A DNA stretch of 64,000 nt from NCBI RefSeq assembly GCF_901538265.1, contig NZ_LR593886.1, forward strand, positions 4,547,738 to 4,611,737, in the 5' to 3' direction. The translations under genes were made by a program, and so were the position numbers. Shown here in pieces: positions 1 through 64,000 of the stretch (positions are counted from its first letter, which is position 1; each line of letters begins with the position of its first letter). This DNA is from Gemmata massiliana (GTDB lineage Bacteria > Planctomycetota > Planctomycetia > Gemmatales > Gemmataceae). The notes beneath the pieces were generated by a model. It saw only the letters and a list, made by a program, of their open reading frames with translations. It made no database searches and was not told where the DNA came from.

Positions 1-1121
1 ACCCGAACCAGTTCACGTTCGCGGTGGTCTCTGACCGCACCGGCGGGCACCGCGACAAGGTGTTCTCGCGCGCCGTGCAGCAGGTCAACTGGCTCCAACC
101 GCAGTTCGTCATGTCGGTCGGCGACCTCATTGAGGGGTACACGACCAAGGAAGAGACGATCAAGAGCGAGTGGGACGAGTTCGACGGGTACGTGAAGCGG
201 TTCGAGATGCCGTTCTTCTACGTCCCCGGCAACCACGACCTCACCAACAAGACCCAAGTCGCCAAGTGGGGGGAGCGCTACGGCAAGCGCTACTACCACT
301 TCACGTACCGCGGCGCGCTATTCCTCTGCCTGTGCTCGGAAAACCCGCCGGACATGGGGACCATCGACAAGGAACAACAGGAGTGGGTCGCGAAGACCTT
401 GGAAGCGAACAAGGACGTGAAGTGGACGTTCGTGTTCATGCACAAACCGCTGTGGGTCGCGAAGGATCTGGAGAAGAACGGATGGGGCGCGGTCGAAAAG
501 GCACTCGCGGGCCGCAAGCACAACGTGTTCGTCGGGCACGTTCACCGCTACCAAGTCTTCGAGCGCAACGACACGCAATACTACCAACTCGCGACCACCG
601 GGGGCGGCAGCCGGATGCGCGGCCCGCAGTACGGCGAGTTCGACCAGGTGATGCTCGTCACCATGAAGAAGGACGCCCCGGTGCTGGTGAACGTGGACCT
701 CGGCGGCGTCCTGCCGACGAATCTGAAACTGCCCGACAGCGACGAAAAGGCCCGCCCGTCGAAGAAGAAGGACACGTTCCCGGTCACCGGGAAGCTGAAG
801 CTCGACGGAAGGCCGCTCGCGGGCGCGACGATCACGTTCCACATGTTCAACAAGGAAACCGAGAAGTACACCCAGGTCTGCGACGGGCTGACCGACGAGA
901 CGGGTAAGTTCACGGTTACAACGTACACGAAGTTCGATGGCGCCCCCGCGGGCGAGTTCGTGGTTACTGTCGTGAAAACCGCGAAGGGCGGGTACTACGA
1001 CGGCGAGATTCAGGAAAAGAGTCAGCTCGCCGAGCGGTACGCGACCCCGGGCAAGTCGCCGATCAAGGTCACGATCAAGGAAGGGACCAACGACCTGAAC
1101 CTCGAACTGGACGAAAAATAA
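1..1121 (+). CDS. Metallophosphoesterase with C-terminal carboxypeptidase-regulatory-like domain (5' partial)
   Basis: Calcineurin-like phosphoesterase whose start lies before the window. The frame is open from base 3 and reads PNQFTFAVVSDRTGG, so the GTG at 24 sits inside the domain and is not the start. Visible metal-site motifs are the SDR segment, GD(LIEG), GNHD, a histidine in FMHKPLW and the GHVHRY box. After about residue 255 a proline/lysine linker leads to a transthyretin/carboxypeptidase-regulatory-like beta domain (VTGKLKLDGRPLAGATITF), common on planctomycete secreted proteins. The protein is probably exported, but the signal peptide is out of view. Substrate unknown: the fold covers phosphatases, nucleotidases and phosphodiesterases. 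A hairpin between this gene and the convergent AHSA1 gene probably ends transcription. Confidence 0.85.
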   Translation, partial: PNQFTFAVVSDRTGGHRDKVFSRAVQQVNWLQPQFVMSVGDLIEGYTTKEETIKSEWDEFDGYVKRFEMPFFYVPGNHDLTNKTQVAKWGERYGKRYYHFTYRGALFLCLCSENPPDMGTIDKEQQEWVAKTLEANKDVKWTFVFMHKPLWVAKDLEKNGWGAVEKALAGRKHNVFVGHVHRYQVFERNDTQYYQLATTGGGSRMRGPQYGEFDQVMLVTMKKDAPVLVNVDLGGVLPTNLKLPDSDEKARPSKKKDTFPVTGKLKLDGRPLAGATITFHMFNKETEKYTQVCDGLTDETGKFTVTTYTKFDGAPAGEFVVTVVKTAKGGYYDGEIQEKSQLAERYATPGKSPIKVTIKEGTNDLNLELDEK

Positions 1122-1148
1122 CGTACCACCGTTCGGGGCAACAAACCT

Positions 1149-1206
1149 GAGCCGCGGCTCCCTACCGGAGTTGGGAAGAACCCAGCTTCAACGGGAGCCA
1201 CGGCTC
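1149..1206. terminator. Bidirectional hairpin between convergent genes
   Basis: Two 14-base arms, 1149-1162 (GAGCCGCGGCTCCC) and 1193-1206, pair with a single G-U type mismatch. The loop contains a second short stem (TTGGG/CCCAG). It lies between the stop at 1121 and the minus-strand stop at 1234. There is only a weak T-rich tail, so intrinsic termination is inferred. Confidence 0.55.
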
Positions 1207-1233
1207 TTGTGCTTTATGCCCATTCAGTGGACT

Positions 1234-1695
1234 TTAAATCCCTTTCGGCCAGTGACGGGTTTCTTCAAGGGATTCGCCCGTTTCGAGCAAAGACTTGAGG
1301 CTCGCCAGGATGAGTGGCCAGCCACTCGACACAGCTTCGATGAGCTTCGAGTGGTCCCTTTTCATTTCGTGAATCACAGTGAGCTTGACCGAATCGCCCT
1401 GCAGTTCGAGTTCGTAAGTGAGGCGCGAAAAGCCCTCTTCACGCAATTCGGGCTTGAACTCATTTCGCCACGACAACACGAGTCGGCGCGGGGGATCGAT
1501 TTCGAGCACCTCGCCGCAGTCCCCGACGCGCCCGTCGGGGATCATGATGCGCCATGCGGCCCCGGCCTTCCATTCGCTCTCTTGCCAGGTTCCTGCCCAG
1601 TATTGGCGGGTGAACTCGGGTTCGAGCAGCGCCCGCCAGAGTTTCTCCGGCGCCGTGCGAACATACGTCACGTAAACGAAGCGCGACTCAGCCAT
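1234..1695 (-). CDS. SRPBCC / AHSA1-family protein
   Basis: 153-residue START-like (Aha1 C-terminal homology) protein. The ATG at 1695 is chosen because it begins MAESRFVYVTYVRTAPEKLW, the usual first strand and helix of this family; the longer open frame upstream is the shadow of the regulator gene. The family forms a hydrophobic ligand cavity, and small stand-alone bacterial members mostly have no known ligand. The start overlaps the last bases of the upstream ArsR-type gene (ATGGCTGA), so the two are translationally coupled. ArsR plus AHSA1 pairs are a common bacterial two-gene unit, the regulator controlling its own operon. Function beyond ligand binding cannot be read from sequence. Confidence 0.85.
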   Translation of the reverse strand: MAESRFVYVTYVRTAPEKLWRALLEPEFTRQYWAGTWQESEWKAGAAWRIMIPDGRVGDCGEVLEIDPPRRLVLSWRNEFKPELREEGFSRLTYELELQGDSVKLTVIHEMKRDHSKLIEAVSSGWPLILASLKSLLETGESLEETRHWPKGI

Positions 1696-2008
1696 CAGTT
1701 TCTCCCTCCAGTCGCTTCTTGAGTTCGGCCAGTGCGTCCAGGCGCCCCCGCTCGAACTTGCTGATCCAGCGCTCGGCGATCTCGTGGATCGGCACCGGGT
1801 TGAGGAAGTGCAATTTCTCACGCCCGCGCCAGACGACGGTCACGAGGTTCGCGTCTTCGAGCACCGCGAGGTGCTTGGTCACCGCCTGACGGGTCACCCC
1901 GTCCAGGTGGGCGCAGAGCTGCCCGAGCGTCTGCCCGTTGTCCGCGTGCAAACGGTCGAGTAGCAGTCGGCGCCCGGGATCGGCGAGCGCCTTGAACACT
2001 TTGTCCAT
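1688..2008 (-). CDS. ArsR-family winged-helix transcriptional regulator
   Basis: Metalloregulator-like winged helix of about 106 residues: MDKVFKALADPGRRLLLDRL, then the recognition helix region (LGQLCAHLDGVTRQAVTKHL) and the wing (ANLVTVVWRGREKLHFLNP). No cysteine metal-binding site of the ArsR/SmtB type (CVC) is visible, matching the non-metal subgroup that travels with AHSA1 genes. Start choice: ATG at 2008 gives the conserved MDKVFKALADP beginning. A GTG at 2020 is possible and would be almost leaderless, because the apparent promoter puts the transcription start at about 2020; a TTG at 2035 falls inside the -10/operator region and is unlikely. It probably represses itself and the AHSA1 gene. 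Confidence 0.85.
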   Translation of the reverse strand: MDKVFKALADPGRRLLLDRLHADNGQTLGQLCAHLDGVTRQAVTKHLAVLEDANLVTVVWRGREKLHFLNPVPIHEIAERWISKFERGRLDALAELKKRLEGETDG

Positions 2009-2019
2009 GTCTGCGTCCA

Positions 2020-2054
2020 CGCTCGCATTATGCAACTGAAAAGTTGCATGTCAA
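2020..2054 (-). promoter_or_regulatory. Sigma-70 type promoter with operator palindrome in the spacer
   Basis: Read on the minus strand: -35 TTGACA (2054-2049), a 16-base spacer, -10 CATAAT (2032-2027). The spacer and -10 edge contain the inverted repeat TGCAACT-TTTC-AGTTGCA (2048-2031), a perfect 7-base-arm dyad. A regulator bound there would block polymerase, which fits autorepression by the ArsR-family protein. The predicted start of transcription is about 2020. Confidence 0.7.
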
Positions 2055-2219
2055 GAAGTCGGTCGACACGCCACGTTTTCGGGTTTGCGGTCCAGCACAA
2101 TAATAGACAGGATAATCGAGATAAACGGGACAAAGACCCGACCCTAAACACCGGCTTTCTGAGGTGTGAATGTACCGCTTTGCTTCCCCGATTACCCGCG
2201 GCGCGCTAGAATAACAGCT

Positions 2220-3344
2220 ATGTCTGCAACGCTACCGCTTCTTGATTCCGGTGCGCCCGAGAGCGCGGCCCCGTTACCACCTAAGCCCGGCATCCTTGAT
2301 GTGCCGGTCGATAGTCTGCGCGCGTGGCTCCAGGAGCGCGGGCAGCCGCCCATGCGCGTGGGCCAAATCCGGCGCCAAGTCCTCGCGGGTCGGGCGACGA
2401 CGTTTGAAGCTATGTCCGATCTGCCCAAACAGTTGCGGACGGAACTGGCCGAATCTTTCAGCCTGTTCTCGATGCGAGTCGAGCGCCACCTCGTCGCCCG
2501 GGACGACACGCACAAACTCGTGTTGCGGCTTGCCGACGATCGAATGATCGAGGCGGTGCTGATTCAGGACGACGGGCGCGCGACCGCGTGCATCAGCACC
2601 CAGGTCGGCTGCGGGATGGGTTGTGTGTTCTGTGCCAGTGGATTAAACGGAGTTGTGCGGAACTTAACGACCGGCGAGTTACTCGAACAGTTAGTGGTGC
2701 TCCGCAATCTGACGGACCCGGAAACCACGAACCCGGAACGGGCGCCACGGTTAACGAACGTCGTCGTGATGGGGATGGGCGAGCCGCTCGCGAACCTGGA
2801 GAACCTGCTCGACGCGCTCGGGACCGCCGGGGACAAGAACGGGCTGTGCATCGGCGCGCGGCACGTCACGATCTCGACCGTCGGGCTGCCGGCCAAGATT
2901 CGGAAGCTTGCCGAAAGTGGTAAGCAGTACAGCCTCGCGGTGTCGCTGCACGCCCCGAACGACGAACTTCGCACGCGGATCGTGCCGACCAACGACAAAA
3001 CGGGGATGGACGCGATCCTCGCCGCGGCCGACGAGTTCTATGAGAAAACCGGCCGCCAAGTGACCTACGAATACGTTGTTCTCGGTGGACTGAACGATCA
3101 AGCCTCGCACGCGCGGCAACTCGCGGGGCTGCTCACACGGCGCAAGGCGCACGTGAACCTGATCCCGTGGAACGACGTGGAGGGGCTGCCGTACCGTCGC
3201 CCGCAGGATGCGGACCTCCAGTACCTGATCGATACGCTCCGCAAGGCGGGCATCAGCGTGAAGGTCCGGAAGCGCAAGGGGGCCGAGATCGACGCCGCGT
3301 GCGGGCAGTTGCGCCGGAAAGTCGAGAGCGGCCAACCGGCGTGA
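2220..3344 (+). CDS. rlmN: 23S rRNA (adenine2503-C2)-methyltransferase RlmN
   Basis: Radical-SAM dual-specificity RNA methyltransferase that methylates C2 of A2503 in 23S rRNA and A37 in some tRNAs. From the ATG at 2220 it has 374 residues, close to the family norm. The 4Fe-4S motif is C131-x3-C135-x2-C138 (CGMGCVFC). The methyl-carrying cysteine near the C-terminus is Cys361 in EIDAACGQL. Other conserved boxes are VVMGMGEPL, ISTVGLP, LAVSLHAPND and the R-x-GAEIDAACG end. An upstream GTG at 2166 would add 18 residues without family support. It runs divergently from the ArsR/AHSA1 unit. Confidence 0.95.
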   Translation: MSATLPLLDSGAPESAAPLPPKPGILDVPVDSLRAWLQERGQPPMRVGQIRRQVLAGRATTFEAMSDLPKQLRTELAESFSLFSMRVERHLVARDDTHKLVLRLADDRMIEAVLIQDDGRATACISTQVGCGMGCVFCASGLNGVVRNLTTGELLEQLVVLRNLTDPETTNPERAPRLTNVVVMGMGEPLANLENLLDALGTAGDKNGLCIGARHVTISTVGLPAKIRKLAESGKQYSLAVSLHAPNDELRTRIVPTNDKTGMDAILAAADEFYEKTGRQVTYEYVVLGGLNDQASHARQLAGLLTRRKAHVNLIPWNDVEGLPYRRPQDADLQYLIDTLRKAGISVKVRKRKGAEIDAACGQLRRKVESGQPA

Positions 3345-3433
3345 GTGGGCCGGCTGTTACCAGAAACGAACAGGCCGCTTGGCCCAGCAGTTAAGGACCG
3401 CCGGGCCACTTTCGGCCCGGCGCGGGGGCGTGG

Positions 3434-4117
3434 ATGGCGATCGGTCACACCAGCGCGCAGATGGCGCTCCGCGACCCGGACATCCGGCTCATGCTCCGGG
3501 TCCGGGACGACGACACGGCTGCGTTCGGTGAACTGGTGGAGCGGTTCCAGCACCGCCTCGTTGCCGTCATGCACCACCTCGTCGGCAGCGCGGAAGAGGC
3601 CGAAGACCTCGCGCAAGAAGTCTTTCTCCGGGTCTACCGCACGCGCAAAAAGTATACGCCCAAAGCCAAGTTCTCCACCTGGCTGTTCACCATCGCCAAC
3701 AATCTGGCACTGAACGCTCTCCGCGATCGGAAGCGCCGACCCGTTATGCCGTTAGAGGTGCGGGACTCAGGACCGCTCGGCCCGCGCCCTACCGAAACTC
3801 TCGCTCCCACGCGCGCCGATCCGCCCACCCACAACCTGCAACAACAGGAACTCGCGGAGGTGATCCGGACCGCGCTCGACGGCCTCAACGAGCGCCAGCG
3901 GATGGCGATCGTCCTCAACAAGTTCGAGGACATGAACTACTCCGACATCGCGGACGTGATGGCGCTGACCACCAAAGCGGTGAAATCGTTATTAAGCCGC
4001 GCCCGGAGCAAGCTGCGCGAGGCACTTCAGGGTTACATTTACATGGACGGAGAAGTGCCGCCGCCCGAAGATGTCGAGGTGGAGGGGGAGCGCGTGACCG
4101 AGGACGCGGACCCGTAA
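3434..4117 (+). CDS. ECF-type RNA polymerase sigma factor
   Basis: 227-residue RpoE-like sigma factor. Region 2 is clear (DDTAAFGELVERFQHRL, AEDLAQEVFLRVYR, FSTWLFTIANNLALNALR) and region 4 ends with a helix-turn-helix (LNERQRMAIVLNKFEDMNY, ALTTKAVKSLLSRARSKLRE). The acidic tail after region 4 (EDVEVEGERVTEDADP) is short. The next gene, 24 bases downstream, encodes a membrane protein with an anti-sigma-type N-terminus, so this looks like a classical two-gene sigma/anti-sigma unit. An earlier start is not needed: the ATG at 3434 gives a normal N-terminus. Confidence 0.92.
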   Translation: MAIGHTSAQMALRDPDIRLMLRVRDDDTAAFGELVERFQHRLVAVMHHLVGSAEEAEDLAQEVFLRVYRTRKKYTPKAKFSTWLFTIANNLALNALRDRKRRPVMPLEVRDSGPLGPRPTETLAPTRADPPTHNLQQQELAEVIRTALDGLNERQRMAIVLNKFEDMNYSDIADVMALTTKAVKSLLSRARSKLREALQGYIYMDGEVPPPEDVEVEGERVTEDADP

Positions 4118-4141
4118 GCGACCGCCATTTGCGGGGCGATC

Positions 4142-5890
4142 ATGGCTTTCGAGAACCCAAACACCGACGACGGCCCCGCGCCCGACCCGTTCGAGGCCGA
4201 ACTGGTTGCGTACCTGGACGGCGAGTTGGACGAACCCGCCGCGCGCAAGGTCGCAGCCCGGCTCGCGGCCGATCCGGAAGCCCGTGTGCGCGCGGCCGCG
4301 CTGAAAAAGTCTTTTGATCTGCTCGACTACCTGCCCAAACCCGAACCGTCGGCGAACTTCACCACACGCACACTCGAACTGATTCCGGCCGCCAAATCGC
4401 GAGGGTCGCAACCGGCTAACCCCACGCCCTCGCGGGGGGCTCGTTCCAAGGTCGGATCGTCCTCGAATGTGTCCACGTCGATGCCGATCGTGCTCCCCGA
4501 AGACGACGTACCGGGTCTCATTCGCCGCCCGCGCCCCTTGTTGTGGGCGGCGGGGATTGCGGCCGCGGTCATGGTATTTGGAGTGTTAGGGTATTTTGCG
4601 ACTGCCGCGGCTCGGCCCTTTTTGTCCGCTTCTCACAACAAGGACGAGGATGCGAAGAACGATACCGATACCCGGGTCATCGAGAACCTCCCGCTGTTCG
4701 CAGTGGCCGACGACATTGCGTTCGTTCAGGAACTCGCGAAGCCGGAGCTATTCGGCGACGACCCGGCTGTTGCCTACGATGTGAGCCTCAAGATCCCGCA
4801 CGGCGACACGGCCGACAAGCCGACCGGCAAGCAGTTCGAGGCGCTCGCTCGGTCGTTCCGCGCACTACCGCTAGCCCGTCAAGCCGAGATCGTGAAACTC
4901 GACCAGGAGTTGTACGCGAAGGAACCGAGAGAACGCGACCGCCTGTTTCGTGCACTAGAAGCGTTCGCGGTTTGGCTCGACCGCCTTCCCGACGCGGACC
5001 GGCGCGGGGTACTGGGGGCCGCTACGCCCCATTTGCGACGCGAAGTGGTCCGCGACTTGCGCGAGCAGCAGTGGCTGGATGCGCTCCCGACGGCGCTACG
5101 CAAGAAGGTGGACTCGCTCATCAACGCGAACGAGAAAGCCGAACTCATCAAGCAGTGGAAGGACGACGAGGCCGTGCGCCGCGAGCGGCTCGCGTTCGTT
5201 CGCCAGCACGCGGAGGCATTCGCCGCGAACAAATCGCCGTGGCCGTTCGACACCGAAGTCGGGCGCAAAGAGGTGACGGAGTTCGCGCAATCGGTCTTCC
5301 GCGTGGACGATGTGAAACGGTGCCGATTGTCCCTCGAACAATTGGCCGAGTATCGGCGCACACTCGAACTCGCCCGGCGTGATGGGACATGGGCCTGGTA
5401 CGGGTTGACCGTCTACGAACTCAGCCGGCTCCACCCGTACTTGCCCGAACCGGCCGAAGCGAAACTGATGATTACCGAACCGAACGATTTGCCGGAACTG
5501 TATGCGCGAGCGGCGGCGAAGAAGGGCGGCGCGAGTCGGCTCAAACCGAACACGTTCGGGAAGTGGCCGGAGTTCCCACTGGAAGTGCTTAAAGATGTGC
5601 CGTTGGGCAAGTTCGTCCCGCCCAACATGCCGCAACTCGGTCCGGCGCGGCTCGGTGATTTCAAGGAGCCGGTGCGAACCTTCGTCACCAAAGAGCTGTT
5701 CCCAAAACTGACCGGCGAAGAACAGCGGGCGCTGCGATTCGTCGAAGGCAAGTGGCCCGACTATTCGCGCGAACTCGTCCGCTACGCGACCAAGTACGAT
5801 CTCTCGATGCCCGGCGTCATGCTCCCGGGTTCCCCCAAGAAATGGGACGCAACTTACGGCGCGCCCGCAATCGCGCGCCCCTCTCACTGA
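4142..5890 (+). CDS. Single-pass membrane anti-sigma-like protein with large outer domain
   Basis: 582 residues. Residues about 12-80 resemble the planctomycete anti-sigma N-terminal module (ELVAYLDGELDEPAARKVAARL, followed by LKKSFDLLDYLPKPEP). It has no HxxxCxxC zinc-binding motif, so it would be a zinc-less version. One transmembrane segment lies near residues 132-155 (LLWAAGIAAAVMVFGVLGYF). The remaining 420 residues are a charged, helix-rich outer region that I cannot assign; several segments resemble the stress-sensor parts seen in other planctomycete proteins only in composition. Placement directly after the sigma gene supports an anti-sigma role. It overlaps the next start by TGATG, suggesting coupling. 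Confidence 0.7.
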   Translation: MAFENPNTDDGPAPDPFEAELVAYLDGELDEPAARKVAARLAADPEARVRAAALKKSFDLLDYLPKPEPSANFTTRTLELIPAAKSRGSQPANPTPSRGARSKVGSSSNVSTSMPIVLPEDDVPGLIRRPRPLLWAAGIAAAVMVFGVLGYFATAAARPFLSASHNKDEDAKNDTDTRVIENLPLFAVADDIAFVQELAKPELFGDDPAVAYDVSLKIPHGDTADKPTGKQFEALARSFRALPLARQAEIVKLDQELYAKEPRERDRLFRALEAFAVWLDRLPDADRRGVLGAATPHLRREVVRDLREQQWLDALPTALRKKVDSLINANEKAELIKQWKDDEAVRRERLAFVRQHAEAFAANKSPWPFDTEVGRKEVTEFAQSVFRVDDVKRCRLSLEQLAEYRRTLELARRDGTWAWYGLTVYELSRLHPYLPEPAEAKLMITEPNDLPELYARAAAKKGGASRLKPNTFGKWPEFPLEVLKDVPLGKFVPPNMPQLGPARLGDFKEPVRTFVTKELFPKLTGEEQRALRFVEGKWPDYSRELVRYATKYDLSMPGVMLPGSPKKWDATYGAPAIARPSH

Positions 5891-6333
5891 TGAGGGCGCG
5901 TGCCGTGAGCGACTCGTGGGTGTTCTGGGCACTGCTGTCTGCCGTGTTCGCGGCCGTAACCGCCGTTCTCGCGAAAGCAGGTTCAAGCAACATCGACCCC
6001 GACCTCGCTACGCTCATTCGCACCGTAGTGGTCCTCGTGTGCTTGCTCGGCCTCGTTACGGTCGGCGGAAAATGGAACACGTCCGAACCGCTCTCGTCGC
6101 GCGCGGTGCTCCTGCTCTTATTGTCCGGGCTCGCGACGGGCGCGTCGTGGGTGTGCTACTTCCGCGCACTCAAGGTCGGTGAGGTGTCCAAGGTCGCACC
6201 CGTGGACAAGTTGAGCGTGGTGCTAGTCGCGGTGTTCGCGGTGGTGTTCTTGCGCGAGCGCCTGAGCTTTCGCGAGTGGACCGGCATCGGGCTGGTGGCG
6301 ACGGGCGTAGTCGTACTTGCGCTGAAGCGTTAG
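5890..6333 (+). CDS. Half-size EamA/DMT-superfamily membrane protein
   Basis: 147 residues with about five hydrophobic helices (SWVFWALLSAVFAAVTAVLA, TVVVLVCLLGLVTVGG, VLLLLLSGLATGASWVCYF, VLVAVFAVVFL, IGLVATGVVVLAL). It contains one EamA repeat with the signature FRALKVGEVSKVAPVDKLSVVLVA and the end-motif FLRERLSFREWTGIGLVATGVV. Full-length EamA transporters carry two such repeats (about 290 residues), so this form would have to dimerise, as small multidrug-resistance-type DMT proteins do. The ATG at 5890 shares its A with the previous gene's TGA. Substrate unknown; metabolite or drug efflux is typical of the superfamily. Confidence 0.82.
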   Translation: MRARAVSDSWVFWALLSAVFAAVTAVLAKAGSSNIDPDLATLIRTVVVLVCLLGLVTVGGKWNTSEPLSSRAVLLLLLSGLATGASWVCYFRALKVGEVSKVAPVDKLSVVLVAVFAVVFLRERLSFREWTGIGLVATGVVVLALKR

Positions 6334-6476
6334 GGGCGCTCTCTAGGGGATTGCTCGATTCGGGGGCTCCCATCCACGTGAATGTGAAAAGTTGGGTAGA
6401 CAACAAACCGGCACAACCCCTACACTTCCTCCCTTAAGCGGACTCGCCCGCCTGCCGCACGGATGCGCACGGGACA

Positions 6477-7616
6477 ATGAACCTCGTTCACCTTACCGCC
6501 AGCACGTTTTTCGGAGGCCCGGAGCGGCAGATGCTCGGGCTGGCGCTCGCGCTCCCCGAATTCGTGCGCACCACGTTCAGCACGTTCCCCGAAGGCGGGC
6601 GCGGCGGCGCGTTCCTCGACGAAGTGCGCGCGCAAGGCTTCGCAACCGCACCGCTCAAAAACGACTTCCCAAAAGTGTTCGCGGCCATCCGCGAAGTGTC
6701 TGATCTGCTCCGCGCGACCGCGTGCGACGTACTCATTTGCCACGGCTATAAGGCCCACGTGCTCGGTCGGCTCGCCGCGCGCCGCGTAGGAATCCCGGCG
6801 GTCGCGGTGTCGCGCGGGTGGACCGGCGAAACGGGCAAGGTGCGCGCCTACGAGTGGATCGATCGGCGGCACATGCAGTTCATGGACCACGTCGTGTGCG
6901 TGTCGGAAGGGCAGGCCGAGAAGGTACGGCGCTGGTGCCGCGTGCCCGCGAACCGTCTGACCGTGATCCGTAACAGTGCGCGCCTCGGCGCGTTCGAGTG
7001 CACGGACCCGACCGCGCGTGCCCGCTTGAGCGCGTTCTTCGGGCGCGACACAAACGTTTCGCAGATCATTGTCGGGGCCGGGCGGTTTAGCCCGGAAAAG
7101 GGCTTCGGCGTACTGGTCGAAGCCGCGCGTTCCATCGTCACCGCGAACTCCTCGGCCGGCGTCGTGCTGTTCGGTGAGGGGCAGTTGCGCGGGGAACTGG
7201 AGCACCGGATCGCGGAACTCGGACTCACCGGCCGCGTCGTGCTCCCAGGCTTCCGCACTGACCTCGATTCACTCATCGGTAGTGCCGATGTGGTTGTGCT
7301 CCCCTCGTACACAGAAGGGCTGCCCAACGTCGCGCTCGAGGCGAGCGCCGCGGGCGTGCCGGTGGTCGCGACCGCAGTCGGCGGAACACCCGAAGCCATT
7401 GCCGACAACGTGAACGGCTTCCTCGTTCCGCCGGGGAACCCGGCCGACATTGCGAACAAAGTTGGTGAGTTGCTTCGTGACGCCCCTCTCCGCGCCCGGT
7501 TCGGTGCGGCCGGGCGCGACCGGATGCGCGAACTGTTCACCTTCCAGGCTCAAGCGACGGCGTATCTCCGATTACTCAACACCTTGCGTCCCACACCTGC
7601 TGAAGCCGTCGCTTGA
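6477..7616 (+). CDS. GT4-family glycosyltransferase
   Basis: 379-residue GT-B glycosyltransferase. The N-terminal acceptor domain begins MNLVHLTASTFFGGPERQML, with the glycine/proline loop typical of GT4. The C-terminal nucleotide-sugar domain has the VGAGRFSPEKGFGVLVEA and VVLPGFRTDLDSLIGSADVV segments, and the E-x7-E motif in EGLPNVALEASAAGVPVVAT. It probably transfers a sugar from an NDP-sugar to a polysaccharide or lipid-linked acceptor in the cytoplasm. It sits 15 bases upstream of a second GT4 gene; the two form an operon ended by the terminator at 8807. No polymerase or flippase gene is nearby, so the product is unknown. Confidence 0.88.
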   Translation: MNLVHLTASTFFGGPERQMLGLALALPEFVRTTFSTFPEGGRGGAFLDEVRAQGFATAPLKNDFPKVFAAIREVSDLLRATACDVLICHGYKAHVLGRLAARRVGIPAVAVSRGWTGETGKVRAYEWIDRRHMQFMDHVVCVSEGQAEKVRRWCRVPANRLTVIRNSARLGAFECTDPTARARLSAFFGRDTNVSQIIVGAGRFSPEKGFGVLVEAARSIVTANSSAGVVLFGEGQLRGELEHRIAELGLTGRVVLPGFRTDLDSLIGSADVVVLPSYTEGLPNVALEASAAGVPVVATAVGGTPEAIADNVNGFLVPPGNPADIANKVGELLRDAPLRARFGAAGRDRMRELFTFQAQATAYLRLLNTLRPTPAEAVA

Positions 7617-7631
7617 GGAAGGAAGGACAGG

Positions 7632-8789
7632 ATGTCCGCACTACTCGCACCGCGCCCCATGATCCACGCACCGGCCCGGGTCGCCACCGCCGACCCCGTT
7701 CGTGTTTGCTTCATGATCGATCGCCTGAGCCGCGCCGGAACGGAAACCCAGCTCCTCGCACTCATCCGCGAACTCGACCGCACGCGCGTCCAGCCGACCC
7801 TCGTGCTGCTCGACGGCGAGGACGACCTGTCGCGCACTCTCGAACCGACTAACATCCCGGTGATCCGGCTCGGGGTTCAGAAGCTCTTCAGCGGGCGCGC
7901 GGTGACAGCGGCGAACCGGCTGCGAGCGTTCTGGCGCGAGCACCGGCCGGAAGTGCTCCAAACGTACTTCCTCGACGCCGCCTACCTCGGTGCGCCGTTG
8001 GCCAAAATGTGTGGCATCCGCAATGTGCTCCGCGTGCGCAACAACCTCGGCTACTGGCTCACGCGCAAGCACCGCGTCATGAACCGGATGCTTCGGCCGT
8101 TCGTAGATCTGACGCTCACGAACACGGACCTGGGGAAGGAAGCGCTCGTCGAGGGCGACGGCGTTCCGCTCGCCCGTGTGGTCGTGCTGTCCAACGGCGT
8201 CGATACGGCCCGCTTCAAGCGGTTCCTGCTCCCGGACACCTCGAAGCGCCTCGTGCGCGTCGGGTGCGTCGCGAACCTGCGCCCGGTGAAGAACATCGAC
8301 GGGCTGATGCGAACGGCGCGCGCGGCGCTGGAACGGTTCCCGCAACTGGTGTTCGAGGTGGCCGGCGACGGCGAACAGCGCGCGGAACTGACAGCTTTGC
8401 ACGCGGAACTCGGTTTAGGCGACCGCTTCATTCTGCGCGGGTCGGTTTCGGACGTGCCGGGGTTCCTGCGCGGCGTGGACATCGCGGTTCTCCCGTCGCA
8501 CTCCGAGGGTATGTCGAACGCGCTGCTCGAATACATGGCTGCGGGACGCGCGGTAATCGCGACGGACGTGGGGGCGAACGCCCGGGTACTCGACGGCGGT
8601 CGGTGCGGTCTGGTCGTTCCCGCGGGCGATTCGGCCGCGATGGTGAACGCGATCGGAGATTTGCTCGCGAACCCGCTCCGGGCCGCGGGGTATGGGGCCG
8701 CTGCTCGCCGGCGCGTGGGGGCTGAGTACAGCCGCGAGGCCATGACGAAGCGGTTCGAGACGTTCTATGGTGAACTCGCCGGTCGTTAA
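7632..8789 (+). CDS. GT4-family glycosyltransferase
   Basis: 385-residue GT-B fold protein, second gene of a two-gene glycosyltransferase operon. The N-terminal part has FMIDRLSRAGTETQLLALIR, typical of GT4 enzymes of the WcaL/ExoL kind. The C-terminal half has RVGCVANLRPVKNIDGLMR, the VAGDGEQRAEL segment, LRGSVSDVPGFLRGVDIAVLP and the E-x7-E region EGMSNALLEYMAAGRAVIAT. A purine-rich ribosome-binding site (GGAAGGACAGG) precedes the ATG. It and its neighbour share overall layout but not close sequence, so they probably add different residues to the same glycan. Confidence 0.88.
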   Translation: MSALLAPRPMIHAPARVATADPVRVCFMIDRLSRAGTETQLLALIRELDRTRVQPTLVLLDGEDDLSRTLEPTNIPVIRLGVQKLFSGRAVTAANRLRAFWREHRPEVLQTYFLDAAYLGAPLAKMCGIRNVLRVRNNLGYWLTRKHRVMNRMLRPFVDLTLTNTDLGKEALVEGDGVPLARVVVLSNGVDTARFKRFLLPDTSKRLVRVGCVANLRPVKNIDGLMRTARAALERFPQLVFEVAGDGEQRAELTALHAELGLGDRFILRGSVSDVPGFLRGVDIAVLPSHSEGMSNALLEYMAAGRAVIATDVGANARVLDGGRCGLVVPAGDSAAMVNAIGDLLANPLRAAGYGAAARRRVGAEYSREAMTKRFETFYGELAGR

Positions 8790-8806
8790 TCTGACGAGGA
8801 TATGAG

Positions 8807-8838
8807 CGGTGCCGGGAATCCCCGGCGCCGTTTTCGTT
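8807..8838 (+). terminator. Rho-independent terminator after the glycosyltransferase operon
   Basis: Arms CGGTGCCGGG (8807-8816) and CCCGGCGCCG (8821-8830) form a 10-base stem with one G-U pair and a 4-base loop, followed by TTTTCGTT. It lies 18 bases after the stop at 8789. Confidence 0.85.
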
Positions 8839-9017
8839 TGTAGAGGCTCCTGATTTCGTTCTGGCTGCCATTTCCGCGGTACTTGCCCAGATGCAATGGC
8901 ACATTCCGTTTGTGTTTTCCACAGCGTTTGCTACATTTTTAATCAGAGATTCTGCCCGCCGGTATTACCTTCCAGCTACTAACTCGCTCCTCCCGCACGC
9001 ACTTTGCGGAGACCTCG

Positions 9018-11420
9018 ATGGTGTTGCGACCCGTCCTTTTCGCGCTCGTCGGTATGACTGCCACGGCGAGTACCGCTGTTTGGGCGCTCGCGCTCAATGA
9101 GAAGCCGAAGGACGTAACGGCTCGCGCGCTGGTCACCGATTTCACCGAATCACCGGTGCGCGCTGAGCCGGCGCCTGCGGAAGATCCGGTGTTCAAGACA
9201 AAGGTGCTGCCGTTCATCCAGAAATACTGCCTGGATTGCCACAAGGGTGAGAAGGCCAAGGGTGGGTTGTCGCTGGAGAGTTACACGAGCGAGGCCCAAG
9301 CTCGTAAGGATCGCAAGAACTGGAGCGCGATGCAGCACGTGATCGCGTCCGGCGAAATGCCTCCCGCCGCGTCCAAAAAGCCCCAACCGACGAAGGACGA
9401 GAAAGAGTTCATCCTCGACTGGATCGAGAACTCGCTCACCAAGGTTGATTGCTCCCCCTCCACACCTAAAGATCCGGGCCGCGTGACGATCCGGCGCCTC
9501 AACCGCGCCGAGTACAACAACACCATCCGTGACCTTTGCGGTGTGGACTTTAAGCCCGCTGAAGAGTTCCCTTCGGACGACGTAGGCTACGGCTTCGATA
9601 ACATCGGTGATGTGCTTTCATTCCAGCCGATCCTGTTGGAGAAGTACCTCGCGGCCGCGGACAAGATCGTTACCGCAGCGATGAACATCCCCGAACCCAT
9701 CAAGAGCAGCAAACAGGGTTTCGGAGCGCAAAACATTCTCGTGATTCCGCGGAGCGCCAAAGCACGCGACCCGATCAACAAGATCGTGTTCACCTCGGAA
9801 GGGTCTGGGTTCCTGGAGAAGTTTAACTTCCCGGCCGAGGGCGAGTACGTCGTCCGCTTCAAAGCGTGGGGCACGAAGATCGGCGACGCTTACCCACAAG
9901 CCACCGTTCGTGTGGACGGCAAGGACATCAAAACGCTCACCGTGGACGCGGAGCAGGGCAAGTCCCAGGTGTACGAAGTTCGCGCCAAACTCCCGGCCGG
10001 TGAGAAACGTGTCGCGGTCGCGTTCACCAACGCTTTCGAGGACAAGGCGAACAAGAAGTTCCGCGAGATGGGTTTGGAACGCATCGAGATCGAAGGACCG
10101 TTCAACCCGGTTCCACCGCCGGAACCGGCCTCGGTGAAGCTGCTCCTCGTCGCCCGCCCCACGTCCGGCACGGACGCCCGCGCCGCGGCCGAGAAGGTGG
10201 TTGCCAACTTCGCTCGTCGCGCCTACCGTCGGCCCGTCGCGCCGAACGAAATTGTGCGGCTCATGCAACTCTTCGACGTCGCGACCAAGCAGGGCGAAGC
10301 GTTCGATAAGGCGCTCCGGCTCCCGATGAAAGCGGTGCTCGTGTCGCCGCACTTCCTCTACCGGATCGAGGACGACCCGAAGAACCCCAACGACGTTCGC
10401 ACCATCAACGACTTCGAGTTCGCGACGCGGCTCTCGTACTTCCTGTGGTCGAGCATGCCGGACGAGGAACTGTTCGCACTCGCGGCGAAGGGTGAATTGC
10501 GCAAGCCCCGCACCCTCGAAGCGCAAGTGAAGCGCATGCTCAAAGACCCGAAGGTGCGGGCGCTGTCCGAGAACTTCGCGGGGCAGTGGCTCCAGTTGCG
10601 CAATCTTAAAACGCTCAGCCCCGATAAGGGATACTACCCGAACTGGGACGAATCGCTCCGCAACGCGATGATTCAGGAGGCGGAGACGTTCTTCGAGTTC
10701 GTGGTCCAGAACGACCGCCCGATCCTCGATTTCCTCGACGCCGATTACACCTTTGTCAACGACAAATTGGCGAAGCACTACGGGCTTACCGATGTGAAGG
10801 GGAACGAGTTCCGCAAAGTGAAATTGCCCGATACCCGGCGCGGCGGCATTATCACGATGGCCAGCACGCTCACCGTAACCTCGAACCCGACCCGAACCAG
10901 TCCGGTGAAACGCGGGAAGTGGATTCTCGAGAACGTCCTCAACACCCCGCCGCCTCCTCCTGCGCCTGATGTGCCCGAACTGCCCCCGGCTGGCCAACTT
11001 AAGGGAACGCTCCGGCAGCAAATGGAACAGCACCGGGCCGACCCGAAGTGCGCCGTGTGTCACAACAAGCTCGACCCGCTCGGCTTCGGGTTGGAGAACT
11101 TCGACGGGATCGGGGGGTGGCGCACGCAGGACAATAAGCAGAACATTGATTCCACGGGTGAACTTCCTGGTGGGGTGAAGTTCAACGGACCCGCGGGTCT
11201 GCGAAAAGTGCTGCTCGGTAAGGCCGACCAGTTCCGCAACTGTTTCGCAGAAAAATTGCTTACCTTTGGTCTGGGCCGGGGGTTAGAGTATTACGATAAG
11301 TGCGCGATCGACGACATCGTAAAAGCCTCGAAAACTGAGGGCGATAAGTTCTCGGCGCTGGTACTGGCGGTCGTGAAGTCCGACCCGTTCCAGAAACGCA
11401 AGGGTAAACGAACCGAGTGA
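9018..11420 (+). CDS. DUF1592/DUF1587 planctomycete cytochrome-like protein
   Basis: 800-residue exported protein of a type abundant in Planctomycetes. N-terminal hydrophobic segment (VLFALVGMTATASTAVWALA), then a planctomycete cytochrome-c-like motif C71-x-x-C74-H75 (YCLDCHKGEKAKGG). Next come the DUF1587 segment (TIRRLNRAEYNNTIRDLCG), a beta-sandwich (FNFPAEGEYVVRFKAWG), DUF1595 (ANFARRAYRRPVAPNEI), DUF1592 (FEFATRLSYFLWSSMPDEEL), DUF1588 with a second CxxCH at 678-682 (CAVCHNKLDPLGFGLENFDG) and the DUF1585 end (AEKLLTFGLGRGLEYYD). Two CxxCH sites imply covalent haem. It is paired with a DUF1552 gene, the usual arrangement. Biochemical role unknown; polysaccharide catabolism has been suggested for related families. 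Confidence 0.93.
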   Translation: MVLRPVLFALVGMTATASTAVWALALNEKPKDVTARALVTDFTESPVRAEPAPAEDPVFKTKVLPFIQKYCLDCHKGEKAKGGLSLESYTSEAQARKDRKNWSAMQHVIASGEMPPAASKKPQPTKDEKEFILDWIENSLTKVDCSPSTPKDPGRVTIRRLNRAEYNNTIRDLCGVDFKPAEEFPSDDVGYGFDNIGDVLSFQPILLEKYLAAADKIVTAAMNIPEPIKSSKQGFGAQNILVIPRSAKARDPINKIVFTSEGSGFLEKFNFPAEGEYVVRFKAWGTKIGDAYPQATVRVDGKDIKTLTVDAEQGKSQVYEVRAKLPAGEKRVAVAFTNAFEDKANKKFREMGLERIEIEGPFNPVPPPEPASVKLLLVARPTSGTDARAAAEKVVANFARRAYRRPVAPNEIVRLMQLFDVATKQGEAFDKALRLPMKAVLVSPHFLYRIEDDPKNPNDVRTINDFEFATRLSYFLWSSMPDEELFALAAKGELRKPRTLEAQVKRMLKDPKVRALSENFAGQWLQLRNLKTLSPDKGYYPNWDESLRNAMIQEAETFFEFVVQNDRPILDFLDADYTFVNDKLAKHYGLTDVKGNEFRKVKLPDTRRGGIITMASTLTVTSNPTRTSPVKRGKWILENVLNTPPPPPAPDVPELPPAGQLKGTLRQQMEQHRADPKCAVCHNKLDPLGFGLENFDGIGGWRTQDNKQNIDSTGELPGGVKFNGPAGLRKVLLGKADQFRNCFAEKLLTFGLGRGLEYYDKCAIDDIVKASKTEGDKFSALVLAVVKSDPFQKRKGKRTE

Positions 11421-11587
11421 CTTGTGCGCTCGCGTTCTTGGTGAACCCCCGCAAGTGCGGGGAGACTGCCGACCAGCTAGTTAACGTTCCCGCGACCCGC
11501 CTGAATGATCCTGCCGTTTGCATGCTACCTGCCCGTGTGCCGCCCCGTCCACGTGGTCGAGGGCCAACAATCCGGAGCACGCTGCCA

Positions 11588-12934
11588 ATGAAGAAGTCGA
11601 TTTCCCGCCGGACCGCGCTGAAGGGACTCGGCACTGCCATTGCCTTGCCCTTCCTTGAATCGTTCGCGGTCTCGGCACCTGCCGCCCCCGCCGTGGCGGG
11701 GGTGCCCAAGCGCCTCGCCTTTGTTTACGTTCCGAACGGCGTGAACATGGCCGCGTGGACGCCGGCGGCGGAAGGAAAACTCAAAGAACTGACGGGTATC
11801 CTCGAACCGCTGAACTCGTTCAAAGACCACATCAACGTGATCTCCGGTCTCACGCTGGATAAAGCCCGTGCCAACGGCGACGGTCCCGGGGACCACGCCC
11901 GCGCCATGTCCGCGTTCCTCACGGGTCGGCAAGCGCGCAAAACGCACGGGGCCGATATTCGAGCGGGTATTTCTGCCGACCAGCACGTCGCCACCGTGAT
12001 CGGTGACAAGACCCGGTTCCCCTCGCTGGAACTCGGTATCGAACGCGGGCAACAGGCCGGTAACTGCGATAGCGGATACTCATGCGCGTACTCCTCCAAT
12101 TTGTCGTGGCGCGGGGAATCGACGCCAAACGCCAAGGAGTGCGACCCGAAGGCCGTGTTCGAGCGACTCTTCGGCGGCGTTGATCCGAAGGAACTCGCTG
12201 AAGCACGAGCCAAGCGCGAACTGTACAACAAGAGCGTCCTCGACTTCGTGATGGAAGACGCAAAGGGGCTGAACGCGACCCTCGGCTCCGGCGACCGGAA
12301 GAAACTTGACGAGTACCTGTCGAGCGTGCGCGAGGTCGAACAGCGGATTCAGAAGGCGCGCGAAGTGAGTCGGGCGCCGGTACCGAAGCCGAACATGGCC
12401 GCTCCAACCGGTGTCCCGAAAGACCTGCAAGAGCACATGCGATTGATGGCCGACCTGATGGTGCTCTCGTTCCAAACGGACCTCACGCGCGTGGCCACCT
12501 TGCCCTTCGCCAACGAGGGGAGCAACAAGCCGTACAAGATGATCGACGTCCCCGAGGGGCACCACGATCTCTCGCACCACGGCAGCGACGCGACCAAGCT
12601 CGCGAAGATCAAGAAGATCAACACGTTCCACATGGAGCAGTTCGCCTACATGCTCGGCAAGATGAAGGCCGTGAAGGAGGCGAACGGGAGCAGCCTGCTC
12701 GACAACGTGATGATCGTGTACGGTAGCGGCAACGGCGACGGGGACCGGCACAACCACGACGACCTGCCGATCCTGCTCGCGGGTCGAGGTGGTAGTACGA
12801 TCGAATCGGGGCGCCACATTGTGTTCCCGAAGCGCGCGAACACGCCGATCACGAACCTGTACCTCGCGCTCTTCGAGCGGATGGGCGCTCCGGCCAGTTC
12901 CTTCGGCGACAGCACCGGGGTGCTGAAACTTTGA
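11588..12934 (+). CDS. DUF1552 twin-arginine exported protein
   Basis: 448 residues from the ATG at 11588, which begins with a twin-arginine signal (MKKSISRRTALKGLGTAIAL, then PFLESFAVSAPAAPAVAG). The longer frame from 11417 would bury that signal. Core motifs of the family: RLAFVYVPNGVNMAAWTP, DHARAMSAFLTG, the SCAYSSNLSW segment and the histidine-rich GHHDLSHHGSD and GNGDGDRHNHDDLPILLAGR blocks, suggestive of a metal-dependent alkaline-phosphatase/sulfatase-like fold. It is almost always found beside a DUF1592/DUF1587 protein, as here (168-base spacing, no terminator between). The folded, cofactor-loaded export implied by TAT fits a periplasmic partner of the haem protein. Confidence 0.92.
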   Translation: MKKSISRRTALKGLGTAIALPFLESFAVSAPAAPAVAGVPKRLAFVYVPNGVNMAAWTPAAEGKLKELTGILEPLNSFKDHINVISGLTLDKARANGDGPGDHARAMSAFLTGRQARKTHGADIRAGISADQHVATVIGDKTRFPSLELGIERGQQAGNCDSGYSCAYSSNLSWRGESTPNAKECDPKAVFERLFGGVDPKELAEARAKRELYNKSVLDFVMEDAKGLNATLGSGDRKKLDEYLSSVREVEQRIQKAREVSRAPVPKPNMAAPTGVPKDLQEHMRLMADLMVLSFQTDLTRVATLPFANEGSNKPYKMIDVPEGHHDLSHHGSDATKLAKIKKINTFHMEQFAYMLGKMKAVKEANGSSLLDNVMIVYGSGNGDGDRHNHDDLPILLAGRGGSTIESGRHIVFPKRANTPITNLYLALFERMGAPASSFGDSTGVLKL

Positions 12935-12949
12935 GACAGCGAATGACAC

Positions 12950-12979
12950 GCGCAACGACAACGGCCGTTGTCGTTGCGC
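12950..12979. terminator. Perfect 30-base palindrome between convergent genes
   Basis: GCGCAACGACAACGG (12950-12964) is followed directly by its reverse complement (12965-12979). It lies between the plus-strand stop at 12934 and the minus-strand stop at 12987. A further GACAGCG/CGCTGTC pair flanks it. A shared bidirectional terminator is the simplest reading; there is no T-run. Confidence 0.6.
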
Positions 12980-12986
12980 TGTCGCG

Positions 12987-13550
12987 CTACGGTTTCTTGA
13001 TTTCGATCCGGTCCATCAATGTGACTGCCGGTGCGGTCCCGTCCGCGGACTGTTCCGACTTCACGACCCGTCCGGGCACACCGTCCGCGATCCACACTCG
13101 CCCTTCGGTCGTCAGGTTCGCGGATTCGGTTTTGAACTTGAACCAGCGCGTTTTCGTATCGGTGCCGCACACGTTGAGTGTCTCGGTTCCCTCGTCCGTT
13201 GTTCCTGTGGGGCGCCCGGCGAGGAGGTCTTCTTTTTTCACTCCCTTTGCCAGTTTGATCGTCTTGGGCACCTCTCGGCGCAGTGCGTTCGGTTTGAGTG
13301 TGTTCCCGCGAACTTCGATCGTAACTTCTGTCACGATCGAGACTTTGTTGGCCGCGACCTCAACGAGCGTCTCGGTGAGTGTCTGTTCTGATGCCTTGCC
13401 GTTTATCGTGACGATCGATTTCAGTGTGATCGACGTTCCCTTTTTGAACTTGCTCCAGTTCGTAAATTCGGGGTTCTCAACCGTATCATCGGCGGGCGCC
13501 GGGCCACCGAAGGCGAGCACCACAACCGAAGCGAGGGCAGCGGCACGCAT
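12987..13550 (-). CDS. Secreted hypothetical protein
   Basis: 187 residues beginning with a signal peptide (MRAAALASVVVLAFGGPAPA, cleavage probably after PAPA). The mature part is beta-rich and built like other planctomycete proteins of this size: a segment 'WSKFKKGTSITLKSIVTING', alternating charged strands and a final strand LMDRIEIKKP. I see no catalytic motif. This layout matches small secreted proteins that measure or bind unknown substrates, but no named family can be assigned. Convergent with the DUF1552 gene and close to the DUF4058 pair on the same strand, separated by 31 bases from it. Confidence 0.75.
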   Translation of the reverse strand: MRAAALASVVVLAFGGPAPADDTVENPEFTNWSKFKKGTSITLKSIVTINGKASEQTLTETLVEVAANKVSIVTEVTIEVRGNTLKPNALRREVPKTIKLAKGVKKEDLLAGRPTGTTDEGTETLNVCGTDTKTRWFKFKTESANLTTEGRVWIADGVPGRVVKSEQSADGTAPAVTLMDRIEIKKP

Positions 13551-13581
13551 CGGGCATCTCCTTGTGAAGCGGGTGGAAATC

Positions 13582-14241
13582 TCAATCTAAATCGTCTCGG
13601 AAGAGAAAGCGTTCCAATTCCGCAGGTGGTAACCCGGATACGCCTTCCTTGTGCGGTGTGAATCCAATGGAGTTGATTACCCGGCACCCGGTCGGATCGG
13701 GTGATTCGATCACCGCCTTGTGCAGCACGCCGAGCGGATTCCCGGCGCCAGGGTCAAACGGCAACTGGCTGTTGTTCACGACCACAATAAAGGATTCGCC
13801 GCGGGGCAGTCCAACTTCCGTAATAAATGGCGCGAGTTCGGCTTCGCCCGCGGGGAACATCGGATTGTGGGCCGCGAGGTATTCGGTTAGCGATACTCCG
13901 GCACGCACGGCCGCTGCGGAAGCGTCCGCGATCCAGAACCGGCTCCGCACGCGGGTCGGTTCGTAGCCCAACACGAGTAGCGACGCCGGCGGCGCCCCGT
14001 CGCGGTGGAACTTCGAGCTCACCTGCTGATCGAACCGCCCGAACCGTTCCGCCACGAACGCGACCGGGAACGCCGCAACGAGTTCCACCATCGCGCGCCG
14101 CAATTCGTGCGAATTCACCTTCCGCGCGAGGCGCAGAAGTGTGAATCCGGGTTGATCGAGGCCCGAGCGCCACACGCGGCGGAACGCTTCTGGTGCGGTC
14201 GCGAGCACATCGTCGGGGTTAAGGAGAGGTAACTCGGTCAT
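13582..14241 (-). CDS. Conserved hypothetical protein coupled to DUF4058
   Basis: 219 residues from the ATG at 14241, which overlaps the TGA of the DUF4058 gene as ATGA; the longer frame upstream is antisense and frame-shadow sequence. Cytoplasmic, no membrane segment. N-terminal helical part (LLNPDDVLATAPEAFRRVWR, LLRLARKVNSHELRRAMVEL), then mixed alpha/beta with FPVAFVAERFGRF, SRFWIADASAAAV and VGLPRGESFIVVVNNSQLPF. Family not recognised. The tight coupling with a DUF4058 protein suggests the two act together or share regulation. Confidence 0.7.
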   Translation of the reverse strand: MTELPLLNPDDVLATAPEAFRRVWRSGLDQPGFTLLRLARKVNSHELRRAMVELVAAFPVAFVAERFGRFDQQVSSKFHRDGAPPASLLVLGYEPTRVRSRFWIADASAAAVRAGVSLTEYLAAHNPMFPAGEAELAPFITEVGLPRGESFIVVVNNSQLPFDPGAGNPLGVLHKAVIESPDPTGCRVINSIGFTPHKEGVSGLPPAELERFLFRDDLD

Positions 14242-14966
14242 ACGACCAGCTTCCTGCCGCGGCAGGCGGCGGCGTAGGTCTCTTCGAGTTCGACCGGCAC
14301 GAAGAGGCCCGCGACCACGCGCAGCGGCATCGTGGGTAACGGTTCCCCGACCCGCAACGGGTTCACCCACACATCGACGTTCATCTTCTTTTTTCGGATG
14401 ATCGGGCGGTAAGTTGCGGCGTACAGGTGTGTCTCTTCGGGCGTCGCCAGCGCGTCGGCACCGAGCCGCGCGACGATCTCGTTGTGCAGGTTCGCGTGCC
14501 GCTCGGTGACGATGTCCACGATCACCACACACGCTCCGCCGGCGAGGTAGTCGAGGCACTTGGCGAGAAACATCTCGCGCTTCTCGCCGCGATCCTTGTT
14601 GCCGGGGCTGATGAGTTCGATGGCACCGACCAGTTGCCCGGAGCTTTCGTTTTCGACCCGAATCTCGACCGTATGCGGGAACTCGTACTGAGCGACTCCG
14701 GTTGCGATCGGGGGCGCGTAGACCGCCCGCGCCGCAGCGACCGCAGTCCCACCCCAGTTCGTAGCGGGCACCGGCACCGGGCCACCTTCCTCCTCGATAC
14801 CGATGTCGATCTCCAGGCCGCCGCCGAAGCTCTTCTGGTCGAGCGCGATGTACCCCGGCGGCAGGAGCACGTTCATGCGCTCCGCGAGATGGCCGATCCA
14901 TCCGCTGTGGATCGAGCGCCACGGGACGCGGGACGCGGGCGGGCGGAAGTGGTCGAGCAGCGGCAT
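14238..14966 (-). CDS. DUF4058 family protein
   Basis: 242 residues, full length for DUF4058, a family common in cyanobacteria and planctomycetes. Characteristic segments: the N-terminal [10 protein letters not shown] with W([19 protein letters not shown]), the IDIGIEEE strand, [19 protein letters not shown] followed by SPGNK, which resembles the D/E-x-K core of PD-(D/E)xK nucleases/Uma2-like proteins, and [17 protein letters not shown]. The E-x-(S)PGNK arrangement suggests a restriction-endonuclease-like fold, but activity is unproven for the family. First gene of a two-gene unit; divergent from the ATPase gene at 15073 with about 105 bases between starts. Confidence 0.85.
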
Positions 14967-15072
14967 TTGTAGCTCCCCTCACAGATTGCCATCATACCAC
15001 GGCGCCGCACTTTGTTCCGCTTGGGGCGGGTGCGTAAAATGCCGCGTGCCACTTTACCGAGCAAGGACACCC

Positions 15073-16476
15073 ATGACCGGTACCCGACCCACTTCGCTCA
15101 AAGAACTCCGCGAAAGCGGCTGGCAATCCAAGTCCGTCAAACATGAACTCCGCGACAACTACCTCGCGGCCCTCCGGAGCAGCGAACCACTGTTTCCCGG
15201 GATCGTCGGCTACGACGACACGGTGGTCCCCGAAATCAGCATCGCGGTGCTCGCGGGCCACGACATGCTGTTCCTAGGCGAGAAGGGGCAAGCGAAGAGC
15301 CGACTTATGCGGGCGCTCGTGCGGTTCCTCGACGAGTACGTTCCGTACCTCGACCTTCCCGGGTGCCCGGTCCACGAAGATCCTTTTAACCCTCTCACCC
15401 GGGCCGCGAAGGAGCACGTTGCGAACACACCCGAGGACCAGATCCGGATCGCGTGGTGGCACCGCACCGACCGCTACGCGGAGCGCCTCGCTCCGGGCAC
15501 GAAGTTCGCGGACGTGATCGGCGAAATTGACCCCGCGAAGCTCGCGGCCGGCACCAGCATGGCAGCGGAGGACGCGCTGCACTTCGGGCTGATCCCGCGC
15601 ATGCACCGTGGGATCTTCGCGATGAACGAGATCCCGGAACTGGACGAACTCATCCAGGTCGGGTTGTTCAACATCCTTGAAGAGCGCGACGTCCAGATCC
15701 GCGGGTACCCGATCCAGTTCGACCTCGACGTACTGATTCTCTTTAGTGCGAACCCGGCCACGTTCAACCGCTCGGGCAAGGTGATTCCTCAACTGAAGGA
15801 CCGCATCGGGTCGTTCATCCAGACGCACTACCCGCGCGAACGCGCGCTGGGCATCGAGATCATGGAGCAGGAGACGCGCCCGGACGCGAGCGGGGTGTTT
15901 GTGCCGTATTTCATGAAGGAGATCATCGAGCAGATCAGCGTGAGCGCGCGGAAGAGTAAGTACGTGGACCACGCGAGCGGAGTGAGCGCGCGGTTCAGCA
16001 TCGCGAACTACCGCACAATGGTCGCGAGCGCGCGGCACCGCGGGGTACGCCTGGGCGAATCGCCCGCCGTTCCGCGGATCAGTGACCTGGGCCACCTCCC
16101 CACGTCGTCGCTCGGCAAGCTCGAACTCGATCTGATGGGTTCGCACCAGATGGGCGAGAAACAGGTGCTTGAGGCGATCGTCGCGGACGCGATCCGCACG
16201 GTGTTCGAGGAATACGTGGAGGCACACGGCCTGGAAGAGATCGCCGACGTGTTCTCGAAGGGCGTGAAGATCGAAGTCGGCGACATGCTGCCGAGCGCGG
16301 AGTACGCGAAGCGCCTGAAGCGCGTGCCGAAGGCGTGGGAAAAGGCGTTCGAGGTGAACGCGGGTGCGAGCGATGCGGTGCGCGCCAGTTGTGTGGAATT
16401 CGTGCTGGCCGGGCTGTACGCGAGTGACCGTATCAGTCGTGCCACACGGCACGGTCGCATGACCTACGAGACGTGA
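15073..16476 (+). CDS. MoxR/magnesium-chelatase-type AAA+ ATPase
   Basis: 467 residues from the ATG at 15073 ([20 protein letters not shown]); the open frame extends upstream but only through antisense DUF4058 sequence. AAA+ core: Walker A GEKGQAKS near residue 72, a Walker-B region reading [14 protein letters not shown] (Asn-Glu rather than Asp-Glu), sensor-1 [12 protein letters not shown], the arginine-finger region [16 protein letters not shown] and a C-terminal lid. Resembles the ATPase subunit of magnesium chelatase and MoxR proteins that remodel partners containing VWA domains. No VWA gene is adjacent, so its partner is not visible. Cytoplasmic. Confidence 0.85.
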
Positions 16477-16571
16477 TGCCGTTTACGGATCATGGGGGCG
16501 CGCTAGGACGCAACAGAGACGGCCGGCGTCGGTCGGTTGGTGTACACTGTGGGAGCACCCACAACACCATT

Positions 16572-16595
16572 CGGCCGGTGTCGGCCGTTTTCTTT
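16572..16595 (+). terminator. Leader hairpin with T-run just before the aminotransferase start
   Basis: CGGCCG (16572-16577), loop GTGT, CGGCCG (16582-16587), then TTTTCTTT. A longer upstream copy of the first arm (ACGGCCGGCGTCGG near 16515) could pair alternatively. It ends 14 bases before the ATG at 16609 and could terminate read-through from the ATPase gene or act as an attenuator; only termination is directly suggested. Confidence 0.4.
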
Positions 16596-16608
16596 CGGAG
16601 TTCCACTC

Positions 16609-17982
16609 ATGCCTGCGACCGCGACACAGACCGTCGCCGACCGCTATACTGCTACGTTCGCCGGATCGAAGCGCCGGTTTGAAACGGCCAAGGGCGTTTT
16701 CCCCACCGGCGTGACGCACGACGCCCGCATGATGGACCCGTTCCCGGTGTACATCACGCACGCGAAGGGCGCGCACAAGTGGGACGTGGACGGGCACCAG
16801 CTCACCGATTACTTCGTCGGGCACGGCTCGCACCTGCTCGGCCACTGCCCGGACGACGTGGTGAAGGCTGTACAGGACCAGATGGCGCGCGGAACGCACC
16901 ACGGTGCCTGTCACGACGCGGAAATCGAATGGGGGCAGCTCGTTCGCAAGTTGATTCCCAGTGCAGAGCGCGTGCGGTTCACCGGCAGCGGAACGGAAGC
17001 GACTCTCATGGCGCTCCGGTTGTCGCGCCTCTACACGGGAAAGGGGAAATTCCTCAAGTTTCACGGGCACTTCCACGGGTGGCACGACTACGTCACCGTT
17101 TCGGCCGACCCGCCCTATGATGCGCCGGGCGTGCCCGGGGTACCGGACGACGTGGCCGCGCACTGTGTGGCAGTACCGCCGAACGATCTCAACCGCGTCG
17201 AGGACGCGATCAAGGCCGATTCGCAAATCGGCGCCGTGATTCTTGAACCGACGGGTGGGCACTGGGGGGCGGTGCCGATTCGGGGCGAGTTTTTGAAGGG
17301 CTTGCGCGAGATCTGCACCCGGCACGGTCGGCTCCTCATTTTCGACGAAGTGATTACCGGCTTCCGCGTGTCTCCGGGCGGGGCACAAGCGTTCTACGGT
17401 ATCACGCCCGACCTCACCGCGATGGCGAAGATCCTCGCGGGCGGGTTACCGGGCGGGTGCCTGGGCGGGCGCGCGGACATACTCGCGTACATCGAACCGC
17501 GCCCGGGTAAGCCCAAGATGAAGCACCCCGGCACCTACAACGCGAACCCGCTCTCGGCTGCGGCGGGTGTTGCTGCTCTAACGCGCGTCGCGACCGGCGA
17601 GCCGTGCGACCGGGCTAACCGCGCCGCGACCCGGCTCCGCAACAAGCTCAACGAACTGTTCGCCGCGCGCGCGTGGCCGTGGATCGCTTACGGTGACTTC
17701 AGCATGGTTCGCGTGTTGCCTGGGTACACCGGTCCGCGCCCGAGCACCGCGGCCGGCGTTAACGACGGGCTGGTTCCGTTCGACGGCGACGTGAACAAGC
17801 TCGACGGCCCGAAGAACATGAAGCTGTATCACGCGATGCGCCAGACTATGCTGCTCAACGGCGTGGACTGGTGGGGCTTTGCGGGCATGACCTGTTGCGA
17901 CCATACCGATGCGGTTGTCGACCACACGGTGACCGCGTTCGAGGCGAGCCTGGAAGCGCTGACTGCCGAAGGGCTGGCCTAG
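16609..17982 (+). CDS. Class III aminotransferase, glutamate-1-semialdehyde aminomutase-like
   Basis: 457-residue PLP enzyme of fold type I. Conserved parts: GTHHGACHDAEIEWGQLVRK, GSGTEATLMALRLSRLYTGK, HGHFHGWHDY, ILEPTGGHWG, LIFDEVITGFRVSPGGAQ (the Asp that binds the pyridine nitrogen), AKILAGGLPGG (PLP lysine) and the KHPGTYNANPLSAAAG loop. The pattern is closest to glutamate-1-semialdehyde 2,1-aminomutase, but it is longer than HemL (about 427) and lacks the usual IPGGVNSPVR opening (here VFPTGVTHDAR). I therefore treat it as a paralogue acting on another amino or keto substrate rather than certain HemL. ATG at 16609 follows a CGGAG ribosome-binding site. Confidence 0.85.
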   Translation: MPATATQTVADRYTATFAGSKRRFETAKGVFPTGVTHDARMMDPFPVYITHAKGAHKWDVDGHQLTDYFVGHGSHLLGHCPDDVVKAVQDQMARGTHHGACHDAEIEWGQLVRKLIPSAERVRFTGSGTEATLMALRLSRLYTGKGKFLKFHGHFHGWHDYVTVSADPPYDAPGVPGVPDDVAAHCVAVPPNDLNRVEDAIKADSQIGAVILEPTGGHWGAVPIRGEFLKGLREICTRHGRLLIFDEVITGFRVSPGGAQAFYGITPDLTAMAKILAGGLPGGCLGGRADILAYIEPRPGKPKMKHPGTYNANPLSAAAGVAALTRVATGEPCDRANRAATRLRNKLNELFAARAWPWIAYGDFSMVRVLPGYTGPRPSTAAGVNDGLVPFDGDVNKLDGPKNMKLYHAMRQTMLLNGVDWWGFAGMTCCDHTDAVVDHTVTAFEASLEALTAEGLA

Positions 17983-17998
17983 TGGTTGAGTGCAAAAT

Positions 17999-18093
17999 GA
18001 ACCGCAGATTACGCGGATAGCGCGGATTAAGACAAATGATGGGGATTCACCCGTTCGTTGCTTGATCCGTGTTATCTGCGTGATCCGCGGTTC
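17999..18093. repeat. Palindromic intergenic repeat of the 'CCGCAGATTACGCGGAT' type
   Basis: Arms of 33 bases at 17999-18031 (GAACCGCAGATTACGCGGAT...) and 18061-18093 pair as an imperfect inverted repeat with six differences, all transitions that can form G-U pairs in RNA. A 29-base loop separates them. The arms contain the same core (CGCAGATTACGCGGAT) as the 49-base perfect inverted repeat near 48741. It lies 17 bases after the aminotransferase stop and probably belongs to a mobile or REP-like family. Confidence 0.75.
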
Positions 18094-18241
18094 TGTACCG
18101 TTCGGATGTGCGTGTGAGACGCGCGAAGGGCGTGCGAAAGTTTGAACTGTCCTCTCGCTTTTCTCCGCGCGCTCGCGCACGATGATAAATAGCTGCCTCC
18201 CCACATGTTCCCGCCAAAGACCCCGAACCAAACACTGCCAC

Positions 18242-19564
18242 ATGACGCCGTTCAGTCGTCGCACCTTCCTGCGATCGTCCGCCGGCGGGTTGGCGTCCGC
18301 GCTCGTCGCCGGACACAACTCGCACTCTGCCGAAAATGTTGATATCGCGCCGCCCCCGCGCCGGGTCGGTGGGCCGGTTCCTACGAACCTCGTACCACAG
18401 GACACGCTGTTTCTGACGTGGCAACGTGACCCGACGACCACGATCACCGTGCAGTGGGTCGGGCCAGAAACCCAAGAACCAACACCCCTCCGCATCGTGC
18501 CGCGCGACGGGGACCAGTGGAAAACCGGCACGGCGGAACAGAAACCGTTCGGCCCCACCGATCTGAAGGTTCACCGCTGTGAGTTCACCGGGCTGCTGCC
18601 TGGCACGGAGTACGTGCTTCAGGTCGGCAAGAACGCGCTCGCGTACCAGATCGGGTGGCGGACGGAGTCGTACCGGTTCCGCACGATGCCCGCGAAGGCT
18701 ACAAATACCTTCCAGTGGGTGTCCGGCGGCGATTGCGGCACGGGACCGCACGCGATCGGTACGAACGTCATCGCGGCCAAACAGGAGCCGTACTTCGCGC
18801 TTATTGGCGGCGACCTCGGGTACGACAACGGCACCTCGGCGAAGACAGCGATCCAGTTCTTGCAGAACTACGCGAAGCACATGGTCGACCCGAAGGGGCG
18901 GCTCATTCCGATGGTCACGTGTCTCGGGAACCACGAGGTGCGCGGGGGGTACAAGGGCAAGCGCTCCGACGCGACGTACTACTTCCCACTGTTCGACGGG
19001 CTGTATAAGGACACTACATACGGCACGCTCGACTTCGGTGACTACTTGAGTCTCGTGCTGCTCGACAGCGGGCACGTTTCGCCGATTGGTGGAGAGCAGA
19101 CCGACTGGCTCGAATCGACCCTGGCGGAGCGCGAGGGGCGCCCGCACCTGATCGTCGCGAACCACGTCCCGGCGTACCCGTCGTTCCGCGACCCCGCGAC
19201 CGCAAAGACCGGCGCCCTTGGTACGGGCGAAGCGAACCGGATTCACTGGTGCCCGCTGTTCGAGAAGTACGGTGTGGACGCGGTTCTGGAGCACCACGAC
19301 CACACGTTCAAGCGCACCCACCCGTTGAAGGACGGGCTGAAGGACAAGTACGGCGTTCCCTATCTGGGTGACGGCTCCTGGGGGCAGTTGCGGAAGCCGG
19401 GAACTCCAGAGAAGCGACCGTACCTCGCCTCGGTGGGCCACGCCTATCACATGACCGTTCACCGACTCGAAGGCGAGCAGCGCTACCACGTCGCACTCGA
19501 AGAGAGCGGACGAGTGGCGGACGTGTATGGCACCTTTGGCAAGCGCTCCGCGAAGCGGGGGTAA
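18242..19564 (+). CDS. TAT-exported purple-acid-phosphatase-like metallophosphoesterase
   Basis: 440 residues from the ATG at 18242, which gives a twin-arginine signal (MTPFSRRTFLRSSAGGLASA). Residues about 55-140 form a fibronectin-like N-terminal domain found in purple acid phosphatases (LFLTWQRDPTTTITVQWVG, YVLQVGKNA). The phosphoesterase core follows: SGGDCGTGP, GGDLGYDNG, CLGNHEVRGGY, LVLLDSGH, ANHVPAYPS and HHDHTFKRTHP. Together these supply the Asp, Asn and His ligands of a dinuclear metal centre. A periplasmic phosphatase or phosphodiesterase is likely; substrate unknown. Ends at the terminator at 19593. Confidence 0.9.
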   Translation: MTPFSRRTFLRSSAGGLASALVAGHNSHSAENVDIAPPPRRVGGPVPTNLVPQDTLFLTWQRDPTTTITVQWVGPETQEPTPLRIVPRDGDQWKTGTAEQKPFGPTDLKVHRCEFTGLLPGTEYVLQVGKNALAYQIGWRTESYRFRTMPAKATNTFQWVSGGDCGTGPHAIGTNVIAAKQEPYFALIGGDLGYDNGTSAKTAIQFLQNYAKHMVDPKGRLIPMVTCLGNHEVRGGYKGKRSDATYYFPLFDGLYKDTTYGTLDFGDYLSLVLLDSGHVSPIGGEQTDWLESTLAEREGRPHLIVANHVPAYPSFRDPATAKTGALGTGEANRIHWCPLFEKYGVDAVLEHHDHTFKRTHPLKDGLKDKYGVPYLGDGSWGQLRKPGTPEKRPYLASVGHAYHMTVHRLEGEQRYHVALEESGRVADVYGTFGKRSAKRG

Positions 19565-19592
19565 CGGTAGTCGAACTTGGTGCGCGAAGAAG

Positions 19593-19620
19593 GGGGAGGT
19601 GCTTACCTCCCCTTTTGCAT
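19593..19620 (+). terminator. Rho-independent terminator
   Basis: GGGGAGGT (19593-19600), loop GCTT, ACCTCCCC (19605-19612), then TTTTGCAT. It lies 28 bases after the phosphatase stop. Confidence 0.85.
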
Positions 19621-19798
19621 TTGACGACGGCGTATCGTTCGCTCGGGGAAGAACTCGCTAGACGAGCGAGCGCCGTTGCCTGATGTAGCAGGGCAAGGAA
19701 TATCACCGCAGTGGGTATTGGACACGGGCGATCGCCCCGTTGTTCCGGTACAATCGACTCCAATTACAACGCACGAACCTCGGACGTGTTTACGAAAC

Positions 19799-21289
19799 AT
19801 GATCGCGACCTCTCCGACCGCACCAGCCGCTATTTCGTCCGCTGACCATGTGAAACTCGTGTCGCGGATGAGGGCCATTGTCGGCAACGACAACGTGCTC
19901 ACCGCAGCGGCGGACATGGCCGCTTACGAGTGTGACGGCTTCACCATTGCGAAGACCAAACCGAACGTCGTTGTGTTCCCGACTTCGACCGAACACATCA
20001 TCGGCATCGTGAAGGCGTGTAACGAACTCGGTGTGTCGTTCCTCGCACGGGGGGCGGGGACGAGTCTCGCGGGCGGGTGCGTGCTCGTCGGCGGGGGCGT
20101 CATGATCGCACTCGCCCGCATGAAGCGCATCCTCGAAGTCAACGTCCGCGATCGCTACGCGGTCGTCGAACCGGGCGTCGTAAACGTGTGGCTCACCAAC
20201 GCGCTCAAACCGCACGGGCTCCACTACGCGCCCGACCCGAGCAGTCAGGGCGCTTGCACGATCGGTGGGAACGTCGCGACTAATTCGGGCGGGCCGCACA
20301 CACTCAAGTACGGCGTCACGGTGAATCACATCCTCGGCGTCGAACTCGTGCTCCCGGACGGGCGCGTGGTGGCGTGCGGTGGCCCGACTGAGGACAGCCC
20401 CGGGTACGATCTGACCGGTGCGATCGTGGGGAGCGAGGGGACGTTCGGCGTAGTGTCGAAGGTCTGGGTGCGGCTCACGAAAAACCCCGAGGCGTACCGC
20501 ACGCTGTTGGGCATTTTCGAGACCATCGACGACGCCACGAGCACTATCAGCGATATCATCGGGGCCGGGATCGTACCCGCCGCGCTCGAACTACTCGACA
20601 AGACAATGCTCTCCGCGGTCGAAGCCGCGTTCAAGTTCGGGTTCCCACTCGACGCGGAAGCCGTCGTCATCATGGAAGTGGACGGTCTCGCGGCGGGCCT
20701 CCAGGACGAGGCGGACCGGATCGAGGTCATCGCGAAGAAGAACCGGGCGCGCGAGGTGCGTAAAGCGAACACCGAGGCCGAACGCCTGGCACTGTGGAAG
20801 GCGCGCAAACAGGCGTTCGGCACCATCGGGCGGTTGGGGTACCCGAGTTACTGCACCCAGGACGGTGTGGTTCCGCGGACGAAGCTCCCGGAGATCATGC
20901 GGCACATTCAGGCCACCGCGAAAAAATATGGCCTGGGTATCTGTAACGTGTTTCACGCGGGGGATGGGAACGTTCACCCCATTTTGATGTTCGACGAACG
21001 CGACCCGGCGCAGGTACAAAAGATATTAGACGCGAGTCACGAAATCCTCGCAGAGTGCATCAACCTGGGTGGGAGTGTGACTGGCGAACACGGGATCGGC
21101 GTCGAGAAAATCGACTTCATGCCGCTGATGTTTACTCCCGACGACTTGCATTACATGATGCGGTTGCGCATCGCGTTCAATCCCGACGGGCGGTGCAGCC
21201 CGGGTAAACTGCTGCCGACGGCCGGGGGCTGTTCCGAACCGTCGATCGGTGTCACGCAAACCAAACCCGCCCGCCGTGCGGCGGTGTGA
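19799..21289 (+). CDS. glcD: Glycolate oxidase FAD-binding subunit GlcD
   Basis: 496 residues from the ATG at 19799. FAD-binding PCMH domain at the N-terminus with PTSTEHIIGIVKACNELG, RGAGTSLAGG and GGNVATNSGGPHTLKYG, then the FAD-linked oxidase C-terminal domain with NVFHAGDGNVHP and GSVTGEHGIGVEK, which carry the active-site histidines. GlcD oxidises glycolate or a related 2-hydroxy acid to the keto acid and passes electrons to GlcF iron-sulfur centres. GlcE and GlcF homologues follow on the same strand after an intervening signalling gene. D-lactate dehydrogenase is the main alternative; the D-E-F set favours glycolate. Confidence 0.9.
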   Translation: MIATSPTAPAAISSADHVKLVSRMRAIVGNDNVLTAAADMAAYECDGFTIAKTKPNVVVFPTSTEHIIGIVKACNELGVSFLARGAGTSLAGGCVLVGGGVMIALARMKRILEVNVRDRYAVVEPGVVNVWLTNALKPHGLHYAPDPSSQGACTIGGNVATNSGGPHTLKYGVTVNHILGVELVLPDGRVVACGGPTEDSPGYDLTGAIVGSEGTFGVVSKVWVRLTKNPEAYRTLLGIFETIDDATSTISDIIGAGIVPAALELLDKTMLSAVEAAFKFGFPLDAEAVVIMEVDGLAAGLQDEADRIEVIAKKNRAREVRKANTEAERLALWKARKQAFGTIGRLGYPSYCTQDGVVPRTKLPEIMRHIQATAKKYGLGICNVFHAGDGNVHPILMFDERDPAQVQKILDASHEILAECINLGGSVTGEHGIGVEKIDFMPLMFTPDDLHYMMRLRIAFNPDGRCSPGKLLPTAGGCSEPSIGVTQTKPARRAAV

Positions 21290-21810
21290 TGGATTCACAT
21301 ACGCTGTTTTTGTAGTGGCACGAGGATTTTGAGGAGGTGTTTGGCATCGAGATCTGGCTCGTCTCCGTAAACCACTGGTCGAACCACGTGCATGCGATTG
21401 GTGTAGGTATTGATGAGAACTTGTAATGCGTGGCGGTTGTTGCTTTGGAAGCTGTTCTTCGTTGTGGGCTACCAACACGCAACCGAGCGGTGAATTGTTG
21501 GTATTGTTGTATTTTTGATGAATCGAAAACGGAGTGGCTGAGCTAACGCTGGATCGGGTACCTCGCCCGGAACGACAGCTCTAACTTTCGGCAAGGTCCG
21601 GTGTTCTGCATTCGCGTTGGACGCGCGTGCGGAACGTCGTGATCGGGTCGGCACGAAACGTTGTCGCGCGTTTATTCGTACCGTTCTGTGTTCTATAGTT
21701 GCGCGATCGTTTTTTTCTGCCGCGCGAGAACCCCGCTCCCCCGGTTCCGCGAAGACCCAACCACGCCGGAAGGAAACCTTCTGGTTCGCCCCTCGCGTTG
21801 AGAGTCACGC
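21290..21810. other. 521-base intergenic region between glcD and the HD-GYP gene
   Basis: GC content is visibly lower than in the flanking genes. No terminator with a clear stem was found. The first part (21295-21468, minus strand) holds a short frame that reads like protein and is listed separately; the rest holds no gene I can support and presumably contains the promoter of the HD-GYP gene. Confidence 0.5.
21295..21468 (-). pseudogene. Possible remnant of a protein-coding gene
   Basis: A 57-codon stop-free stretch bounded by TAG (21471-21469) and TGA (21297-21295) reads NRHALQVLINTYTNRMHVV, then PVVYGDEPDLDAKHLLKILV and PLQKQRM. The composition (alternating hydrophobic and charged residues, a helical end) looks like real protein, in contrast to the arginine-rich shadows elsewhere. 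There is no convincing start codon or ribosome-binding site: the first ATG is internal. It could be the 3' end of a decayed gene or chance. Family not recognised. Confidence 0.25.
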
Positions 21811-23445
21811 ATGGAATCGCCGCGCGTTGTGCTTTCACTTTCGGACAGTGGCAGTGCTGCGCCGCGCACGTGGGCGTCCGCGTGCCACCTGCGCATCGGC
21901 CGGTTACCAGAGCTGGAAGTTTCCGTCGACGACCTCTCGGTGAGTCGGCTCCACGCCGAAGTGTACCTGGCCGACGAGGGCTGGGTGGTCCGCGACCGGG
22001 GCAGTTCCAACGGGACCATTTTGAACGGCGTGCGGATCGGCCGGACCCCTCAGCCGGTAAAAATTAGCGACGCGATTCAGATCGGGAACCTGCACTTCAA
22101 GGTCGAACACGTTCACGTGCGCCCGGTAACGGTCCGGCTCGGCAATAAGACGGTCCAGGTCGAGGCCGCGGCCCGGCGCCAGGCGGGGCCGGCCGAGTTC
22201 GACCCGCCGCAGGACGCGATGTCGCGCGACCTGAAGAGCTTCTTCCGGCTCGTGCGCGGCGCGCACCGACTGTCGGAAACGGGGCGCGTGAGCGACGCTC
22301 TCCAAGCGGTGCTGGACGGCGCGGTCGCATTCTTTGGTGCGCGGCGCGCGGGCCTGTTCCTGCTTGATGAGGTGACGGGGCAGCTCGCGGTCCGGTACTT
22401 TTCGGCCTCCTCGGGCGGACTGGTTCCCGCGCGGTCGCCGAGCAAGACGCTGGCGACGCTCGCGTTCCGCCGGCGCCAGTCCCTGTTGTTCAAGGATCGG
22501 ACCGAGGCCGCGAAGTACCAAGCCGAGAGCGCCGTTCGCGGGGATGTGAACTCGATCATGTGCCTGGTGCTCCGCGCACCAGACCGCGAGTTCGGGGTGC
22601 TCCAGTTCGACCGCGCACTGGAAACCGAGCCGTTCACCGAAGCCGATTTGAACCTCGCCGACACACTGGCCGATGCGATCGCGCTGGGGGTGGACCGCCA
22701 GCAACTCGTCGAGAGGAACCGGGCGCTGTTCGTGCAAACGGTGACGGCCCTCGCGCAAGCCGTGGAAATGCGCGACGAGTACACGGGGAACCACACCCAG
22801 CGCGTGACCACTTATGCGCTGATGCTGGCCGAAGAAATGGGGCTGCCCGAGGACGAGCGCCGGCAGTTGCAAGTCGCGACCCTGTTGCACGACATCGGCA
22901 AGATCGCGATCGACGACCAGGTGCTGCGGAAGCCCGGTCGGTTGTCGGACCACGAGTTCGCGACGATGAAGACGCACGTGCTCCGCGGGACCGAGATCGT
23001 GCAGATGATCCCCGGGCTGGCGTGGGCGCTGCCGGTCGTGCGCGGGCACCACGAGCGCTGGGACGGGCGCGGGTACCCGGACGGGCTGAAGGGCGAGGCG
23101 ATCCCGCTGTCGGCCCGCGTGGTCGCGGTGGCCGATGCGTTCGACGCGATGACTTCGGACCGCCCGTACCGCGCCGGGATGCCCGCGGCGCGGGCGTTCG
23201 CCGAACTGCAGGCCGGATCGGGAACGCACTTCGATCCGCAGTGCGTGGAAGCGTTCGTCCGCATCCGGCCGCAGCTCGAAGTGCTACTGGAGCGCGAGGC
23301 CGTCGAGCGCCGCAACGCGGCGAGCGGGGACCACACACTCTCGCGCCAGGAGATCGAGCGCGAGCGCGCCGCGGCACTCGCGGACCCCACCGCCTCGACG
23401 CTCCGGAACGCCTTCGCGGACAAGGCGCCGACGGACCGACTCTGA
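21811..23445 (+). CDS. FHA-GAF-HD-GYP cyclic-di-GMP phosphodiesterase
   Basis: 544 residues. FHA domain at about 30-100 (RIGRLPELEVSVDDLSVSRL, RDRGSSNGTILNGVRIG), a phosphothreonine-binding fold. GAF domain at about 150-310 (FFGARRAGLFLLDEVTGQLA, LADTLADAIALGVDRQQLVE). HD-GYP domain at about 320-500 with GNHTQRVTTYALML, LLHDIGKIAIDDQVLRKPG, GHHERWDGRGYPDGLKGE and ADAFDAMTSDRPYR; both HD and GYP signatures are intact. It should hydrolyse c-di-GMP, gated by a phosphorylated partner (FHA) and a small ligand (GAF). It sits between glcD and glcE on the same strand. An FHA-GGDEF cyclase at 35066 is its enzymatic opposite. Confidence 0.93.
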   Translation: MESPRVVLSLSDSGSAAPRTWASACHLRIGRLPELEVSVDDLSVSRLHAEVYLADEGWVVRDRGSSNGTILNGVRIGRTPQPVKISDAIQIGNLHFKVEHVHVRPVTVRLGNKTVQVEAAARRQAGPAEFDPPQDAMSRDLKSFFRLVRGAHRLSETGRVSDALQAVLDGAVAFFGARRAGLFLLDEVTGQLAVRYFSASSGGLVPARSPSKTLATLAFRRRQSLLFKDRTEAAKYQAESAVRGDVNSIMCLVLRAPDREFGVLQFDRALETEPFTEADLNLADTLADAIALGVDRQQLVERNRALFVQTVTALAQAVEMRDEYTGNHTQRVTTYALMLAEEMGLPEDERRQLQVATLLHDIGKIAIDDQVLRKPGRLSDHEFATMKTHVLRGTEIVQMIPGLAWALPVVRGHHERWDGRGYPDGLKGEAIPLSARVVAVADAFDAMTSDRPYRAGMPAARAFAELQAGSGTHFDPQCVEAFVRIRPQLEVLLEREAVERRNAASGDHTLSRQEIERERAAALADPTASTLRNAFADKAPTDRL

Positions 23446-23553
23446 ACTCACTTCCGTCGGACGACCCAAGTTCGGGCCGTTTGACGACCGCGCGTGACGC
23501 GGTTCATACAACATTACGGTTGCCTTCCCACCCTCCCGGGCACTCCCGCAACC

Positions 23554-24723
23554 GTGGCTAATTCCATCACCCTCGACTCATTCGGCCCGTTACCCGTCGA
23601 GCGCCCCGCGAGCCTCGCGGAACTGTGCGACCTCGTGAAACGCACGCGCGCGGCGAAACACGGCCTGTACCCCGTCGGCGGGCGCACCACGCTGGATTTT
23701 GGCCTCCCGCCGACCAAGCCGGGTGTCGCGTGTGATACGAGCGCTCTTTCTGGTGTGATCGATTACCCCGCGCGCGATATGACGATCACCGCGCGCGCCG
23801 GGACCACGATCGCGGCGGTCCAGGCAGAACTGGCCAGGGAAGGGCAGTGGCTCCCGATCGACGTACCGTTCCCGGAGCGAGCCACGCTCGGGGGCGCGGT
23901 AGCAACCAACGCGAGCGGCCCGCGGCGCTTCGGTCACGGCACACTCCGCGATTACGTGATCGGCATCTCGTTCGTCAGTGACGATGGTGTGGAAGTCAAG
24001 GCCGGCGGGCGCGTGGTGAAAAACGTGGCTGGCTACGATCTGATGAAGCTCCAAATCGGGGCGCTCGGCACACTCGGTGTTATCACACAACTCACGCTCA
24101 AGGTGAAGCCGAAGCCGGAAGCGTCCGCCGCGGTCGTTTTGGGCTGTGATGAAGGGGCGCTCGGTGCAGTTCTCGATCGACTGGCTGCGTCCAAGACTCG
24201 TCCCATTGCAGTCGAACTGCTGAACGAGGCCGCGTGGCGCGAAGTGCGCATCGGTGCCCCTATGACCGCGCCGTGGGTGATTGTTGTTGGCTTCGAGGAG
24301 AAGGCCACAGCGGTGCGCTGGCAGGTCGAGACCCTGATCGACGAATTGAAAGTCGTTTCAGTACGCGATGTGGCCGAACTGCCTGACACATCCATTTTCG
24401 ACGCGCTGACGTCGTTGCAACTGCGGACCGGAACGCGGTTCCTCGGAAAACTCTCCGTGCTGCCGAGTAAACTGGCCGATACGATCCTTAAATTGCCGAG
24501 CGATTCTCTCGTTCACGCACACGCGCTGAACGGTATCGCGTGGGTTCACAGTGACGAAGTGCTTCCCGAAAGCGCGACCGTTCGACGGTGCCCCGCGGAT
24601 CGCAAGAAGGCTCTCCAAGTCGAGGGGCCGGTGCCGTCGAGTTGGGAGCTGATGCGGCACGTCAAGCAGACACTCGACCCGGATAACGTGTTCAACCCCG
24701 GCCGTCTTTTCGGCGATATCTGA
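23554..24723 (+). CDS. glcE: Glycolate oxidase subunit GlcE (FAD-binding)
   Basis: 389 residues from the GTG at 23554 (VANSITLDSFGPLPVERPAS); a GTG at 23494 would add 20 residues of no family likeness. PCMH-type FAD domain: YPVGGRTTLDFGLPP, MTITARAGTTIAAVQAELA, LGGAVATNASGPRRFGHGTL, GGRVVKNVAGYDLMKLQIGA. The C-terminal end RHVKQTLDPDNVFNPGRL is the standard closing motif. GlcE is the second flavin subunit of glycolate oxidase. It ends 9 bases before glcF, so they are co-transcribed. Confidence 0.88.
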   Translation: MANSITLDSFGPLPVERPASLAELCDLVKRTRAAKHGLYPVGGRTTLDFGLPPTKPGVACDTSALSGVIDYPARDMTITARAGTTIAAVQAELAREGQWLPIDVPFPERATLGGAVATNASGPRRFGHGTLRDYVIGISFVSDDGVEVKAGGRVVKNVAGYDLMKLQIGALGTLGVITQLTLKVKPKPEASAAVVLGCDEGALGAVLDRLAASKTRPIAVELLNEAAWREVRIGAPMTAPWVIVVGFEEKATAVRWQVETLIDELKVVSVRDVAELPDTSIFDALTSLQLRTGTRFLGKLSVLPSKLADTILKLPSDSLVHAHALNGIAWVHSDEVLPESATVRRCPADRKKALQVEGPVPSSWELMRHVKQTLDPDNVFNPGRLFGDI

Positions 24724-24732
24724 ACGGTCACA

Positions 24733-26178
24733 ATGAATACCACTCCCGATCTGGCCGACTCCGAAACGCAGCGGAAGTCGCTGCCCATTCTCTCCGCGAA
24801 CGTGCCCGCTGCGACCGCGACCGGCGGGCCGATCCCCGCGCCGCCGCACACGTGCGGTTCTGGGTCGCCCGGGCCGAACATTGATTACGAACTGGTTCTC
24901 GATTGCGTTCACTGCGGGCTCTGCACCGCCAGTTGCCCGACCTACGTGGAAACGTCGAACGAGGCGGATTCCCCGCGCGGGCGCATCTACCTGATGCGCG
25001 GCGTGATTGACGGCGCGCTCAAGCTCGATAACGACGTGAAGCGGCACCTCGATCTGTGCCTCAACTGTCGCGCGTGTGAAACCGCGTGCCCGTCCGGGGT
25101 GCAGTACGGGCGGCTCATTGAGCCGTTCCGCGAGTTCATGAACGAACTCGAACCGGGGCGCCAGGTGCAATCGCTCAACGCGCTCCAGAAGCTCCTGCTG
25201 TTTCACGTGTTCCCATACCGGTGGCGGAACCGGCTGTCGCTCGCCCCGGCCCGCTTAATGCAGTGGACCGGTCTCGACTGGCTCACCGAAAAAAGCGGCC
25301 TGATGGGACTGGTCCCGCAATCGCTCCGCAGCATGAAGCAGATGCTGCCCGCGTTGAAACCGCACTACGGGCAGTTACCGGAAGTGCTGGAGCCGATCGG
25401 TAAGCGGCGCGCTCGGGTCGCGCTCTTTCTCGGGTGCGTCGCGGACTCCCTCTACCCCGACACGAACTACGCGACCGCCAAAGTGCTCCAGGCGAACGGC
25501 TGCGAGGTGTGGATTCCGCGGAGCCAGAGCTGCTGCGGCGCGCTGCATTACCACTCCGCGGAAGAAGCCCCGGCCCGTGCTTTCGCGGCTGCGAACTGCG
25601 AAACGTTCGGCGCGAACGACGCGGAAAAGTTCAAGTCGCTCGACGCGATTATCACCAACGCGGCCGGGTGTGGGTACCAGCTCAAAGACTATGCCCACAT
25701 GATGCACAACACGCCCGAGGCGGAATCCGCGGCGCGGTTCCAGAGCAAGGTGCGGGACGTGAGCGAGTTCCTGATGGAACTCGGCCCCGTGAAGCCCACT
25801 CACCCGCTGAACATCAAAGCGACGTACCATGACGCCTGCCACCTGCGACACGCACAGCAGGTTTTCAAACAGCCTCGCGCGCTGCTCGAAATGATCCCGG
25901 GTCTGGAACTGATTCCACTTCCTGAAAGCGAGCTCTGTTGCGGCGCGGCGGGGAGTTACAACCTCACGCAGCCCGAAATGGCCGATCGGCTCGGCAAGCG
26001 GAAGACCTCGAACATCGCCGCGACCGGTGCGAAGGCGCTGTTCACGGGTAACGTCGGCTGTCTAATGCAGATCACGCGGCACCTGAAGGCTCTCGACCCG
26101 GACGTGTGGTGCGCACATCCGGTCGATGCGCTGTGGGCGAGCTACAGCGGCGAAATGCCGAAGGAACTGGAAGGGTGA
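24733..26178 (+). CDS. glcF: Glycolate oxidase iron-sulfur subunit GlcF
   Basis: 481 residues. Two 4Fe-4S motifs: CVHCGLCTASCPT near residue 57 and CLNCRACETACPS near residue 113, the pattern of GlcF. The C-terminal half has two CCG (cysteine-rich) domains with CCGALHYH and CCGAAGSYN, which bind a non-cubane cluster in relatives such as HdrB. Carries electrons from GlcD/GlcE to the quinone pool at the membrane. The N-terminal 45 residues are an extra proline/alanine-rich extension. Last gene of the glc cluster before the broken lyase copy. Confidence 0.92.
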   Translation: MNTTPDLADSETQRKSLPILSANVPAATATGGPIPAPPHTCGSGSPGPNIDYELVLDCVHCGLCTASCPTYVETSNEADSPRGRIYLMRGVIDGALKLDNDVKRHLDLCLNCRACETACPSGVQYGRLIEPFREFMNELEPGRQVQSLNALQKLLLFHVFPYRWRNRLSLAPARLMQWTGLDWLTEKSGLMGLVPQSLRSMKQMLPALKPHYGQLPEVLEPIGKRRARVALFLGCVADSLYPDTNYATAKVLQANGCEVWIPRSQSCCGALHYHSAEEAPARAFAAANCETFGANDAEKFKSLDAIITNAAGCGYQLKDYAHMMHNTPEAESAARFQSKVRDVSEFLMELGPVKPTHPLNIKATYHDACHLRHAQQVFKQPRALLEMIPGLELIPLPESELCCGAAGSYNLTQPEMADRLGKRKTSNIAATGAKALFTGNVGCLMQITRHLKALDPDVWCAHPVDALWASYSGEMPKELEG

Positions 26179-26287
26179 GACTCGGACGAGCGGAACTGCG
26201 GTTCGGGGTCTAACAACTCGTCTGGGACCGCGGCATCACTGCTCTCGCACGGGCGCGAGAATCTGCGAATTCGTTTTGGGGAACCAC

Positions 26288-26412
26288 ATGAAGCTTCGCG
26301 GTATTATCTCGCCCGTCGTCACACCGATGACCGCGGACTAAGCCATAGACCTCCCCGGTCTCCGCAAGCACATCGACCTGATGCTCGCGCGGGGCGTTCA
26401 CGGCATCTTCAC
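26288..26412 (+). pseudogene. Truncated 5' copy of the dapA-like lyase
   Basis: The first 41 codons repeat the start of the intact lyase at 26973: MKLRGIISPVVTPMTAD, then TAA where the intact gene has CAA, then AIDLPGLRKHIDLMLARGVH in the same frame, ending at GIFT and a stop. By eye about 107 of 123 bases match, with almost all differences in the first half; the last 60 bases differ at one site. A good ribosome-binding site (GGGGAACC) remains. Similarity stops at 26411, where the next gene's leader begins. It is a decayed or partial duplicate, not an expressed enzyme. Confidence 0.85.
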
Positions 26413-26455
26413 TTGAGATACGCCCAACAAGTAGCCATGCTCTGCCGGAGCGCCC

Positions 26456-27022
26456 GTGTTCGGTTGCGTCATATTTCCCCTGTTGCAACTGGTGGTCACG
26501 ATAGCCGTGACCGCCGTGTCAGGGAATTTCTTCCTCGGGCTGATCAGCGGCTTCGTCGCTCTCTTGGGAGTAGCGATCGGTTGGCTGCGACTCGCCAACC
26601 GTCGCCATGCCCAGTTGATGACGGAATGGGCCATCGAGAACGGGCTTCTGGACGTGACCTTCCGGCCTCAAAATGGCTTCATCACTCCCCCGGAGATGCC
26701 CTGGTGGATGGATTGGGCGGCATACGATTTGTGGGGCGTTAACGGGCATGGCCAAAGGCAGCACTTCTACATCTTCATAACCGGCGCAGGCGACTGCCTG
26801 TTCCGGCTACGGATGAGCGCGACCACAGACAGTGATTACATTACGTTCTCAGCGGCCGACTTCGGGCGGCGCCCGCTGAGCGAAGTGTCTCAGGCCGAAA
26901 TGCTCCGTGTGATGGACGAGAAGCGAAGGCAGAAGAATCAGGCAGGAACGAACTCAGCCGAGGAACACGCCGATGAAGCTCCAGGGAATTATTCCGCCGG
27001 TCGTGACGCCGATGACCACTGA
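26456..27022 (+). CDS. Hypothetical membrane protein lodged between the lyase copies
   Basis: 188 residues from a GTG at 26456. Two hydrophobic helices at residues 1-45 (IFPLLQLVVTIAVTAVSGNF, LGLISGFVALLGVAIGWL), then a soluble C-terminal part with FRPQNGFITPPEMPWWMDW and FYIFITGAGDCLFRLRM. No family recognised. Its last 50 bases overlap the start of the intact lyase in another frame, so its natural end may be earlier or the overlap recent. It occupies exactly the space between the truncated and full lyase 5' ends, which suggests it arrived with the rearrangement. Confidence 0.6.
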   Translation: MFGCVIFPLLQLVVTIAVTAVSGNFFLGLISGFVALLGVAIGWLRLANRRHAQLMTEWAIENGLLDVTFRPQNGFITPPEMPWWMDWAAYDLWGVNGHGQRQHFYIFITGAGDCLFRLRMSATTDSDYITFSAADFGRRPLSEVSQAEMLRVMDEKRRQKNQAGTNSAEEHADEAPGNYSAGRDADDH

Positions 27023-27860
27023 CCAAGAGGTAGACCTCCCCGGTCTCCGCAAGCACATCGACCTGATGCTTGCGCGGGGCGTTCACGGCATCTTCGTGCT
27101 CGGTACCACGGGCGAGTTCTACGCGCTCGATGAGCACGAGAAGCAACAGGTCGTTGCGGCCGCGATCGCACACGTCGGTGGCCGATCGCCCGTGTTCGCT
27201 GGGACCGGGGCGGAGACCACACGCGAGGTGATTCGCCTCACGAAGATGGCCGAGAAGGAGGGCGCGGCGGGTGTGTCCGTTATCACGCCGTACTTCATCA
27301 AGCCGAACCAGGCCGAACTCTTCGATCACTTCCGCCGCATCGCAGAGAGCACCGCACTACCCGTCGTGCTGTACAACAACCCGGCCACGTGCGGGGGGCT
27401 GAGCATCGAACCCGAAACGGTCGCTCGGCTCGCCGAGGTGCCCAACATCATCGGCATCAAGGACTCGTCCGGAGACCTGCAAAACACCATCGAAATCATT
27501 CGCCAAACGCCGCGCGACACGTTCAGCGTGCTAAACGGGCGCGACACACTCATCCTCGCGGCGCTGCAAACCGGCGCGCAGGGGGCGATACCGGCGTCGT
27601 GCAACATCGCGCCGGAGTTGTGCGTCGGAATCTACGAATCGTTCGTAAAAGGTGACGTCGAATCTGCGAAAGTCTTTCAGTCGCGCTTACACGGCGTCCG
27701 GATGGCGATGAGCCTCGGCACCGGCAACAGTGCGGTGAAAGAAGCGATGGCACTTTTGGGGCGCAGCGCGGGACCGATGCGTTCGCCCGTGGCACCGTTC
27801 TCTGAAGCACAGAAGGCCAAACTGAAGGCGATTCTGGAAAAAGCCGATTTATTGGGGTAA
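26973..27860 (+). CDS. DapA/NanA-family class I aldolase or synthase
   Basis: 295-residue TIM-barrel lyase. GTTGEFYALD is the conserved pyruvate-binding loop, VVLYNNPATCG holds the catalytic tyrosine, and GIKDSSGDL holds the Schiff-base lysine. This family includes dihydrodipicolinate synthase, N-acetylneuraminate lyase and sugar-acid aldolases. Sequence alone does not fix the substrate; position behind glcDEF suggests a sugar-acid or glyoxylate-related reaction rather than lysine synthesis, which is inference. ATG at 26973 follows GAGGA and is matched by the truncated copy's start. Confidence 0.85.
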   Translation: MKLQGIIPPVVTPMTTDQEVDLPGLRKHIDLMLARGVHGIFVLGTTGEFYALDEHEKQQVVAAAIAHVGGRSPVFAGTGAETTREVIRLTKMAEKEGAAGVSVITPYFIKPNQAELFDHFRRIAESTALPVVLYNNPATCGGLSIEPETVARLAEVPNIIGIKDSSGDLQNTIEIIRQTPRDTFSVLNGRDTLILAALQTGAQGAIPASCNIAPELCVGIYESFVKGDVESAKVFQSRLHGVRMAMSLGTGNSAVKEAMALLGRSAGPMRSPVAPFSEAQKAKLKAILEKADLLG

Positions 27861-28265
27861 TTTCGGGCGAATTGAAGCGAGTAATAGGTGGTTCGTGGTC
27901 CTTTGGGAGTAGGTTCGCGGGGCGGGTGGGGCTGATTCTTACCCAGATCCCCCACACGATACGAACGTCGATCTGAGGCTCCGGCTGAAGAATCCGCGAA
28001 AAATCCTAGCGCGAGGGGCCATTCGTCTTGATAAAGTCTACCACAACCAACGGAGTTGTCCCGTTGACCGACGCCGAACGCTCGCTTCTCCCGCTCGAAG
28101 AGTCCTGGATCGCTTGTCGGAGAGCACTCCGAAAACCAGGATCGCCCGACAGGTGTGGCTAGCGGTGGTTCACCCACTCGCCAGTTCGTTCGTCCCCGCC
28201 GCGCGGTCCCGCGCGGGAAGTTGATTCAAGAAGCGGCCGGGGACCGGGCCGCGGGAGAGTTCGTT
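27861..28265. other. 405-base intergenic region upstream of the RRM gene
   Basis: No gene supported. A stretch near 28063 can be read as VPLTDAERSLLPL, faintly like the start of IS5-type transposases, but it stops soon after and has no inverted repeats. The region presumably contains the promoter of the RNA-binding protein gene. Confidence 0.4.
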
Positions 28266-28655
28266 GTGGGTAAGAAATTGTACGTCGGCAACCTGAGCTG
28301 GGGCGTTACCGATGCGCAGCTCCAAGACATGTTTGCCCCGTATGGGTCCGTCGTATCGGCCCAAGTGATCATGGACCGCGACACCGGGCGCTCGAAGGGC
28401 TTCGGCTTCGTCGAGATGGGCACCGATCAAGAGGCGCAAGCCGCTATCACCGGGATGCACGGCCAAGTGATTGAGGGCCGCCCGCTGACCGTGAATGAAG
28501 CCCGTCCGAAGGAAGGCGGCGGTGGCGGTGGCGGCGGTCGCCGGGGTGGTGGCGGCGGTGGCTACGGCGGTGGCGGCGGTGGCTACGGCGGTGGCGGCGG
28601 TGGCTACGGCGGTGGCGGCGGTGGCTACGGCGGTGGCGGCGGGCGCCGCTACTAA
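28266..28655 (+). CDS. Glycine-rich RNA-recognition-motif protein
   Basis: 129 residues from the GTG at 28266 (VGKKLYVGNLSWGVTDAQLQ). A single RRM covers residues 3-80 with RNP2 (LYVGNL) and RNP1 (KGFGFVEM). The tail is a glycine-tyrosine low-complexity domain (four GGYGGGG-type repeats ending GRRY). Such small RRM-Gly proteins are common in cyanobacteria and planctomycetes and bind single-stranded RNA, often with cold induction. The longer frame upstream is arginine-rich non-family sequence. Cytoplasmic; the tyrosine-glycine tail could support condensate formation, which is inference. Confidence 0.92.
   Translation: MGKKLYVGNLSWGVTDAQLQDMFAPYGSVVSAQVIMDRDTGRSKGFGFVEMGTDQEAQAAITGMHGQVIEGRPLTVNEARPKEGGGGGGGGRRGGGGGGYGGGGGGYGGGGGGYGGGGGGYGGGGGRRY
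28560..28643 (+). repeat. Four 21-base tandem repeats encoding the Gly-Tyr tail
   Basis: Unit GGCTACGGCGGTGGCGGCGG plus one base, at 28560, 28581, 28602 and 28623; only the final base of the last unit differs. In frame, each codes for GYGGGGG. Slippage could vary copy number between strains without breaking the frame. Confidence 0.9.
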
Positions 28656-28683
28656 AGTTCCCGATATTAGCTAAACTCTCTAT

Positions 28684-28706
28684 GGGGCGGCGGGTGTCGC
28701 CGCCCC
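28684..28706 (+). terminator. Hairpin after the RRM gene
   Basis: GGGGCGGCG (28684-28692), loop GGTGT, CGCCGCCCC (28698-28706), followed by the weakly T-rich CTTTATTC. Located 29 bases past the stop. Confidence 0.65.
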
Positions 28707-28749
28707 TCGCCCTTTATTCGGGCGCCGGTGGTCGGGATTCTCGCTCCCG

Positions 28750-29808
28750 GTGACCGCGTCTCACACTTCCAAGCAGGAACCCAGCTTGCCTACTTTGTCA
28801 AGCACCAACCTCCCCAATACCTCGCCCGAAGCCACACCGAACGAGCCGGTTCCCGAGCCGATCTTTCCGCCGCCACAGCAGGTGTTCAGCACCGGGCGCA
28901 AGGTGTTGTCGTGGGTCACAACGTTCGTCGGGGTTACGGTTCCCCTAGCCGGTCTGGTCACGGGAATCGTCCTGGCGTGGGGGTGGGGGTTCTTCGGCTG
29001 GGTCGACCTCGCACTGCTGGTCGGGATGTACCTGATGTCCATGCTGGGCGTCACGGTCGGGTTCCACCGGTTGTTCACGCACCGCTCGTTCCAAACCGTG
29101 CGACCGGTCCAAATTCTCTTCGGAGCGTTCGGGTCGATGTCGTTCCAGGGGCCGCTGCTCGACTGGGTCGGGCGGCACCGGCTCCACCACCAACACAGTG
29201 ACAAGGACGGCGACCCACACTCCCCGTACCCGCACACGCGCGGGCTGAAGGGCTGGCTCCAGGGCTTCTGGCACTCGCACATCGGGTGGGCGTTCGCGCC
29301 GATGCCGGACGGACTGAACCGCTACGCGGGCGACTGGTACCGCGATCGGACGATCCGCGCGGTCAGCGCGTTGTTCCCGCTGTGGGCGTTCCTCGGTGTG
29401 TTCATCCCGGCCGCGATCGGGTACGCTTTCGGAGGATGGAAGGGCGCACTTACCGGGTTCATCTGGGGCGGACTGGTGCGCATCCTGCTCGGGCACCACG
29501 CCACGTGGAGCGTGAACTCGATCTGCCACTTGTGGGGCAGCAAGCCCTACGCCGCCGGCGACGAGAGCCGTAACAACGTGTTGGTCGGCATCGTGGCGCT
29601 GGGCGAGGGGTGGCACAACAACCACCACGCCTTCCCGTCGTCGGCCCGGCACGGCCTCCAGTGGTGGCAGTTCGATCTGAGCTGGATCGTGATCCAATCG
29701 CTTGTACTCTGCCGGCTCGCGTGGCGGGTGCGCCTGCCCTCGCGCGGCGAACTCATCGCTCGTGCCGCGGACACCGCACCCCGTGCAGCGGCCAGTACCG
29801 CGTCGTAG
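28750..29808 (+). CDS. Acyl-lipid/acyl-CoA delta-9-type fatty acid desaturase
   Basis: 352-residue membrane di-iron desaturase. Three histidine boxes are intact: HRLFTHR, HRLHHQH and HNNHH. Hydrophobic segments near 62-100 and 205-240 form the usual membrane hairpins. It introduces a double bond (delta-9 in most relatives) into saturated acyl chains at the cytoplasmic membrane, adjusting fluidity. Start: GTG at 28750; the first 55 residues are proline-rich and poorly conserved, so a later start is possible, although no better ribosome-binding site was seen. Convergent with the small winged-helix gene across the terminator at 29836. Confidence 0.9.
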   Translation: MTASHTSKQEPSLPTLSSTNLPNTSPEATPNEPVPEPIFPPPQQVFSTGRKVLSWVTTFVGVTVPLAGLVTGIVLAWGWGFFGWVDLALLVGMYLMSMLGVTVGFHRLFTHRSFQTVRPVQILFGAFGSMSFQGPLLDWVGRHRLHHQHSDKDGDPHSPYPHTRGLKGWLQGFWHSHIGWAFAPMPDGLNRYAGDWYRDRTIRAVSALFPLWAFLGVFIPAAIGYAFGGWKGALTGFIWGGLVRILLGHHATWSVNSICHLWGSKPYAAGDESRNNVLVGIVALGEGWHNNHHAFPSSARHGLQWWQFDLSWIVIQSLVLCRLAWRVRLPSRGELIARAADTAPRAAASTAS

Positions 29809-29835
29809 TATTTGGTTGGAAGTATGTGGTTCTCG

Positions 29836-29862
29836 GAAGCCCCGCGACTTTCGCGGGGCTTC
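29836..29862. terminator. Bidirectional terminator between desaturase and winged-helix gene
   Basis: GAAGCCCCGCGA (29836-29847), loop CTT, TCGCGGGGCTTC (29851-29862): a perfect 12-base stem followed by TTGCACTT on the plus strand. Confidence 0.8.
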
Positions 29863-29868
29863 TTGCAC

Positions 29869-30102
29869 TTAGGTGCTTTCGCAGTCGGAAGCCTTTTCCC
29901 TCCCTGCCTCGGTAAGACCGAAGAGCGAAGCGCGCCCACTGTTGAGGCGCTCGAACCATTCGTAGTTGAGGACGCGCTCGACCGCATGGCGCGAAGAACC
30001 TGTTTTGGCCGCGATCTGTTGAATCGTGAGCGGTCCGCGTGCGGCAAGAACCTTTAGAACCGCCAACCGGCGTTCCGTGAGTGTCGAAAATGGGTCGGGC
30101 AT
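29869..30102 (-). CDS. Small winged-helix DNA-binding protein
   Basis: 77 residues: LTERRLAVLKVLAARGPLTI, QQIAAKTGSSRHAVERVLNY (recognition helix) and the wing segment FERLNSGRASLFGLTEAGRE. A single MarR/IclR-like winged-helix domain with no effector domain. Probably a transcriptional regulator acting as a dimer; the target is unknown. The coding sequence uses less G/C at third positions than its neighbours. It begins 178 bases before the LptE-like gene's end on the same strand. Confidence 0.78.
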   Translation of the reverse strand: MPDPFSTLTERRLAVLKVLAARGPLTIQQIAAKTGSSRHAVERVLNYEWFERLNSGRASLFGLTEAGREKASDCEST

Positions 30103-30280
30103 GAGGGCGACAATCAGACCGGGAGAGAATCATCAAGCGGTGAATGTAATAATAGTAGAACGGGAAAAGGTAAGAAGTGGCGAAGGGATCACTGTCGTTA
30201 CTCACGCCGCAACACGCGGGCTGCCAATGATTTAAGTGAACCTCTGGTGCCCGCGTGTGAAGTCGTATTGGGTTCTCGGC

Positions 30281-30955
30281 TCACCGCTTGTTCGTGTTTT
30301 CCGTGCGATCCCATTTCCGCTCCATCATCGACACGATCTGGACCGCGATTTGTTCCGTAATGCGTTTCGAGGCCGAGGCGTTCGTTTCGCCCAGTTCCGG
30401 CAACAGGCGCCCCGTAGCGAGGATGCTCGCGGGGAGCAGATCCTCGCGGTCCTTCACCACGGGCGGGACCGGGACGTTCGGGTCGAACGGGATCGGCGGG
30501 CCGTCGAGTTCGCCGGGGCGCGGCGCGCGGCGCGGGTTGGAGAGGATCGTGCCGTCGCGCAGGTCGCGCCACACCACGTCCACCCTCACTGCGATTTCCC
30601 CTTCGCGCAACTGGTTCTGCTGGTTGCGGTTGAGCAGCGTTTTGGAGATCGAAACGATGTTGCCGAGCAGCTCGGTATCGGCCCTGCTCACATCAGACGT
30701 GACACGGAACGGCGTTGTTTTGCCGATCTCGCGGATCACCGCCTGGGTAACGTCTTCCTCTAACCCTCGGTACGGGGTCGTTTGGAACGCCCGGTTGTTG
30801 AACGTTGGGACGTACACGGTCTTGATATTCGGGTCGTACAGCGCATCCGCGCCGGCGCGGTAGCCGAAGATCTGGAACCCGTTCTGGCACCCGGTCACCA
30901 GCGCGAGCGCGGCGGGGGCACCGAACGCGAGGAACTGTCTGCGGCTGATAGCCAT
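30281..30955 (-). CDS. LptE-like outer-membrane lipoprotein
   Basis: 224 residues. The N-terminus combines a twin-arginine motif (SRRQFLAFGAPAALALVTGC) with a lipobox cysteine, so it should be an exported lipoprotein. The mature protein matches the LptE pattern: IKTVYVPTFNNRAFQTTPYR, the RADTELLGNIVSISKTLLNR strand-rich core and a C-terminal helical end. LptE plugs the LptD barrel for lipopolysaccharide assembly. It is the third gene of a minus-strand run with recO and a TPR lipoprotein, the latter also outer-membrane related. Confidence 0.78.
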   Translation of the reverse strand: MAISRRQFLAFGAPAALALVTGCQNGFQIFGYRAGADALYDPNIKTVYVPTFNNRAFQTTPYRGLEEDVTQAVIREIGKTTPFRVTSDVSRADTELLGNIVSISKTLLNRNQQNQLREGEIAVRVDVVWRDLRDGTILSNPRRAPRPGELDGPPIPFDPNVPVPPVVKDREDLLPASILATGRLLPELGETNASASKRITEQIAVQIVSMMERKWDRTENTNKR

Positions 30956-31002
30956 TCGTGTCGGGTGTTAGAGTTTGGTGGTTCCCGTTCGCAGGCACGG
31001 AC

Positions 31003-32250
31003 TCAGGGCCGCGTGTTACCCGTGCCGTCCGACGGCGGGGGGCCGCCCACGGGCATCAGACTCGGGTCGACGCGGGGGCGGTCCTTCTCGTCATCGGGCG
31101 CGGTCTGGTGCCTGCCGAACAACTCGTTCCACTTGGCCTTAGCGATCGCGAACGGGTCGTTGCCCGGGGCCGGGCGCCCGTCGTGCATGAGCTTCACCAG
31201 CCGGTCCTTCTTCTCGGTGGCGAGGTCCGAGTACCGCGTGCCCGCGTAGCGCCGGCGGACGAGTTCGTAGTAGAAGACGGCGGACCCGGGGTGCCCGGTG
31301 CGCTCGTAGTATTCGGCCGTCAGGAAGTCCTTCTCGGCCTGTTGCGAGCGGATCGCGAACTTCGCCCGGGTCAGTTTCTCGGCCTTCGACGGGTCGTTCG
31401 CCAGTTCCGGGACCGTGGCCTCCGCGACCTGGATCAGGTGCAGCGCCTCGGCACACTTGCGGCCGTCGTAACTCGCGCCCCCGGTCGCGTTGTTCTTCGC
31501 CTGGATCGCGAACGCCATTGCCTCCGGGCGCAGCGGGCTGTCGGAGTGCAACTCGACCAGTTGGCTGAAGAACTGGTCGGCCTCGTCGAAGTTCCCGCGA
31601 ATGAAGTTCACGTACCCGCACCAGAAGATGGCCTTGTCCGCGGTCGGCCCGGTGATGTCGTGCGTGTGGATGCGCTCCAGTGCTTCCAGCGTGCGCCCCT
31701 CCTGGTCGATCGCGGGGCGGCTGCGGTCGAGCGGCTTGGGCCAGCTCGGGTGCCAGCGGAGCACGCCCGTTTCACCGGCCGCGACGCGGCGGTCCTTCTC
31801 GGCGCGGAAGTCGTTGAGCCAGAGGTCGCAGATCTCGAACATGCGGGCGCAGCAGTCGCGCCGGTAGGTGCCGGTCGGGAAGTCGATGAGCACCTTGTGG
31901 TACGTGTCGGCGGCCTCCGGGTACTGGCCGAGCTTGTACCGGCACTCGGCCTGCATGTACCGGGCGCGCTCCGCGAGGGCCGCGGGGTTGCCCTGGTTGT
32001 CCGCGAGCGTGCGGAACTCGCTACGGGCCTTGTCGTACTGCTGTTCCTTGAACAGTTGCTCGGCTGCGGCCAGCTTTTCTTCGGCACGCGGGTCGTCGTA
32101 GTGCGAACTGAAGAGCGGGGCGGTCGCGTTGGTGACGCGCTCCTTGAAATTGCGCGCGGTGTGGCACCCCGGGGCGCACAGCAGCACGGCCGCCGCAACC
32201 AGCACACCGGTGCGCCCCGGTCGGACCCTGCTGTCGGCTGGCTTCGGCAT
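31003..32250 (-). CDS. TPR lipoprotein, BamD-like
   Basis: 415 residues from the ATG at 32250, preceded by AGGGGAGCG; an alternative GTG at 32304 adds 18 charged residues before the signal. A hydrophobic segment ending LLCAPGC looks like a lipoprotein signal (the lipobox is imperfect). TPR-type helices follow: EEKLAAAEQLFKEQQYDKAR, RARYMQAECRYKLGQYPEAA, FIRGNFDEADQFFSQLVELH and a final YRRRYAGTRYSDLA-type repeat, a pattern used by BamD/YfiO. BamD supports outer-membrane protein insertion. The adjacent LptE-like gene supports an envelope-biogenesis role. BamD itself is about 245 residues, so this is a longer variant. Confidence 0.75.
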   Translation of the reverse strand: MPKPADSRVRPGRTGVLVAAAVLLCAPGCHTARNFKERVTNATAPLFSSHYDDPRAEEKLAAAEQLFKEQQYDKARSEFRTLADNQGNPAALAERARYMQAECRYKLGQYPEAADTYHKVLIDFPTGTYRRDCCARMFEICDLWLNDFRAEKDRRVAAGETGVLRWHPSWPKPLDRSRPAIDQEGRTLEALERIHTHDITGPTADKAIFWCGYVNFIRGNFDEADQFFSQLVELHSDSPLRPEAMAFAIQAKNNATGGASYDGRKCAEALHLIQVAEATVPELANDPSKAEKLTRAKFAIRSQQAEKDFLTAEYYERTGHPGSAVFYYELVRRRYAGTRYSDLATEKKDRLVKLMHDGRPAPGNDPFAIAKAKWNELFGRHQTAPDDEKDRPRVDPSLMPVGGPPPSDGTGNTRP

Positions 32251-32307
32251 CCTGCGCTCCCCTTCGTCCCACTCCCGAACCCACATCTCGGTGCCCCTCG
32301 GCACTCG

Positions 32308-33258
32308 TCAGCGCGCGTCGACAAAACTCAGTAGCCGCGGGCGCCGACCCAGTACGCAGCTCACCGCGTACCCCAGAACCTGTCGCACCTCGGTCCGGAC
32401 CCCGGGCGGGAGTTCCGGCCCAGCGCCCCCAGCGCTCAGCGCGCGAATCGTTTCGAGAGACTCGCCCGAAACCATTCGCCGGTCGGCGACCGCCGGCCCG
32501 CATTCCGGGCACAGTACCCCCCCGGCCGACGGGCTAAAAAACGCTCGCGCGGTCGGGTTCAGTCGCTCTCGTCCACAGGTGGCACACGCTTCGAGTCGCG
32601 GGCTATATCCCAGCTCTTGGAGCCAAACAAGCTCAAACGCGGACACGCGGGCGGCGAGGTCTAACCCTCCGTTTCCCGATGTGGGGGAACCTACCCCCCC
32701 GTCCCCCTTCCCTTCAGGGAGGGGGGACGGGGGGGTAGGTTGTGGCTGCAACCCCTCCCCAACCCCTCCCCTAAACGGAGAGGGGCTTAAAACCGGCGCT
32801 TGCGGCGTGTCGATTCCTGTTTTTGGTTCTGTTCCCCCTTCCTTTCTAGGGAAGGGGGTTAGAGGGTTAGGTTTCCTCCCTTTCCCCAACGATCGCAGTG
32901 TTTGGATGGCCGCGTCGAAGAGCGGAGGGTGCGGGTCGTAGTCCTGGGTGCCGTCGGCGAGCAGTTCGGCGACGTAGTACCCCGCGTAGAGTGCCGAGAG
33001 GTTCTGGCGCAACGTCGGAAACTGTTCGTTCATCCGCGCTTCGGTGAGGAGATCCAGCCCGCTTGCTTTGCGGATGAACACGACCTCGCACACGGTGAGC
33101 AGGTCGAACGCGACGTCGAAGTTCGATTTGAGCCGGCGCCCGCCCTTCGCCAAAGCACGCACCTTGCCGAACTCGCGTGTGAACAGCGTGGCGATGCGAC
33201 TGGTCTCGCTCCAGTCGGTTCCGCGAACCACGATCGCGAGCGCTTTATCGGCAGCCAT
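32308..33258 (-). CDS. recO: DNA repair protein RecO with a repeat-derived insert
   Basis: 316 residues from the ATG at 33258 (MAADKALAIVVRGTDWSETS). N-terminal OB-fold (IATLFTREFGKVRALAKGG), helical middle (LSALYAGYYVAELL, DPHPPLFDAAIQTLRSL) and a zinc-finger region (CATCGRE ... CPECG). RecO loads RecA on gaps with RecR and anneals strands. RecO is normally about 245 residues: here residues about 126-197 are a proline/glycine-rich insert (PLTPFPRKEGG, SPSPFRGGVGEG, TPPSPLPEGKGDGGV) coded by palindromic repeat DNA. Removing it leaves about 244 residues. The insert lies between helical segments, so the protein may tolerate it. Confidence 0.93.
   Translation of the reverse strand: MAADKALAIVVRGTDWSETSRIATLFTREFGKVRALAKGGRRLKSNFDVAFDLLTVCEVVFIRKASGLDLLTEARMNEQFPTLRQNLSALYAGYYVAELLADGTQDYDPHPPLFDAAIQTLRSLGKGRKPNPLTPFPRKEGGTEPKTGIDTPQAPVLSPSPFRGGVGEGLQPQPTPPSPLPEGKGDGGVGSPTSGNGGLDLAARVSAFELVWLQELGYSPRLEACATCGRERLNPTARAFFSPSAGGVLCPECGPAVADRRMVSGESLETIRALSAGGAGPELPPGVRTEVRQVLGYAVSCVLGRRPRLLSFVDAR
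32688..32858. repeat. Palindromic repeat cluster inside recO
   Basis: Three GC-skewed hairpins in a row. First: 32688-32712 and 32717-32741, a 25-base stem with one G-U position and a 4-base loop (AACCTACCCCCCCGTCCCCC at its start). Second, looser: CCCCTCCCC around 32750-32772 with GGAGAGGGG at 32778. Third: CCCCCTTCC (32834-32842) with GGAAGGGGG (32850-32858). All three frames needed by recO stay open through about 216 bases. The design resembles small non-autonomous palindromic elements. Confidence 0.85.
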
Positions 33259-33677
33259 CTTCGGTACGTCTGTGTTGCGGGGACTTCGGCTCCCAACGCT
33301 CGGCCAGGCTAACAATTGCTAACATTCCGGACCGGGGAGTCGGTTCCCGGGCCATAGCACCGGGCCGGGACCGCATCAATCGCTGATATTTCTGTAGCTT
33401 TGGCGTACAAATCCTTCCAAATTCCCGCCGGTCGAGGCTAACAATCAGTAACCGCCGTTCCATTTTCGACCGGTATTCCGGTTCCTCAGCTAACATCTTG
33501 TACAAATCGCGCCCCGTTCCCAAGGGACGCGCGACCGGATGCTCGGGCAACTTTACCCAAATTGTACACTAGTGTACAAATATTGCAAGTGATTTTGCCA
33601 GCGGGTGTGTGCTTCGGTGCGTTGCTTGGCACCGGTACCGCGATCGGTCATGCTAGGGCCACTCCAGGAGGTGCGCG
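33259..33677. other. 419-base intergenic region with palindrome and repeated motifs
   Basis: No gene supported. It contains GCTAACA several times (for example near 33308, 33437 and 33489), GTACAAAT three times (near 33402, 33501 and 33573) and an 18-base perfect palindrome, listed separately. The motifs could belong to the divergent promoters of recO and the interrupted gene to the right. Confidence 0.5.
33562..33579. promoter_or_regulatory. 18-base perfect palindrome, candidate operator
   Basis: TTGTACACT followed by AGTGTACAA: perfectly symmetric, no loop, in a locally AT-rich stretch 99 bases before the ATG at 33678. Half-sites GTACAA recur twice more upstream. Size and symmetry fit a dimeric regulator such as an Xre or LexA-like repressor, but no cognate regulator is identified. 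Confidence 0.5.
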
Positions 33678-34334
33678 ATGACCGAGGCGGAATGGCTGGC
33701 GTGTGAAGACCCGATACGGATGCTGACGTTTCTCGATAGTTGCACCGCAGAGCGCAAACTGCGGCTCTTCACCGTGGCTTGCGCGCGACTGGTCTGGGAC
33801 CACTTTACCGACAACGTCATGCGGGAGGCTGTCGTTGCGGCCGAACGGTGTGCCGATGGTGTGCCGTGGGAGTCCGAACTGAAGCAATTCTGTAACGCAA
33901 TGTACCGGCTCCCGGTGGAACGCAGTCAGGCGACCGGTGTGAACGGGTTTACGCTCTGGACCGCGGACGAACGCGCCGCGTACTTCACCGCTTTGAAGAC
34001 GACCGCGGCTGGGTGTGGGCTAGCGAAGCTCTCGTCTGGTGTCACCTAGCCGGAAGCGATTGTGCTCACCGGGGAACGGCAACCCGCGTTGATCCGGGAC
34101 ATTTTCGGTAACCCGTTTCGTCCGATGACATTCCGCTCTACTTGGCGCTCGCCCACTGTGGTGGAACTCGCGTCTTGGATGTACGAATCGCGCGACTTTG
34201 GCGCGATGCCGAACTTAGCGGACGAACTTCAGCGCGCCGGGTGCGACAGCGCCGATCTCCTCGATCACTGCCGCGGAACCGGGCCGCACGTGCGCGGGTG
34301 CTGGGCTGTCGATCTTGTTTTAGATAGAATATAA
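33678..34334 (+). pseudogene. Interrupted member of the 'MTEAEW' planctomycete family
   Basis: Begins like its family (MTEAEWLACEDPIRMLTFLD, RKLRLFTVACARLVWDHFTD) after a strong AGGAGGTG ribosome-binding site. It stops at TAG (34047-34049) and resumes in the same frame with GERQPALIRDIFGNPFRPMT, ASWMYESRDFGAMPNLADEL and the closing HVRGCWAVDLVLDRI. The intact paralogue at 44889-45593 aligns across the whole length and shows about 20-25 residues missing near the stop. A sequence error is possible, but the combined deletion and stop favour a decaying gene. Confidence 0.8.
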
Positions 34335-34455
34335 GTGTGTAATGGCGGCGACGTGTGGTGTCAGATCGGAGTCGGTACTACTTCGTGTGGTTACTGACGC
34401 GACGTGAGTGTATTGATTGCGTTTTCGTTGCTGATACGCGGCAAACGGGTGATGC

Positions 34456-35031
34456 GTGAACGATCACGATTCTGATGAATCTGAATACGAAGCGCGCCCC
34501 CCGTCTCGGCGGCGCCCGCGGTCGGACTACGACGACTGGGACGACGAGCCGCGCCGCGTCCGGCGCCGGCGATCGGGCCGCGGGGACTGGGACCGCAGGG
34601 CGCGTTACGACCGGCGCCGCGCGCGGTACGAACGGGACGACGACTACGATGACCGGTTGGCGGAACAGGCGATTTCCGCGCCGGCCAAGGCGCTCTTCGT
34701 GTGCTGGATTTTCGGTGCAGTGATCGCACTCATGTTCGTCTTGGTTGCCATTTTTGCCGTGGCACAAGGGCCCGATGCGCCACGCGAGACGAAATCCGAT
34801 CGGCCCATTTTGGTTATGGTGGGGCTCATGTACCCGCTCGCGGTCGGAGCCGGCTTGTACGGGGCTTGGGAGATGATGCACTTCCGATCGCACCCGTGGG
34901 CGACGGCCTCGGCGTGCCTTTTGATGCTCGCCTTTATGGGGTGTACGCCGGCACTTGGTATCGGCATCTGGGCGCTGATCGTCCTCCACCGCCCGAAAAC
35001 GCGGCGCGCGTTCGGCATCAACACGGATTAA
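34456..35031 (+). CDS. Hypothetical membrane protein with charged N-terminal tail
   Basis: 191 residues from a GTG at 34456. Residues 1-70 are extremely charged and repetitive (DSDESEYEARPPSRRRPRSD, RRRRSGRGDWDRRARYD), probably disordered. Three or four hydrophobic helices follow: FVCWIFGAVIALMFVLVAIF, ILVMVGLMYPLAVGAGLYGA, ASACLLMLAFMGC and LGIGIWALIVL. The pattern matches small planctomycete membrane proteins of unknown role. No neighbour suggests a function. Confidence 0.6.
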   Translation: MNDHDSDESEYEARPPSRRRPRSDYDDWDDEPRRVRRRRSGRGDWDRRARYDRRRARYERDDDYDDRLAEQAISAPAKALFVCWIFGAVIALMFVLVAIFAVAQGPDAPRETKSDRPILVMVGLMYPLAVGAGLYGAWEMMHFRSHPWATASACLLMLAFMGCTPALGIGIWALIVLHRPKTRRAFGINTD

Positions 35032-35065
35032 TGCGCCGGCCCGGGTGTGAACGGGGCCAAACAGC

Positions 35066-35977
35066 CTATCCCGCGACGACGCGGTTGCGACCGGTTTCCT
35101 TCGCCTGGTACAAGTTCTTGTCGGCGCGGGCGATGAGGGCGCTCGGGAGCAGCGGTTCGGCGGGGTGAGTGACGGCCGCGCCGACGCTGACGGTAACCGA
35201 GTAGGTCACGCCGTTGAACGAGAACGGGGGCCGGCTCATCACCTCCCGGATGCGCTCCGCGACGGACTTCGCCTTCGCGAGGTCGGCCTCCGGGAGCACC
35301 ACTGCGAATTCCTCCCCTCCGTACCGCGCGAGCAGCTCGTCCTGGCGGATCACGGCCTTCACGCGGGTACACAGCTCGCGCAGCGTCAGGTCGCCCACGA
35401 GGTGTCCGTACCGGTCGTTGATCGACTTGAAGTGGTCGATGTCGAGCATCAGTAGGGCGAGGGGCCGGTTGTGGCGCGTGCTCCGGGCGATCTCGCGGTC
35501 CAGGAATTCGGACAGGTACCGGCGGTTGTGGACCTGTGTCAGCCCGTCCAGGACGGTGAGCCGGTAAATTTCCTCGTGGTACTCGGCTTCAATGTTCCCG
35601 CCGCCGAGGAACCGGTAGATGCAGTTCCCGATGCGCAGGTAGTCCCCATCCCGTAGAACGCCCTCGCGCTTCTGCTGGTTGTTCAGGAACGTGCCGTTCG
35701 TGCTCCCCAAGTCGGTTACGGCGTACTCGCCGTCGTCCCGCAGGGCGATCTTCGCGTGGTACCGGGAGACAGAGGCGTCCGTGTTCCGGACCGCGCAGTC
35801 TTCCGCGCGCCCGATGAACGCCGGCTCGGTGCCGAGCGCGTACCGGGTGCCCATGTTCGGGCCGGTCGGGTAGATGTAGACGAGGCAGGCGGCCTTATCG
35901 ACGGGTTTGGCCGGGAGCGTGCTCGGGGTCCGAAACGTTTGGACCGAGTTCTCGGTCGGGATCAGTTCCGCGATCAT
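35066..35977 (-). CDS. FHA-GGDEF diguanylate cyclase
   Basis: 303 residues. FHA domain at about 40-120 (FIGRAEDCAVRNTDASVSRY, LGSTNGTFLNNQQKREGVL). GGDEF domain at about 135-300: LTVLDGLTQVHNRRYLSEFL, the metal-binding LMLDIDHFKSINDRYGHLVG and the signature LLARYGGEEFAVVLPEADL, which is catalytically competent. I see no RxxD inhibitory site in the usual place, so product inhibition may be absent. Synthesises c-di-GMP, probably controlled by binding a phosphothreonine protein through FHA. With the HD-GYP gene at 21811 the window holds both enzymes of c-di-GMP turnover, each with FHA. Confidence 0.93.
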   Translation of the reverse strand: MIAELIPTENSVQTFRTPSTLPAKPVDKAACLVYIYPTGPNMGTRYALGTEPAFIGRAEDCAVRNTDASVSRYHAKIALRDDGEYAVTDLGSTNGTFLNNQQKREGVLRDGDYLRIGNCIYRFLGGGNIEAEYHEEIYRLTVLDGLTQVHNRRYLSEFLDREIARSTRHNRPLALLMLDIDHFKSINDRYGHLVGDLTLRELCTRVKAVIRQDELLARYGGEEFAVVLPEADLAKAKSVAERIREVMSRPPFSFNGVTYSVTVSVGAAVTHPAEPLLPSALIARADKNLYQAKETGRNRVVAG

Positions 35978-36158
35978 GTACCAACTCGCTACGGGCTGTA
36001 GGGGATCAGGGCGAAACAGCTCGAACGCTAGTCATTCGGGAGAGTTGTGGGCGCGGGTGGTCGATCTTCTGTAACCGGCTCTCGTGAGGCGAGCTACGGA
36101 ATGCGACAGCTTCACACGGCACGGGACGCTATTCGGAGACTTCGGCCGGGTTGGGTGC

Positions 36159-38123
36159 TCACCCGGAGGTTGGGTACGTGGGCGTCGGTGTGAACGGGTT
36201 GGTGACCGGGCCGATGACCGGTACCGTGGGCGGGGGTGTCGGGGCCGGGGTGGGCGCGGTGATCGGGGAGAGCGGCGGGGGCGGCGGAACGGTCGGGTTC
36301 TCGACGATCGGGTCGAGCGGGTCGCTCAGGGTCCGGGCCGACAGCACCAGCCCGAGCGACTGGATCGAGGAGCCGTCCAGCGTGGCCGCGTTGAATACAA
36401 CCGTGTACGAACCGGACACGAGCCACACGGCCCCGGTCGTGAGCGGCAGGCCGGCGCGAGCCACGGTGGTAAACACCGCGTGGCCGGTCGCATCGAAGAT
36501 CGTCATGCGCACCGCGGTCGCGGACGTCGAGGAGCCGCCGGTCGCGGTCAGGGCGAACTGCGTGAGCCGGTCCCCGGCCACGTCGATCGTGGTGTACTGG
36601 ACGGCTTCCGGCTGTGTGAGCGTGTCCGAGGTGACCTGGGTGTAGGTGGTGGGGGCGACGGGAGCGAGCGTGGCGCCCAGCGTGTACATGCCGAACGACG
36701 AACTGCCGGCCGCGGTCGACGCGCCCACGCGGATGTAGTACGTCGTGCCGGTCGTCGCGTTCGCGAGCTGGATCGCGTATGACCCGCCCTCGTTCATGGT
36801 GACGACGGTCGGGAGCAACTGGCCGCTCGCGTTATACACTGTGACCGACGGGAGCAGCCCGTTGGTGGCCGTCATCGTGCCGATGAACAGGGTGCCGGTG
36901 AACCCGGTCGCGAGGGTCGGGGTGATCTTGTACCAGTCCACGTCCGTCGCGCTGGTGATGAACCCCTGGAGGGCGAAAGTGTTCGATTTCGTCGAGCGCA
37001 CCGCGCTGAGCGTGTTGGCCGTGGCGAGCGTGTCGTTGTTGCTGAACGGGAACTCGAAGTTGGTGTAGTACGAGTTCGTAACGCTCGTGCCCGTGGTCGT
37101 GCTGCCGCCCGAGTAGTTCAGTCGGAGCACGTAAGACCCGATCGAGAACACGTCCGAGCCGGACCCTTGCACCTTGACGTAGTAGGTGGTCCCCGCGCGG
37201 TAGTTCGCGAGGGTGATCGACAGATTGTTGTTCAGCACGTCCGAGGTGGACGCGCTGGCGACCACGTTCCCCTGGGCGTCGTACACGGTGACCTTGCCGG
37301 TCAACAGGCTGATGCCCGCGGCCTGGAGGTTGATCGTCAGGCCGGTCGCCCCCGAGGCCGGGGTTGTAAACTTATAGACGTCCGCGTCGCCGAGCCGGGT
37401 GACGTCCGCCGAAACCGCCGTGGTGTTCCCCAGGTTGTACGCGGTCGCGAGCGTGTCGTTGCCGAGGAGCCCCTCGAACTGGTCGTTTTGCCGGGCACCG
37501 TACAGGCCGCGGATGGACGCGACGTCGTTGAGCGACAGCCCGGACCAGAGCCCCTGATACGAGTTGAAAAGGACCGACGTTGCGTCGGTGTTCTGGTCGG
37601 CCAGCCCGAACGAGTGGGCGGCCTCGTGCAGCGCGACGGAGAACAGGTCGCCCTGGTACGAGGAGCCGATCCCGAACTGGTACAGGCTGTTGAAGATGAA
37701 GTCGCCGGCCCACGTGCGGCTGTCGTAATCGAACCCGACCGCGTTCGCCATCGTGGAGTTCGCGCTGCCCGGCGCCGAGAGCGCCCGCGCCCCGATCCGG
37801 ATGTCGCCGAACCGGATGTCTTCTTGCGGCGCGCCGGCGGTCCCCATCGCCTGTCCACCGTCGGCGACGAGCCCGATATTGAGGTTCGCTTCCACGGCCC
37901 AGGTCTGGTACGCGCGGAGGATCTCGCGCTGCCACTGGGGTTGCGACGCGGTCGCGTTCATCAGGGCAAACAGGTTGCTCTGTTGACCGGAGACGTCGGT
38001 GCCGTCGGGCACGAAACTGAGGGTCAGACTCGATCCGTCGAACCAGGGGGTACCGAAAGTCGGGGTCAAGCGGTCTTCAAGGTGCTCGACCGACAGACGC
38101 TTGGGCGATAGCGACTGACTCAT
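36159..38123 (-). CDS. Secreted matrixin-like metalloprotease with pre-peptidase domains
   Basis: 654 residues. The N-terminus SPKRLSVEHLEDRLTP is the short motif seen at the start of many large planctomycete exported proteins. Zinc site HEAAHSFGLAD (near residue 165) matches HExxHxxGxxD of matrixins, preceded by a domain with FDGSSLTLSFVPDGTDV. Three bacterial pre-peptidase C-terminal type beta domains follow (for example NDTLATAYNLGNTTAV with a later DADVYKF), then a proline-rich tail (PPPPPLSPITAPTPAPTPPP). It should act outside the cytoplasm as a zinc peptidase or a surface protein; substrate unknown. Confidence 0.88.
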   Translation of the reverse strand: MSQSLSPKRLSVEHLEDRLTPTFGTPWFDGSSLTLSFVPDGTDVSGQQSNLFALMNATASQPQWQREILRAYQTWAVEANLNIGLVADGGQAMGTAGAPQEDIRFGDIRIGARALSAPGSANSTMANAVGFDYDSRTWAGDFIFNSLYQFGIGSSYQGDLFSVALHEAAHSFGLADQNTDATSVLFNSYQGLWSGLSLNDVASIRGLYGARQNDQFEGLLGNDTLATAYNLGNTTAVSADVTRLGDADVYKFTTPASGATGLTINLQAAGISLLTGKVTVYDAQGNVVASASTSDVLNNNLSITLANYRAGTTYYVKVQGSGSDVFSIGSYVLRLNYSGGSTTTGTSVTNSYYTNFEFPFSNNDTLATANTLSAVRSTKSNTFALQGFITSATDVDWYKITPTLATGFTGTLFIGTMTATNGLLPSVTVYNASGQLLPTVVTMNEGGSYAIQLANATTGTTYYIRVGASTAAGSSSFGMYTLGATLAPVAPTTYTQVTSDTLTQPEAVQYTTIDVAGDRLTQFALTATGGSSTSATAVRMTIFDATGHAVFTTVARAGLPLTTGAVWLVSGSYTVVFNAATLDGSSIQSLGLVLSARTLSDPLDPIVENPTVPPPPPLSPITAPTPAPTPPPTVPVIGPVTNPFTPTPTYPTSG

Positions 38124-38725
38124 CTATTTTCTCGGTGGTGTGAGCGGCGGTTCGGCCGCTTCAGAGTGGAGAGTTCCGTGGAGTGGAGCGGTGGGTCGCG
38201 AGCATGGGGACTGTTTGAGATCGGGTCTTTTCGGAGCCGTTGTGGTCCCGCGTGAATACTGTGCCCGTGACGGCAGGTCACTCTGGCGAACCGTAGCTGA
38301 GAATTTCAGTGAGTCAAATGAAAGTGGGAAATCCCAAAATGCTGATAAGAACGATTTACAACGCGCGCTAACTTCGCGCACGCGCTGTCTCGGTTCGGAC
38401 ACCATTTCGCATGGAAATCATGTGAAACCACAATCGCCGTGGGCCGCACTGGTTGGGTCTAGGCTGCGCACTGACTACCTCACTTCCCGAATTTTGCGAA
38501 CGCGGATACCGGTGCGCAGCGCGTTCGTTGCGCGCTCGAAACGCGATTGTGGTGAAACTTGGGTAAGGCCCGGACCCACACGACAAACCACGTGCTTTTC
38601 CACTTCCGCGCGAAAACTCAAGATGCGTCATTTCGGTGCTACCGGGGTACCAGATTCGTGCTAGGTAGTGTTGCAATGGTCCGCACCGCGGGCCGCCCTA
38701 ACACTAAGCCCCGGCGATCGCCCAC
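38124..38725. other. 602-base divergent intergenic region
   Basis: Lies between the protease (minus) and the kinase (plus). GC content dips near 38300-38420. No convincing gene, repeat or terminator was found; it presumably holds both promoters. An open frame at 38140-38664 has no family likeness and arginine/serine-rich composition. Confidence 0.5.
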
Positions 38726-41659
38726 ATGAGCGCCTGTGATTTCCCGCCCACGGCCCAGCTCCACTTACTTCCGCCCGCGTCTGATACTCCCGCACCCGAC
38801 CCTCAACTTTCCGCAGACCCCGCGGACATTGGCACCATTCGCAACTGGACCGGCGAGGCCGGTTTGCCACCGGAAGCGAGTCTCGAACCGGTCGCTCTGA
38901 TCGACCACTTGCGAGCGTCCGACCCGGCGACCGCCGAACGGTTGCGCGCGGCAATCGACCGGTTCCCGCGAGTGAACAGCCACTTCGCCGGGTTCGATTT
39001 GGCCGCGGTGCTCGGGCGCGGGACGTTCGGCCGCGTGTACCTCGCGCGCCAGGGTGAACTCGCCGACCGCTTCGTCGCGCTCAAAGTTTCGGCCGACCTC
39101 GCGGGCGAATCGCAGACCCTCGCGCGGCTCCAGCACACGAACATCGTCCCCATTTACTCGGCGCACCGCGAGGGACCGTTTCAGGCGGTGTGCATGCCGT
39201 TCTTCGGCGTCGCCACGCTCGCGCACTTGCTCCACCGGTTCCGTGGCAACACGGCCGTCCCCGCGACTGGTCGGCAGTTACTCGACACCCTCAAGGGACT
39301 GAGCGAGGAGACGGACATCCCGGCCCTCGGGTCGCGCGCGCCGGGAACGGGCGCCGGGACCGGTCCCAAGTCGCTCGGGTCGGTGGCGGTCGCGGTGGAC
39401 GAGGCGGAGGCGCACCTGCGTGCGGTCCGCGGACCGGTCCGCGCGGGCGGGCCGCAAGAGGTGCTGCGCGAGATCACGTACCCCGACGCGGTGTGCTGGA
39501 TCGGTGCGCGGCTCGCGGACGGGCTGGAACACGCGCACGCGCACGGCATCCTGCACAACGACCTGAAGCCGGCCAACGTGTTGCTCACCGACGACGGCCA
39601 GCCGATGCTCCTCGACTTCGGCGTGTCCGAGGATCTGAAGGTGCGCGCGGTGGCCCCCGGCGCGCACATCGGCGGCACGCTGCCCTACATGGCCCCCGAG
39701 CACCTGCGCTCGGTGCGCGACCGCGTCCCCACGACCGACGGGCGCAGCGATGTCTACGCGCTCGGCATCATCCTGTTCGAGCTGCTCACCGGGGAGCACC
39801 CGTTCCGGGTGCCCGTGGGCAAGCTGGAAGACGAGATCCCGCTCATGCTGACGGAGCGCTCCGCCCGCCCGCCGCGGCTGCGCGCGAAAAATTCCCAGGT
39901 GGCACGCGGGCTGGAAGCGATCGTCCGCAAGTGCCTGGAACCGGACGCAGCACACCGGTACCAGTCCGCGGCCGACTTGCGCGACGACCTCGACCGGCAC
40001 CGCGCGGATTTGCCGCTCCGGTTCGCGCGCGTCCCGGTCCGCGAGCGCGTGCGGAAGTGGGCGCGCCGGCACCCGCGGTTGACGTCCAATATGAGCCTCA
40101 TAACTGTGGCTGTCGTGTCACTTGCGCTGTGTGTCGGCGGATTGGCCACGGCGCGCACCCGGGCGGAACGGTCCGACGCGGCCGTCACCGCACGGCAATT
40201 CGACGACGATTTGAAGTCCGCGCACTACCTGCTCAGCACGCGCGCGCCCGAACCGGCCACGGTGGAGCGAGGAATCGCCAAGTGTACGGAGGCCCTCGCG
40301 CGGTACGGGTTGCCGGACGACGTCCGGTGGGAACAGCGGTCCGAGTTCCGCGCGCTGCCCGCAGATGAGCAACAGCGGGTGCGGTCCAAGATCGCCGAAG
40401 TCTGTCTGCTCCTCGCCCGCGGACAATCGCTTCGCTCGAACTCCGGAGCCGGCACGAACGAACCGCTCGGCGCGGCCCTTCGCGCGAACGAACTGGCCGA
40501 AACCGTAACCGGAACCGCGACCAAGGCGCTGTGGGAACAGCGGGCCGAACTGATGCGCCGACTCGGTCGCTCCGAGGGCGCAACGCAGTCGGCCGAGAAA
40601 GCCAAGGACGCGCCACTCGCGACCGCCGGTGACTACTATCTGTCCGGCACCGAGGCGATGACCAACGGCAAGCACCGGGACGCGCTCCCGCTGCTGCGGA
40701 AGGCTGTCGAACTCGATCCGGGCGACTTCTCCATCCATATGAGTCTCGGGCGCTGCTACGAGAACCTGGGCCGGTATTCGGATGCGTCCGCGTGCTACAC
40801 CACCGCGATCGCACTGCGCCCGGATCATTCGGGCGGGTACTACGCCCGCGCGCTGGTGGCGCTGCGGACCCACGACCCGGCCCGCGCGAAAGACGATCTC
40901 GATAAAGTCGCCGAACTGCTCCCCGATACTGCCGACGTCTATTTGAATCGCGCGCTGGCGAACCAGGAGTTGAAGAACTACCCGGCCGGTCTGCGTGATC
41001 TGGAGCACGCGACCGAACTGGGCGCGCCGCAAGTCCGGGCGCTGTGTATGCGAGCACAAATCAAACACATATCCGGCGACCCGACCGGCGCGGCCAAGGA
41101 TCTGGCCGAGGCGATGAAGTTGAACGCGGAGGACGACGTGGGCCTCGTGGCGCGCGGAATCGTGCGCCTCAACACCGACCTTGCCGGGGCTATTAGCGAT
41201 TTCGACGCGGCCCTCGTCGCGAACCCGCGCTCGATCCCCGCGCAGCAGAACAAAGCCCACGCGCAGGGCAAAATGGGGAAGGACCGCGAGGCCATTCGCA
41301 CGTTGGACCGGCTCCTGGAGATGTACCCGGACTACGTCCCGGCCCGATCCGGGCGCGGCGTGCTTCACGCCCGATTGGGGAACGCGAAAGAGGCCATCGC
41401 GGACGCGACCGACGTCCTCAAGCGCGAACCGTCTCCTGTAAATGCGTACCAGGCTGCGTGCGTGTATGCCTTGCTGGACAAGGTCCAACCTGGAGCGCGA
41501 ACCGAAGCGATCCGGCTGCTGACGGCGGCCCTCCGAAGGGGCTTCGGCCACGAGCACGTGGACACGGACAAAGACCTGAACCCCATCCGCGACACCCCCG
41601 AGTTCAAGCGCATCGTCGAGAGCGCCCGCACACTTCGCACCGACGTCGGCCGGCAGTAA
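38726..41659 (+). CDS. Membrane Ser/Thr protein kinase with TPR domain
   Basis: 977 residues. Kinase domain about 93-430: glycine loop LGRGTFGRVYLA, lysine in ALKVSAD, catalytic loop HNDLKPANVLL (Asn replaces the usual Arg of HRD), DFG and APEHL. An insert of about 70 residues (ALGSRAPGTGAGTGPKSLGS and neighbours) separates the lobes. One transmembrane helix near 455-475 (LITVAVVSLALCVGGLATA) divides the cytoplasmic kinase from outer TPRs (KHRDALPLLRKAVELDPGDF, GLRDLEHATELGAP, AIRTLDRLLEMYPDYVPA). Typical planctomycete receptor kinase. The phosphatase gene lies 97 bases downstream, a likely opposing enzyme. Confidence 0.92.
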   Translation: MSACDFPPTAQLHLLPPASDTPAPDPQLSADPADIGTIRNWTGEAGLPPEASLEPVALIDHLRASDPATAERLRAAIDRFPRVNSHFAGFDLAAVLGRGTFGRVYLARQGELADRFVALKVSADLAGESQTLARLQHTNIVPIYSAHREGPFQAVCMPFFGVATLAHLLHRFRGNTAVPATGRQLLDTLKGLSEETDIPALGSRAPGTGAGTGPKSLGSVAVAVDEAEAHLRAVRGPVRAGGPQEVLREITYPDAVCWIGARLADGLEHAHAHGILHNDLKPANVLLTDDGQPMLLDFGVSEDLKVRAVAPGAHIGGTLPYMAPEHLRSVRDRVPTTDGRSDVYALGIILFELLTGEHPFRVPVGKLEDEIPLMLTERSARPPRLRAKNSQVARGLEAIVRKCLEPDAAHRYQSAADLRDDLDRHRADLPLRFARVPVRERVRKWARRHPRLTSNMSLITVAVVSLALCVGGLATARTRAERSDAAVTARQFDDDLKSAHYLLSTRAPEPATVERGIAKCTEALARYGLPDDVRWEQRSEFRALPADEQQRVRSKIAEVCLLLARGQSLRSNSGAGTNEPLGAALRANELAETVTGTATKALWEQRAELMRRLGRSEGATQSAEKAKDAPLATAGDYYLSGTEAMTNGKHRDALPLLRKAVELDPGDFSIHMSLGRCYENLGRYSDASACYTTAIALRPDHSGGYYARALVALRTHDPARAKDDLDKVAELLPDTADVYLNRALANQELKNYPAGLRDLEHATELGAPQVRALCMRAQIKHISGDPTGAAKDLAEAMKLNAEDDVGLVARGIVRLNTDLAGAISDFDAALVANPRSIPAQQNKAHAQGKMGKDREAIRTLDRLLEMYPDYVPARSGRGVLHARLGNAKEAIADATDVLKREPSPVNAYQAACVYALLDKVQPGARTEAIRLLTAALRRGFGHEHVDTDKDLNPIRDTPEFKRIVESARTLRTDVGRQ

Positions 41660-41756
41660 GATCGCGTTGGGGCTGGCGATCTTCCGTAGCCGGTCGCTGT
41701 GGGAGCGGCTACGGAAAGCCACCAAGTCACATGCCTAACCCGGCCGGAGGAGGCTG

Positions 41757-42458
41757 GTGGGCCGCACCATCGCAATTGGCGACATACACGGCTGCGCGAA
41801 CGCCCTGACAGCTCTGCTCGATGCTGTTGCCCCCGAGCGAGACGACACAGTCGTTACGCTGGGCGACTACACCGATCGCGGGCCGGACAGTCGTCGAGTG
41901 ATCGACCGACTGATCGCCCTTGCCGGTCAGTGCAATCTGATCCCACTTTTGGGGAATCACGAAGAGGCGCTGCTCGACGCCCTGCGTGACACGAGCAGCC
42001 TTCGGCGATGGCTCACCCTGGGCGGCGCGGACACACTTCGCTCCTACGGTTGGATTTCGGGCGGACCGCGTCGGGCTTTGACAGACTGGATTCCCGAACT
42101 GCACCGGACGTTCCTCAGTGGCTGCCACGACTACTACGAAACACCCACGCACCTGTTCGTCCACGCCGGGTACGTGCCCGATTTGGCGATGGCCGAGCAA
42201 TCGGGGCTGGCGCTGCGGTGGCGGGTAACCGATGCAGCCACCGCAGAGTCGCACTACTCCGGTAAAGTGGCGGTAGTGGGTCACACGCCGCAGCGATCTG
42301 GCGAGGTCCTGGACCTCGGCTTCCTGGTCTGCATCGACACCAACTGTGTTCGTGGTGGCTGGTTGACGGCGCTGGACGTGGCTACCAATCAGGTCTGGCA
42401 GGTCGATCGTGACGGAAAGCTCCGAACGAAAGGCGTGGGCGGCCCCCCGTCCGTGTGA
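41757..42458 (+). CDS. PPP-family serine/threonine or dinucleotide-polyphosphate phosphatase
   Basis: 233-residue calcineurin-like enzyme of the PPP class. Motifs GDIHGC, GDYTDRGPDSRR, GNHEE, then VGHTPQRSG and an FLVCIDTNCV segment form the complete dinuclear metal site. Its length and pattern fit bacterial PP1-like PrpA/PrpB or ApaH-type enzymes. GTG at 41757 follows GGAGGAGG. Placement behind the receptor kinase suggests it reverses phosphorylation; hydrolysis of Ap4A is the other possibility. Confidence 0.85.
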   Translation: MGRTIAIGDIHGCANALTALLDAVAPERDDTVVTLGDYTDRGPDSRRVIDRLIALAGQCNLIPLLGNHEEALLDALRDTSSLRRWLTLGGADTLRSYGWISGGPRRALTDWIPELHRTFLSGCHDYYETPTHLFVHAGYVPDLAMAEQSGLALRWRVTDAATAESHYSGKVAVVGHTPQRSGEVLDLGFLVCIDTNCVRGGWLTALDVATNQVWQVDRDGKLRTKGVGGPPSV

Positions 42459-42488
42459 GCCACATTCGGTGAGCCGCGCGGTTCTGTA

Positions 42489-44351
42489 TTACTTCTCGGC
42501 GGTGGGTACGTCCCAAAGGTGGATGAGCTTATCGTCGCCGCCCGTCGCGAGTGTTTTCCCATCGGGACTAAACGCGGCGGCAGTGGCCCAGACGTTGTGC
42601 GCCTTCCACGATCGGAGCTTCTTCCCGGTGTCTACGTCCCACACGCGGACGATCGCGGGGCTTTTGTTCCCCTGGTTGGCACTGACTGTGGCCAGTAACT
42701 TTCCGTCCGGGCAGAGAGCGAGGCACCGGCAGTGCTTCTCGTCGAACCGTACCTGCCGGAGCCGCTTGAACCCATCCGCGACGTCGTACACTTCGACTCG
42801 ATCCTCGAACCCGCCGCCGACCGCTAGGCGCCGGGCGTTTGCGTCGAGGGTCATGCACCCCGCCTTCACCGCGCCGAGCGTCGCCACGCGCTCGCACTTC
42901 TCGGTGTCCCACACACAGACGAACCCGGCAACTTCCACTCCGACGTAGGTAGCGAACAGCCTTCGCCCGTCCGCGCTGAACAACACCTCGCCCGGTGCCC
43001 GGCCCCACTTATCCCCTTTCACCGTGAGTCCGCCAGCGGGCTTGCCGTCCGCGACCGTCCAGAGCGGAATCGTGTCCCCGAACCCGGCTGCCGCGAGCGT
43101 CTTCCCGTCGGGGCTGAACGCCACGCCACACACGTCGCCGTCCAGCTTGAACGAGTGCAGTTCCTTGCCGGACGGGAACGCGCGGATGTATACAGCACCG
43201 TCCGCACACGCGACCGCGGCCGTTGCGCCGTCCCGCGTGAGGACCGTGGCGCGGACGTACCCTGAGTGCTCGGGCCACGCTGTACTCGTTCCGTCCGCCA
43301 TATTCCAGAGGCGCACCGTCTTTTCGCCCCCGCCAGCAGCGACGAGCGTTTTGCCGTCGGAGGTGAAAGCCAGGGACGTGACGGAACTCTTGTGCCCGGT
43401 AAAGGTTCGTTTGGTCGGTGGTTTGTCGAGCGGTTCGCCGTCGGTGGGATCGATGCCCGATTCGGGTGGCGCTGGGACGGGTTGCGGTCCGTTTGGCTCG
43501 TTTTTCGGCCGCGGGTTCTCGGCGGGCGTTCCGGTGTCGGTTGCTGCCGCTAGTGGTGGGGCAGGGGGCGTTTCCGTTGTGGCCAGCACTCCGGCTGCCA
43601 GAATCGCGACCCCAACAACGGCCGCGGCGATCACTTTCACACTCGGCGCATTCATTCCCGATCCCCCTTTTGCGAGGTTCACTAACTTTGGTGAAACGGC
43701 GTTTGGGGGAAGATCAACCACGCGGGCCACCAGTCCCGGTGGAACGGCCCTCACGGTCGCGGCCGTTCCAAGTGCCGCCAGCGCGGGAACGATGCCACGT
43801 CCGGTGAGCCGCACAACGAGGCGCTGTTTCGCACGTGCGACCTGACCGGCGACGGCCCCGGGCGTGCGGCCCAGACGAACCGCCGCTTCGCTCTGCGTCA
43901 GCCCTTCGAGCACGCACAGCACGAACGCGGCGCGATCCGCCGCGGGCAGACGCGCGACTTCCCGGTGAACGGTCGCCATCGTGTCCGCCCAGTCGTCCGG
44001 GCAATGTTCCGGGGCTGCTTCGGGTGCGGCCACAGCGCGCTCGCGAACTCGCCGGCGCCCTGCTTCCCGACGCAGCGCCAGCGAAACCCGGAGTGCCGCG
44101 CCGTGGAGCCATGAGGCCAGAGCCGATTCGTCGCGCACGGTTGCTCGGAATAGGGCCAGAAAAGTAGCCTGAAATGCGTCCTCAGCGTCGGCCTCGCTGA
44201 GTAATCCGCGGCACACGCTCCACACGAGCGGCCCGTGCCGGGCGACGAGTTCGGTGAACGCGCCTCGGTCGTCGCGTGCGGCCGCCAGTAACTCGGCATC
44301 GGAGCGACTGTCGCCGCGTGTGCTTAAAAACGTGCGGAACGGGTGCTTCAC
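42489..44351 (-). CDS. ECF sigma factor fused to a membrane anchor and WD40 repeats
   Basis: 620 residues from the GTG at 44351 (AGGAGA upstream). Residues 15-185 are a complete ECF sigma: region 2 (AELLAAARDDRGAFTELVARHG, DAEDAFQATFLALFRATV) and region 4 (FVLCVLEGLTQSEAAVRLGR, VAGQVARAKQRLVVRLTG). A transmembrane segment follows at about 238-257 (VKVIAAAVVGVAILAAGVLA), then a proline-rich linker and WD40 repeats from about 315 to the end (TSLAFTSDGKTLVAAGGGEK, GVAFSPDGKTLAAAGFGDTI, AAAFSPDGKTLATGGDDKLI with HLWDV). It is an ECF sigma that carries its own sensor; release from the membrane would be needed to reach promoters unless it works in place. Confidence 0.9.
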   Translation of the reverse strand: MKHPFRTFLSTRGDSRSDAELLAAARDDRGAFTELVARHGPLVWSVCRGLLSEADAEDAFQATFLALFRATVRDESALASWLHGAALRVSLALRREAGRRRVRERAVAAPEAAPEHCPDDWADTMATVHREVARLPAADRAAFVLCVLEGLTQSEAAVRLGRTPGAVAGQVARAKQRLVVRLTGRGIVPALAALGTAATVRAVPPGLVARVVDLPPNAVSPKLVNLAKGGSGMNAPSVKVIAAAVVGVAILAAGVLATTETPPAPPLAAATDTGTPAENPRPKNEPNGPQPVPAPPESGIDPTDGEPLDKPPTKRTFTGHKSSVTSLAFTSDGKTLVAAGGGEKTVRLWNMADGTSTAWPEHSGYVRATVLTRDGATAAVACADGAVYIRAFPSGKELHSFKLDGDVCGVAFSPDGKTLAAAGFGDTIPLWTVADGKPAGGLTVKGDKWGRAPGEVLFSADGRRLFATYVGVEVAGFVCVWDTEKCERVATLGAVKAGCMTLDANARRLAVGGGFEDRVEVYDVADGFKRLRQVRFDEKHCRCLALCPDGKLLATVSANQGNKSPAIVRVWDVDTGKKLRSWKAHNVWATAAAFSPDGKTLATGGDDKLIHLWDVPTAEK

Positions 44352-44399
44352 CGTGATCTCCTGTGGTCTCCTCCCTTCGTATAGTTGTCGCGCTCGGGG

Positions 44400-44744
44400 C
44401 TATTCTGCGCGATTCGTCGAAATCGTTTCTGAAGACGGGTTCCCGCCGGTGGTGAGTTCGGCGAAACCTTTTGCGATTTCGTCCGACGCGGGGCGCACGA
44501 GTTGGTTCACGACCGCGCCGTTGTTCAGGAACACCAGCGTCGGCCACAGTTTAACGCGGAACGAGCGCCCGAGCGGCTTTCCCTTACCGTCCTCGACGCG
44601 GACGTGTTGCACGTTCGGGTGCTTCGCGAGTTGGGAGGCCATGTCCGACTGAATTCCCTGACAGTGCGGGCACCAGGTCGCCCCGAACTCCAACACCACC
44701 GGCCCCTGCATCTGGTCGACCGCTTCGCGCGTGGGTTCCGACAT
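44400..44744 (-). CDS. Thioredoxin-family protein
   Basis: 114 residues from the ATG at 44744 (MSEPTREAVDQMQGPVVLEF). Active site WCPHC (C-P-H-C, the DsbA-like dipeptide) within FGATWCPHCQGIQSDM; C-terminal half has VRVEDGKGKPLGRSF and PTLVFLNNGAVVNQLVRP with the cis-proline loop. No signal peptide, so cytoplasmic. The proline-histidine dipeptide predicts a more oxidising potential than thioredoxin (CGPC). Lies 48 bases downstream of... rather, just upstream in transcription of, the sigma-WD40 gene's start on the other side, sharing its strand. Confidence 0.85.
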   Translation of the reverse strand: MSEPTREAVDQMQGPVVLEFGATWCPHCQGIQSDMASQLAKHPNVQHVRVEDGKGKPLGRSFRVKLWPTLVFLNNGAVVNQLVRPASDEIAKGFAELTTGGNPSSETISTNRAE

Positions 44745-44888
44745 AGGAGTGTTCCTTCGTTGTGGGGCGATCTTCCATTCCCATCGTAGCGTGCAGAGCA
44801 AGTCCCGATTGTTGCGCGTCGGTAGCTACTCGCTGATCCGATGAAGAGAGGGGTCTTACTACCGGGTTCGGTTTCAGCGCACGGAGGG

Positions 44889-45593
44889 TTATTCCTTGCC
44901 GAGCACCAGATCCACGATCCAACACCCGCGGACGTGGACCTCGCTGGTAGCGCGGCAGTGGTCGAGTACTTCTTCGCTATCGCATCCGGCGTCCTGGAGC
45001 GCGTCGGCCAGGATCGGCAGCGCACTGAAGTCGCGCGACTCGTACATCTGCGCCGCGAGAGTGGTCGTTGTGGAGGTGCGCCAATCGGGAGAGAAGACGA
45101 TCGGGCGGAACGGGTTCCCGAATACATCGCGGAGGAGATCGCCGTGCTGTGTTCGGCCCGGTCCCAAAGTGTACCGATCCCCGAACTCGGCTAGCAAAGC
45201 GTAGTGGGTCGCCTCTCGGATCGATCGGGCCAGATTATTCAGGAAGTTCGTTGGCCGGGCCACCGCCTTGGCCGCCGAACTGCTCACCCATGCGCGGAAT
45301 ATCCCCGCCCGTTCGAGCGGGCCAGTGCCTACGAAGTTCCGCTCGCTCCACGGCCGCATCGCTCGATCGGCCCCGACTTGCACAGAGGACAGTGCCTGTT
45401 GAGTGATCTGACCGTCGGCGTAAAGTTCGGCACCTCGAACGGCTTCTTGGCTCCGGGGATCGGACAGGTAGGACCAGATCCGACGACAGCACGCGCACCC
45501 GAAGAGTCTGTGCTTCCGGCAGCTCCCCTTATCGCCGAGGTAGGACAACATCGGCATCGGGTCACAGGCCGCCAACCACTCGGTTTCGGTCAC
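44889..45593 (-). CDS. Intact member of the 'MTEAEW' planctomycete family
   Basis: 234 residues from a GTG with a strong GGAGGTGAG site. Pattern: VTETEWLAACDPMPMLSYLG, RKHRLFGCACCRRIWSYLSD, the helical middle, LLRDVFGNPFRPIVFSPDW, AAQMYESRDFSALPILADAL and HVRGCWIVDLVLGKE. Cysteine-rich CACCRR and the GNPFRP turn are the most conserved parts. I recognise the family as recurrent in Gemmata-type genomes but not its function. Helical, soluble, probably cytoplasmic. A broken relative is at 33678-34334. Confidence 0.8.
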   Translation of the reverse strand: MTETEWLAACDPMPMLSYLGDKGSCRKHRLFGCACCRRIWSYLSDPRSQEAVRGAELYADGQITQQALSSVQVGADRAMRPWSERNFVGTGPLERAGIFRAWVSSSAAKAVARPTNFLNNLARSIREATHYALLAEFGDRYTLGPGRTQHGDLLRDVFGNPFRPIVFSPDWRTSTTTTLAAQMYESRDFSALPILADALQDAGCDSEEVLDHCRATSEVHVRGCWIVDLVLGKE

Positions 45594-45780
45594 CGCTCAC
45601 CTCCGCTGCTGCGCGACCGATCCCGCATCTGGCGTACAGTTCACAGCATTGATTTCGGAAGTGCGAAATTCAATCGGGCGGAAAAGAAGATAGTAAGACG
45701 TGCTACCAGGCGGGGGAGCGTCGCGAGGAAGCAAGAGCGAACGACTTCGCTCGGCGAGTTTGATCCGAGAACAAGAAGCT

Positions 45781-45810
45781 CGCGGTCGGTCGCAGATTTG
45801 GCCGACCGCG
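45781..45810 (-). terminator. Hairpin downstream of the subtilase-like gene
   Basis: CGCGGTCGG (45781-45789) and CCGACCGCG (45802-45810) form a perfect 9-base stem with a 12-base loop, 16 bases beyond the minus-strand stop at 45826. No clear T-run on the minus strand. Confidence 0.5.
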
Positions 45811-45825
45811 AACGGTGATTTCAAA

Positions 45826-48495
45826 TCACTCCCGGCGCTTGGCAATAGACGGCACGATCTTCAGCCACCGTTCCGGAAGTTCCAGTTTCTTACCGGGTTC
45901 AATGCCGGTCGCGGCAAGCACATTCGGACCCGCGACACGAGCTTGAAGCAGGAGCACCGAGGCCCCGCCCGCGAACGCGGTCGCGACACCGGGACCGCTC
46001 GCGGTTTGCGCGCCGAGCGTCAGTGTGTTCGGACCAAGCACATCGGGCTTGCCGCGAAGCGTCAGCCCCGTTCCTCCCCCTACGAGAGCACCAGGGGCAT
46101 CGGTACCGATGGTGATGGCGCCGAGCGCGTCGCCCGGGGTGCCGACGCCCGCGGTCGGTGCGGTGTACGAGCGGAACACGACTTTCGGGTCGCTGGCGGA
46201 GGTACCCAGCGTTTCGATGACGATACGCGGGTAAATCTCGACCTCGCGCTGAAGTGCCGGGAGGAGCGGCTCGGCTGCTGCGGCCGAGTCCAGTGCAAGG
46301 GCGAAGCGCCCGGCCGCGGGCACGGTGAATTCCAGCATCTGCTCGAACACCAGGAACGTCGGTGTGCGGTAAATGACGTTCGGCACGCTGACCGATCGCG
46401 CGTCTTCGGCCATCTCGTCGCTGGAGCGCTTTTCACCGTTGGGATCGATTTGCCGCAGCACGCGGATCGTGAGCGGGCGGACCGGGATGTCCGCTTCCGG
46501 GAAGTTCGGATCGGCCGGTTCGCGCCACTGCACCGTGAAGCGGAGTTTCGTTCCGGCGGCGAGTTCGGGCGTCACTGACCCACTTGCGGCACGGATTCCC
46601 AGGAAGTTCAGCGCGGGCGACCAGTTGTCCGCGGGCAGTTTCGTCTTCGGCGGAACGAACTCCATCAGCCCGTCCCGGTTGGCGTCGAGGAACGGCCCGC
46701 CCCAAACGGACGCGCCCGCGGCGCTCGCGGACTGGACCCACACCAGCGGCGGCTTGTGCGGTGTGAGCGGCTTCACGATGCGCGGCGGCAGGTCGGTCGC
46801 GAGCCGGTCCACGATCCCCGCGAAATCGCTGATCGCGTCGAGCGGGTACCCCGACTCCCACACCAGCGTGTTCACGATGACTTGTGCCCCTTCGAGTCCC
46901 TTCGTGATGTCTTTCTGATAGTTGTTGAACCGGTCCGTCAGTTCTACCAGTTCCTTTTCTTTCTGAATGAACCCATCGAGGTCCGCTTTGGCCTTCTTGC
47001 GGGCGGTCACCGCCACCTCGTTGTCCGTGAGGTCCGAGTACGCGGCCTTGTACGCGGCCACGGCCTGCGCGCGGTCGGTGTCGAACGTCTTCGTCCGGTT
47101 CGCGAGCTCGTTCAGGCGCACGAGCAGCGCGTCCGTGTACTGGATCTCGCCGCGTGTGAGGCGGATGATCGCGTTCAGGTGGAAGAAGCACCCCGGGTCG
47201 ATCCGCACGAGGATCAGGTCCGCGTCCGGTGCGACGGCCGCAAGTGCTTTAGCCGCTGTGGTGCCGGCACCAGCACGCAGGGGGTCGGCGGGGAAGGGGA
47301 GCAGTTCCGGTGTCAGTTCGGTCGTGAAGTCAATGATCTTCGTTCGCTTCGGCAGCTCAGTGCCAATGAGCTTGTCCGCGCCGGTGAAATCGGAGCCGAT
47401 GAGTACGACTTTCACGCCCGCCCCGGTGTACCCACGTTTGTACAGCTCGTCGAGGCGCGCGGCCTTGATCGCTTCGGCCGGCGTCGTGCTCTTTCCAGTT
47501 GCGGCGTTCACGATCGTCTCCGCGCCCTGACGCGGGAGACGCACGCCCAGAACGCCCGGCTCCTGGGAGATGCCTTCGACGTAAGACGCACGCGGCAACC
47601 GCACGTGAACGATGTTCCCGATGATGCCGTCGACCGAAGACCCCGGGAACCGCCCCAGGAACAGCGTCCTGACCGCGTCGAAGTCGGTGATGCGGTTCTC
47701 GAAGATCACTTCCACGCGGAGCGGGGCGTTCTTGGCCGCGGCGTTGCCCAGAAGTGCCCGCAGATCGGCCGAGTACCGGAGTTGAGCGGGCACAACGGGG
47801 GCCGGGGTAAGGGGTGCTGTGACGTCCGCGATCGGCAGCACCTCGGCCCAGCGGACCGGGTTGCGGTCGCGCAGAGGGGAGGGGAGCTGGTCTTGGCGAA
47901 CGAGCGGCAGGAACCACCCGCTCGGTTCGGTCCGCAGGTCGCGCACGAGGAGCGGCACGCTCTTGGCTTGGATCGTCCCGCGGACGAGCGTGTACCCCTG
48001 CGTGTCGTACCCGAGCGCTTCCGAGAACCCCATACCGGCGAGTTGAGCGATCACTTGGCGGTGCAACTTTTGCTGGATCGCGGGCAGGTAATCGCTGCGC
48101 AACCCGAGCTTGATCGCGACGGGTTTGTCGGCTTCGGCCGGGAGCATGAACCCGTCCGGCGCGAACAGGATGTTCAGCACGCGCGGGTTGTTCAGGACGT
48201 CCAGAACCTTCGCGCTCGGGATCGTTCCCGTGAAGCGCTCCGCGTTGGAGTCGAGGATCTCGAGGTCGTAGTCGGGTTCGTTCTTGCGCGTGTCCTCGAA
48301 CCCGAGGTTCGCGAGAAACTTTTGCAAGTCGAGGTACTGGCGCACGCGCTCGTCGCGGTCGGCGCGGATGCGGTACCGGATGTCGAGCTTCACCTTTTCG
48401 GTCCGCGGGGGCTCCTTCACTTGCGCCGGCGCGAGTGCCGTGGTGCAGAGGAGCGCGGCCGTGACCAGACCGTAGCGAGCGAGTGCGTGCGTCAT
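45826..48495 (-). CDS. Subtilase-like exported protein lacking the catalytic triad
   Basis: 889 residues with signal peptide (MTHALARYGLVTAALLCTTA, then LAPAQ). An S8-like core is recognisable: GYTGAGVKVVLIGSDFTGAD parallels the catalytic-Asp strand, but the Asp position is Gly; AGTTAAKALAAVAPDADLIL parallels the catalytic-His segment, but the His is absent; LRGKPDVLGPNTL, then SGPGVATAFAGGASVLLLQA parallels GTSxAxPHVAG, but the Ser is Gly. The N-terminal part (VRQYLDLQKFLANLGFEDTR) is unassigned. Probably a pseudoprotease with a binding or structural role; misalignment of one motif is possible, of all three less so. Confidence 0.8.
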   Translation of the reverse strand: MTHALARYGLVTAALLCTTALAPAQVKEPPRTEKVKLDIRYRIRADRDERVRQYLDLQKFLANLGFEDTRKNEPDYDLEILDSNAERFTGTIPSAKVLDVLNNPRVLNILFAPDGFMLPAEADKPVAIKLGLRSDYLPAIQQKLHRQVIAQLAGMGFSEALGYDTQGYTLVRGTIQAKSVPLLVRDLRTEPSGWFLPLVRQDQLPSPLRDRNPVRWAEVLPIADVTAPLTPAPVVPAQLRYSADLRALLGNAAAKNAPLRVEVIFENRITDFDAVRTLFLGRFPGSSVDGIIGNIVHVRLPRASYVEGISQEPGVLGVRLPRQGAETIVNAATGKSTTPAEAIKAARLDELYKRGYTGAGVKVVLIGSDFTGADKLIGTELPKRTKIIDFTTELTPELLPFPADPLRAGAGTTAAKALAAVAPDADLILVRIDPGCFFHLNAIIRLTRGEIQYTDALLVRLNELANRTKTFDTDRAQAVAAYKAAYSDLTDNEVAVTARKKAKADLDGFIQKEKELVELTDRFNNYQKDITKGLEGAQVIVNTLVWESGYPLDAISDFAGIVDRLATDLPPRIVKPLTPHKPPLVWVQSASAAGASVWGGPFLDANRDGLMEFVPPKTKLPADNWSPALNFLGIRAASGSVTPELAAGTKLRFTVQWREPADPNFPEADIPVRPLTIRVLRQIDPNGEKRSSDEMAEDARSVSVPNVIYRTPTFLVFEQMLEFTVPAAGRFALALDSAAAAEPLLPALQREVEIYPRIVIETLGTSASDPKVVFRSYTAPTAGVGTPGDALGAITIGTDAPGALVGGGTGLTLRGKPDVLGPNTLTLGAQTASGPGVATAFAGGASVLLLQARVAGPNVLAATGIEPGKKLELPERWLKIVPSIAKRRE

Positions 48496-48954
48496 GGATG
48501 GCGTCCAACTTCGGGCGCGCGGAACCTGTTCGTATTCATCGTGACCGGCAAGAGCGAACTTGCCAAGTCACCGGGCCAAACAAAAAGTGGTTAGACCGCC
48601 GCACGGTGCGAACAACCGGAACTGCGGTCGCGGCGAGAAGTGGGGTCGTGCCGAGGGGGAAAGACGGGTGAGATGTCGGGCTCCAGTAGAAGACGGAATG
48701 GCCACAAAAAAGCACACAGGGCGCAAAAGGAAGAGAGAGCAGATCAAAATAAAGAGCCGCGGATAGCGCAGATTACGCGGATCAGACAAGGAAACGGTTT
48801 TAGACCCCAATGGGGGCAAACTAAACGCGCTTTCTTTTGTCTGATCCGCGTAATCTGCGCTATCCGCGGCTCTTTATTTTGATCTCTGTTTTCTGATCTC
48901 TGCTCTCTCTTCTTTTGTGGCCATTCTGCCTTCGTCGCCCTTGATCCGTGGCTC
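48496..48954. other. 459-base intergenic region dominated by an inverted-repeat element
   Basis: Between the subtilase-like gene's start and the M20 peptidase's stop, both on the minus strand. The element at 48690-48934 fills half of it; the rest (48496-48689) would carry the promoter of the subtilase-like gene. No gene supported. Confidence 0.7.
48690..48934. repeat. Long inverted-repeat element with 49-base perfect arms
   Basis: Arms 48741-48789 (AGATCAAAATAAAGAGCCGC...) and 48837-48885 are exact reverse complements over 49 bases around a 47-base loop. Outside these, similarity continues with small indels: GAATGGCCACAAAA near 48697 pairs with TTTTGTGGCCATTC near 48913, and AAGAGAGAGCAGA repeats. 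The core CGCAGATTACGCGGAT matches the element at 17999-18093. No transposase is encoded, so it resembles a non-autonomous (MITE-like) or REP-type element. Confidence 0.9.
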
Positions 48955-50355
48955 TTACTTCACGGTTGTCGGCGTGAGTTTACCCAGGTTGGCGAACAGC
49001 CCGACGAGCGAGGCCATGAGCTTCTTGAAGTCCCCTTCGTGCAGGCTCTCGTTGGGGGCGTGGGCGTTGCTCGCCGGGTCTTCGATGCCCATGAGCAGCG
49101 CGGGGGCACCGCCGAACAGTTCCGAGAGCGGGCCGACGAACCCGATGCTCCCGCCGCCACCGATCGCGACCGGGTCACGGTCGAACCCCGTGCGCATCGC
49201 GGACAATGCGGCCTCGAACGCGGGGCCGTTCGGGTCGGTCATCCACCACTTGACCGGCGGACCGGCCGGCGTAACGGTCACTTCGCAGCCCCACGGCGGG
49301 TTCGCGGTGAGGAACGCCGTCAGCGCCTTGAGAACGTTTTCCGGCGTCTGGTCCGGCACGATCCGGCAACTCACGATCGCCGACGCCTTTGGCAGCACCT
49401 GGTTCGAGGCGCCCTTGATCGAACTCGCTTCCTGCGCGATCACCGTGATGGCCGGTCGGCGCCACGTCTGGGCGTAGTCGCTGAAGCCCTTCTCGGTGGA
49501 GAACCGCGCTCCGGGCACCATGCCGATGGATTGACGGACTTTCTCGGCGTCGGCGGGCAATTTGTTGAACCCGGCGCGCTCTTTGTCGGTGAGCGGGCGC
49601 ACCTCGTCGTAATACCCCGGGATCGGGAGCGGCCCGTTGTCCCAGTAGAGGCGCCCGAGGATGGCGTTCAGCGCGATGGCCGCGTCGGGCAGGGTTCCGC
49701 CGCCCATCCCGCTGTGAACGGGGATCTTCGCTGTGGTCACATCGACACGGACAGCGACGATCCCGCGAAGCGAGTACGTGATGCTCGGAATCCCGACCTC
49801 GATGTTCTCCGTGTCGCACACGACGATCACATCGGATTTGAGCCGGTCGCGGTGTGTTTCAAAGAACTTGAGTAGGTTCTTCGAGCCGACCTCTTCCTCG
49901 CCCTCCACGAGCATCTTGATGTTTACGGGGAGGGTGTTGCCGGTTTTGCGGTACGCGGCGATCGCCGCGAGTTGGGCCGAGATTGCGCCTTTGTCATCAG
50001 CAGAGCCGCGGGCGTAGAGCCGGCCGTCGCGCCGGGTGAGCTTCCACGGATCGCTGAGCCACTGCTCGACGAAGTTCACCGGTTGAACGTCGTGGTGCGC
50101 GTAGAGGAACACCGTCGGCTTGCCGGGCGCTTCGAGCCACTCGCCGTAAGCGTAGGGGAGCGACTGGCCGACTTTGAGGACGTCGACGTTGTGCAACCCG
50201 GCCTGCCGCATCTGGTCGCAGGTGAGTTTCGCGGTGCGATCGATTTCGGGGTTGTGTTCGCCGTCGGTACTGATGCTCTGGATCGCGACCAGTTCGGCGA
50301 GTCCCTGAACGATCTCTTCGTGATTTTTGTTCAGCCAATCGAGTGCGGCTTGCAT
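48955..50355 (-). CDS. M20-family dipeptidase/carboxypeptidase
   Basis: 466-residue zinc peptidase. Metal-ligand motifs: YAHHDVQP, RGSADDKGAISA, VEGEEEVGSKNL (catalytic Glu-Glu), the CDTENIEVG segment and a C-terminal IEDPASNAHAPNESL histidine. A dimerisation domain is inserted between them (RVDVTTAKIPVHSGMGGGTL). Resembles cytosolic non-specific dipeptidase/ArgE-like enzymes that release amino acids from di- and tripeptides. No signal peptide. Upstream gene on the other strand is divergent. Confidence 0.92.
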   Translation of the reverse strand: MQAALDWLNKNHEEIVQGLAELVAIQSISTDGEHNPEIDRTAKLTCDQMRQAGLHNVDVLKVGQSLPYAYGEWLEAPGKPTVFLYAHHDVQPVNFVEQWLSDPWKLTRRDGRLYARGSADDKGAISAQLAAIAAYRKTGNTLPVNIKMLVEGEEEVGSKNLLKFFETHRDRLKSDVIVVCDTENIEVGIPSITYSLRGIVAVRVDVTTAKIPVHSGMGGGTLPDAAIALNAILGRLYWDNGPLPIPGYYDEVRPLTDKERAGFNKLPADAEKVRQSIGMVPGARFSTEKGFSDYAQTWRRPAITVIAQEASSIKGASNQVLPKASAIVSCRIVPDQTPENVLKALTAFLTANPPWGCEVTVTPAGPPVKWWMTDPNGPAFEAALSAMRTGFDRDPVAIGGGGSIGFVGPLSELFGGAPALLMGIEDPASNAHAPNESLHEGDFKKLMASLVGLFANLGKLTPTTVK

Positions 50356-50491
50356 GAGGGTAGCCCCCGTATTTAGGTGCCATCACTCTACCGGTCGGGT
50401 GGGCCAGGGTAAACCCGCGCGCGATATGCTAACCGGACATGGGACTCGCTCGGCGAACCAATCACACGCGCACAACCCCACGAGGCCGCGT

Positions 50492-51052
50492 ATGTCTATG
50501 ACCCCGCCCGCACTGGCCGCCGAACTCGCGTTCCGGGCGAAGTTCCTTCGCATCGCGTGCCTGGTCAACATTGTGTTGTTTGTGCTGCTCGTCGGTGGCG
50601 GAACCGTGCTCGTAACCGCAGTAGCGCGGGCGACCGGGGCCAGCACCGCGGCGGGCGACGAGAAGGAGATCCGTGCGGTGCTCGAAGCGCAGGCGACCGC
50701 GTGGAACAAGGGTGATCTCGACGGGTTCATGGGCGGCTACTGGAACGACGACCAACTCACGTTCATCTCCGGTGGCGACATTACCAGCGGGTGGAAGAAA
50801 ACGAAGGAGCGGTTTGAAAAGCGCTACAAGGCCGACGGCAAGGAAATGGGCAAGCTCGCCTTCAGTGAGTTGCACGTCGAGACGTTCAGCCCGAACGCCG
50901 CGATGTTGCGCGGGAAGTTCGAGCTGACGTTCGAGAAAGAGAAGGACGACGCGAAGAAGACCGCACGCGGGCGCTTCACGCTGATCCTGCGCAAGACCCC
51001 GGACGGCTGGAAGGTCGTTCACGATCACACTTCGGCCGAAGAAAAGAAGTGA
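50492..51052 (+). CDS. Membrane-anchored DUF4440/SnoaL-like protein
   Basis: 186 residues from the ATG at 50492. One transmembrane helix near residues 20-45 (FLRIACLVNIVLFVLLVGGG), then a nuclear-transport-factor-2-like domain: EKEIRAVLEAQATAWNKGDL, DGFMGGYWNDDQLTFISGGD and TLILRKTPDGWKVVHDHTSA. DUF4440 proteins form cone-shaped pockets for small ligands or act as accessory domains; activity here is unknown. The soluble domain would face outside the cytoplasm. Confidence 0.82.
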   Translation: MSMTPPALAAELAFRAKFLRIACLVNIVLFVLLVGGGTVLVTAVARATGASTAAGDEKEIRAVLEAQATAWNKGDLDGFMGGYWNDDQLTFISGGDITSGWKKTKERFEKRYKADGKEMGKLAFSELHVETFSPNAAMLRGKFELTFEKEKDDAKKTARGRFTLILRKTPDGWKVVHDHTSAEEKK

Positions 51053-51110
51053 GCGGCGCGGGTGCTGGGGTTATCATCGTTGTTACCGCCATTTCTCCGA
51101 GGTCGGTGCG

Positions 51111-51590
51111 ATGATTCCGTTGCCCACGATCGATGCGTTGGATTCGATCACGATTCCCGTCGCGTGCCCGGTGCCGTGGGACACGATGCGCGGCGACCAC
51201 CGTACCCGGTTCTGCGACAAGTGCAGCCAGAATGTCCACGACGTAAGCGAACTCACGCGCGCTGAGGCCGTGCAGCTTGTCAGTGGCGATAAGCTCCCGT
51301 GTCTGCGCATCTACCGGCGCCCCGACGGGCGCATAATGACGGCCGACTGTGCGACGAAACGCGACCGCGTCTGGAAGTGGCTCGACCGGCGCTCGACGTG
51401 GGCCGCGGCGCTGTTTGCGGTCGTCTTCATGGCGGGGTGTGATCGCGAGCGACTCTCGGGCGAAATGGCTGGCGCCCCGTGTCGGTACGAATCGTTGCTG
51501 GAGCACACTGTAGAAACAGGCTCCCAGAGCGTTGTTGAGGGAATTACGTTGGAGGCAGCGAGACATCACGAAACAGGGGAAGGGCGATAA
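51111..51590 (+). CDS. Small cysteine-motif protein with C-terminal hydrophobic segment
   Basis: 159 residues. The first 60 show a recurrent bacterial motif: VACPVPWDTMRGDHRTRFCDKC followed by SQNVHDVSELTRAEAVQLV, with cysteines at 19, 35 and 38 suggesting a small zinc ribbon. In other bacteria this motif begins proteins with carboxypeptidase-regulatory or membrane domains. Residues about 92-104 are hydrophobic (WAAALFAVVFMAGC). The end is polar with no recognisable domain. Function unknown; distinct from its neighbours. Confidence 0.7.
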   Translation: MIPLPTIDALDSITIPVACPVPWDTMRGDHRTRFCDKCSQNVHDVSELTRAEAVQLVSGDKLPCLRIYRRPDGRIMTADCATKRDRVWKWLDRRSTWAAALFAVVFMAGCDRERLSGEMAGAPCRYESLLEHTVETGSQSVVEGITLEAARHHETGEGR

Positions 51591-51614
51591 CTCGTCCTTC
51601 CGTATAACGTTTGC

Positions 51615-53189
51615 ATGTCAACACCAGCCCCGCCCGCGCCGGAAGAATCCGACGACGTTCGCACCCTTCACAAACTCGGGTACGCGCAGGAACTCGCCCG
51701 CGTGCTCGGTGGGTTCTCGAACTTCGCCATCTCGCTCTCCATTATTTGCATCCTCGCGGGGGGGATCACCTCCTTCCACGTGGGGTTCTGTTCCGTCGGC
51801 GGGGCGTCCATCGGGATCGCGTGGCCGCTGGTCGGGCTGTTCGCGCTGTGCGTCGCGGCGACGATGGGGCAGATCGCGTCCGCGTTCCCGACGGCCGGCG
51901 GGTTGTACCACTGGGCCGCGATCCTCGGCGGGCGCGGGTGGGGGTGGGCGACCGCGTGGTTCAATCTCGCCGGGCTGGTCGCGGTTCTGGCTGCGATCAA
52001 CGTGGGTACGTTCCGCTTCGCGATGGGTGCGTTTCTACCGGATGTGAAGCCCACGCCGCTGATGCAGGGAGCGGTGGTCGCGCTGATTACCGTGTCGCAC
52101 GCGATCATCAACCACCTCGGCATTCGCGTGACGCGCGTCCTCACGGACTTCAGCGGGTACTGGATTCTGTTCGTTTCGGTCGTGGTCACGATCGCGCTGG
52201 CCACGGCCGCGCCGAGTCACGACTTTGAGCGCCTCTGGACGTTCACGAACTACAGCGGATTCCCACACTCACCAGTGCCCGAACCCGGCGCGGAGGCAGA
52301 AACCGTTGATCCGGTATGGCCGGAGCACCAATCGCTCTTGTGGCTGTTCGCCCTCGGCTTCTTGCTCCCCGCGTACACCATCACCGGGTTCGATGCGTCC
52401 GCACACGTTTCCGAGGAAACGGAGAACGCGGCGCGCAACGTTCCGCGCGGGATCGTCCGGTCCGTGTGGGTGTCCGCGCTCTTCGGCTGGTTCATGTTGT
52501 GCGCGGCGGTGCTCGCGATGCGCGACCCGACCGCGGTGGCAGAGAAAGGAGAGCAGGCGTTCGTGTTCACAATGGGCGACGTGCTCCCGCGCGGGCTGTA
52601 CCTCGTGCTATGCGGCAGTATCGTGCTTGCTCAGTATCTGTGTGGACTCGCGACGGTCACATCGACGTCGCGCATGGCGTTCGCGTTCGCACGCGACGGC
52701 GGGCTGCCGTGCTCGAGGTGGGTGCGGTTTGTGTCGCCGCGGTTCCGCACGCCGCCCGTTTCGATCTGGCTCGTGGCGGTGCTGGCCGTGCTGTTCACGC
52801 TGTTCGCCGAAGCCTACGCGACCATTGCCGCGTCCGCGGCGGTGCTGCTGTACATCTCGTATGTGTTGCCCACCGCGATCGGGGTGATCGCATACGGGCG
52901 GTGGTGGACGGCGATGGGACCGTGGACCCTCGGCCGGTGGTTCCGCCCGCTCGCGGTGGTGAGCGTTTTCGGGTGCGGGCTGCTGCTCGTGATCGGGGTT
53001 CAGCCGCCGAGCGAGAAAGCCGCGTATGTGGTGGGCGCAATGGTCGCGGCGCTAGCCGTAATGTGGTTCGCAGTGGCCCGGTACACGTTCCCCGGTCCGC
53101 CGCACGGAATCGAAACGCGGGCACAGGCCGAATCGATCGCGGCGGCCGAAGCTGCGGTTCACGAGGGCGACAAAGGAGCGACCCCGTGA
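51615..53189 (+). CDS. APC-superfamily amino acid/amine permease
   Basis: 524 residues with about twelve hydrophobic helices. The N-terminus LHKLGYAQELARVLGGFSNF and the GGLYHWAAILGG segment place it in the amino-acid/choline transporter (ACT, 2.A.3.4) group. It overlaps the following eutC start by GTGA, so the transporter is probably made together with the ethanolamine ammonia-lyase small subunit. That context suggests ethanolamine uptake, analogous to Eat permeases; substrates of this group otherwise include GABA and choline. Located in the cytoplasmic membrane. Confidence 0.88.
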   Translation: MSTPAPPAPEESDDVRTLHKLGYAQELARVLGGFSNFAISLSIICILAGGITSFHVGFCSVGGASIGIAWPLVGLFALCVAATMGQIASAFPTAGGLYHWAAILGGRGWGWATAWFNLAGLVAVLAAINVGTFRFAMGAFLPDVKPTPLMQGAVVALITVSHAIINHLGIRVTRVLTDFSGYWILFVSVVVTIALATAAPSHDFERLWTFTNYSGFPHSPVPEPGAEAETVDPVWPEHQSLLWLFALGFLLPAYTITGFDASAHVSEETENAARNVPRGIVRSVWVSALFGWFMLCAAVLAMRDPTAVAEKGEQAFVFTMGDVLPRGLYLVLCGSIVLAQYLCGLATVTSTSRMAFAFARDGGLPCSRWVRFVSPRFRTPPVSIWLVAVLAVLFTLFAEAYATIAASAAVLLYISYVLPTAIGVIAYGRWWTAMGPWTLGRWFRPLAVVSVFGCGLLLVIGVQPPSEKAAYVVGAMVAALAVMWFAVARYTFPGPPHGIETRAQAESIAAAEAAVHEGDKGATP

Positions 53190-53983
53190 GTGACAGCTCG
53201 CCGGTACCACAAGAATCGCTCGACCCGATCGAACGCGCGCTGGCCCAAACACCGGCCCGCGTGCTGGTCGGGCGCGCGGGGCTCGGTTACCGCACGTCGA
53301 CGTGGCTCCGGCTCCGCGAGGATCACGCCGCCGCACGCGACGCGGTTTACGCCGAGATTGATCTGGAACGCGACTTCGGCGCCGAACGAGTTACGCGATT
53401 CGGTCTGTTCGGCGTGGAAACGCAGGTAACGTCCAAGAGCGAGTACCTGCGCCGACCCGATTTGGGGCGAAAACTCAGCGATGTGTCGCGCGAACGTGTG
53501 CGCGCCGAGTGCTCATCGGAATGTGATTTTCAGGTCGTTATCGGTGACGGGCTTTCCGCGACTGCGGTTGCAACGCAGGCGCCGGAATTGCTCGATCGGC
53601 TGCACGTGGCAGCGACACAACGCGGGTGGTCGTTCGGCCGGCCGTTTTTGGTGCGCCACTGTCGCGTTGGGGTGATGAACGACGTCGGGGATCTGCTCGC
53701 GCCGGCCGTCGTCGTGTTGCTCATCGGCGAGCGGCCGGGGCTGGCGACGGCCGAGAGCCTGTCCGCGTACATGGCATTCCGCCCGCGCGGAGGACACACC
53801 GACGCCGACCGCAACTTGATCTCGAACATTCACGCACGCGGTGTGGGGCTTGCTGAGGCCGCGCAGCGAATCATCGCGCTCGCGGAGCAGTTCCGGGCCG
53901 TCGGACGCAGCGGCGTCGGAGTCACGGAAGTGTTGGACGCTCGCGCCTTGAGCAATCTCGCGTCGATTTCCGGATCAACATAA
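53186..53983 (+). CDS. eutC: Ethanolamine ammonia-lyase small subunit EutC
   Basis: 265 residues from the GTG at 53186 coupled to the permease (GTGA overlap). Conserved EutC segments: ARVLVGRAGLGYRTSTWLRL, REDHAAARDAVYAEIDL, LRRPDLGRKLSDVSRE, VVIGDGLSATAV, GERPGLATAESLSAYMAF, DRNLISNIHARGV. Together with EutB it forms the coenzyme-B12-dependent lyase converting ethanolamine to acetaldehyde and ammonia. EutB, normally directly upstream, is not in the window. The large frame from 52316 is a shadow of the permease. Confidence 0.93.
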   Translation: MSDSSPVPQESLDPIERALAQTPARVLVGRAGLGYRTSTWLRLREDHAAARDAVYAEIDLERDFGAERVTRFGLFGVETQVTSKSEYLRRPDLGRKLSDVSRERVRAECSSECDFQVVIGDGLSATAVATQAPELLDRLHVAATQRGWSFGRPFLVRHCRVGVMNDVGDLLAPAVVVLLIGERPGLATAESLSAYMAFRPRGGHTDADRNLISNIHARGVGLAEAAQRIIALAEQFRAVGRSGVGVTEVLDARALSNLASISGST

Positions 53984-54060
53984 GCGCGTTGATATCCGGC
54001 ACCTGGATTCATGTCGCCGGGCGGGGTACCATTGAGCATCTCTTCTTCGGAGGTGTTGCC

Positions 54061-54630
54061 ATGCTCCGCGCGTTCGCCTCACTTCTGGCCGTCGTGATCC
54101 TCGTTGCTGCGACACAAGCCGCGCCCGTTCCCAAACACCTGATGCCGAAGAACGAACCACTGTACTTCCCAACGACGGTCGGGACGAAGTGGGTCTATGA
54201 TCACAACGGCCAAGCGGAGATAACCAACGAGATCACGGCCGTTGAGGAGAAGGGCGGCGGTAAACTTGTGACGGTCAACGGGAATTCCGCCAGGCCGACC
54301 CGCTGGCACGTGTCGCGTGCGGGGGTGTATATCGTGTCGATGGGCGACGAGGAGTGCAAACCGGCCATTCCCATGCTCCAGTTGCCGCACGCGCCGGGAG
54401 CAACGTGGACCACCGAGAGCATGCACGGGTCCAAGCTGAAGGGGCTGTTCGCGTCGCACGGGCCGGAGCTGGTCGAGGTCGGGGCGGGTAAGTTCCAGGC
54501 CATTCGGGTCGAGGTGGAGTGGGTCGGGAACAACAAAGTGACGTTCTGGTACGCGCCCGACGTCGGGGTCGTGAAGGCCGCGGGGGGCTTGCGGAAAGAG
54601 CTGAAGTCGTTTAAGCCGGGTAAGGGGTGA
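54061..54630 (+). CDS. Secreted hypothetical protein
   Basis: 189 residues from the ATG at 54061, which gives a signal peptide (MLRAFASLLAVVILVAATQA, cleavage near APVP). The mature protein is beta-rich: YFPTTVGTKWVYDHNGQAE, EITNEITAVEEKGGGKLVTV, WHVSRAGVYIVSMGDEE and WVGNNKVTFWYAPDVGVVKA. This pattern is common to planctomycete secreted proteins of unknown function. The hairpin at 54636 separates it from the convergent sigma-secretin gene. Confidence 0.75.
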   Translation: MLRAFASLLAVVILVAATQAAPVPKHLMPKNEPLYFPTTVGTKWVYDHNGQAEITNEITAVEEKGGGKLVTVNGNSARPTRWHVSRAGVYIVSMGDEECKPAIPMLQLPHAPGATWTTESMHGSKLKGLFASHGPELVEVGAGKFQAIRVEVEWVGNNKVTFWYAPDVGVVKAAGGLRKELKSFKPGKG

Positions 54631-54635
54631 TATCG

Positions 54636-54657
54636 GCGGCCGGATCAGTCCGGCCGC
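54636..54657. terminator. Hairpin between convergent genes
   Basis: GCGGCCGGA (54636-54644), loop TCAG, TCCGGCCGC (54649-54657), between the stop at 54630 and the minus-strand stop at 54691. Confidence 0.65.
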
Positions 54658-54690
54658 GGTATTTCGTCAACTTTCGCAGAACCGTCTGAG

Positions 54691-57423
54691 TTATTTCTCG
54701 GTTTTCAGTTGATGCAGAACGGTTACCGCCTTCGTGACGTGACTCGCGATCCCCTGAACCGCGACCTGACCTTTTAGGAGTGAGATCGTACCGAACGGCC
54801 CGATCAGTTTCTTCAATTCCGCAATCAGCTCGTCATTAACGTCTCGTTCAACCGGGACGTTCACTCGCACCAGCTCGGTTTTCCCGCACGTTTTGAGTTC
54901 CGCCACCGTAACGATCCGAACGAGCAACGGGTCCACTTTCTCGTCGGCCGAGATGAGGGTGAAACTGTTCCAACTGCGAACGATGAGGAACCCTTCCGGG
55001 ATCAGTGCTTCGTTGAGGAGGTCCGTGATTTCCGCAAGAGTGTACGTCTGGGGCGTTTTTGGTGGTGTGAATGTGAACGTGCCCTTCGGCTTGGAGCTGA
55101 TGTTGGCACGAAGGCCCGTTACGGCCGCGTAGGTGGCGAGCACTTCGGGCCAGGGAGTATCCTTGAATTTGAAGGTGAGCGGCTTTGATTCGGGAGAAAC
55201 CGTGCGCGGGTCGATACTGGGCTGTGCCCCACCCCGCGGGTCGAATCCGGGTGAGTTGGCAGGGGCTTTTCGCGGGTCCGCTCCGCCCGGTGTGCCAAAG
55301 GGTTTCGCGTTCAGAGTGGCTTTTTCGATGTCTCCGAGCGTTTTGGCGATCCGCGCGACGTTCCCCGCTGTATCGCAGACGATGATACGGTCCCCTTTTG
55401 CGAACACGATCACACCGAACGGCGTCAGGAGCCTGCGGATTTCGTCTTTCACGTCAGCCGCGTCCAGTGCGCGGAGCGGAATTGTCGTCTGCACAAACTC
55501 TGTTCGCCCGTACTCGCCGAGATCATTCAGGTCGATCTGGTGGATCATTTTCGCGTCGAGCCTCTCGTCCGCGGGGTGAATGAAGAACGTGAACTTCCCG
55601 CGAACGAGGATCATCTTCTGCTGCATCAGCCCTTCGTTGATGAGATCGGTAATCTCGGTGAGGGTGAACTTGCGGTCCCCTGGGGTACACGTGAACTTGC
55701 CGGTGGGTTTCACTGTGGTGACGAGCGAGAGACCGGAGAGGGTCGAGTACGTATCGAGCACCTCGCTCCAGGCCACGTCCTTCACATTGAAGGAGAACAT
55801 CTTGGTGGGCAGAACCATGTGCGGATCGACACCGGGGTCGGGGCGCGAGGGGGTGTCCGGGCGTACCGGCGGCAGTTTGTCGGCCAGCTTCTCCATTTCT
55901 GTGGCGAGCAGGATGGCCGTTTCGAGCGCGTCGGGTGGACCGACGAGGATGATCTGATTTTGTGCCGGCAGTGCAATCACCTGTAACCGCCGTGGTGCTA
56001 CGAGCGTCTGAATGACGGATGCTACTTCCTCGGCTTTCCGATTTTTCAGCGTCAGCACGCGCGTGGTGGATTCCGCACCTGCGGAGGGTTCGACTGCGAG
56101 CACTTTGGCAATGAGCTTCTGAACGGTCTGCGTGTCCGGCTCCGTCGCGTACACGAGGAGCACGTGGTCGTTCGGGACCGGGACAATGGTCGCGCGCGAT
56201 TTGCCGAACGCCTCGTTGAGCGTTTTGGCCGTTTCCACACAGTCCGCTTTTTTGTCGAGGCGGAACACGCTCGTCTTCCTCGCGCCCGGTTCTCCGAGTT
56301 TCGCGAGTGCCGTTTCAACCTGTTTTGTTGTCTTCGTATCGGCGTAAACGAGCAGCGCCTTGTCTTCCGGAACGGGCGTGATCGTTGTGGTTCTCGCGTC
56401 GAACAGTTTCGTGAGCGTGGCGGCGGTTTCTGTGCAGTCGAGTTCGCGCAACGGGATCACGGTGAGTACCTTCGGCCCACTCACCACCGGTGGGAGGGGC
56501 GGAGGGTTCGTGGTTGCGAACCGGTTCAGCGGGGAGTTCGGTTCCGGCGTGGGTTGCGCGTTCGCACTCGTGAAGTGGAACAGGCCCGCTGCGCTCGCGA
56601 GCACCAACCCGCAGCACAGGGCCGCGGACGCGACGGTCCGGACGTTCTTGAGGAACATGGCTCTCAATACTCCTTCGGTTGTGTCCGCGACACGGCGCGA
56701 GATCAGCCCTTTGGCCGTCGCGCGCACGAGGTTATCGATTGCGACCGCGCGAACCGTGTTCGTTACCATTGCGGGGGATGCTGCACTCGCCGTGCGGTCC
56801 GCGAGCGCGGCCAAGAACACCGCTGCGGCGGGCGCGCCCACACGAGCCGTGAGCCGTGCGGCGAGCATTTCTCTCGCGCGGGCCAAGCGCCCCGCGACCG
56901 TTCCCTCGGGGCACGCGAGCTGGTGCGCGACCTCTTTGCGCGTGTGGCCCTCCAGGTCGCACAGCACGATGAGCGCCCGGTAGCGCTCGGGCAAGCGGCT
57001 CAGCTCGTCGTCGAGGATAGCGAGCAGTTCGTTGTGTTCGGCCGGTAAGGGTGCGTGTGGCTCGGGTGATTCTGCGAGCGGGCTTATACGCGCGGCCCGG
57101 CGCGTGTTCGATTGCCGGAGTTTCCGGGCGGTGTTGTACGCGACGCCGTACAGCCACTGCGCGAGCGGGCGCCGGGTGTCGATGGCTGTCGCCCGGCGCG
57201 CGAGGACCAGGAACGCGGCCTGGAACGCATCTTCCGCATCGGTCGGGTTGCCGAGTACGCGGCGGCACACGCCCAGGACCATCGGCCCGTGCCGGCGCAC
57301 GACCGTTGCGAACGCATGTTCGTCCCGCGAGCGCACGAAGAGGTCGAGCAACTGACCGTCCGTGCGCTCGGCCCGGGCTGCTTCGTCGGCGATGGTATCG
57401 AGGATTTGAACAACAGTGTTCAC
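54691..57423 (-). CDS. ECF sigma factor fused to tandem secretin-type N-domains
   Basis: 910 residues from the GTG at 57423 (GAGGGGTGC upstream); the frame extends further through the inverted repeat but has no family likeness. Residues 1-195: full ECF sigma (QLLDLFVRSRDEHAFATVVR, DAEDAFQAAFLVLARRA, LSRLPERYRALIVLCDLEGH, CPEGTVAGRLARAREMLAAR). Transmembrane helix near 261-283. Outer part: three repeats of the secretin N1 type (PLRELDCTETAATLTKLFDA, ending QVETALAKL; RLDKKADCVETAKTLNEAFG; TLKNRKAEEVASVIQTLVAP), then two larger STN/N0-like units (FSFNVKDVAWSEVLDTYSTL; LTFKFKDTPWPEVLATYAAV). No secretin channel domain, no catalytic site. Role beyond sigma activity unknown. Confidence 0.88.
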   Translation of the reverse strand: MNTVVQILDTIADEAARAERTDGQLLDLFVRSRDEHAFATVVRRHGPMVLGVCRRVLGNPTDAEDAFQAAFLVLARRATAIDTRRPLAQWLYGVAYNTARKLRQSNTRRAARISPLAESPEPHAPLPAEHNELLAILDDELSRLPERYRALIVLCDLEGHTRKEVAHQLACPEGTVAGRLARAREMLAARLTARVGAPAAAVFLAALADRTASAASPAMVTNTVRAVAIDNLVRATAKGLISRRVADTTEGVLRAMFLKNVRTVASAALCCGLVLASAAGLFHFTSANAQPTPEPNSPLNRFATTNPPPLPPVVSGPKVLTVIPLRELDCTETAATLTKLFDARTTTITPVPEDKALLVYADTKTTKQVETALAKLGEPGARKTSVFRLDKKADCVETAKTLNEAFGKSRATIVPVPNDHVLLVYATEPDTQTVQKLIAKVLAVEPSAGAESTTRVLTLKNRKAEEVASVIQTLVAPRRLQVIALPAQNQIILVGPPDALETAILLATEMEKLADKLPPVRPDTPSRPDPGVDPHMVLPTKMFSFNVKDVAWSEVLDTYSTLSGLSLVTTVKPTGKFTCTPGDRKFTLTEITDLINEGLMQQKMILVRGKFTFFIHPADERLDAKMIHQIDLNDLGEYGRTEFVQTTIPLRALDAADVKDEIRRLLTPFGVIVFAKGDRIIVCDTAGNVARIAKTLGDIEKATLNAKPFGTPGGADPRKAPANSPGFDPRGGAQPSIDPRTVSPESKPLTFKFKDTPWPEVLATYAAVTGLRANISSKPKGTFTFTPPKTPQTYTLAEITDLLNEALIPEGFLIVRSWNSFTLISADEKVDPLLVRIVTVAELKTCGKTELVRVNVPVERDVNDELIAELKKLIGPFGTISLLKGQVAVQGIASHVTKAVTVLHQLKTEK

Positions 57424-57543
57424 GCACCCCTCGCAGCTGGTTTTCCGCGACCCACACCCATTACTTCCCGCAACACCTCCGTTTGATACAAACCGCGATG
57501 AGATTACAACCAAAGGATTGATGAGAAGTGCGCATGAAACAAC

Positions 57544-57572
57544 GCGGGCCGAGGAAATTTCCCTCGGCCCGC
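57544..57572 (-). terminator. Hairpin upstream of the sigma-secretin gene
   Basis: GCGGGCCGAGG (57544-57554), loop AAATTTC, CCTCGGCCCGC (57562-57572). It could end transcripts coming from the macroglobulin gene or lie in the sigma gene's leader. Confidence 0.5.
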
Positions 57573-57630
57573 CTGTGTTCCCGTGGTGTCTACTATTCGA
57601 CTTGAGGCGCGGAACGCTCACGGCACCGCC

Positions 57631-57713
57631 GGTACGTCGAACAAGTTCGATATTGCGGAACCGCGACCGACGGGGTTGATCCAGACCGCAATATCGAACT
57701 TGTTCGACGTACC
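57631..57713. repeat. 28-base perfect inverted repeat
   Basis: Arms GGTACGTCGAACAAGTTCGA plus 8 bases (57631-57658) and 57686-57713 are exact reverse complements around a 27-base loop; partial pairing continues outward (GCACCGCC with CGGTGC). Resembles the stem of a small non-autonomous element. Confidence 0.85.
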
Positions 57714-57837
57714 GATAGCGGTGCTGGAACAGCGGTCCCCGCGGTGGATGGGATGGCAAGCGCTCGGACGACGCAACATCGTCCTGGTGCAAAGCACCGA
57801 GCTAAACCGCCCACGAGAACAGAAACCGAGCATACTC

Positions 57838-57879
57838 CTGTTGGGCGCGGATCGCAACACGTTGATCCGCGCCCAACAG
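57838..57879 (-). terminator. Perfect 16-base-stem hairpin after the macroglobulin gene
   Basis: CTGTTGGGCGCGGATC (57838-57853), 10-base loop, GATCCGCGCCCAACAG (57864-57879), 27 bases past the minus-strand stop at 57906. No T-run follows. Confidence 0.65.
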
Positions 57880-57905
57880 AGGTGGGGTAAGTACGTTCGC
57901 GCCCG

Positions 57906-60900
57906 TTACTTGGTCTCGGGCATCGGGGCGATCTTGACCGACAGCGGTTCGACCCAGTGCTTGTGGTCCGCGTCGTAGTACAGGTACCCGCGGCTCGCGG
58001 GACCGCGGTACGTGCCGGGTACGTCGCACACCAGGTCCACCGACAGCGCGATCTTCTGTTCCGGCGCCAGTTCGCGCCAGTAGAGGATAAGTTCGCGGTC
58101 GCGGGTCTCGAAGTAACTGATTTGACCTTTCTCGCGCAGGTCGGTCAGTTGCTTCATGTCGGTCGGGACGCGCATCCCGGCCGGGAGGCCGACGATCGCC
58201 ATTGTCATGCCCTGCCCCCGCTTCTGGCGGTTCTCCAGGATCACCGCGACCGGAACAGTATCGCCCTCGGTGGCCTCGGTCTTAGCCAGTTTCGTAGAGA
58301 TCTGCACCGCGCACTTCTCCGCGCTCAATGGGGTGAGCGTCGTGTAGGTGTAGCTCAGGGCGATCGGGTACGAGTGCTTCGCGGTCGTGGTGATTTCCAG
58401 TTCGGTCTTGGCTCCGAACTTGAAGATCGCCTCCGGGTTCGGGACGTCGAGCGCGATTACCTCAATATCCTTTTCTGTGAACTGACGCGAACAAACCGCT
58501 TCGCCGCCTACGAGCATACCCAGGTCGCCGCTCTCGGACGGGTGCGCGTTCTTCTTCGCGAAGAGTGCCAGCGCCTTCAGTGCCATGATGGTCGACTGCG
58601 TCGAGCCGAACCCGCCGTACCCGCCGCGCTGTTGGGCGATCCACTTCGTCGCGTCCTTGATTGCGGTGCCGTAGGCCGGGTCGTTGGCCCGCAGCCAGCC
58701 GAGCAGCGCGAGCGCGGTCACTTCGATCTCCAGGTCGCGCCCGCCGGACCGTGTGATACTCGTCGTAGCTCCTGTAACAGCACCGTTCTTAACGTGCTTT
58801 TCCTTCAGCCGGTCGAGCAACTTGTGAGCGGTCTCGCGGTCGCCGCGTTGGAGCATCACGTTCGCAACGAGTGCCACGAAGTACGCATCTTTACCGCCGA
58901 CCGAGTTCTCGTTGAGCGCTTCGGCTTTCAGCGTGGCGATTTCGGTCTTGAGGTCCAGTTTCTCCTGGTCGTCCGGGTCGCTTTCAACGAGCGCCCACAC
59001 GATATAGGCGTCCACCGTGTGCTTCGGGGCGGAGCCGAAGCTGTGCCCGTCCGGTCCGCGCTTGAAGCCGCCTTTCCCGTCGCGCCGGGAGAGCAGATAC
59101 GCTTGCGTCCGCTGGATCAGCACTGGGTCGACCGGGTGAACGCGGGCCATGTCCTTGAACTGGAGCAGCCCGTAAGCGGTGAGTGCTTCGTGTTGCCGGT
59201 CCGCGGCCCCGAACCACTCGAAGCCGTGCTTCGCCTTTTCGGGCGTGTCGAGGCACTCGAACGAGGTCAGTCGGCCGTACCCCTTATCGAGCAACCCCTT
59301 CGCCTTCACTGCCGCAGCCGGGTTGGTCTGGTTTGTTTGGTTCATGTAGTCGAGGATCAGCGCGTTCGGGTAGTTCGTGGTCGAGGTCTGCTCGAAGCAC
59401 CCGTAAGGTTCGCGGAGCAGCCCGTCCAGCCCCTTCACGAGATCGGCCATCGTGGTCGGGTACATTTCGAGCCGCACCCGGAGCGACCCTGGCACCACGT
59501 CCTTGGGCAGCGTGATGCTCCCGCGAGCGCGCCCCTTCTCCAGCATGTCGCTGACCGAGCCGACGCGGGGGAAGCCATCGGGTACCACGCGAATCATTCG
59601 CTTAATGACGTCCGGGTCACCGCCCGCGCTCCGACCCTCGATTAGTAGGCTCGCGTCACCCTGGAGTTGATCCGCGTTCAGGCGCAGGAGCTTGCGGCCT
59701 TTGGCGTTGGCTGCGAGTTCGATGCTTTCTTGAAGCGGTCCCTTGGTCTTGAACCCGGTGGTCGTCGTGTTGAACGTCACGCTCCGCGCAACGTCGCTGT
59801 CGTTGGTCACGCGGATCGGCGCGTCCACTGTGTCCGTGTGGGAGATTTCCAGCGGCAGCTTCGGATCGACGCTGAACGGCTTGCGCGCTTCGAGGGTCGT
59901 GGTGATCGCCCCGATGCGCCCGTCGAGCGAGTGCCCGGCGACGAGCACCTGGTACCGCGCGATGTCGTCGGAGAGCTGGAACTCGATCGTGGACTTGCCG
60001 TTCTCCGGCAGCACGAGAACCGGGTGCCAGTACACCGTCTCGGTGAAGTCCGAGCGCACTTCACCCAGTTGCGGATCGCGCTCGTGAGCGTACTCGCGCA
60101 CCATGAAGGGCATAATCACGGGCAAAGTGGGCCTACGACCATCATTTTTGTGAATCAACCCTTCAGGCATACGATCAGCGAACCCATCAGGTACGCGCCG
60201 CGAGCGGAACTGGAGTGCGGCGCGGGCCTTGTCGCTTTGCGCGGAACTCAACCGTTTCTGGACATCTCCGGTGAAGGTTCCGTCGCGATTCGGGAAGGAG
60301 GTTCCCCTGCCGGTGTCCGGTTTCGGCGAAGGCTTGCCACCTCCTGGGAGCTTTCCGCCGGACGCAGGCGTCCCCACAGTGGGCGGGCCTGGGGGCGCGG
60401 CTTTCGGTCCTGCCGGAGCACCTGGGGGAAGTAAAGGCTGGGCCGGGCTCGGCTGGGCCGTCGGATCGAACGTAGGCCTTGCCCCGGAATCGTCGAAACC
60501 TCTGAGCAAACCTGGGCTCGGTGTATTTTTTGACTTGATGCTACCGCGGGCCTCTTCCAAACTCGAAGGCTTGATCGAGCTTCCCACGAAGGAGAATGTT
60601 GACCTGGCATCGGAACCCATGTTGTTCACCAACAGCACCAGCATTCCGCAAATGGCCAGCGTGGTGATGCCCGCGATGAATGGGCGCAGGCGCCCGGCTG
60701 GTTTCGTTGCTGTTGCGGACATCACGCTCGACACGACGATGAAGATGAAGATCGCCACGAGTGCGGCAGCTAACAGCGGAACCAGTGCCGCACCGAACCT
60801 CTGGTAGCGTTCCTTGTAATCCGACAGCGCGCTTTGCGCTTCGGTCTTCAGTGCTTGGGCCGCAGACACGTGCGCCTGGGCCTGGGCCAGCTTCTCGGTC

Positions 60901-63665
60901 AGCGCGGCGGGGATGGCGCTCCACTGTGCTTCGGTCGTCGCGACTTGGATGCGGGCCATTTCCAGGCGCGGGGTGAACTCTGCGCTCACGCGCTGTTTTT
61001 CGAGTTCGAGCAACTGGAGCGGGGCGGTCGGGCGCTGACCGTGAGCGACCAGCATGGTGTTCACGTCTGCTTGGTCCACCGGTTTGGCCGGGGGAACATC
61101 TTGCTCCGCGAATCGGCGCCAACCCTGAGTGCCGAGGAGGAGATCGAGAGCTACAGCCGCCTTTGGGTGATCCGTGAGCAGGAAGTCCGCGTGCTCCAGT
61201 TCGGCCGAGTTCTTCACCTCGCCCGACAGGAGGAAGTGCGTGGGGAGCAAGCGGTCGTTCTTGTTGTCCGCCATCGTGATGACGCTACGGTTCACCACTC
61301 CCACCATCAGCACGGCGGGGGTCGGCGCACCGGTTTCGGTGGTCGCGGACAGATCGAGACGGACCTTCCCGCTGGGGGTGTACCGGACCCGATCCGGGTT
61401 CGCGGTCAGTACCAGGTGCTGGCCCTGACCGCGGAACACGAGTCGTTCGGATCGCGGAAGGAGCGCGGTTTGGCCGGCATCATCGCGCTGTTCCTCGAAC
61501 ACAGTAATTCGCGTGACGCCGCCCGCGGTGTCGTCGCCCTTGAGCGAGACGTCGGTGGACTGGTGCGCGTCCAGGGTGACCTTCTGTTGAGCGATGAGTC
61601 GTTCGCGAACGTAAGCCCCCACGTGTAACGTCTTCGGTCCGTGCGCGGTTTGCAGGCGCACGCGAACCACGCCGCCCTTTTCGGTTACCGCATCGAGTGC
61701 GGTGAGTGCGACGCCATCGGCCTTCGCTTCGGGTAGCGGGAACCCGTCCTTGGTCGGCTCAGTGATGCCGCTGGGCGAGGTTAGCTTGAGGAAGTACTGC
61801 GTCCGCGCTCTCGGCTTCAGCGTGAAGACGCCGTGCCCGCGGTTCACGCCGGGGTTCTCGGCGTCTGTGAGCGTGCTCACTTCGGCGAATGTAGTTGTGC
61901 CGTCGGTGATGATGCCCTTGAGATCGGCCGGTTTGCCGTTAGGCGTTCGGACCATGAAGTACACGCGACCGGGCACGCCTTCGACCATGTCGCCGCCTTC
62001 GGGGAAGAACTCGACGCGGAGGGTCTTCGTCACGAGCGGGATCGGTCGAACGATCGTCTCGGAATCGCTACCGTCGCGAATGTTCACGCTCAGTGTGGCG
62101 GCGGGAGCCGCACCGGGGGCGACTTTCTCAAAAACCTCAGCCGGGAGCTTGAATCGCACGTCCAGGAAGACTTTCCCAGTCGAGTCAGTGGTGAACAGCG
62201 AGTTCGATTGTTGGAAGAAGTCCGAGCTGCCCGTCGAGGCGACGACGTTGGCGGTCGCGTTCTTCATCGGCCCGCCGGCGGTGCGCGAAACGTCGATCCG
62301 CGCCTGCACGAACTCGTTGGGGCCGTAAGACTTGCCATCGAACTCGAGTTTCTTCTCGAACGTATCCGGGACGTAACGGTTTACGATGAACTTGCGCGTT
62401 TCGAGGAGCACTTCTTTGCCGGTTTCGGCACTCGCCTCGAACAGATCGAGCTTGTATTCACCGCCGGGTGCGTCCGAAGCCAGCGTGTGTTCACCGACCC
62501 CGATCCCGCGGAGCGGCTTGTTGTCCGGCCCCAGCACGGGGCGGATTTCCTGGAGCAGCCGACCGTTACCCTCGTCGAGCGTGGTGACGGCGTCGCCCGG
62601 GTCGCGCAGCCGGAATTTCAGGTGCAGGTCTGTTCCCGGCGGGCGGAGCGTGGAGCGGTCCAGCGTGAGCGAGCGGAACCGGATCGTTTCGCCCGGCTTG
62701 TAGAGCGGCTTGTCCGTGACGAGGTGCGTGACGAACACCGGGCGCGCGAGCGGCAGGCGCTCGGCCAGCACGCTCTTGCGGTCGTCGGTGAACGCGGTCA
62801 CTTCGAGGAACAGATCGGACCCGGGCTTCACCTTTTCCCAGAACGCGACCGGGAGTTCGAGCGTCGCCGCGCCGACGGGCTTGTCGTGCGTCTGGCGCAG
62901 AAGCTCCTGGTCCTTCCCGTCCTTGACGACCACGTCCATTTTCTGTGGCCGGCCGACCGCACCGTGGCGTAAGGTTTCGATCTGCCACTTGTTCGGCGCG
63001 CCGGGCTGGATGTGAGCTGGGCCGGTCAGCCGGACGACGAATTCCTTGTCTTCGATCGCTTTCCGGGCGCTCTCGTAAGCAGCTTGGTATTCCGCCTGGA
63101 GTGCGTTTTCCGCAGCAAGTGCGGCTTCAATGTGTTTGCGCGATTCGCTTTGTGCTTTTGCTTTTTCGGCTTCAGCGCGGGCAACTTCTTCGAGTTGGAT
63201 CTGGAGCGCGCGTTGCTTCTCGGCGACGTCGTGCGAGCGCGAGTACCAGCCGTAACCTTGTGACCCGACCAGTGCGCCGAGCGTGCCGAAAACGGCCAGC
63301 CAGACCACCGATTTGAGGGAACGCGGGCGGCGCATAACGTTCTCCTGTTGTTTGGGAGAGGGATTCGGTGACACGTGCGCGGGCGGCACTTCAGCCGGCG
63401 CGCGCGGAACGGGCGCCGGCCGGGTGGCGGGCACTGCGACTGATTCGGGCGGCGCCTGGGCGAGCGCCTTGGGTTCGGGAAGCCCGGCCACGTGGCCGAT
63501 GAGGTCGGCGAAGAAGCTCATGAACCGGATGTAGTGCTCCTCGGCCTCCGGGTGCATGAGCACGAGTTCTTCCAGCCGGCGAAGTTGGTCCGGCGAAATG
63601 ACTTCTTCGCAAAGGGCATCGAGCAGAGGCTGAAGTTCCGCAATGACGTTGGATTCGGGGTTCAC
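57906..63665 (-). CDS. Alpha-2-macroglobulin with anti-sigma-like N-terminus
   Basis: 1919 residues from the GTG at 63665, which overlaps the upstream sigma gene's stop (GTGA). Residues 1-60 match planctomycete anti-sigma/FecR-type N-termini (LQPLLDALCEEVISPDQLRR, EEHYIRFMSFFADL). Proline-rich linker, transmembrane helix near 118-138, coiled coil 145-205, then macroglobulin beta domains (FVTHLVTDKPLYKPGETIRF). A second membrane hairpin lies near 962-1012, followed by a proline/glycine linker. The C-terminal half holds the A2M domain and thioester domain with Cys1423-Gln1426 (GCFEQTS). Bacterial A2Ms trap attacking proteases; this one may also control a sigma factor. Confidence 0.9.
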   Translation of the reverse strand: MNPESNVIAELQPLLDALCEEVISPDQLRRLEELVLMHPEAEEHYIRFMSFFADLIGHVAGLPEPKALAQAPPESVAVPATRPAPVPRAPAEVPPAHVSPNPSPKQQENVMRRPRSLKSVVWLAVFGTLGALVGSQGYGWYSRSHDVAEKQRALQIQLEEVARAEAEKAKAQSESRKHIEAALAAENALQAEYQAAYESARKAIEDKEFVVRLTGPAHIQPGAPNKWQIETLRHGAVGRPQKMDVVVKDGKDQELLRQTHDKPVGAATLELPVAFWEKVKPGSDLFLEVTAFTDDRKSVLAERLPLARPVFVTHLVTDKPLYKPGETIRFRSLTLDRSTLRPPGTDLHLKFRLRDPGDAVTTLDEGNGRLLQEIRPVLGPDNKPLRGIGVGEHTLASDAPGGEYKLDLFEASAETGKEVLLETRKFIVNRYVPDTFEKKLEFDGKSYGPNEFVQARIDVSRTAGGPMKNATANVVASTGSSDFFQQSNSLFTTDSTGKVFLDVRFKLPAEVFEKVAPGAAPAATLSVNIRDGSDSETIVRPIPLVTKTLRVEFFPEGGDMVEGVPGRVYFMVRTPNGKPADLKGIITDGTTTFAEVSTLTDAENPGVNRGHGVFTLKPRARTQYFLKLTSPSGITEPTKDGFPLPEAKADGVALTALDAVTEKGGVVRVRLQTAHGPKTLHVGAYVRERLIAQQKVTLDAHQSTDVSLKGDDTAGGVTRITVFEEQRDDAGQTALLPRSERLVFRGQGQHLVLTANPDRVRYTPSGKVRLDLSATTETGAPTPAVLMVGVVNRSVITMADNKNDRLLPTHFLLSGEVKNSAELEHADFLLTDHPKAAVALDLLLGTQGWRRFAEQDVPPAKPVDQADVNTMLVAHGQRPTAPLQLLELEKQRVSAEFTPRLEMARIQVATTEAQWSAIPAALTEKLAQAQAHVSAAQALKTEAQSALSDYKERYQRFGAALVPLLAAALVAIFIFIVVSSVMSATATKPAGRLRPFIAGITTLAICGMLVLLVNNMGSDARSTFSFVGSSIKPSSLEEARGSIKSKNTPSPGLLRGFDDSGARPTFDPTAQPSPAQPLLPPGAPAGPKAAPPGPPTVGTPASGGKLPGGGKPSPKPDTGRGTSFPNRDGTFTGDVQKRLSSAQSDKARAALQFRSRRVPDGFADRMPEGLIHKNDGRRPTLPVIMPFMVREYAHERDPQLGEVRSDFTETVYWHPVLVLPENGKSTIEFQLSDDIARYQVLVAGHSLDGRIGAITTTLEARKPFSVDPKLPLEISHTDTVDAPIRVTNDSDVARSVTFNTTTTGFKTKGPLQESIELAANAKGRKLLRLNADQLQGDASLLIEGRSAGGDPDVIKRMIRVVPDGFPRVGSVSDMLEKGRARGSITLPKDVVPGSLRVRLEMYPTTMADLVKGLDGLLREPYGCFEQTSTTNYPNALILDYMNQTNQTNPAAAVKAKGLLDKGYGRLTSFECLDTPEKAKHGFEWFGAADRQHEALTAYGLLQFKDMARVHPVDPVLIQRTQAYLLSRRDGKGGFKRGPDGHSFGSAPKHTVDAYIVWALVESDPDDQEKLDLKTEIATLKAEALNENSVGGKDAYFVALVANVMLQRGDRETAHKLLDRLKEKHVKNGAVTGATTSITRSGGRDLEIEVTALALLGWLRANDPAYGTAIKDATKWIAQQRGGYGGFGSTQSTIMALKALALFAKKNAHPSESGDLGMLVGGEAVCSRQFTEKDIEVIALDVPNPEAIFKFGAKTELEITTTAKHSYPIALSYTYTTLTPLSAEKCAVQISTKLAKTEATEGDTVPVAVILENRQKRGQGMTMAIVGLPAGMRVPTDMKQLTDLREKGQISYFETRDRELILYWRELAPEQKIALSVDLVCDVPGTYRGPASRGYLYYDADHKHWVEPLSVKIAPMPETK

Positions 63666-64000
63666 GCGCGGCCCTCCTGGGTGAGCGTTTTTTGGACGCA
63701 CTGCATGAGCGCTTCGCGGACCTTGGCCAGTGCCTTGTACACGGCGTCCACGGAGCGCCCGAGTTGTTCGGAGGTGGATTGCGTGGTCGCACCGTCGGCG
63801 AACCGGCGCGCGAGCAAATCGCGGTCTGGGTCCGGGAGCTTTTCGATACACGTTGCTAGCGCGTCCCGGCGGTCGTCGAGCTGGAGCGCGTCCGCTTGCC
63901 CGGCCGCGGTTTCGGCGATGCGCTTCAGGAAGATCTGGCTCAACCGGGCCTGGGCGCGGTTCGATTTCTTGTTGAAGTCGAGCACCTTGTGGTAGGCCAC
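63662..64000 (-). CDS. ECF-type sigma factor (5' partial, runs off the window)
   Basis: At least 112 residues; the frame is still open at the window edge, and the GTG at the end is probably internal. Visible: end of region 2 (VAYHKVLDFNKKSNRAQ) and region 4 (CIEKLPDPDRDLLARRFADG, TSEQLGRSVDAVYKALAKVR). Pattern fits the Rhodopirellula/Verrucomicrobium type of ECF sigma. Its stop overlaps the start of the macroglobulin gene by four bases, a coupling usual for sigma and anti-sigma genes, which supports the anti-sigma reading of that protein's N-terminus. Confidence 0.88.
   Translation of the reverse strand: MAYHKVLDFNKKSNRAQARLSQIFLKRIAETAAGQADALQLDDRRDALATCIEKLPDPDRDLLARRFADGATTQSTSEQLGRSVDAVYKALAKVREALMQCVQKTLTQEGRA

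Follow-up and report, generated by a model that had tools for sequence, protein, structure and literature searches.

A palindromic repeat family concentrated in the genus of Gemmata, probably translated in frame within recO and other conserved genes

Palindromic repeats that are translated as part of host proteins are best known from intracellular bacteria, notably Rickettsia. The Rickettsia elements (RPEs) are described, in the available text of the papers concerned, as palindromes of 105 to 150 bp whose open frame continues the reading frame of unrelated genes, with further copies between genes (PMC2229807, PMC10969869), and a Wolbachia counterpart is cited in the consulted portion of PMC2229807. 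Two other kinds of repeat come close to this description. The intragenic GTAG/CGTC REPs reported in 2013 are short palindromes inside genes that include uvrA, uvrB and recB, and the part of that paper that we could consult places tagged REPs in Planctomycetes and, in numbers, in the verrucomicrobium O. terrae, with 0 occurrences of the word Gemmata (PMC3733652). The enterobacterial repeats RU-1, RU-2 and RU-3 are MITE-like and keep an open frame inside annotated genes, according to the accessible text of PMC2759123.

We describe here a repeat found in recO of Gemmata massiliana, within a window of 64,000 nucleotides (the whole stretch of DNA that was analyzed). Like RPEs, it is a palindromic repeat of about 105 to 150 bp present in many copies (124 bp for the type I unit in recO and 132 bp for a type II unit at locus L116), it lies in frame in several unrelated conserved protein genes, and the unit contains an open frame that encodes a conserved peptide. 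It differs from RPEs in being GC-rich and modular (type I, type II, and composites of them), in belonging to a planctomycete genus, in using both orientations, in having a variable spacer of fixed length, and in occupying sites that are often common to several species while the sequence there changes. The likeness to RPEs, already drawn in a first-pass annotation made from the sequence alone, is sound as a working likeness judged by the description of RPEs, and the Gemmata repeat may be said to work like them. With the intragenic REPs it shares palindromes placed inside genes, repair genes among them, but its unit of 124 to 132 bp compares with 20 to 40 bp for REPs, its hairpins carry the GTAG tag in 0 of 138 contexts and the CGTC tag in 11 of 138, and its genome has no Y1_Tnp match. 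From RU-1, RU-2 and RU-3 it differs in both sequence and host. The annotation had also known of no planctomycete description of such inserts. This stands for the Gemmata family, as the titles and abstract openings covered, largely from outside the subscription journals, included no paper on such inserts in Gemmata and a search for the insert peptides as text found no paper; it must be qualified by the tagged REPs of Planctomycetes cited above.

The palindromic segment of recO

The gene, its extra loop, and the repeat modules within it are located as follows, in window coordinates.

32311..33258, minus strand: recO, 316 codons, with its ATG at 33256-33258 and its stop at 32308-32310 (open reading frame; Pfam RecO_N and RecO_C)
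32671..32883, minus strand: extra loop of RecO, codons 126 to 196 (RecO alignments, comparison with E. coli RecO, AlphaFold2)
32688..32741, no strand assigned: type II module, a hairpin with 26-nt arms, minus-strand reading PTPPSPLPEGKGDGGVG (inverted repeat, genome-wide copies)
32750..32873, minus strand: type I module, two hairpins with AACC...GGTT ends, reading PNPLTPFPRKEGG-spacer-LSPSPFRGGVGEGL (copies L001 to L030, alignment of 19 copies)
32763..32785, minus strand: hairpin B of the type I module (inverted repeats, RNA fold, alignment of 19 copies)
32834..32857, minus strand: hairpin A of the type I module (inverted repeats, RNA fold, alignment, pattern match)
32788..32833, approximate, minus strand: variable spacer between hairpins A and B (spacer lengths and identities across copies)

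In the product, Pfam places RecO_N at residues 5 to 79 and RecO_C at residues 204 to 307. The alignment with E. coli RecO (3q8d, 242 aa) runs up to query residue 124 and chain residue 120 and resumes, weakly, at query 205 and chain 131, with about 10 residues in the E. coli protein against about 80 in Gemmata RecO at the loop site. The first-pass annotation was right that a RecO of 316 aa is oversized for its family. It had attributed 72 extra residues, at about 126 to 197, to repeat DNA ending at 32858, and both the insert and three hairpins are indeed there; its bounds shift to about 126 to 196 (about 71 residues), and by our reading of the sequence the repeat extends to 32873. An AlphaFold2 model, built with 27 RecO sequences as input, has a pLDDT of at least 90 for 163 of the 316 residues and sets the loop (126 to 196) between helices 111-125 and 197-215, with a pLDDT below 50 at residues 144 to 194 and no secondary structure in the loop. 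This predicted disordered loop agrees with the earlier suggestion that the insert sits between helices, where it might be tolerated.

The arms of the type II hairpin (32688-32713 and 32716-32741) are 26 nt each and 96% complementary, and the ends of type II are inverted repeats of one another. The type I module, 124 bp long, has a MITE-like layout of two hairpins and a spacer. Its arms pair end to end in a consensus fold of 19 copies and are nearly invariant among them, which makes covariation hardly informative. As RNA, a 201-nt stretch of the recO segment folds at -117 kcal/mol, compared with -86.4 (standard deviation, 4.8) in 200 shuffles, none of which was equally low (z = -6.4). Within the window, the hairpin pattern defined below matches at 32704 and 32835 only. 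Judging from the sequence, we regard it as highly probable that the recO segment is a translated, in-frame insertion of a Gemmata palindromic repeat, and we hold with equally strong confidence that the repeat would leave the gene unbroken and be read as about 70 extra residues in a flexible loop.

Probable gain and turnover at the recO site

A RecO match was found in 52 of the 59 genomes compared (referred to by our handles, G001 and so on), and 30 loci were aligned, 18 of them from the genus and 12 from other genera. The loop is absent from 8 of the 18 genus genomes (G003, G005, G006, G008, G011, G013, G014, and G017) and from all 12 genomes of other genera. The expectation that related RecO proteins would lack the insert was therefore borne out for these genomes, but the insert is not private to this genome, as eight relatives (G009, G012, G001, G004, G010, G015, G016, and G002) carry a segment there as well.

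These segments are diverse. The spacer is common to this genome and G009, with 36 of 41 positions identical, and within hairpin B of G009 a second palindrome is nested. By eye, G012, G001, G004, G010, and G016 carry other hairpins at the site and G015 an unrelated long one, and the segment of G002 is not clearly palindromic. In a RecO tree of 27 rows, from which G009, G007, and G033 were left out, the eight insert-bearing proteins that it contains form one side of a branch (support of 59/91, recovered in 57% of 200 bootstrap trees), and none of 500 shuffles was as low. A single gain of the loop, in an ancestor shared by some members of the genus, is the probable history, with turnover of its sequence afterward. 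A possible alternative, to which we give clearly less weight, is that the site is an insertion hot spot, with different palindromes arriving separately in each species. It would account for the different hairpins seen by eye in G015, G004, G001, and G010 and for the RNase R and L116-type proteins of G012, which carry other palindromes than this genome does at the same sites; it fits less well with insert-bearing proteins confined to one side of a branch and with a spacer that this genome and G009 still have in common.

Comparison shows that some other host genes, too, lack the insert in relatives. The ParA-like gene has 37 extra amino acids here, 2 in G009 (flank identity of 95 to 100%), 15 in G012, and none in G002, G001, or G004, and its insert is most simply read as a recent gain in this genome. 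Because sister species offer one protein in insert-bearing, insert-free, and exchanged states, direct measurements could be made of what such a loop costs or contributes.

Other palindromes were also seen at these sites. In RNase R of G012 (L173), at L176 of the same genome, and in recO of G015 (L036), the place that the main repeat has in this genome is taken by palindromes whose long inverted ends begin with GTGAACC... or GGCGAACGGCC.... A palindrome with the core CCGCGRGAAGCTCYGCTGAC is nested in hairpins of the first repeat, inside genes, in recO (L034) and uvrA (L151) of G009 and at L027 (G000:C1:5143279-5143468). Counted on the two strands, this nested family has 6 + 5 matches in this genome and 21 + 15 in G016, and a third family, GCCGGCGTGAGCCGGCTGGTGA, has 4 + 4 matches here, 12 + 10 in G012, and 14 + 8 in G003. 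The recO gene of G007 (L039) has a short remnant, TTAGGTT, together with a frame break, either from a collapsed assembly or from partial excision.

Copies across the genome and their reading frame

Copies were searched with the hairpin pattern CCCCYTCCYTN{1,5}RGGRRGGGG, with the reversed pattern as a control. In the 10.1-Mb genome of G. massiliana we obtained 162 + 207 = 369 exact matches, counted per strand and partly overlapping, and 0 + 0 for the control. The matches listed merge to at least 54 hairpins in at least 38 clusters within the first 2.79 Mb; among them only the plus strand is represented past about 1.9 Mb, and some clusters there may be absent from the 38. A BLAST search of the genome with the 206-bp recO region gave 133 matches, including itself and matches of hairpins on both strands. 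The further copies on which the annotation had staked its reading thus exist, and most of the sampled clusters (23 of 38 among the matches listed) lie in coding frames. Across genomes, the pattern is present in 17 of 59, this one included: 14 of the 19 in the genus holding Gemmata (with 44 to 369 matches per genome), 3 of 18 in the remaining genera of its family, and 0 of 22 outside the family, while the reversed control has a single match in each of G005 and G014. The repeat family is concentrated in the genus holding Gemmata. All genus genomes without the pattern (G008, G011, G013, G014, and G017) also lack the RecO loop; G003, G005, and G006 have the pattern and no RecO insert.

Genes around the 38 clusters, taken in list order, were called with a codon model trained on the 64-kb window. 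A called gene spans the repeat in 20 clusters, and reading the frames by hand added three (L084, L105, and L118); a called spanning gene was lacking in 18 clusters, for which we relied on manual reading in 5 (L099 stayed unclear) and on the called neighbors in 13. In total, 23 clusters are in frame in genes, 1 is in a broken gene, and 14 are intergenic or unclear. With a flank coding fraction of 0.862, 32.8 of the 38 would be expected in genes and 24 were observed (P = 0.0003). As genes are hit less often than random placement predicts, insertion is not harmless; the repeat avoids genes, yet the majority of sampled copies lie within them. Should this sample be representative, in-frame copies would be present in about 80 genes of the genome. 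The segment in recO can be pictured as one translated insertion of a family concentrated in this genus, in which copies landing in an open phase at flexible loops would survive, copies that break genes would be removed by selection, and a loop that already holds a repeat would tolerate further insertions, deletions, and exchanges. Separately, we observed at L113 (G000:C1:1933063-1939083, in this genome) a gene, which we take to be of the DUF1549/1553 kind, with an internal stop elsewhere and a frame change at the repeat copy; it looks broken.

Among the BLAST copies, 31 of 40 have a stop-free span with flanks that are coding in the summed score, an upper estimate, as the repeat may precede the true start in some; the 40 come from the best 41 rows, a neighbor of L011 and the shorter matches being omitted. 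Pfam matches with an E value of 1e-4 or better were obtained for 26 of 29 proteins around these copies (one of them, at L014, only below the cutoff of its family) and for 9 of 10 hosts from the 38-cluster census, and none for the L116 protein or the L067/L100 protein. The labels include UvrA domains, RecD2 and SMUBP-2/HCS1 helicase domains, SelB, MoeA, QueG, RNB with cold-shock and S1 domains (RNase R type), PP-loop (TilS type), MobA-like transferase, ParA-like AAA_31, aldehyde dehydrogenase, AcrB-type pump, PNKP ligase, and penicillin amidase. Gene names that go beyond these labels (UvrA, RNase R, TilS, QueG, ParA, and MobA-like) are presumptive.

The open frame belongs to the repeat itself. 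Six-frame translation of a type I stretch (113 bp, from the RNase R copy) and of the 132-bp type II copy at L116 gives one fully open frame per strand in each, and all 22 distinct type I copies are open across hairpin, spacer, and hairpin. That the inserts are selected segments, such as flexible linkers or interaction motifs, that help the host protein is improbable in our judgment. Many sites are kept across species while the sequence changes, as such a role would have it, and spacers compared with G009 show a small third-position excess (12 of 95 against 13 of 183 at first and second positions, from few sites; with G012, most spacers are different elements and the comparison was not taken as proof). 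Nevertheless, the same peptide recurs in unrelated proteins, copies that lack a coding span (L010 and L069) have the open frame as well, and the recO loop is both unstructured in the AlphaFold2 model and missing from 8 of 18 genus genomes. The RecO insert is most likely a neutral or slightly costly passenger.

At 23 host sites, chosen because they are open in this genome, we measured in relatives how far apart the conserved flanks lie; 26 had been planned, and the RecD2-like, SelB-like, and MoeA-like hosts were dropped for want of a working right-hand anchor. At these sites the in-gene inserts add 26 to 106 residues, mostly rich in proline and glycine. Segment length in G012, a near relative, differs from that in this genome at 21 of 23 sites, yet all 23 lengths are multiples of three with 0 stops, which favors translation of the inserts; 19 of the 23 G012 sites were located through separate flank matches or, for RecO, through the RecO search. 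Some of the G012 segments are short and not palindromic (e.g., in the AcrB-type pump), and the CobT-like site there holds next to nothing. RecO segments of G001, G002, G004, G010, G015, and G016 are likewise divisible by 3 in 6 of 6 cases. The lengths at 18 further sites in G001, G002, and G004 are all divisible by 3 too, although these were found by a one-piece match to a joined query, which biases toward in-frame and short segments (12 of 24 rows in this comparison have 10 residues or fewer), so the frame argument is based on G012 and the six RecO sites.

G009 keeps the frame at 9 of 23 host sites and appears out of frame at the other 14. Its assembly derives from 454 sequencing data, according to the part of PMC4672568 available to us. 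A C run of 5 in hairpin A is seen in 37 of 39 copies of this genome and 11 of 11 copies of G012 and in only 9 of 13 copies of G009, and some G009 segments contain runs of N. We tentatively attribute the G009 frame breaks to 454 errors, real loss of frame being a possible alternative. The UvrA copy uses another frame, opened by a changed base in the first hairpin by which a stop is lost, and its spacer of 41 nt in place of the usual 46 returns the second hairpin to the usual phase. That the palindromes are removed by RNA splicing, ribosome bypass, or protein splicing, so that the protein never holds them, can hardly be right, since a removed segment need be neither a multiple of three nor stop-free and G012 is both at 23 of 23 sites, and since the UvrA frame change is matched by a change in spacer length, even if the strong message hairpins (z = -6.4) and the 14 apparent G009 frame breaks would suit it.

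Translation of the repeat, which we prefer, would account for the odd proline- and glycine-rich stretches in Gemmata enzymes. Their numbers in planctomycetes, whose genomes here reach 10 Mb, suggest that translated palindromes can arise without genome reduction inside a host cell, and would add Gemmata to the groups in which the conversion of selfish DNA into protein can be followed.

Candidate movers and the variable spacer

The repeat has the MITE traits of small size, terminal inverted repeats, and no transposase gene within the unit. A search of this genome for Y1_Tnp (PF01797) gave 0 matches. Mobilization of RAYT/REP type by a RAYT of this genome was considered and left unsupported, with no Y1_Tnp match, rare REP tags, and Y1 loci without the pattern; the repeat pattern was not found at four Y1 loci including 1.5-kb flanks, one of the four (L070, G039) being from a genome without the repeat. 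The mover is probably not a RAYT of this genome. Visual inspection of the ends of 22 type I copies and of the ParA-like empty site revealed no convincing target-site duplication. Among the 21 genomes searched (this genome, G001 to G012, and G037 to G044), 17 have Y1_Tnp (IS200/RAYT) matches, this one not among them.

The spacer of type I is 46 nt long in 16 of the 22 distinct copies of this genome, and in these 16, aligned without gaps, mean identity is 96% for the hairpins and 63% for the spacer. Between species, spacers differ at 14 of 241 positions (6%) from G009 and at 9 of 77 (12%) from G012, figures drawn from spacers with 75% identity or more (6 of 8 for G009 and 2 of 7 for G012); the spacers dropped include exchanged elements, which weakens the claim for G012. 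Spacers differ far more between copies of this genome than the same copy does between species, at least with respect to G009. Either the hairpins are homogenized between copies or new spacers are brought in by copying. A more far-reaching proposal, which we put forward tentatively and consider rather unlikely, is that conserved proteins of Gemmata have long-lived loops in which unrelated palindrome families are gained, nested, trimmed, and exchanged in frame, with a cassette of near-constant hairpins that diversifies a spacer of fixed length; if true, it would amount to a standing supply of new protein sequence at fixed sites. Variable spacers with near-identical hairpins were also seen at copies L001 to L030, L061 to L069, and L083 to L120.
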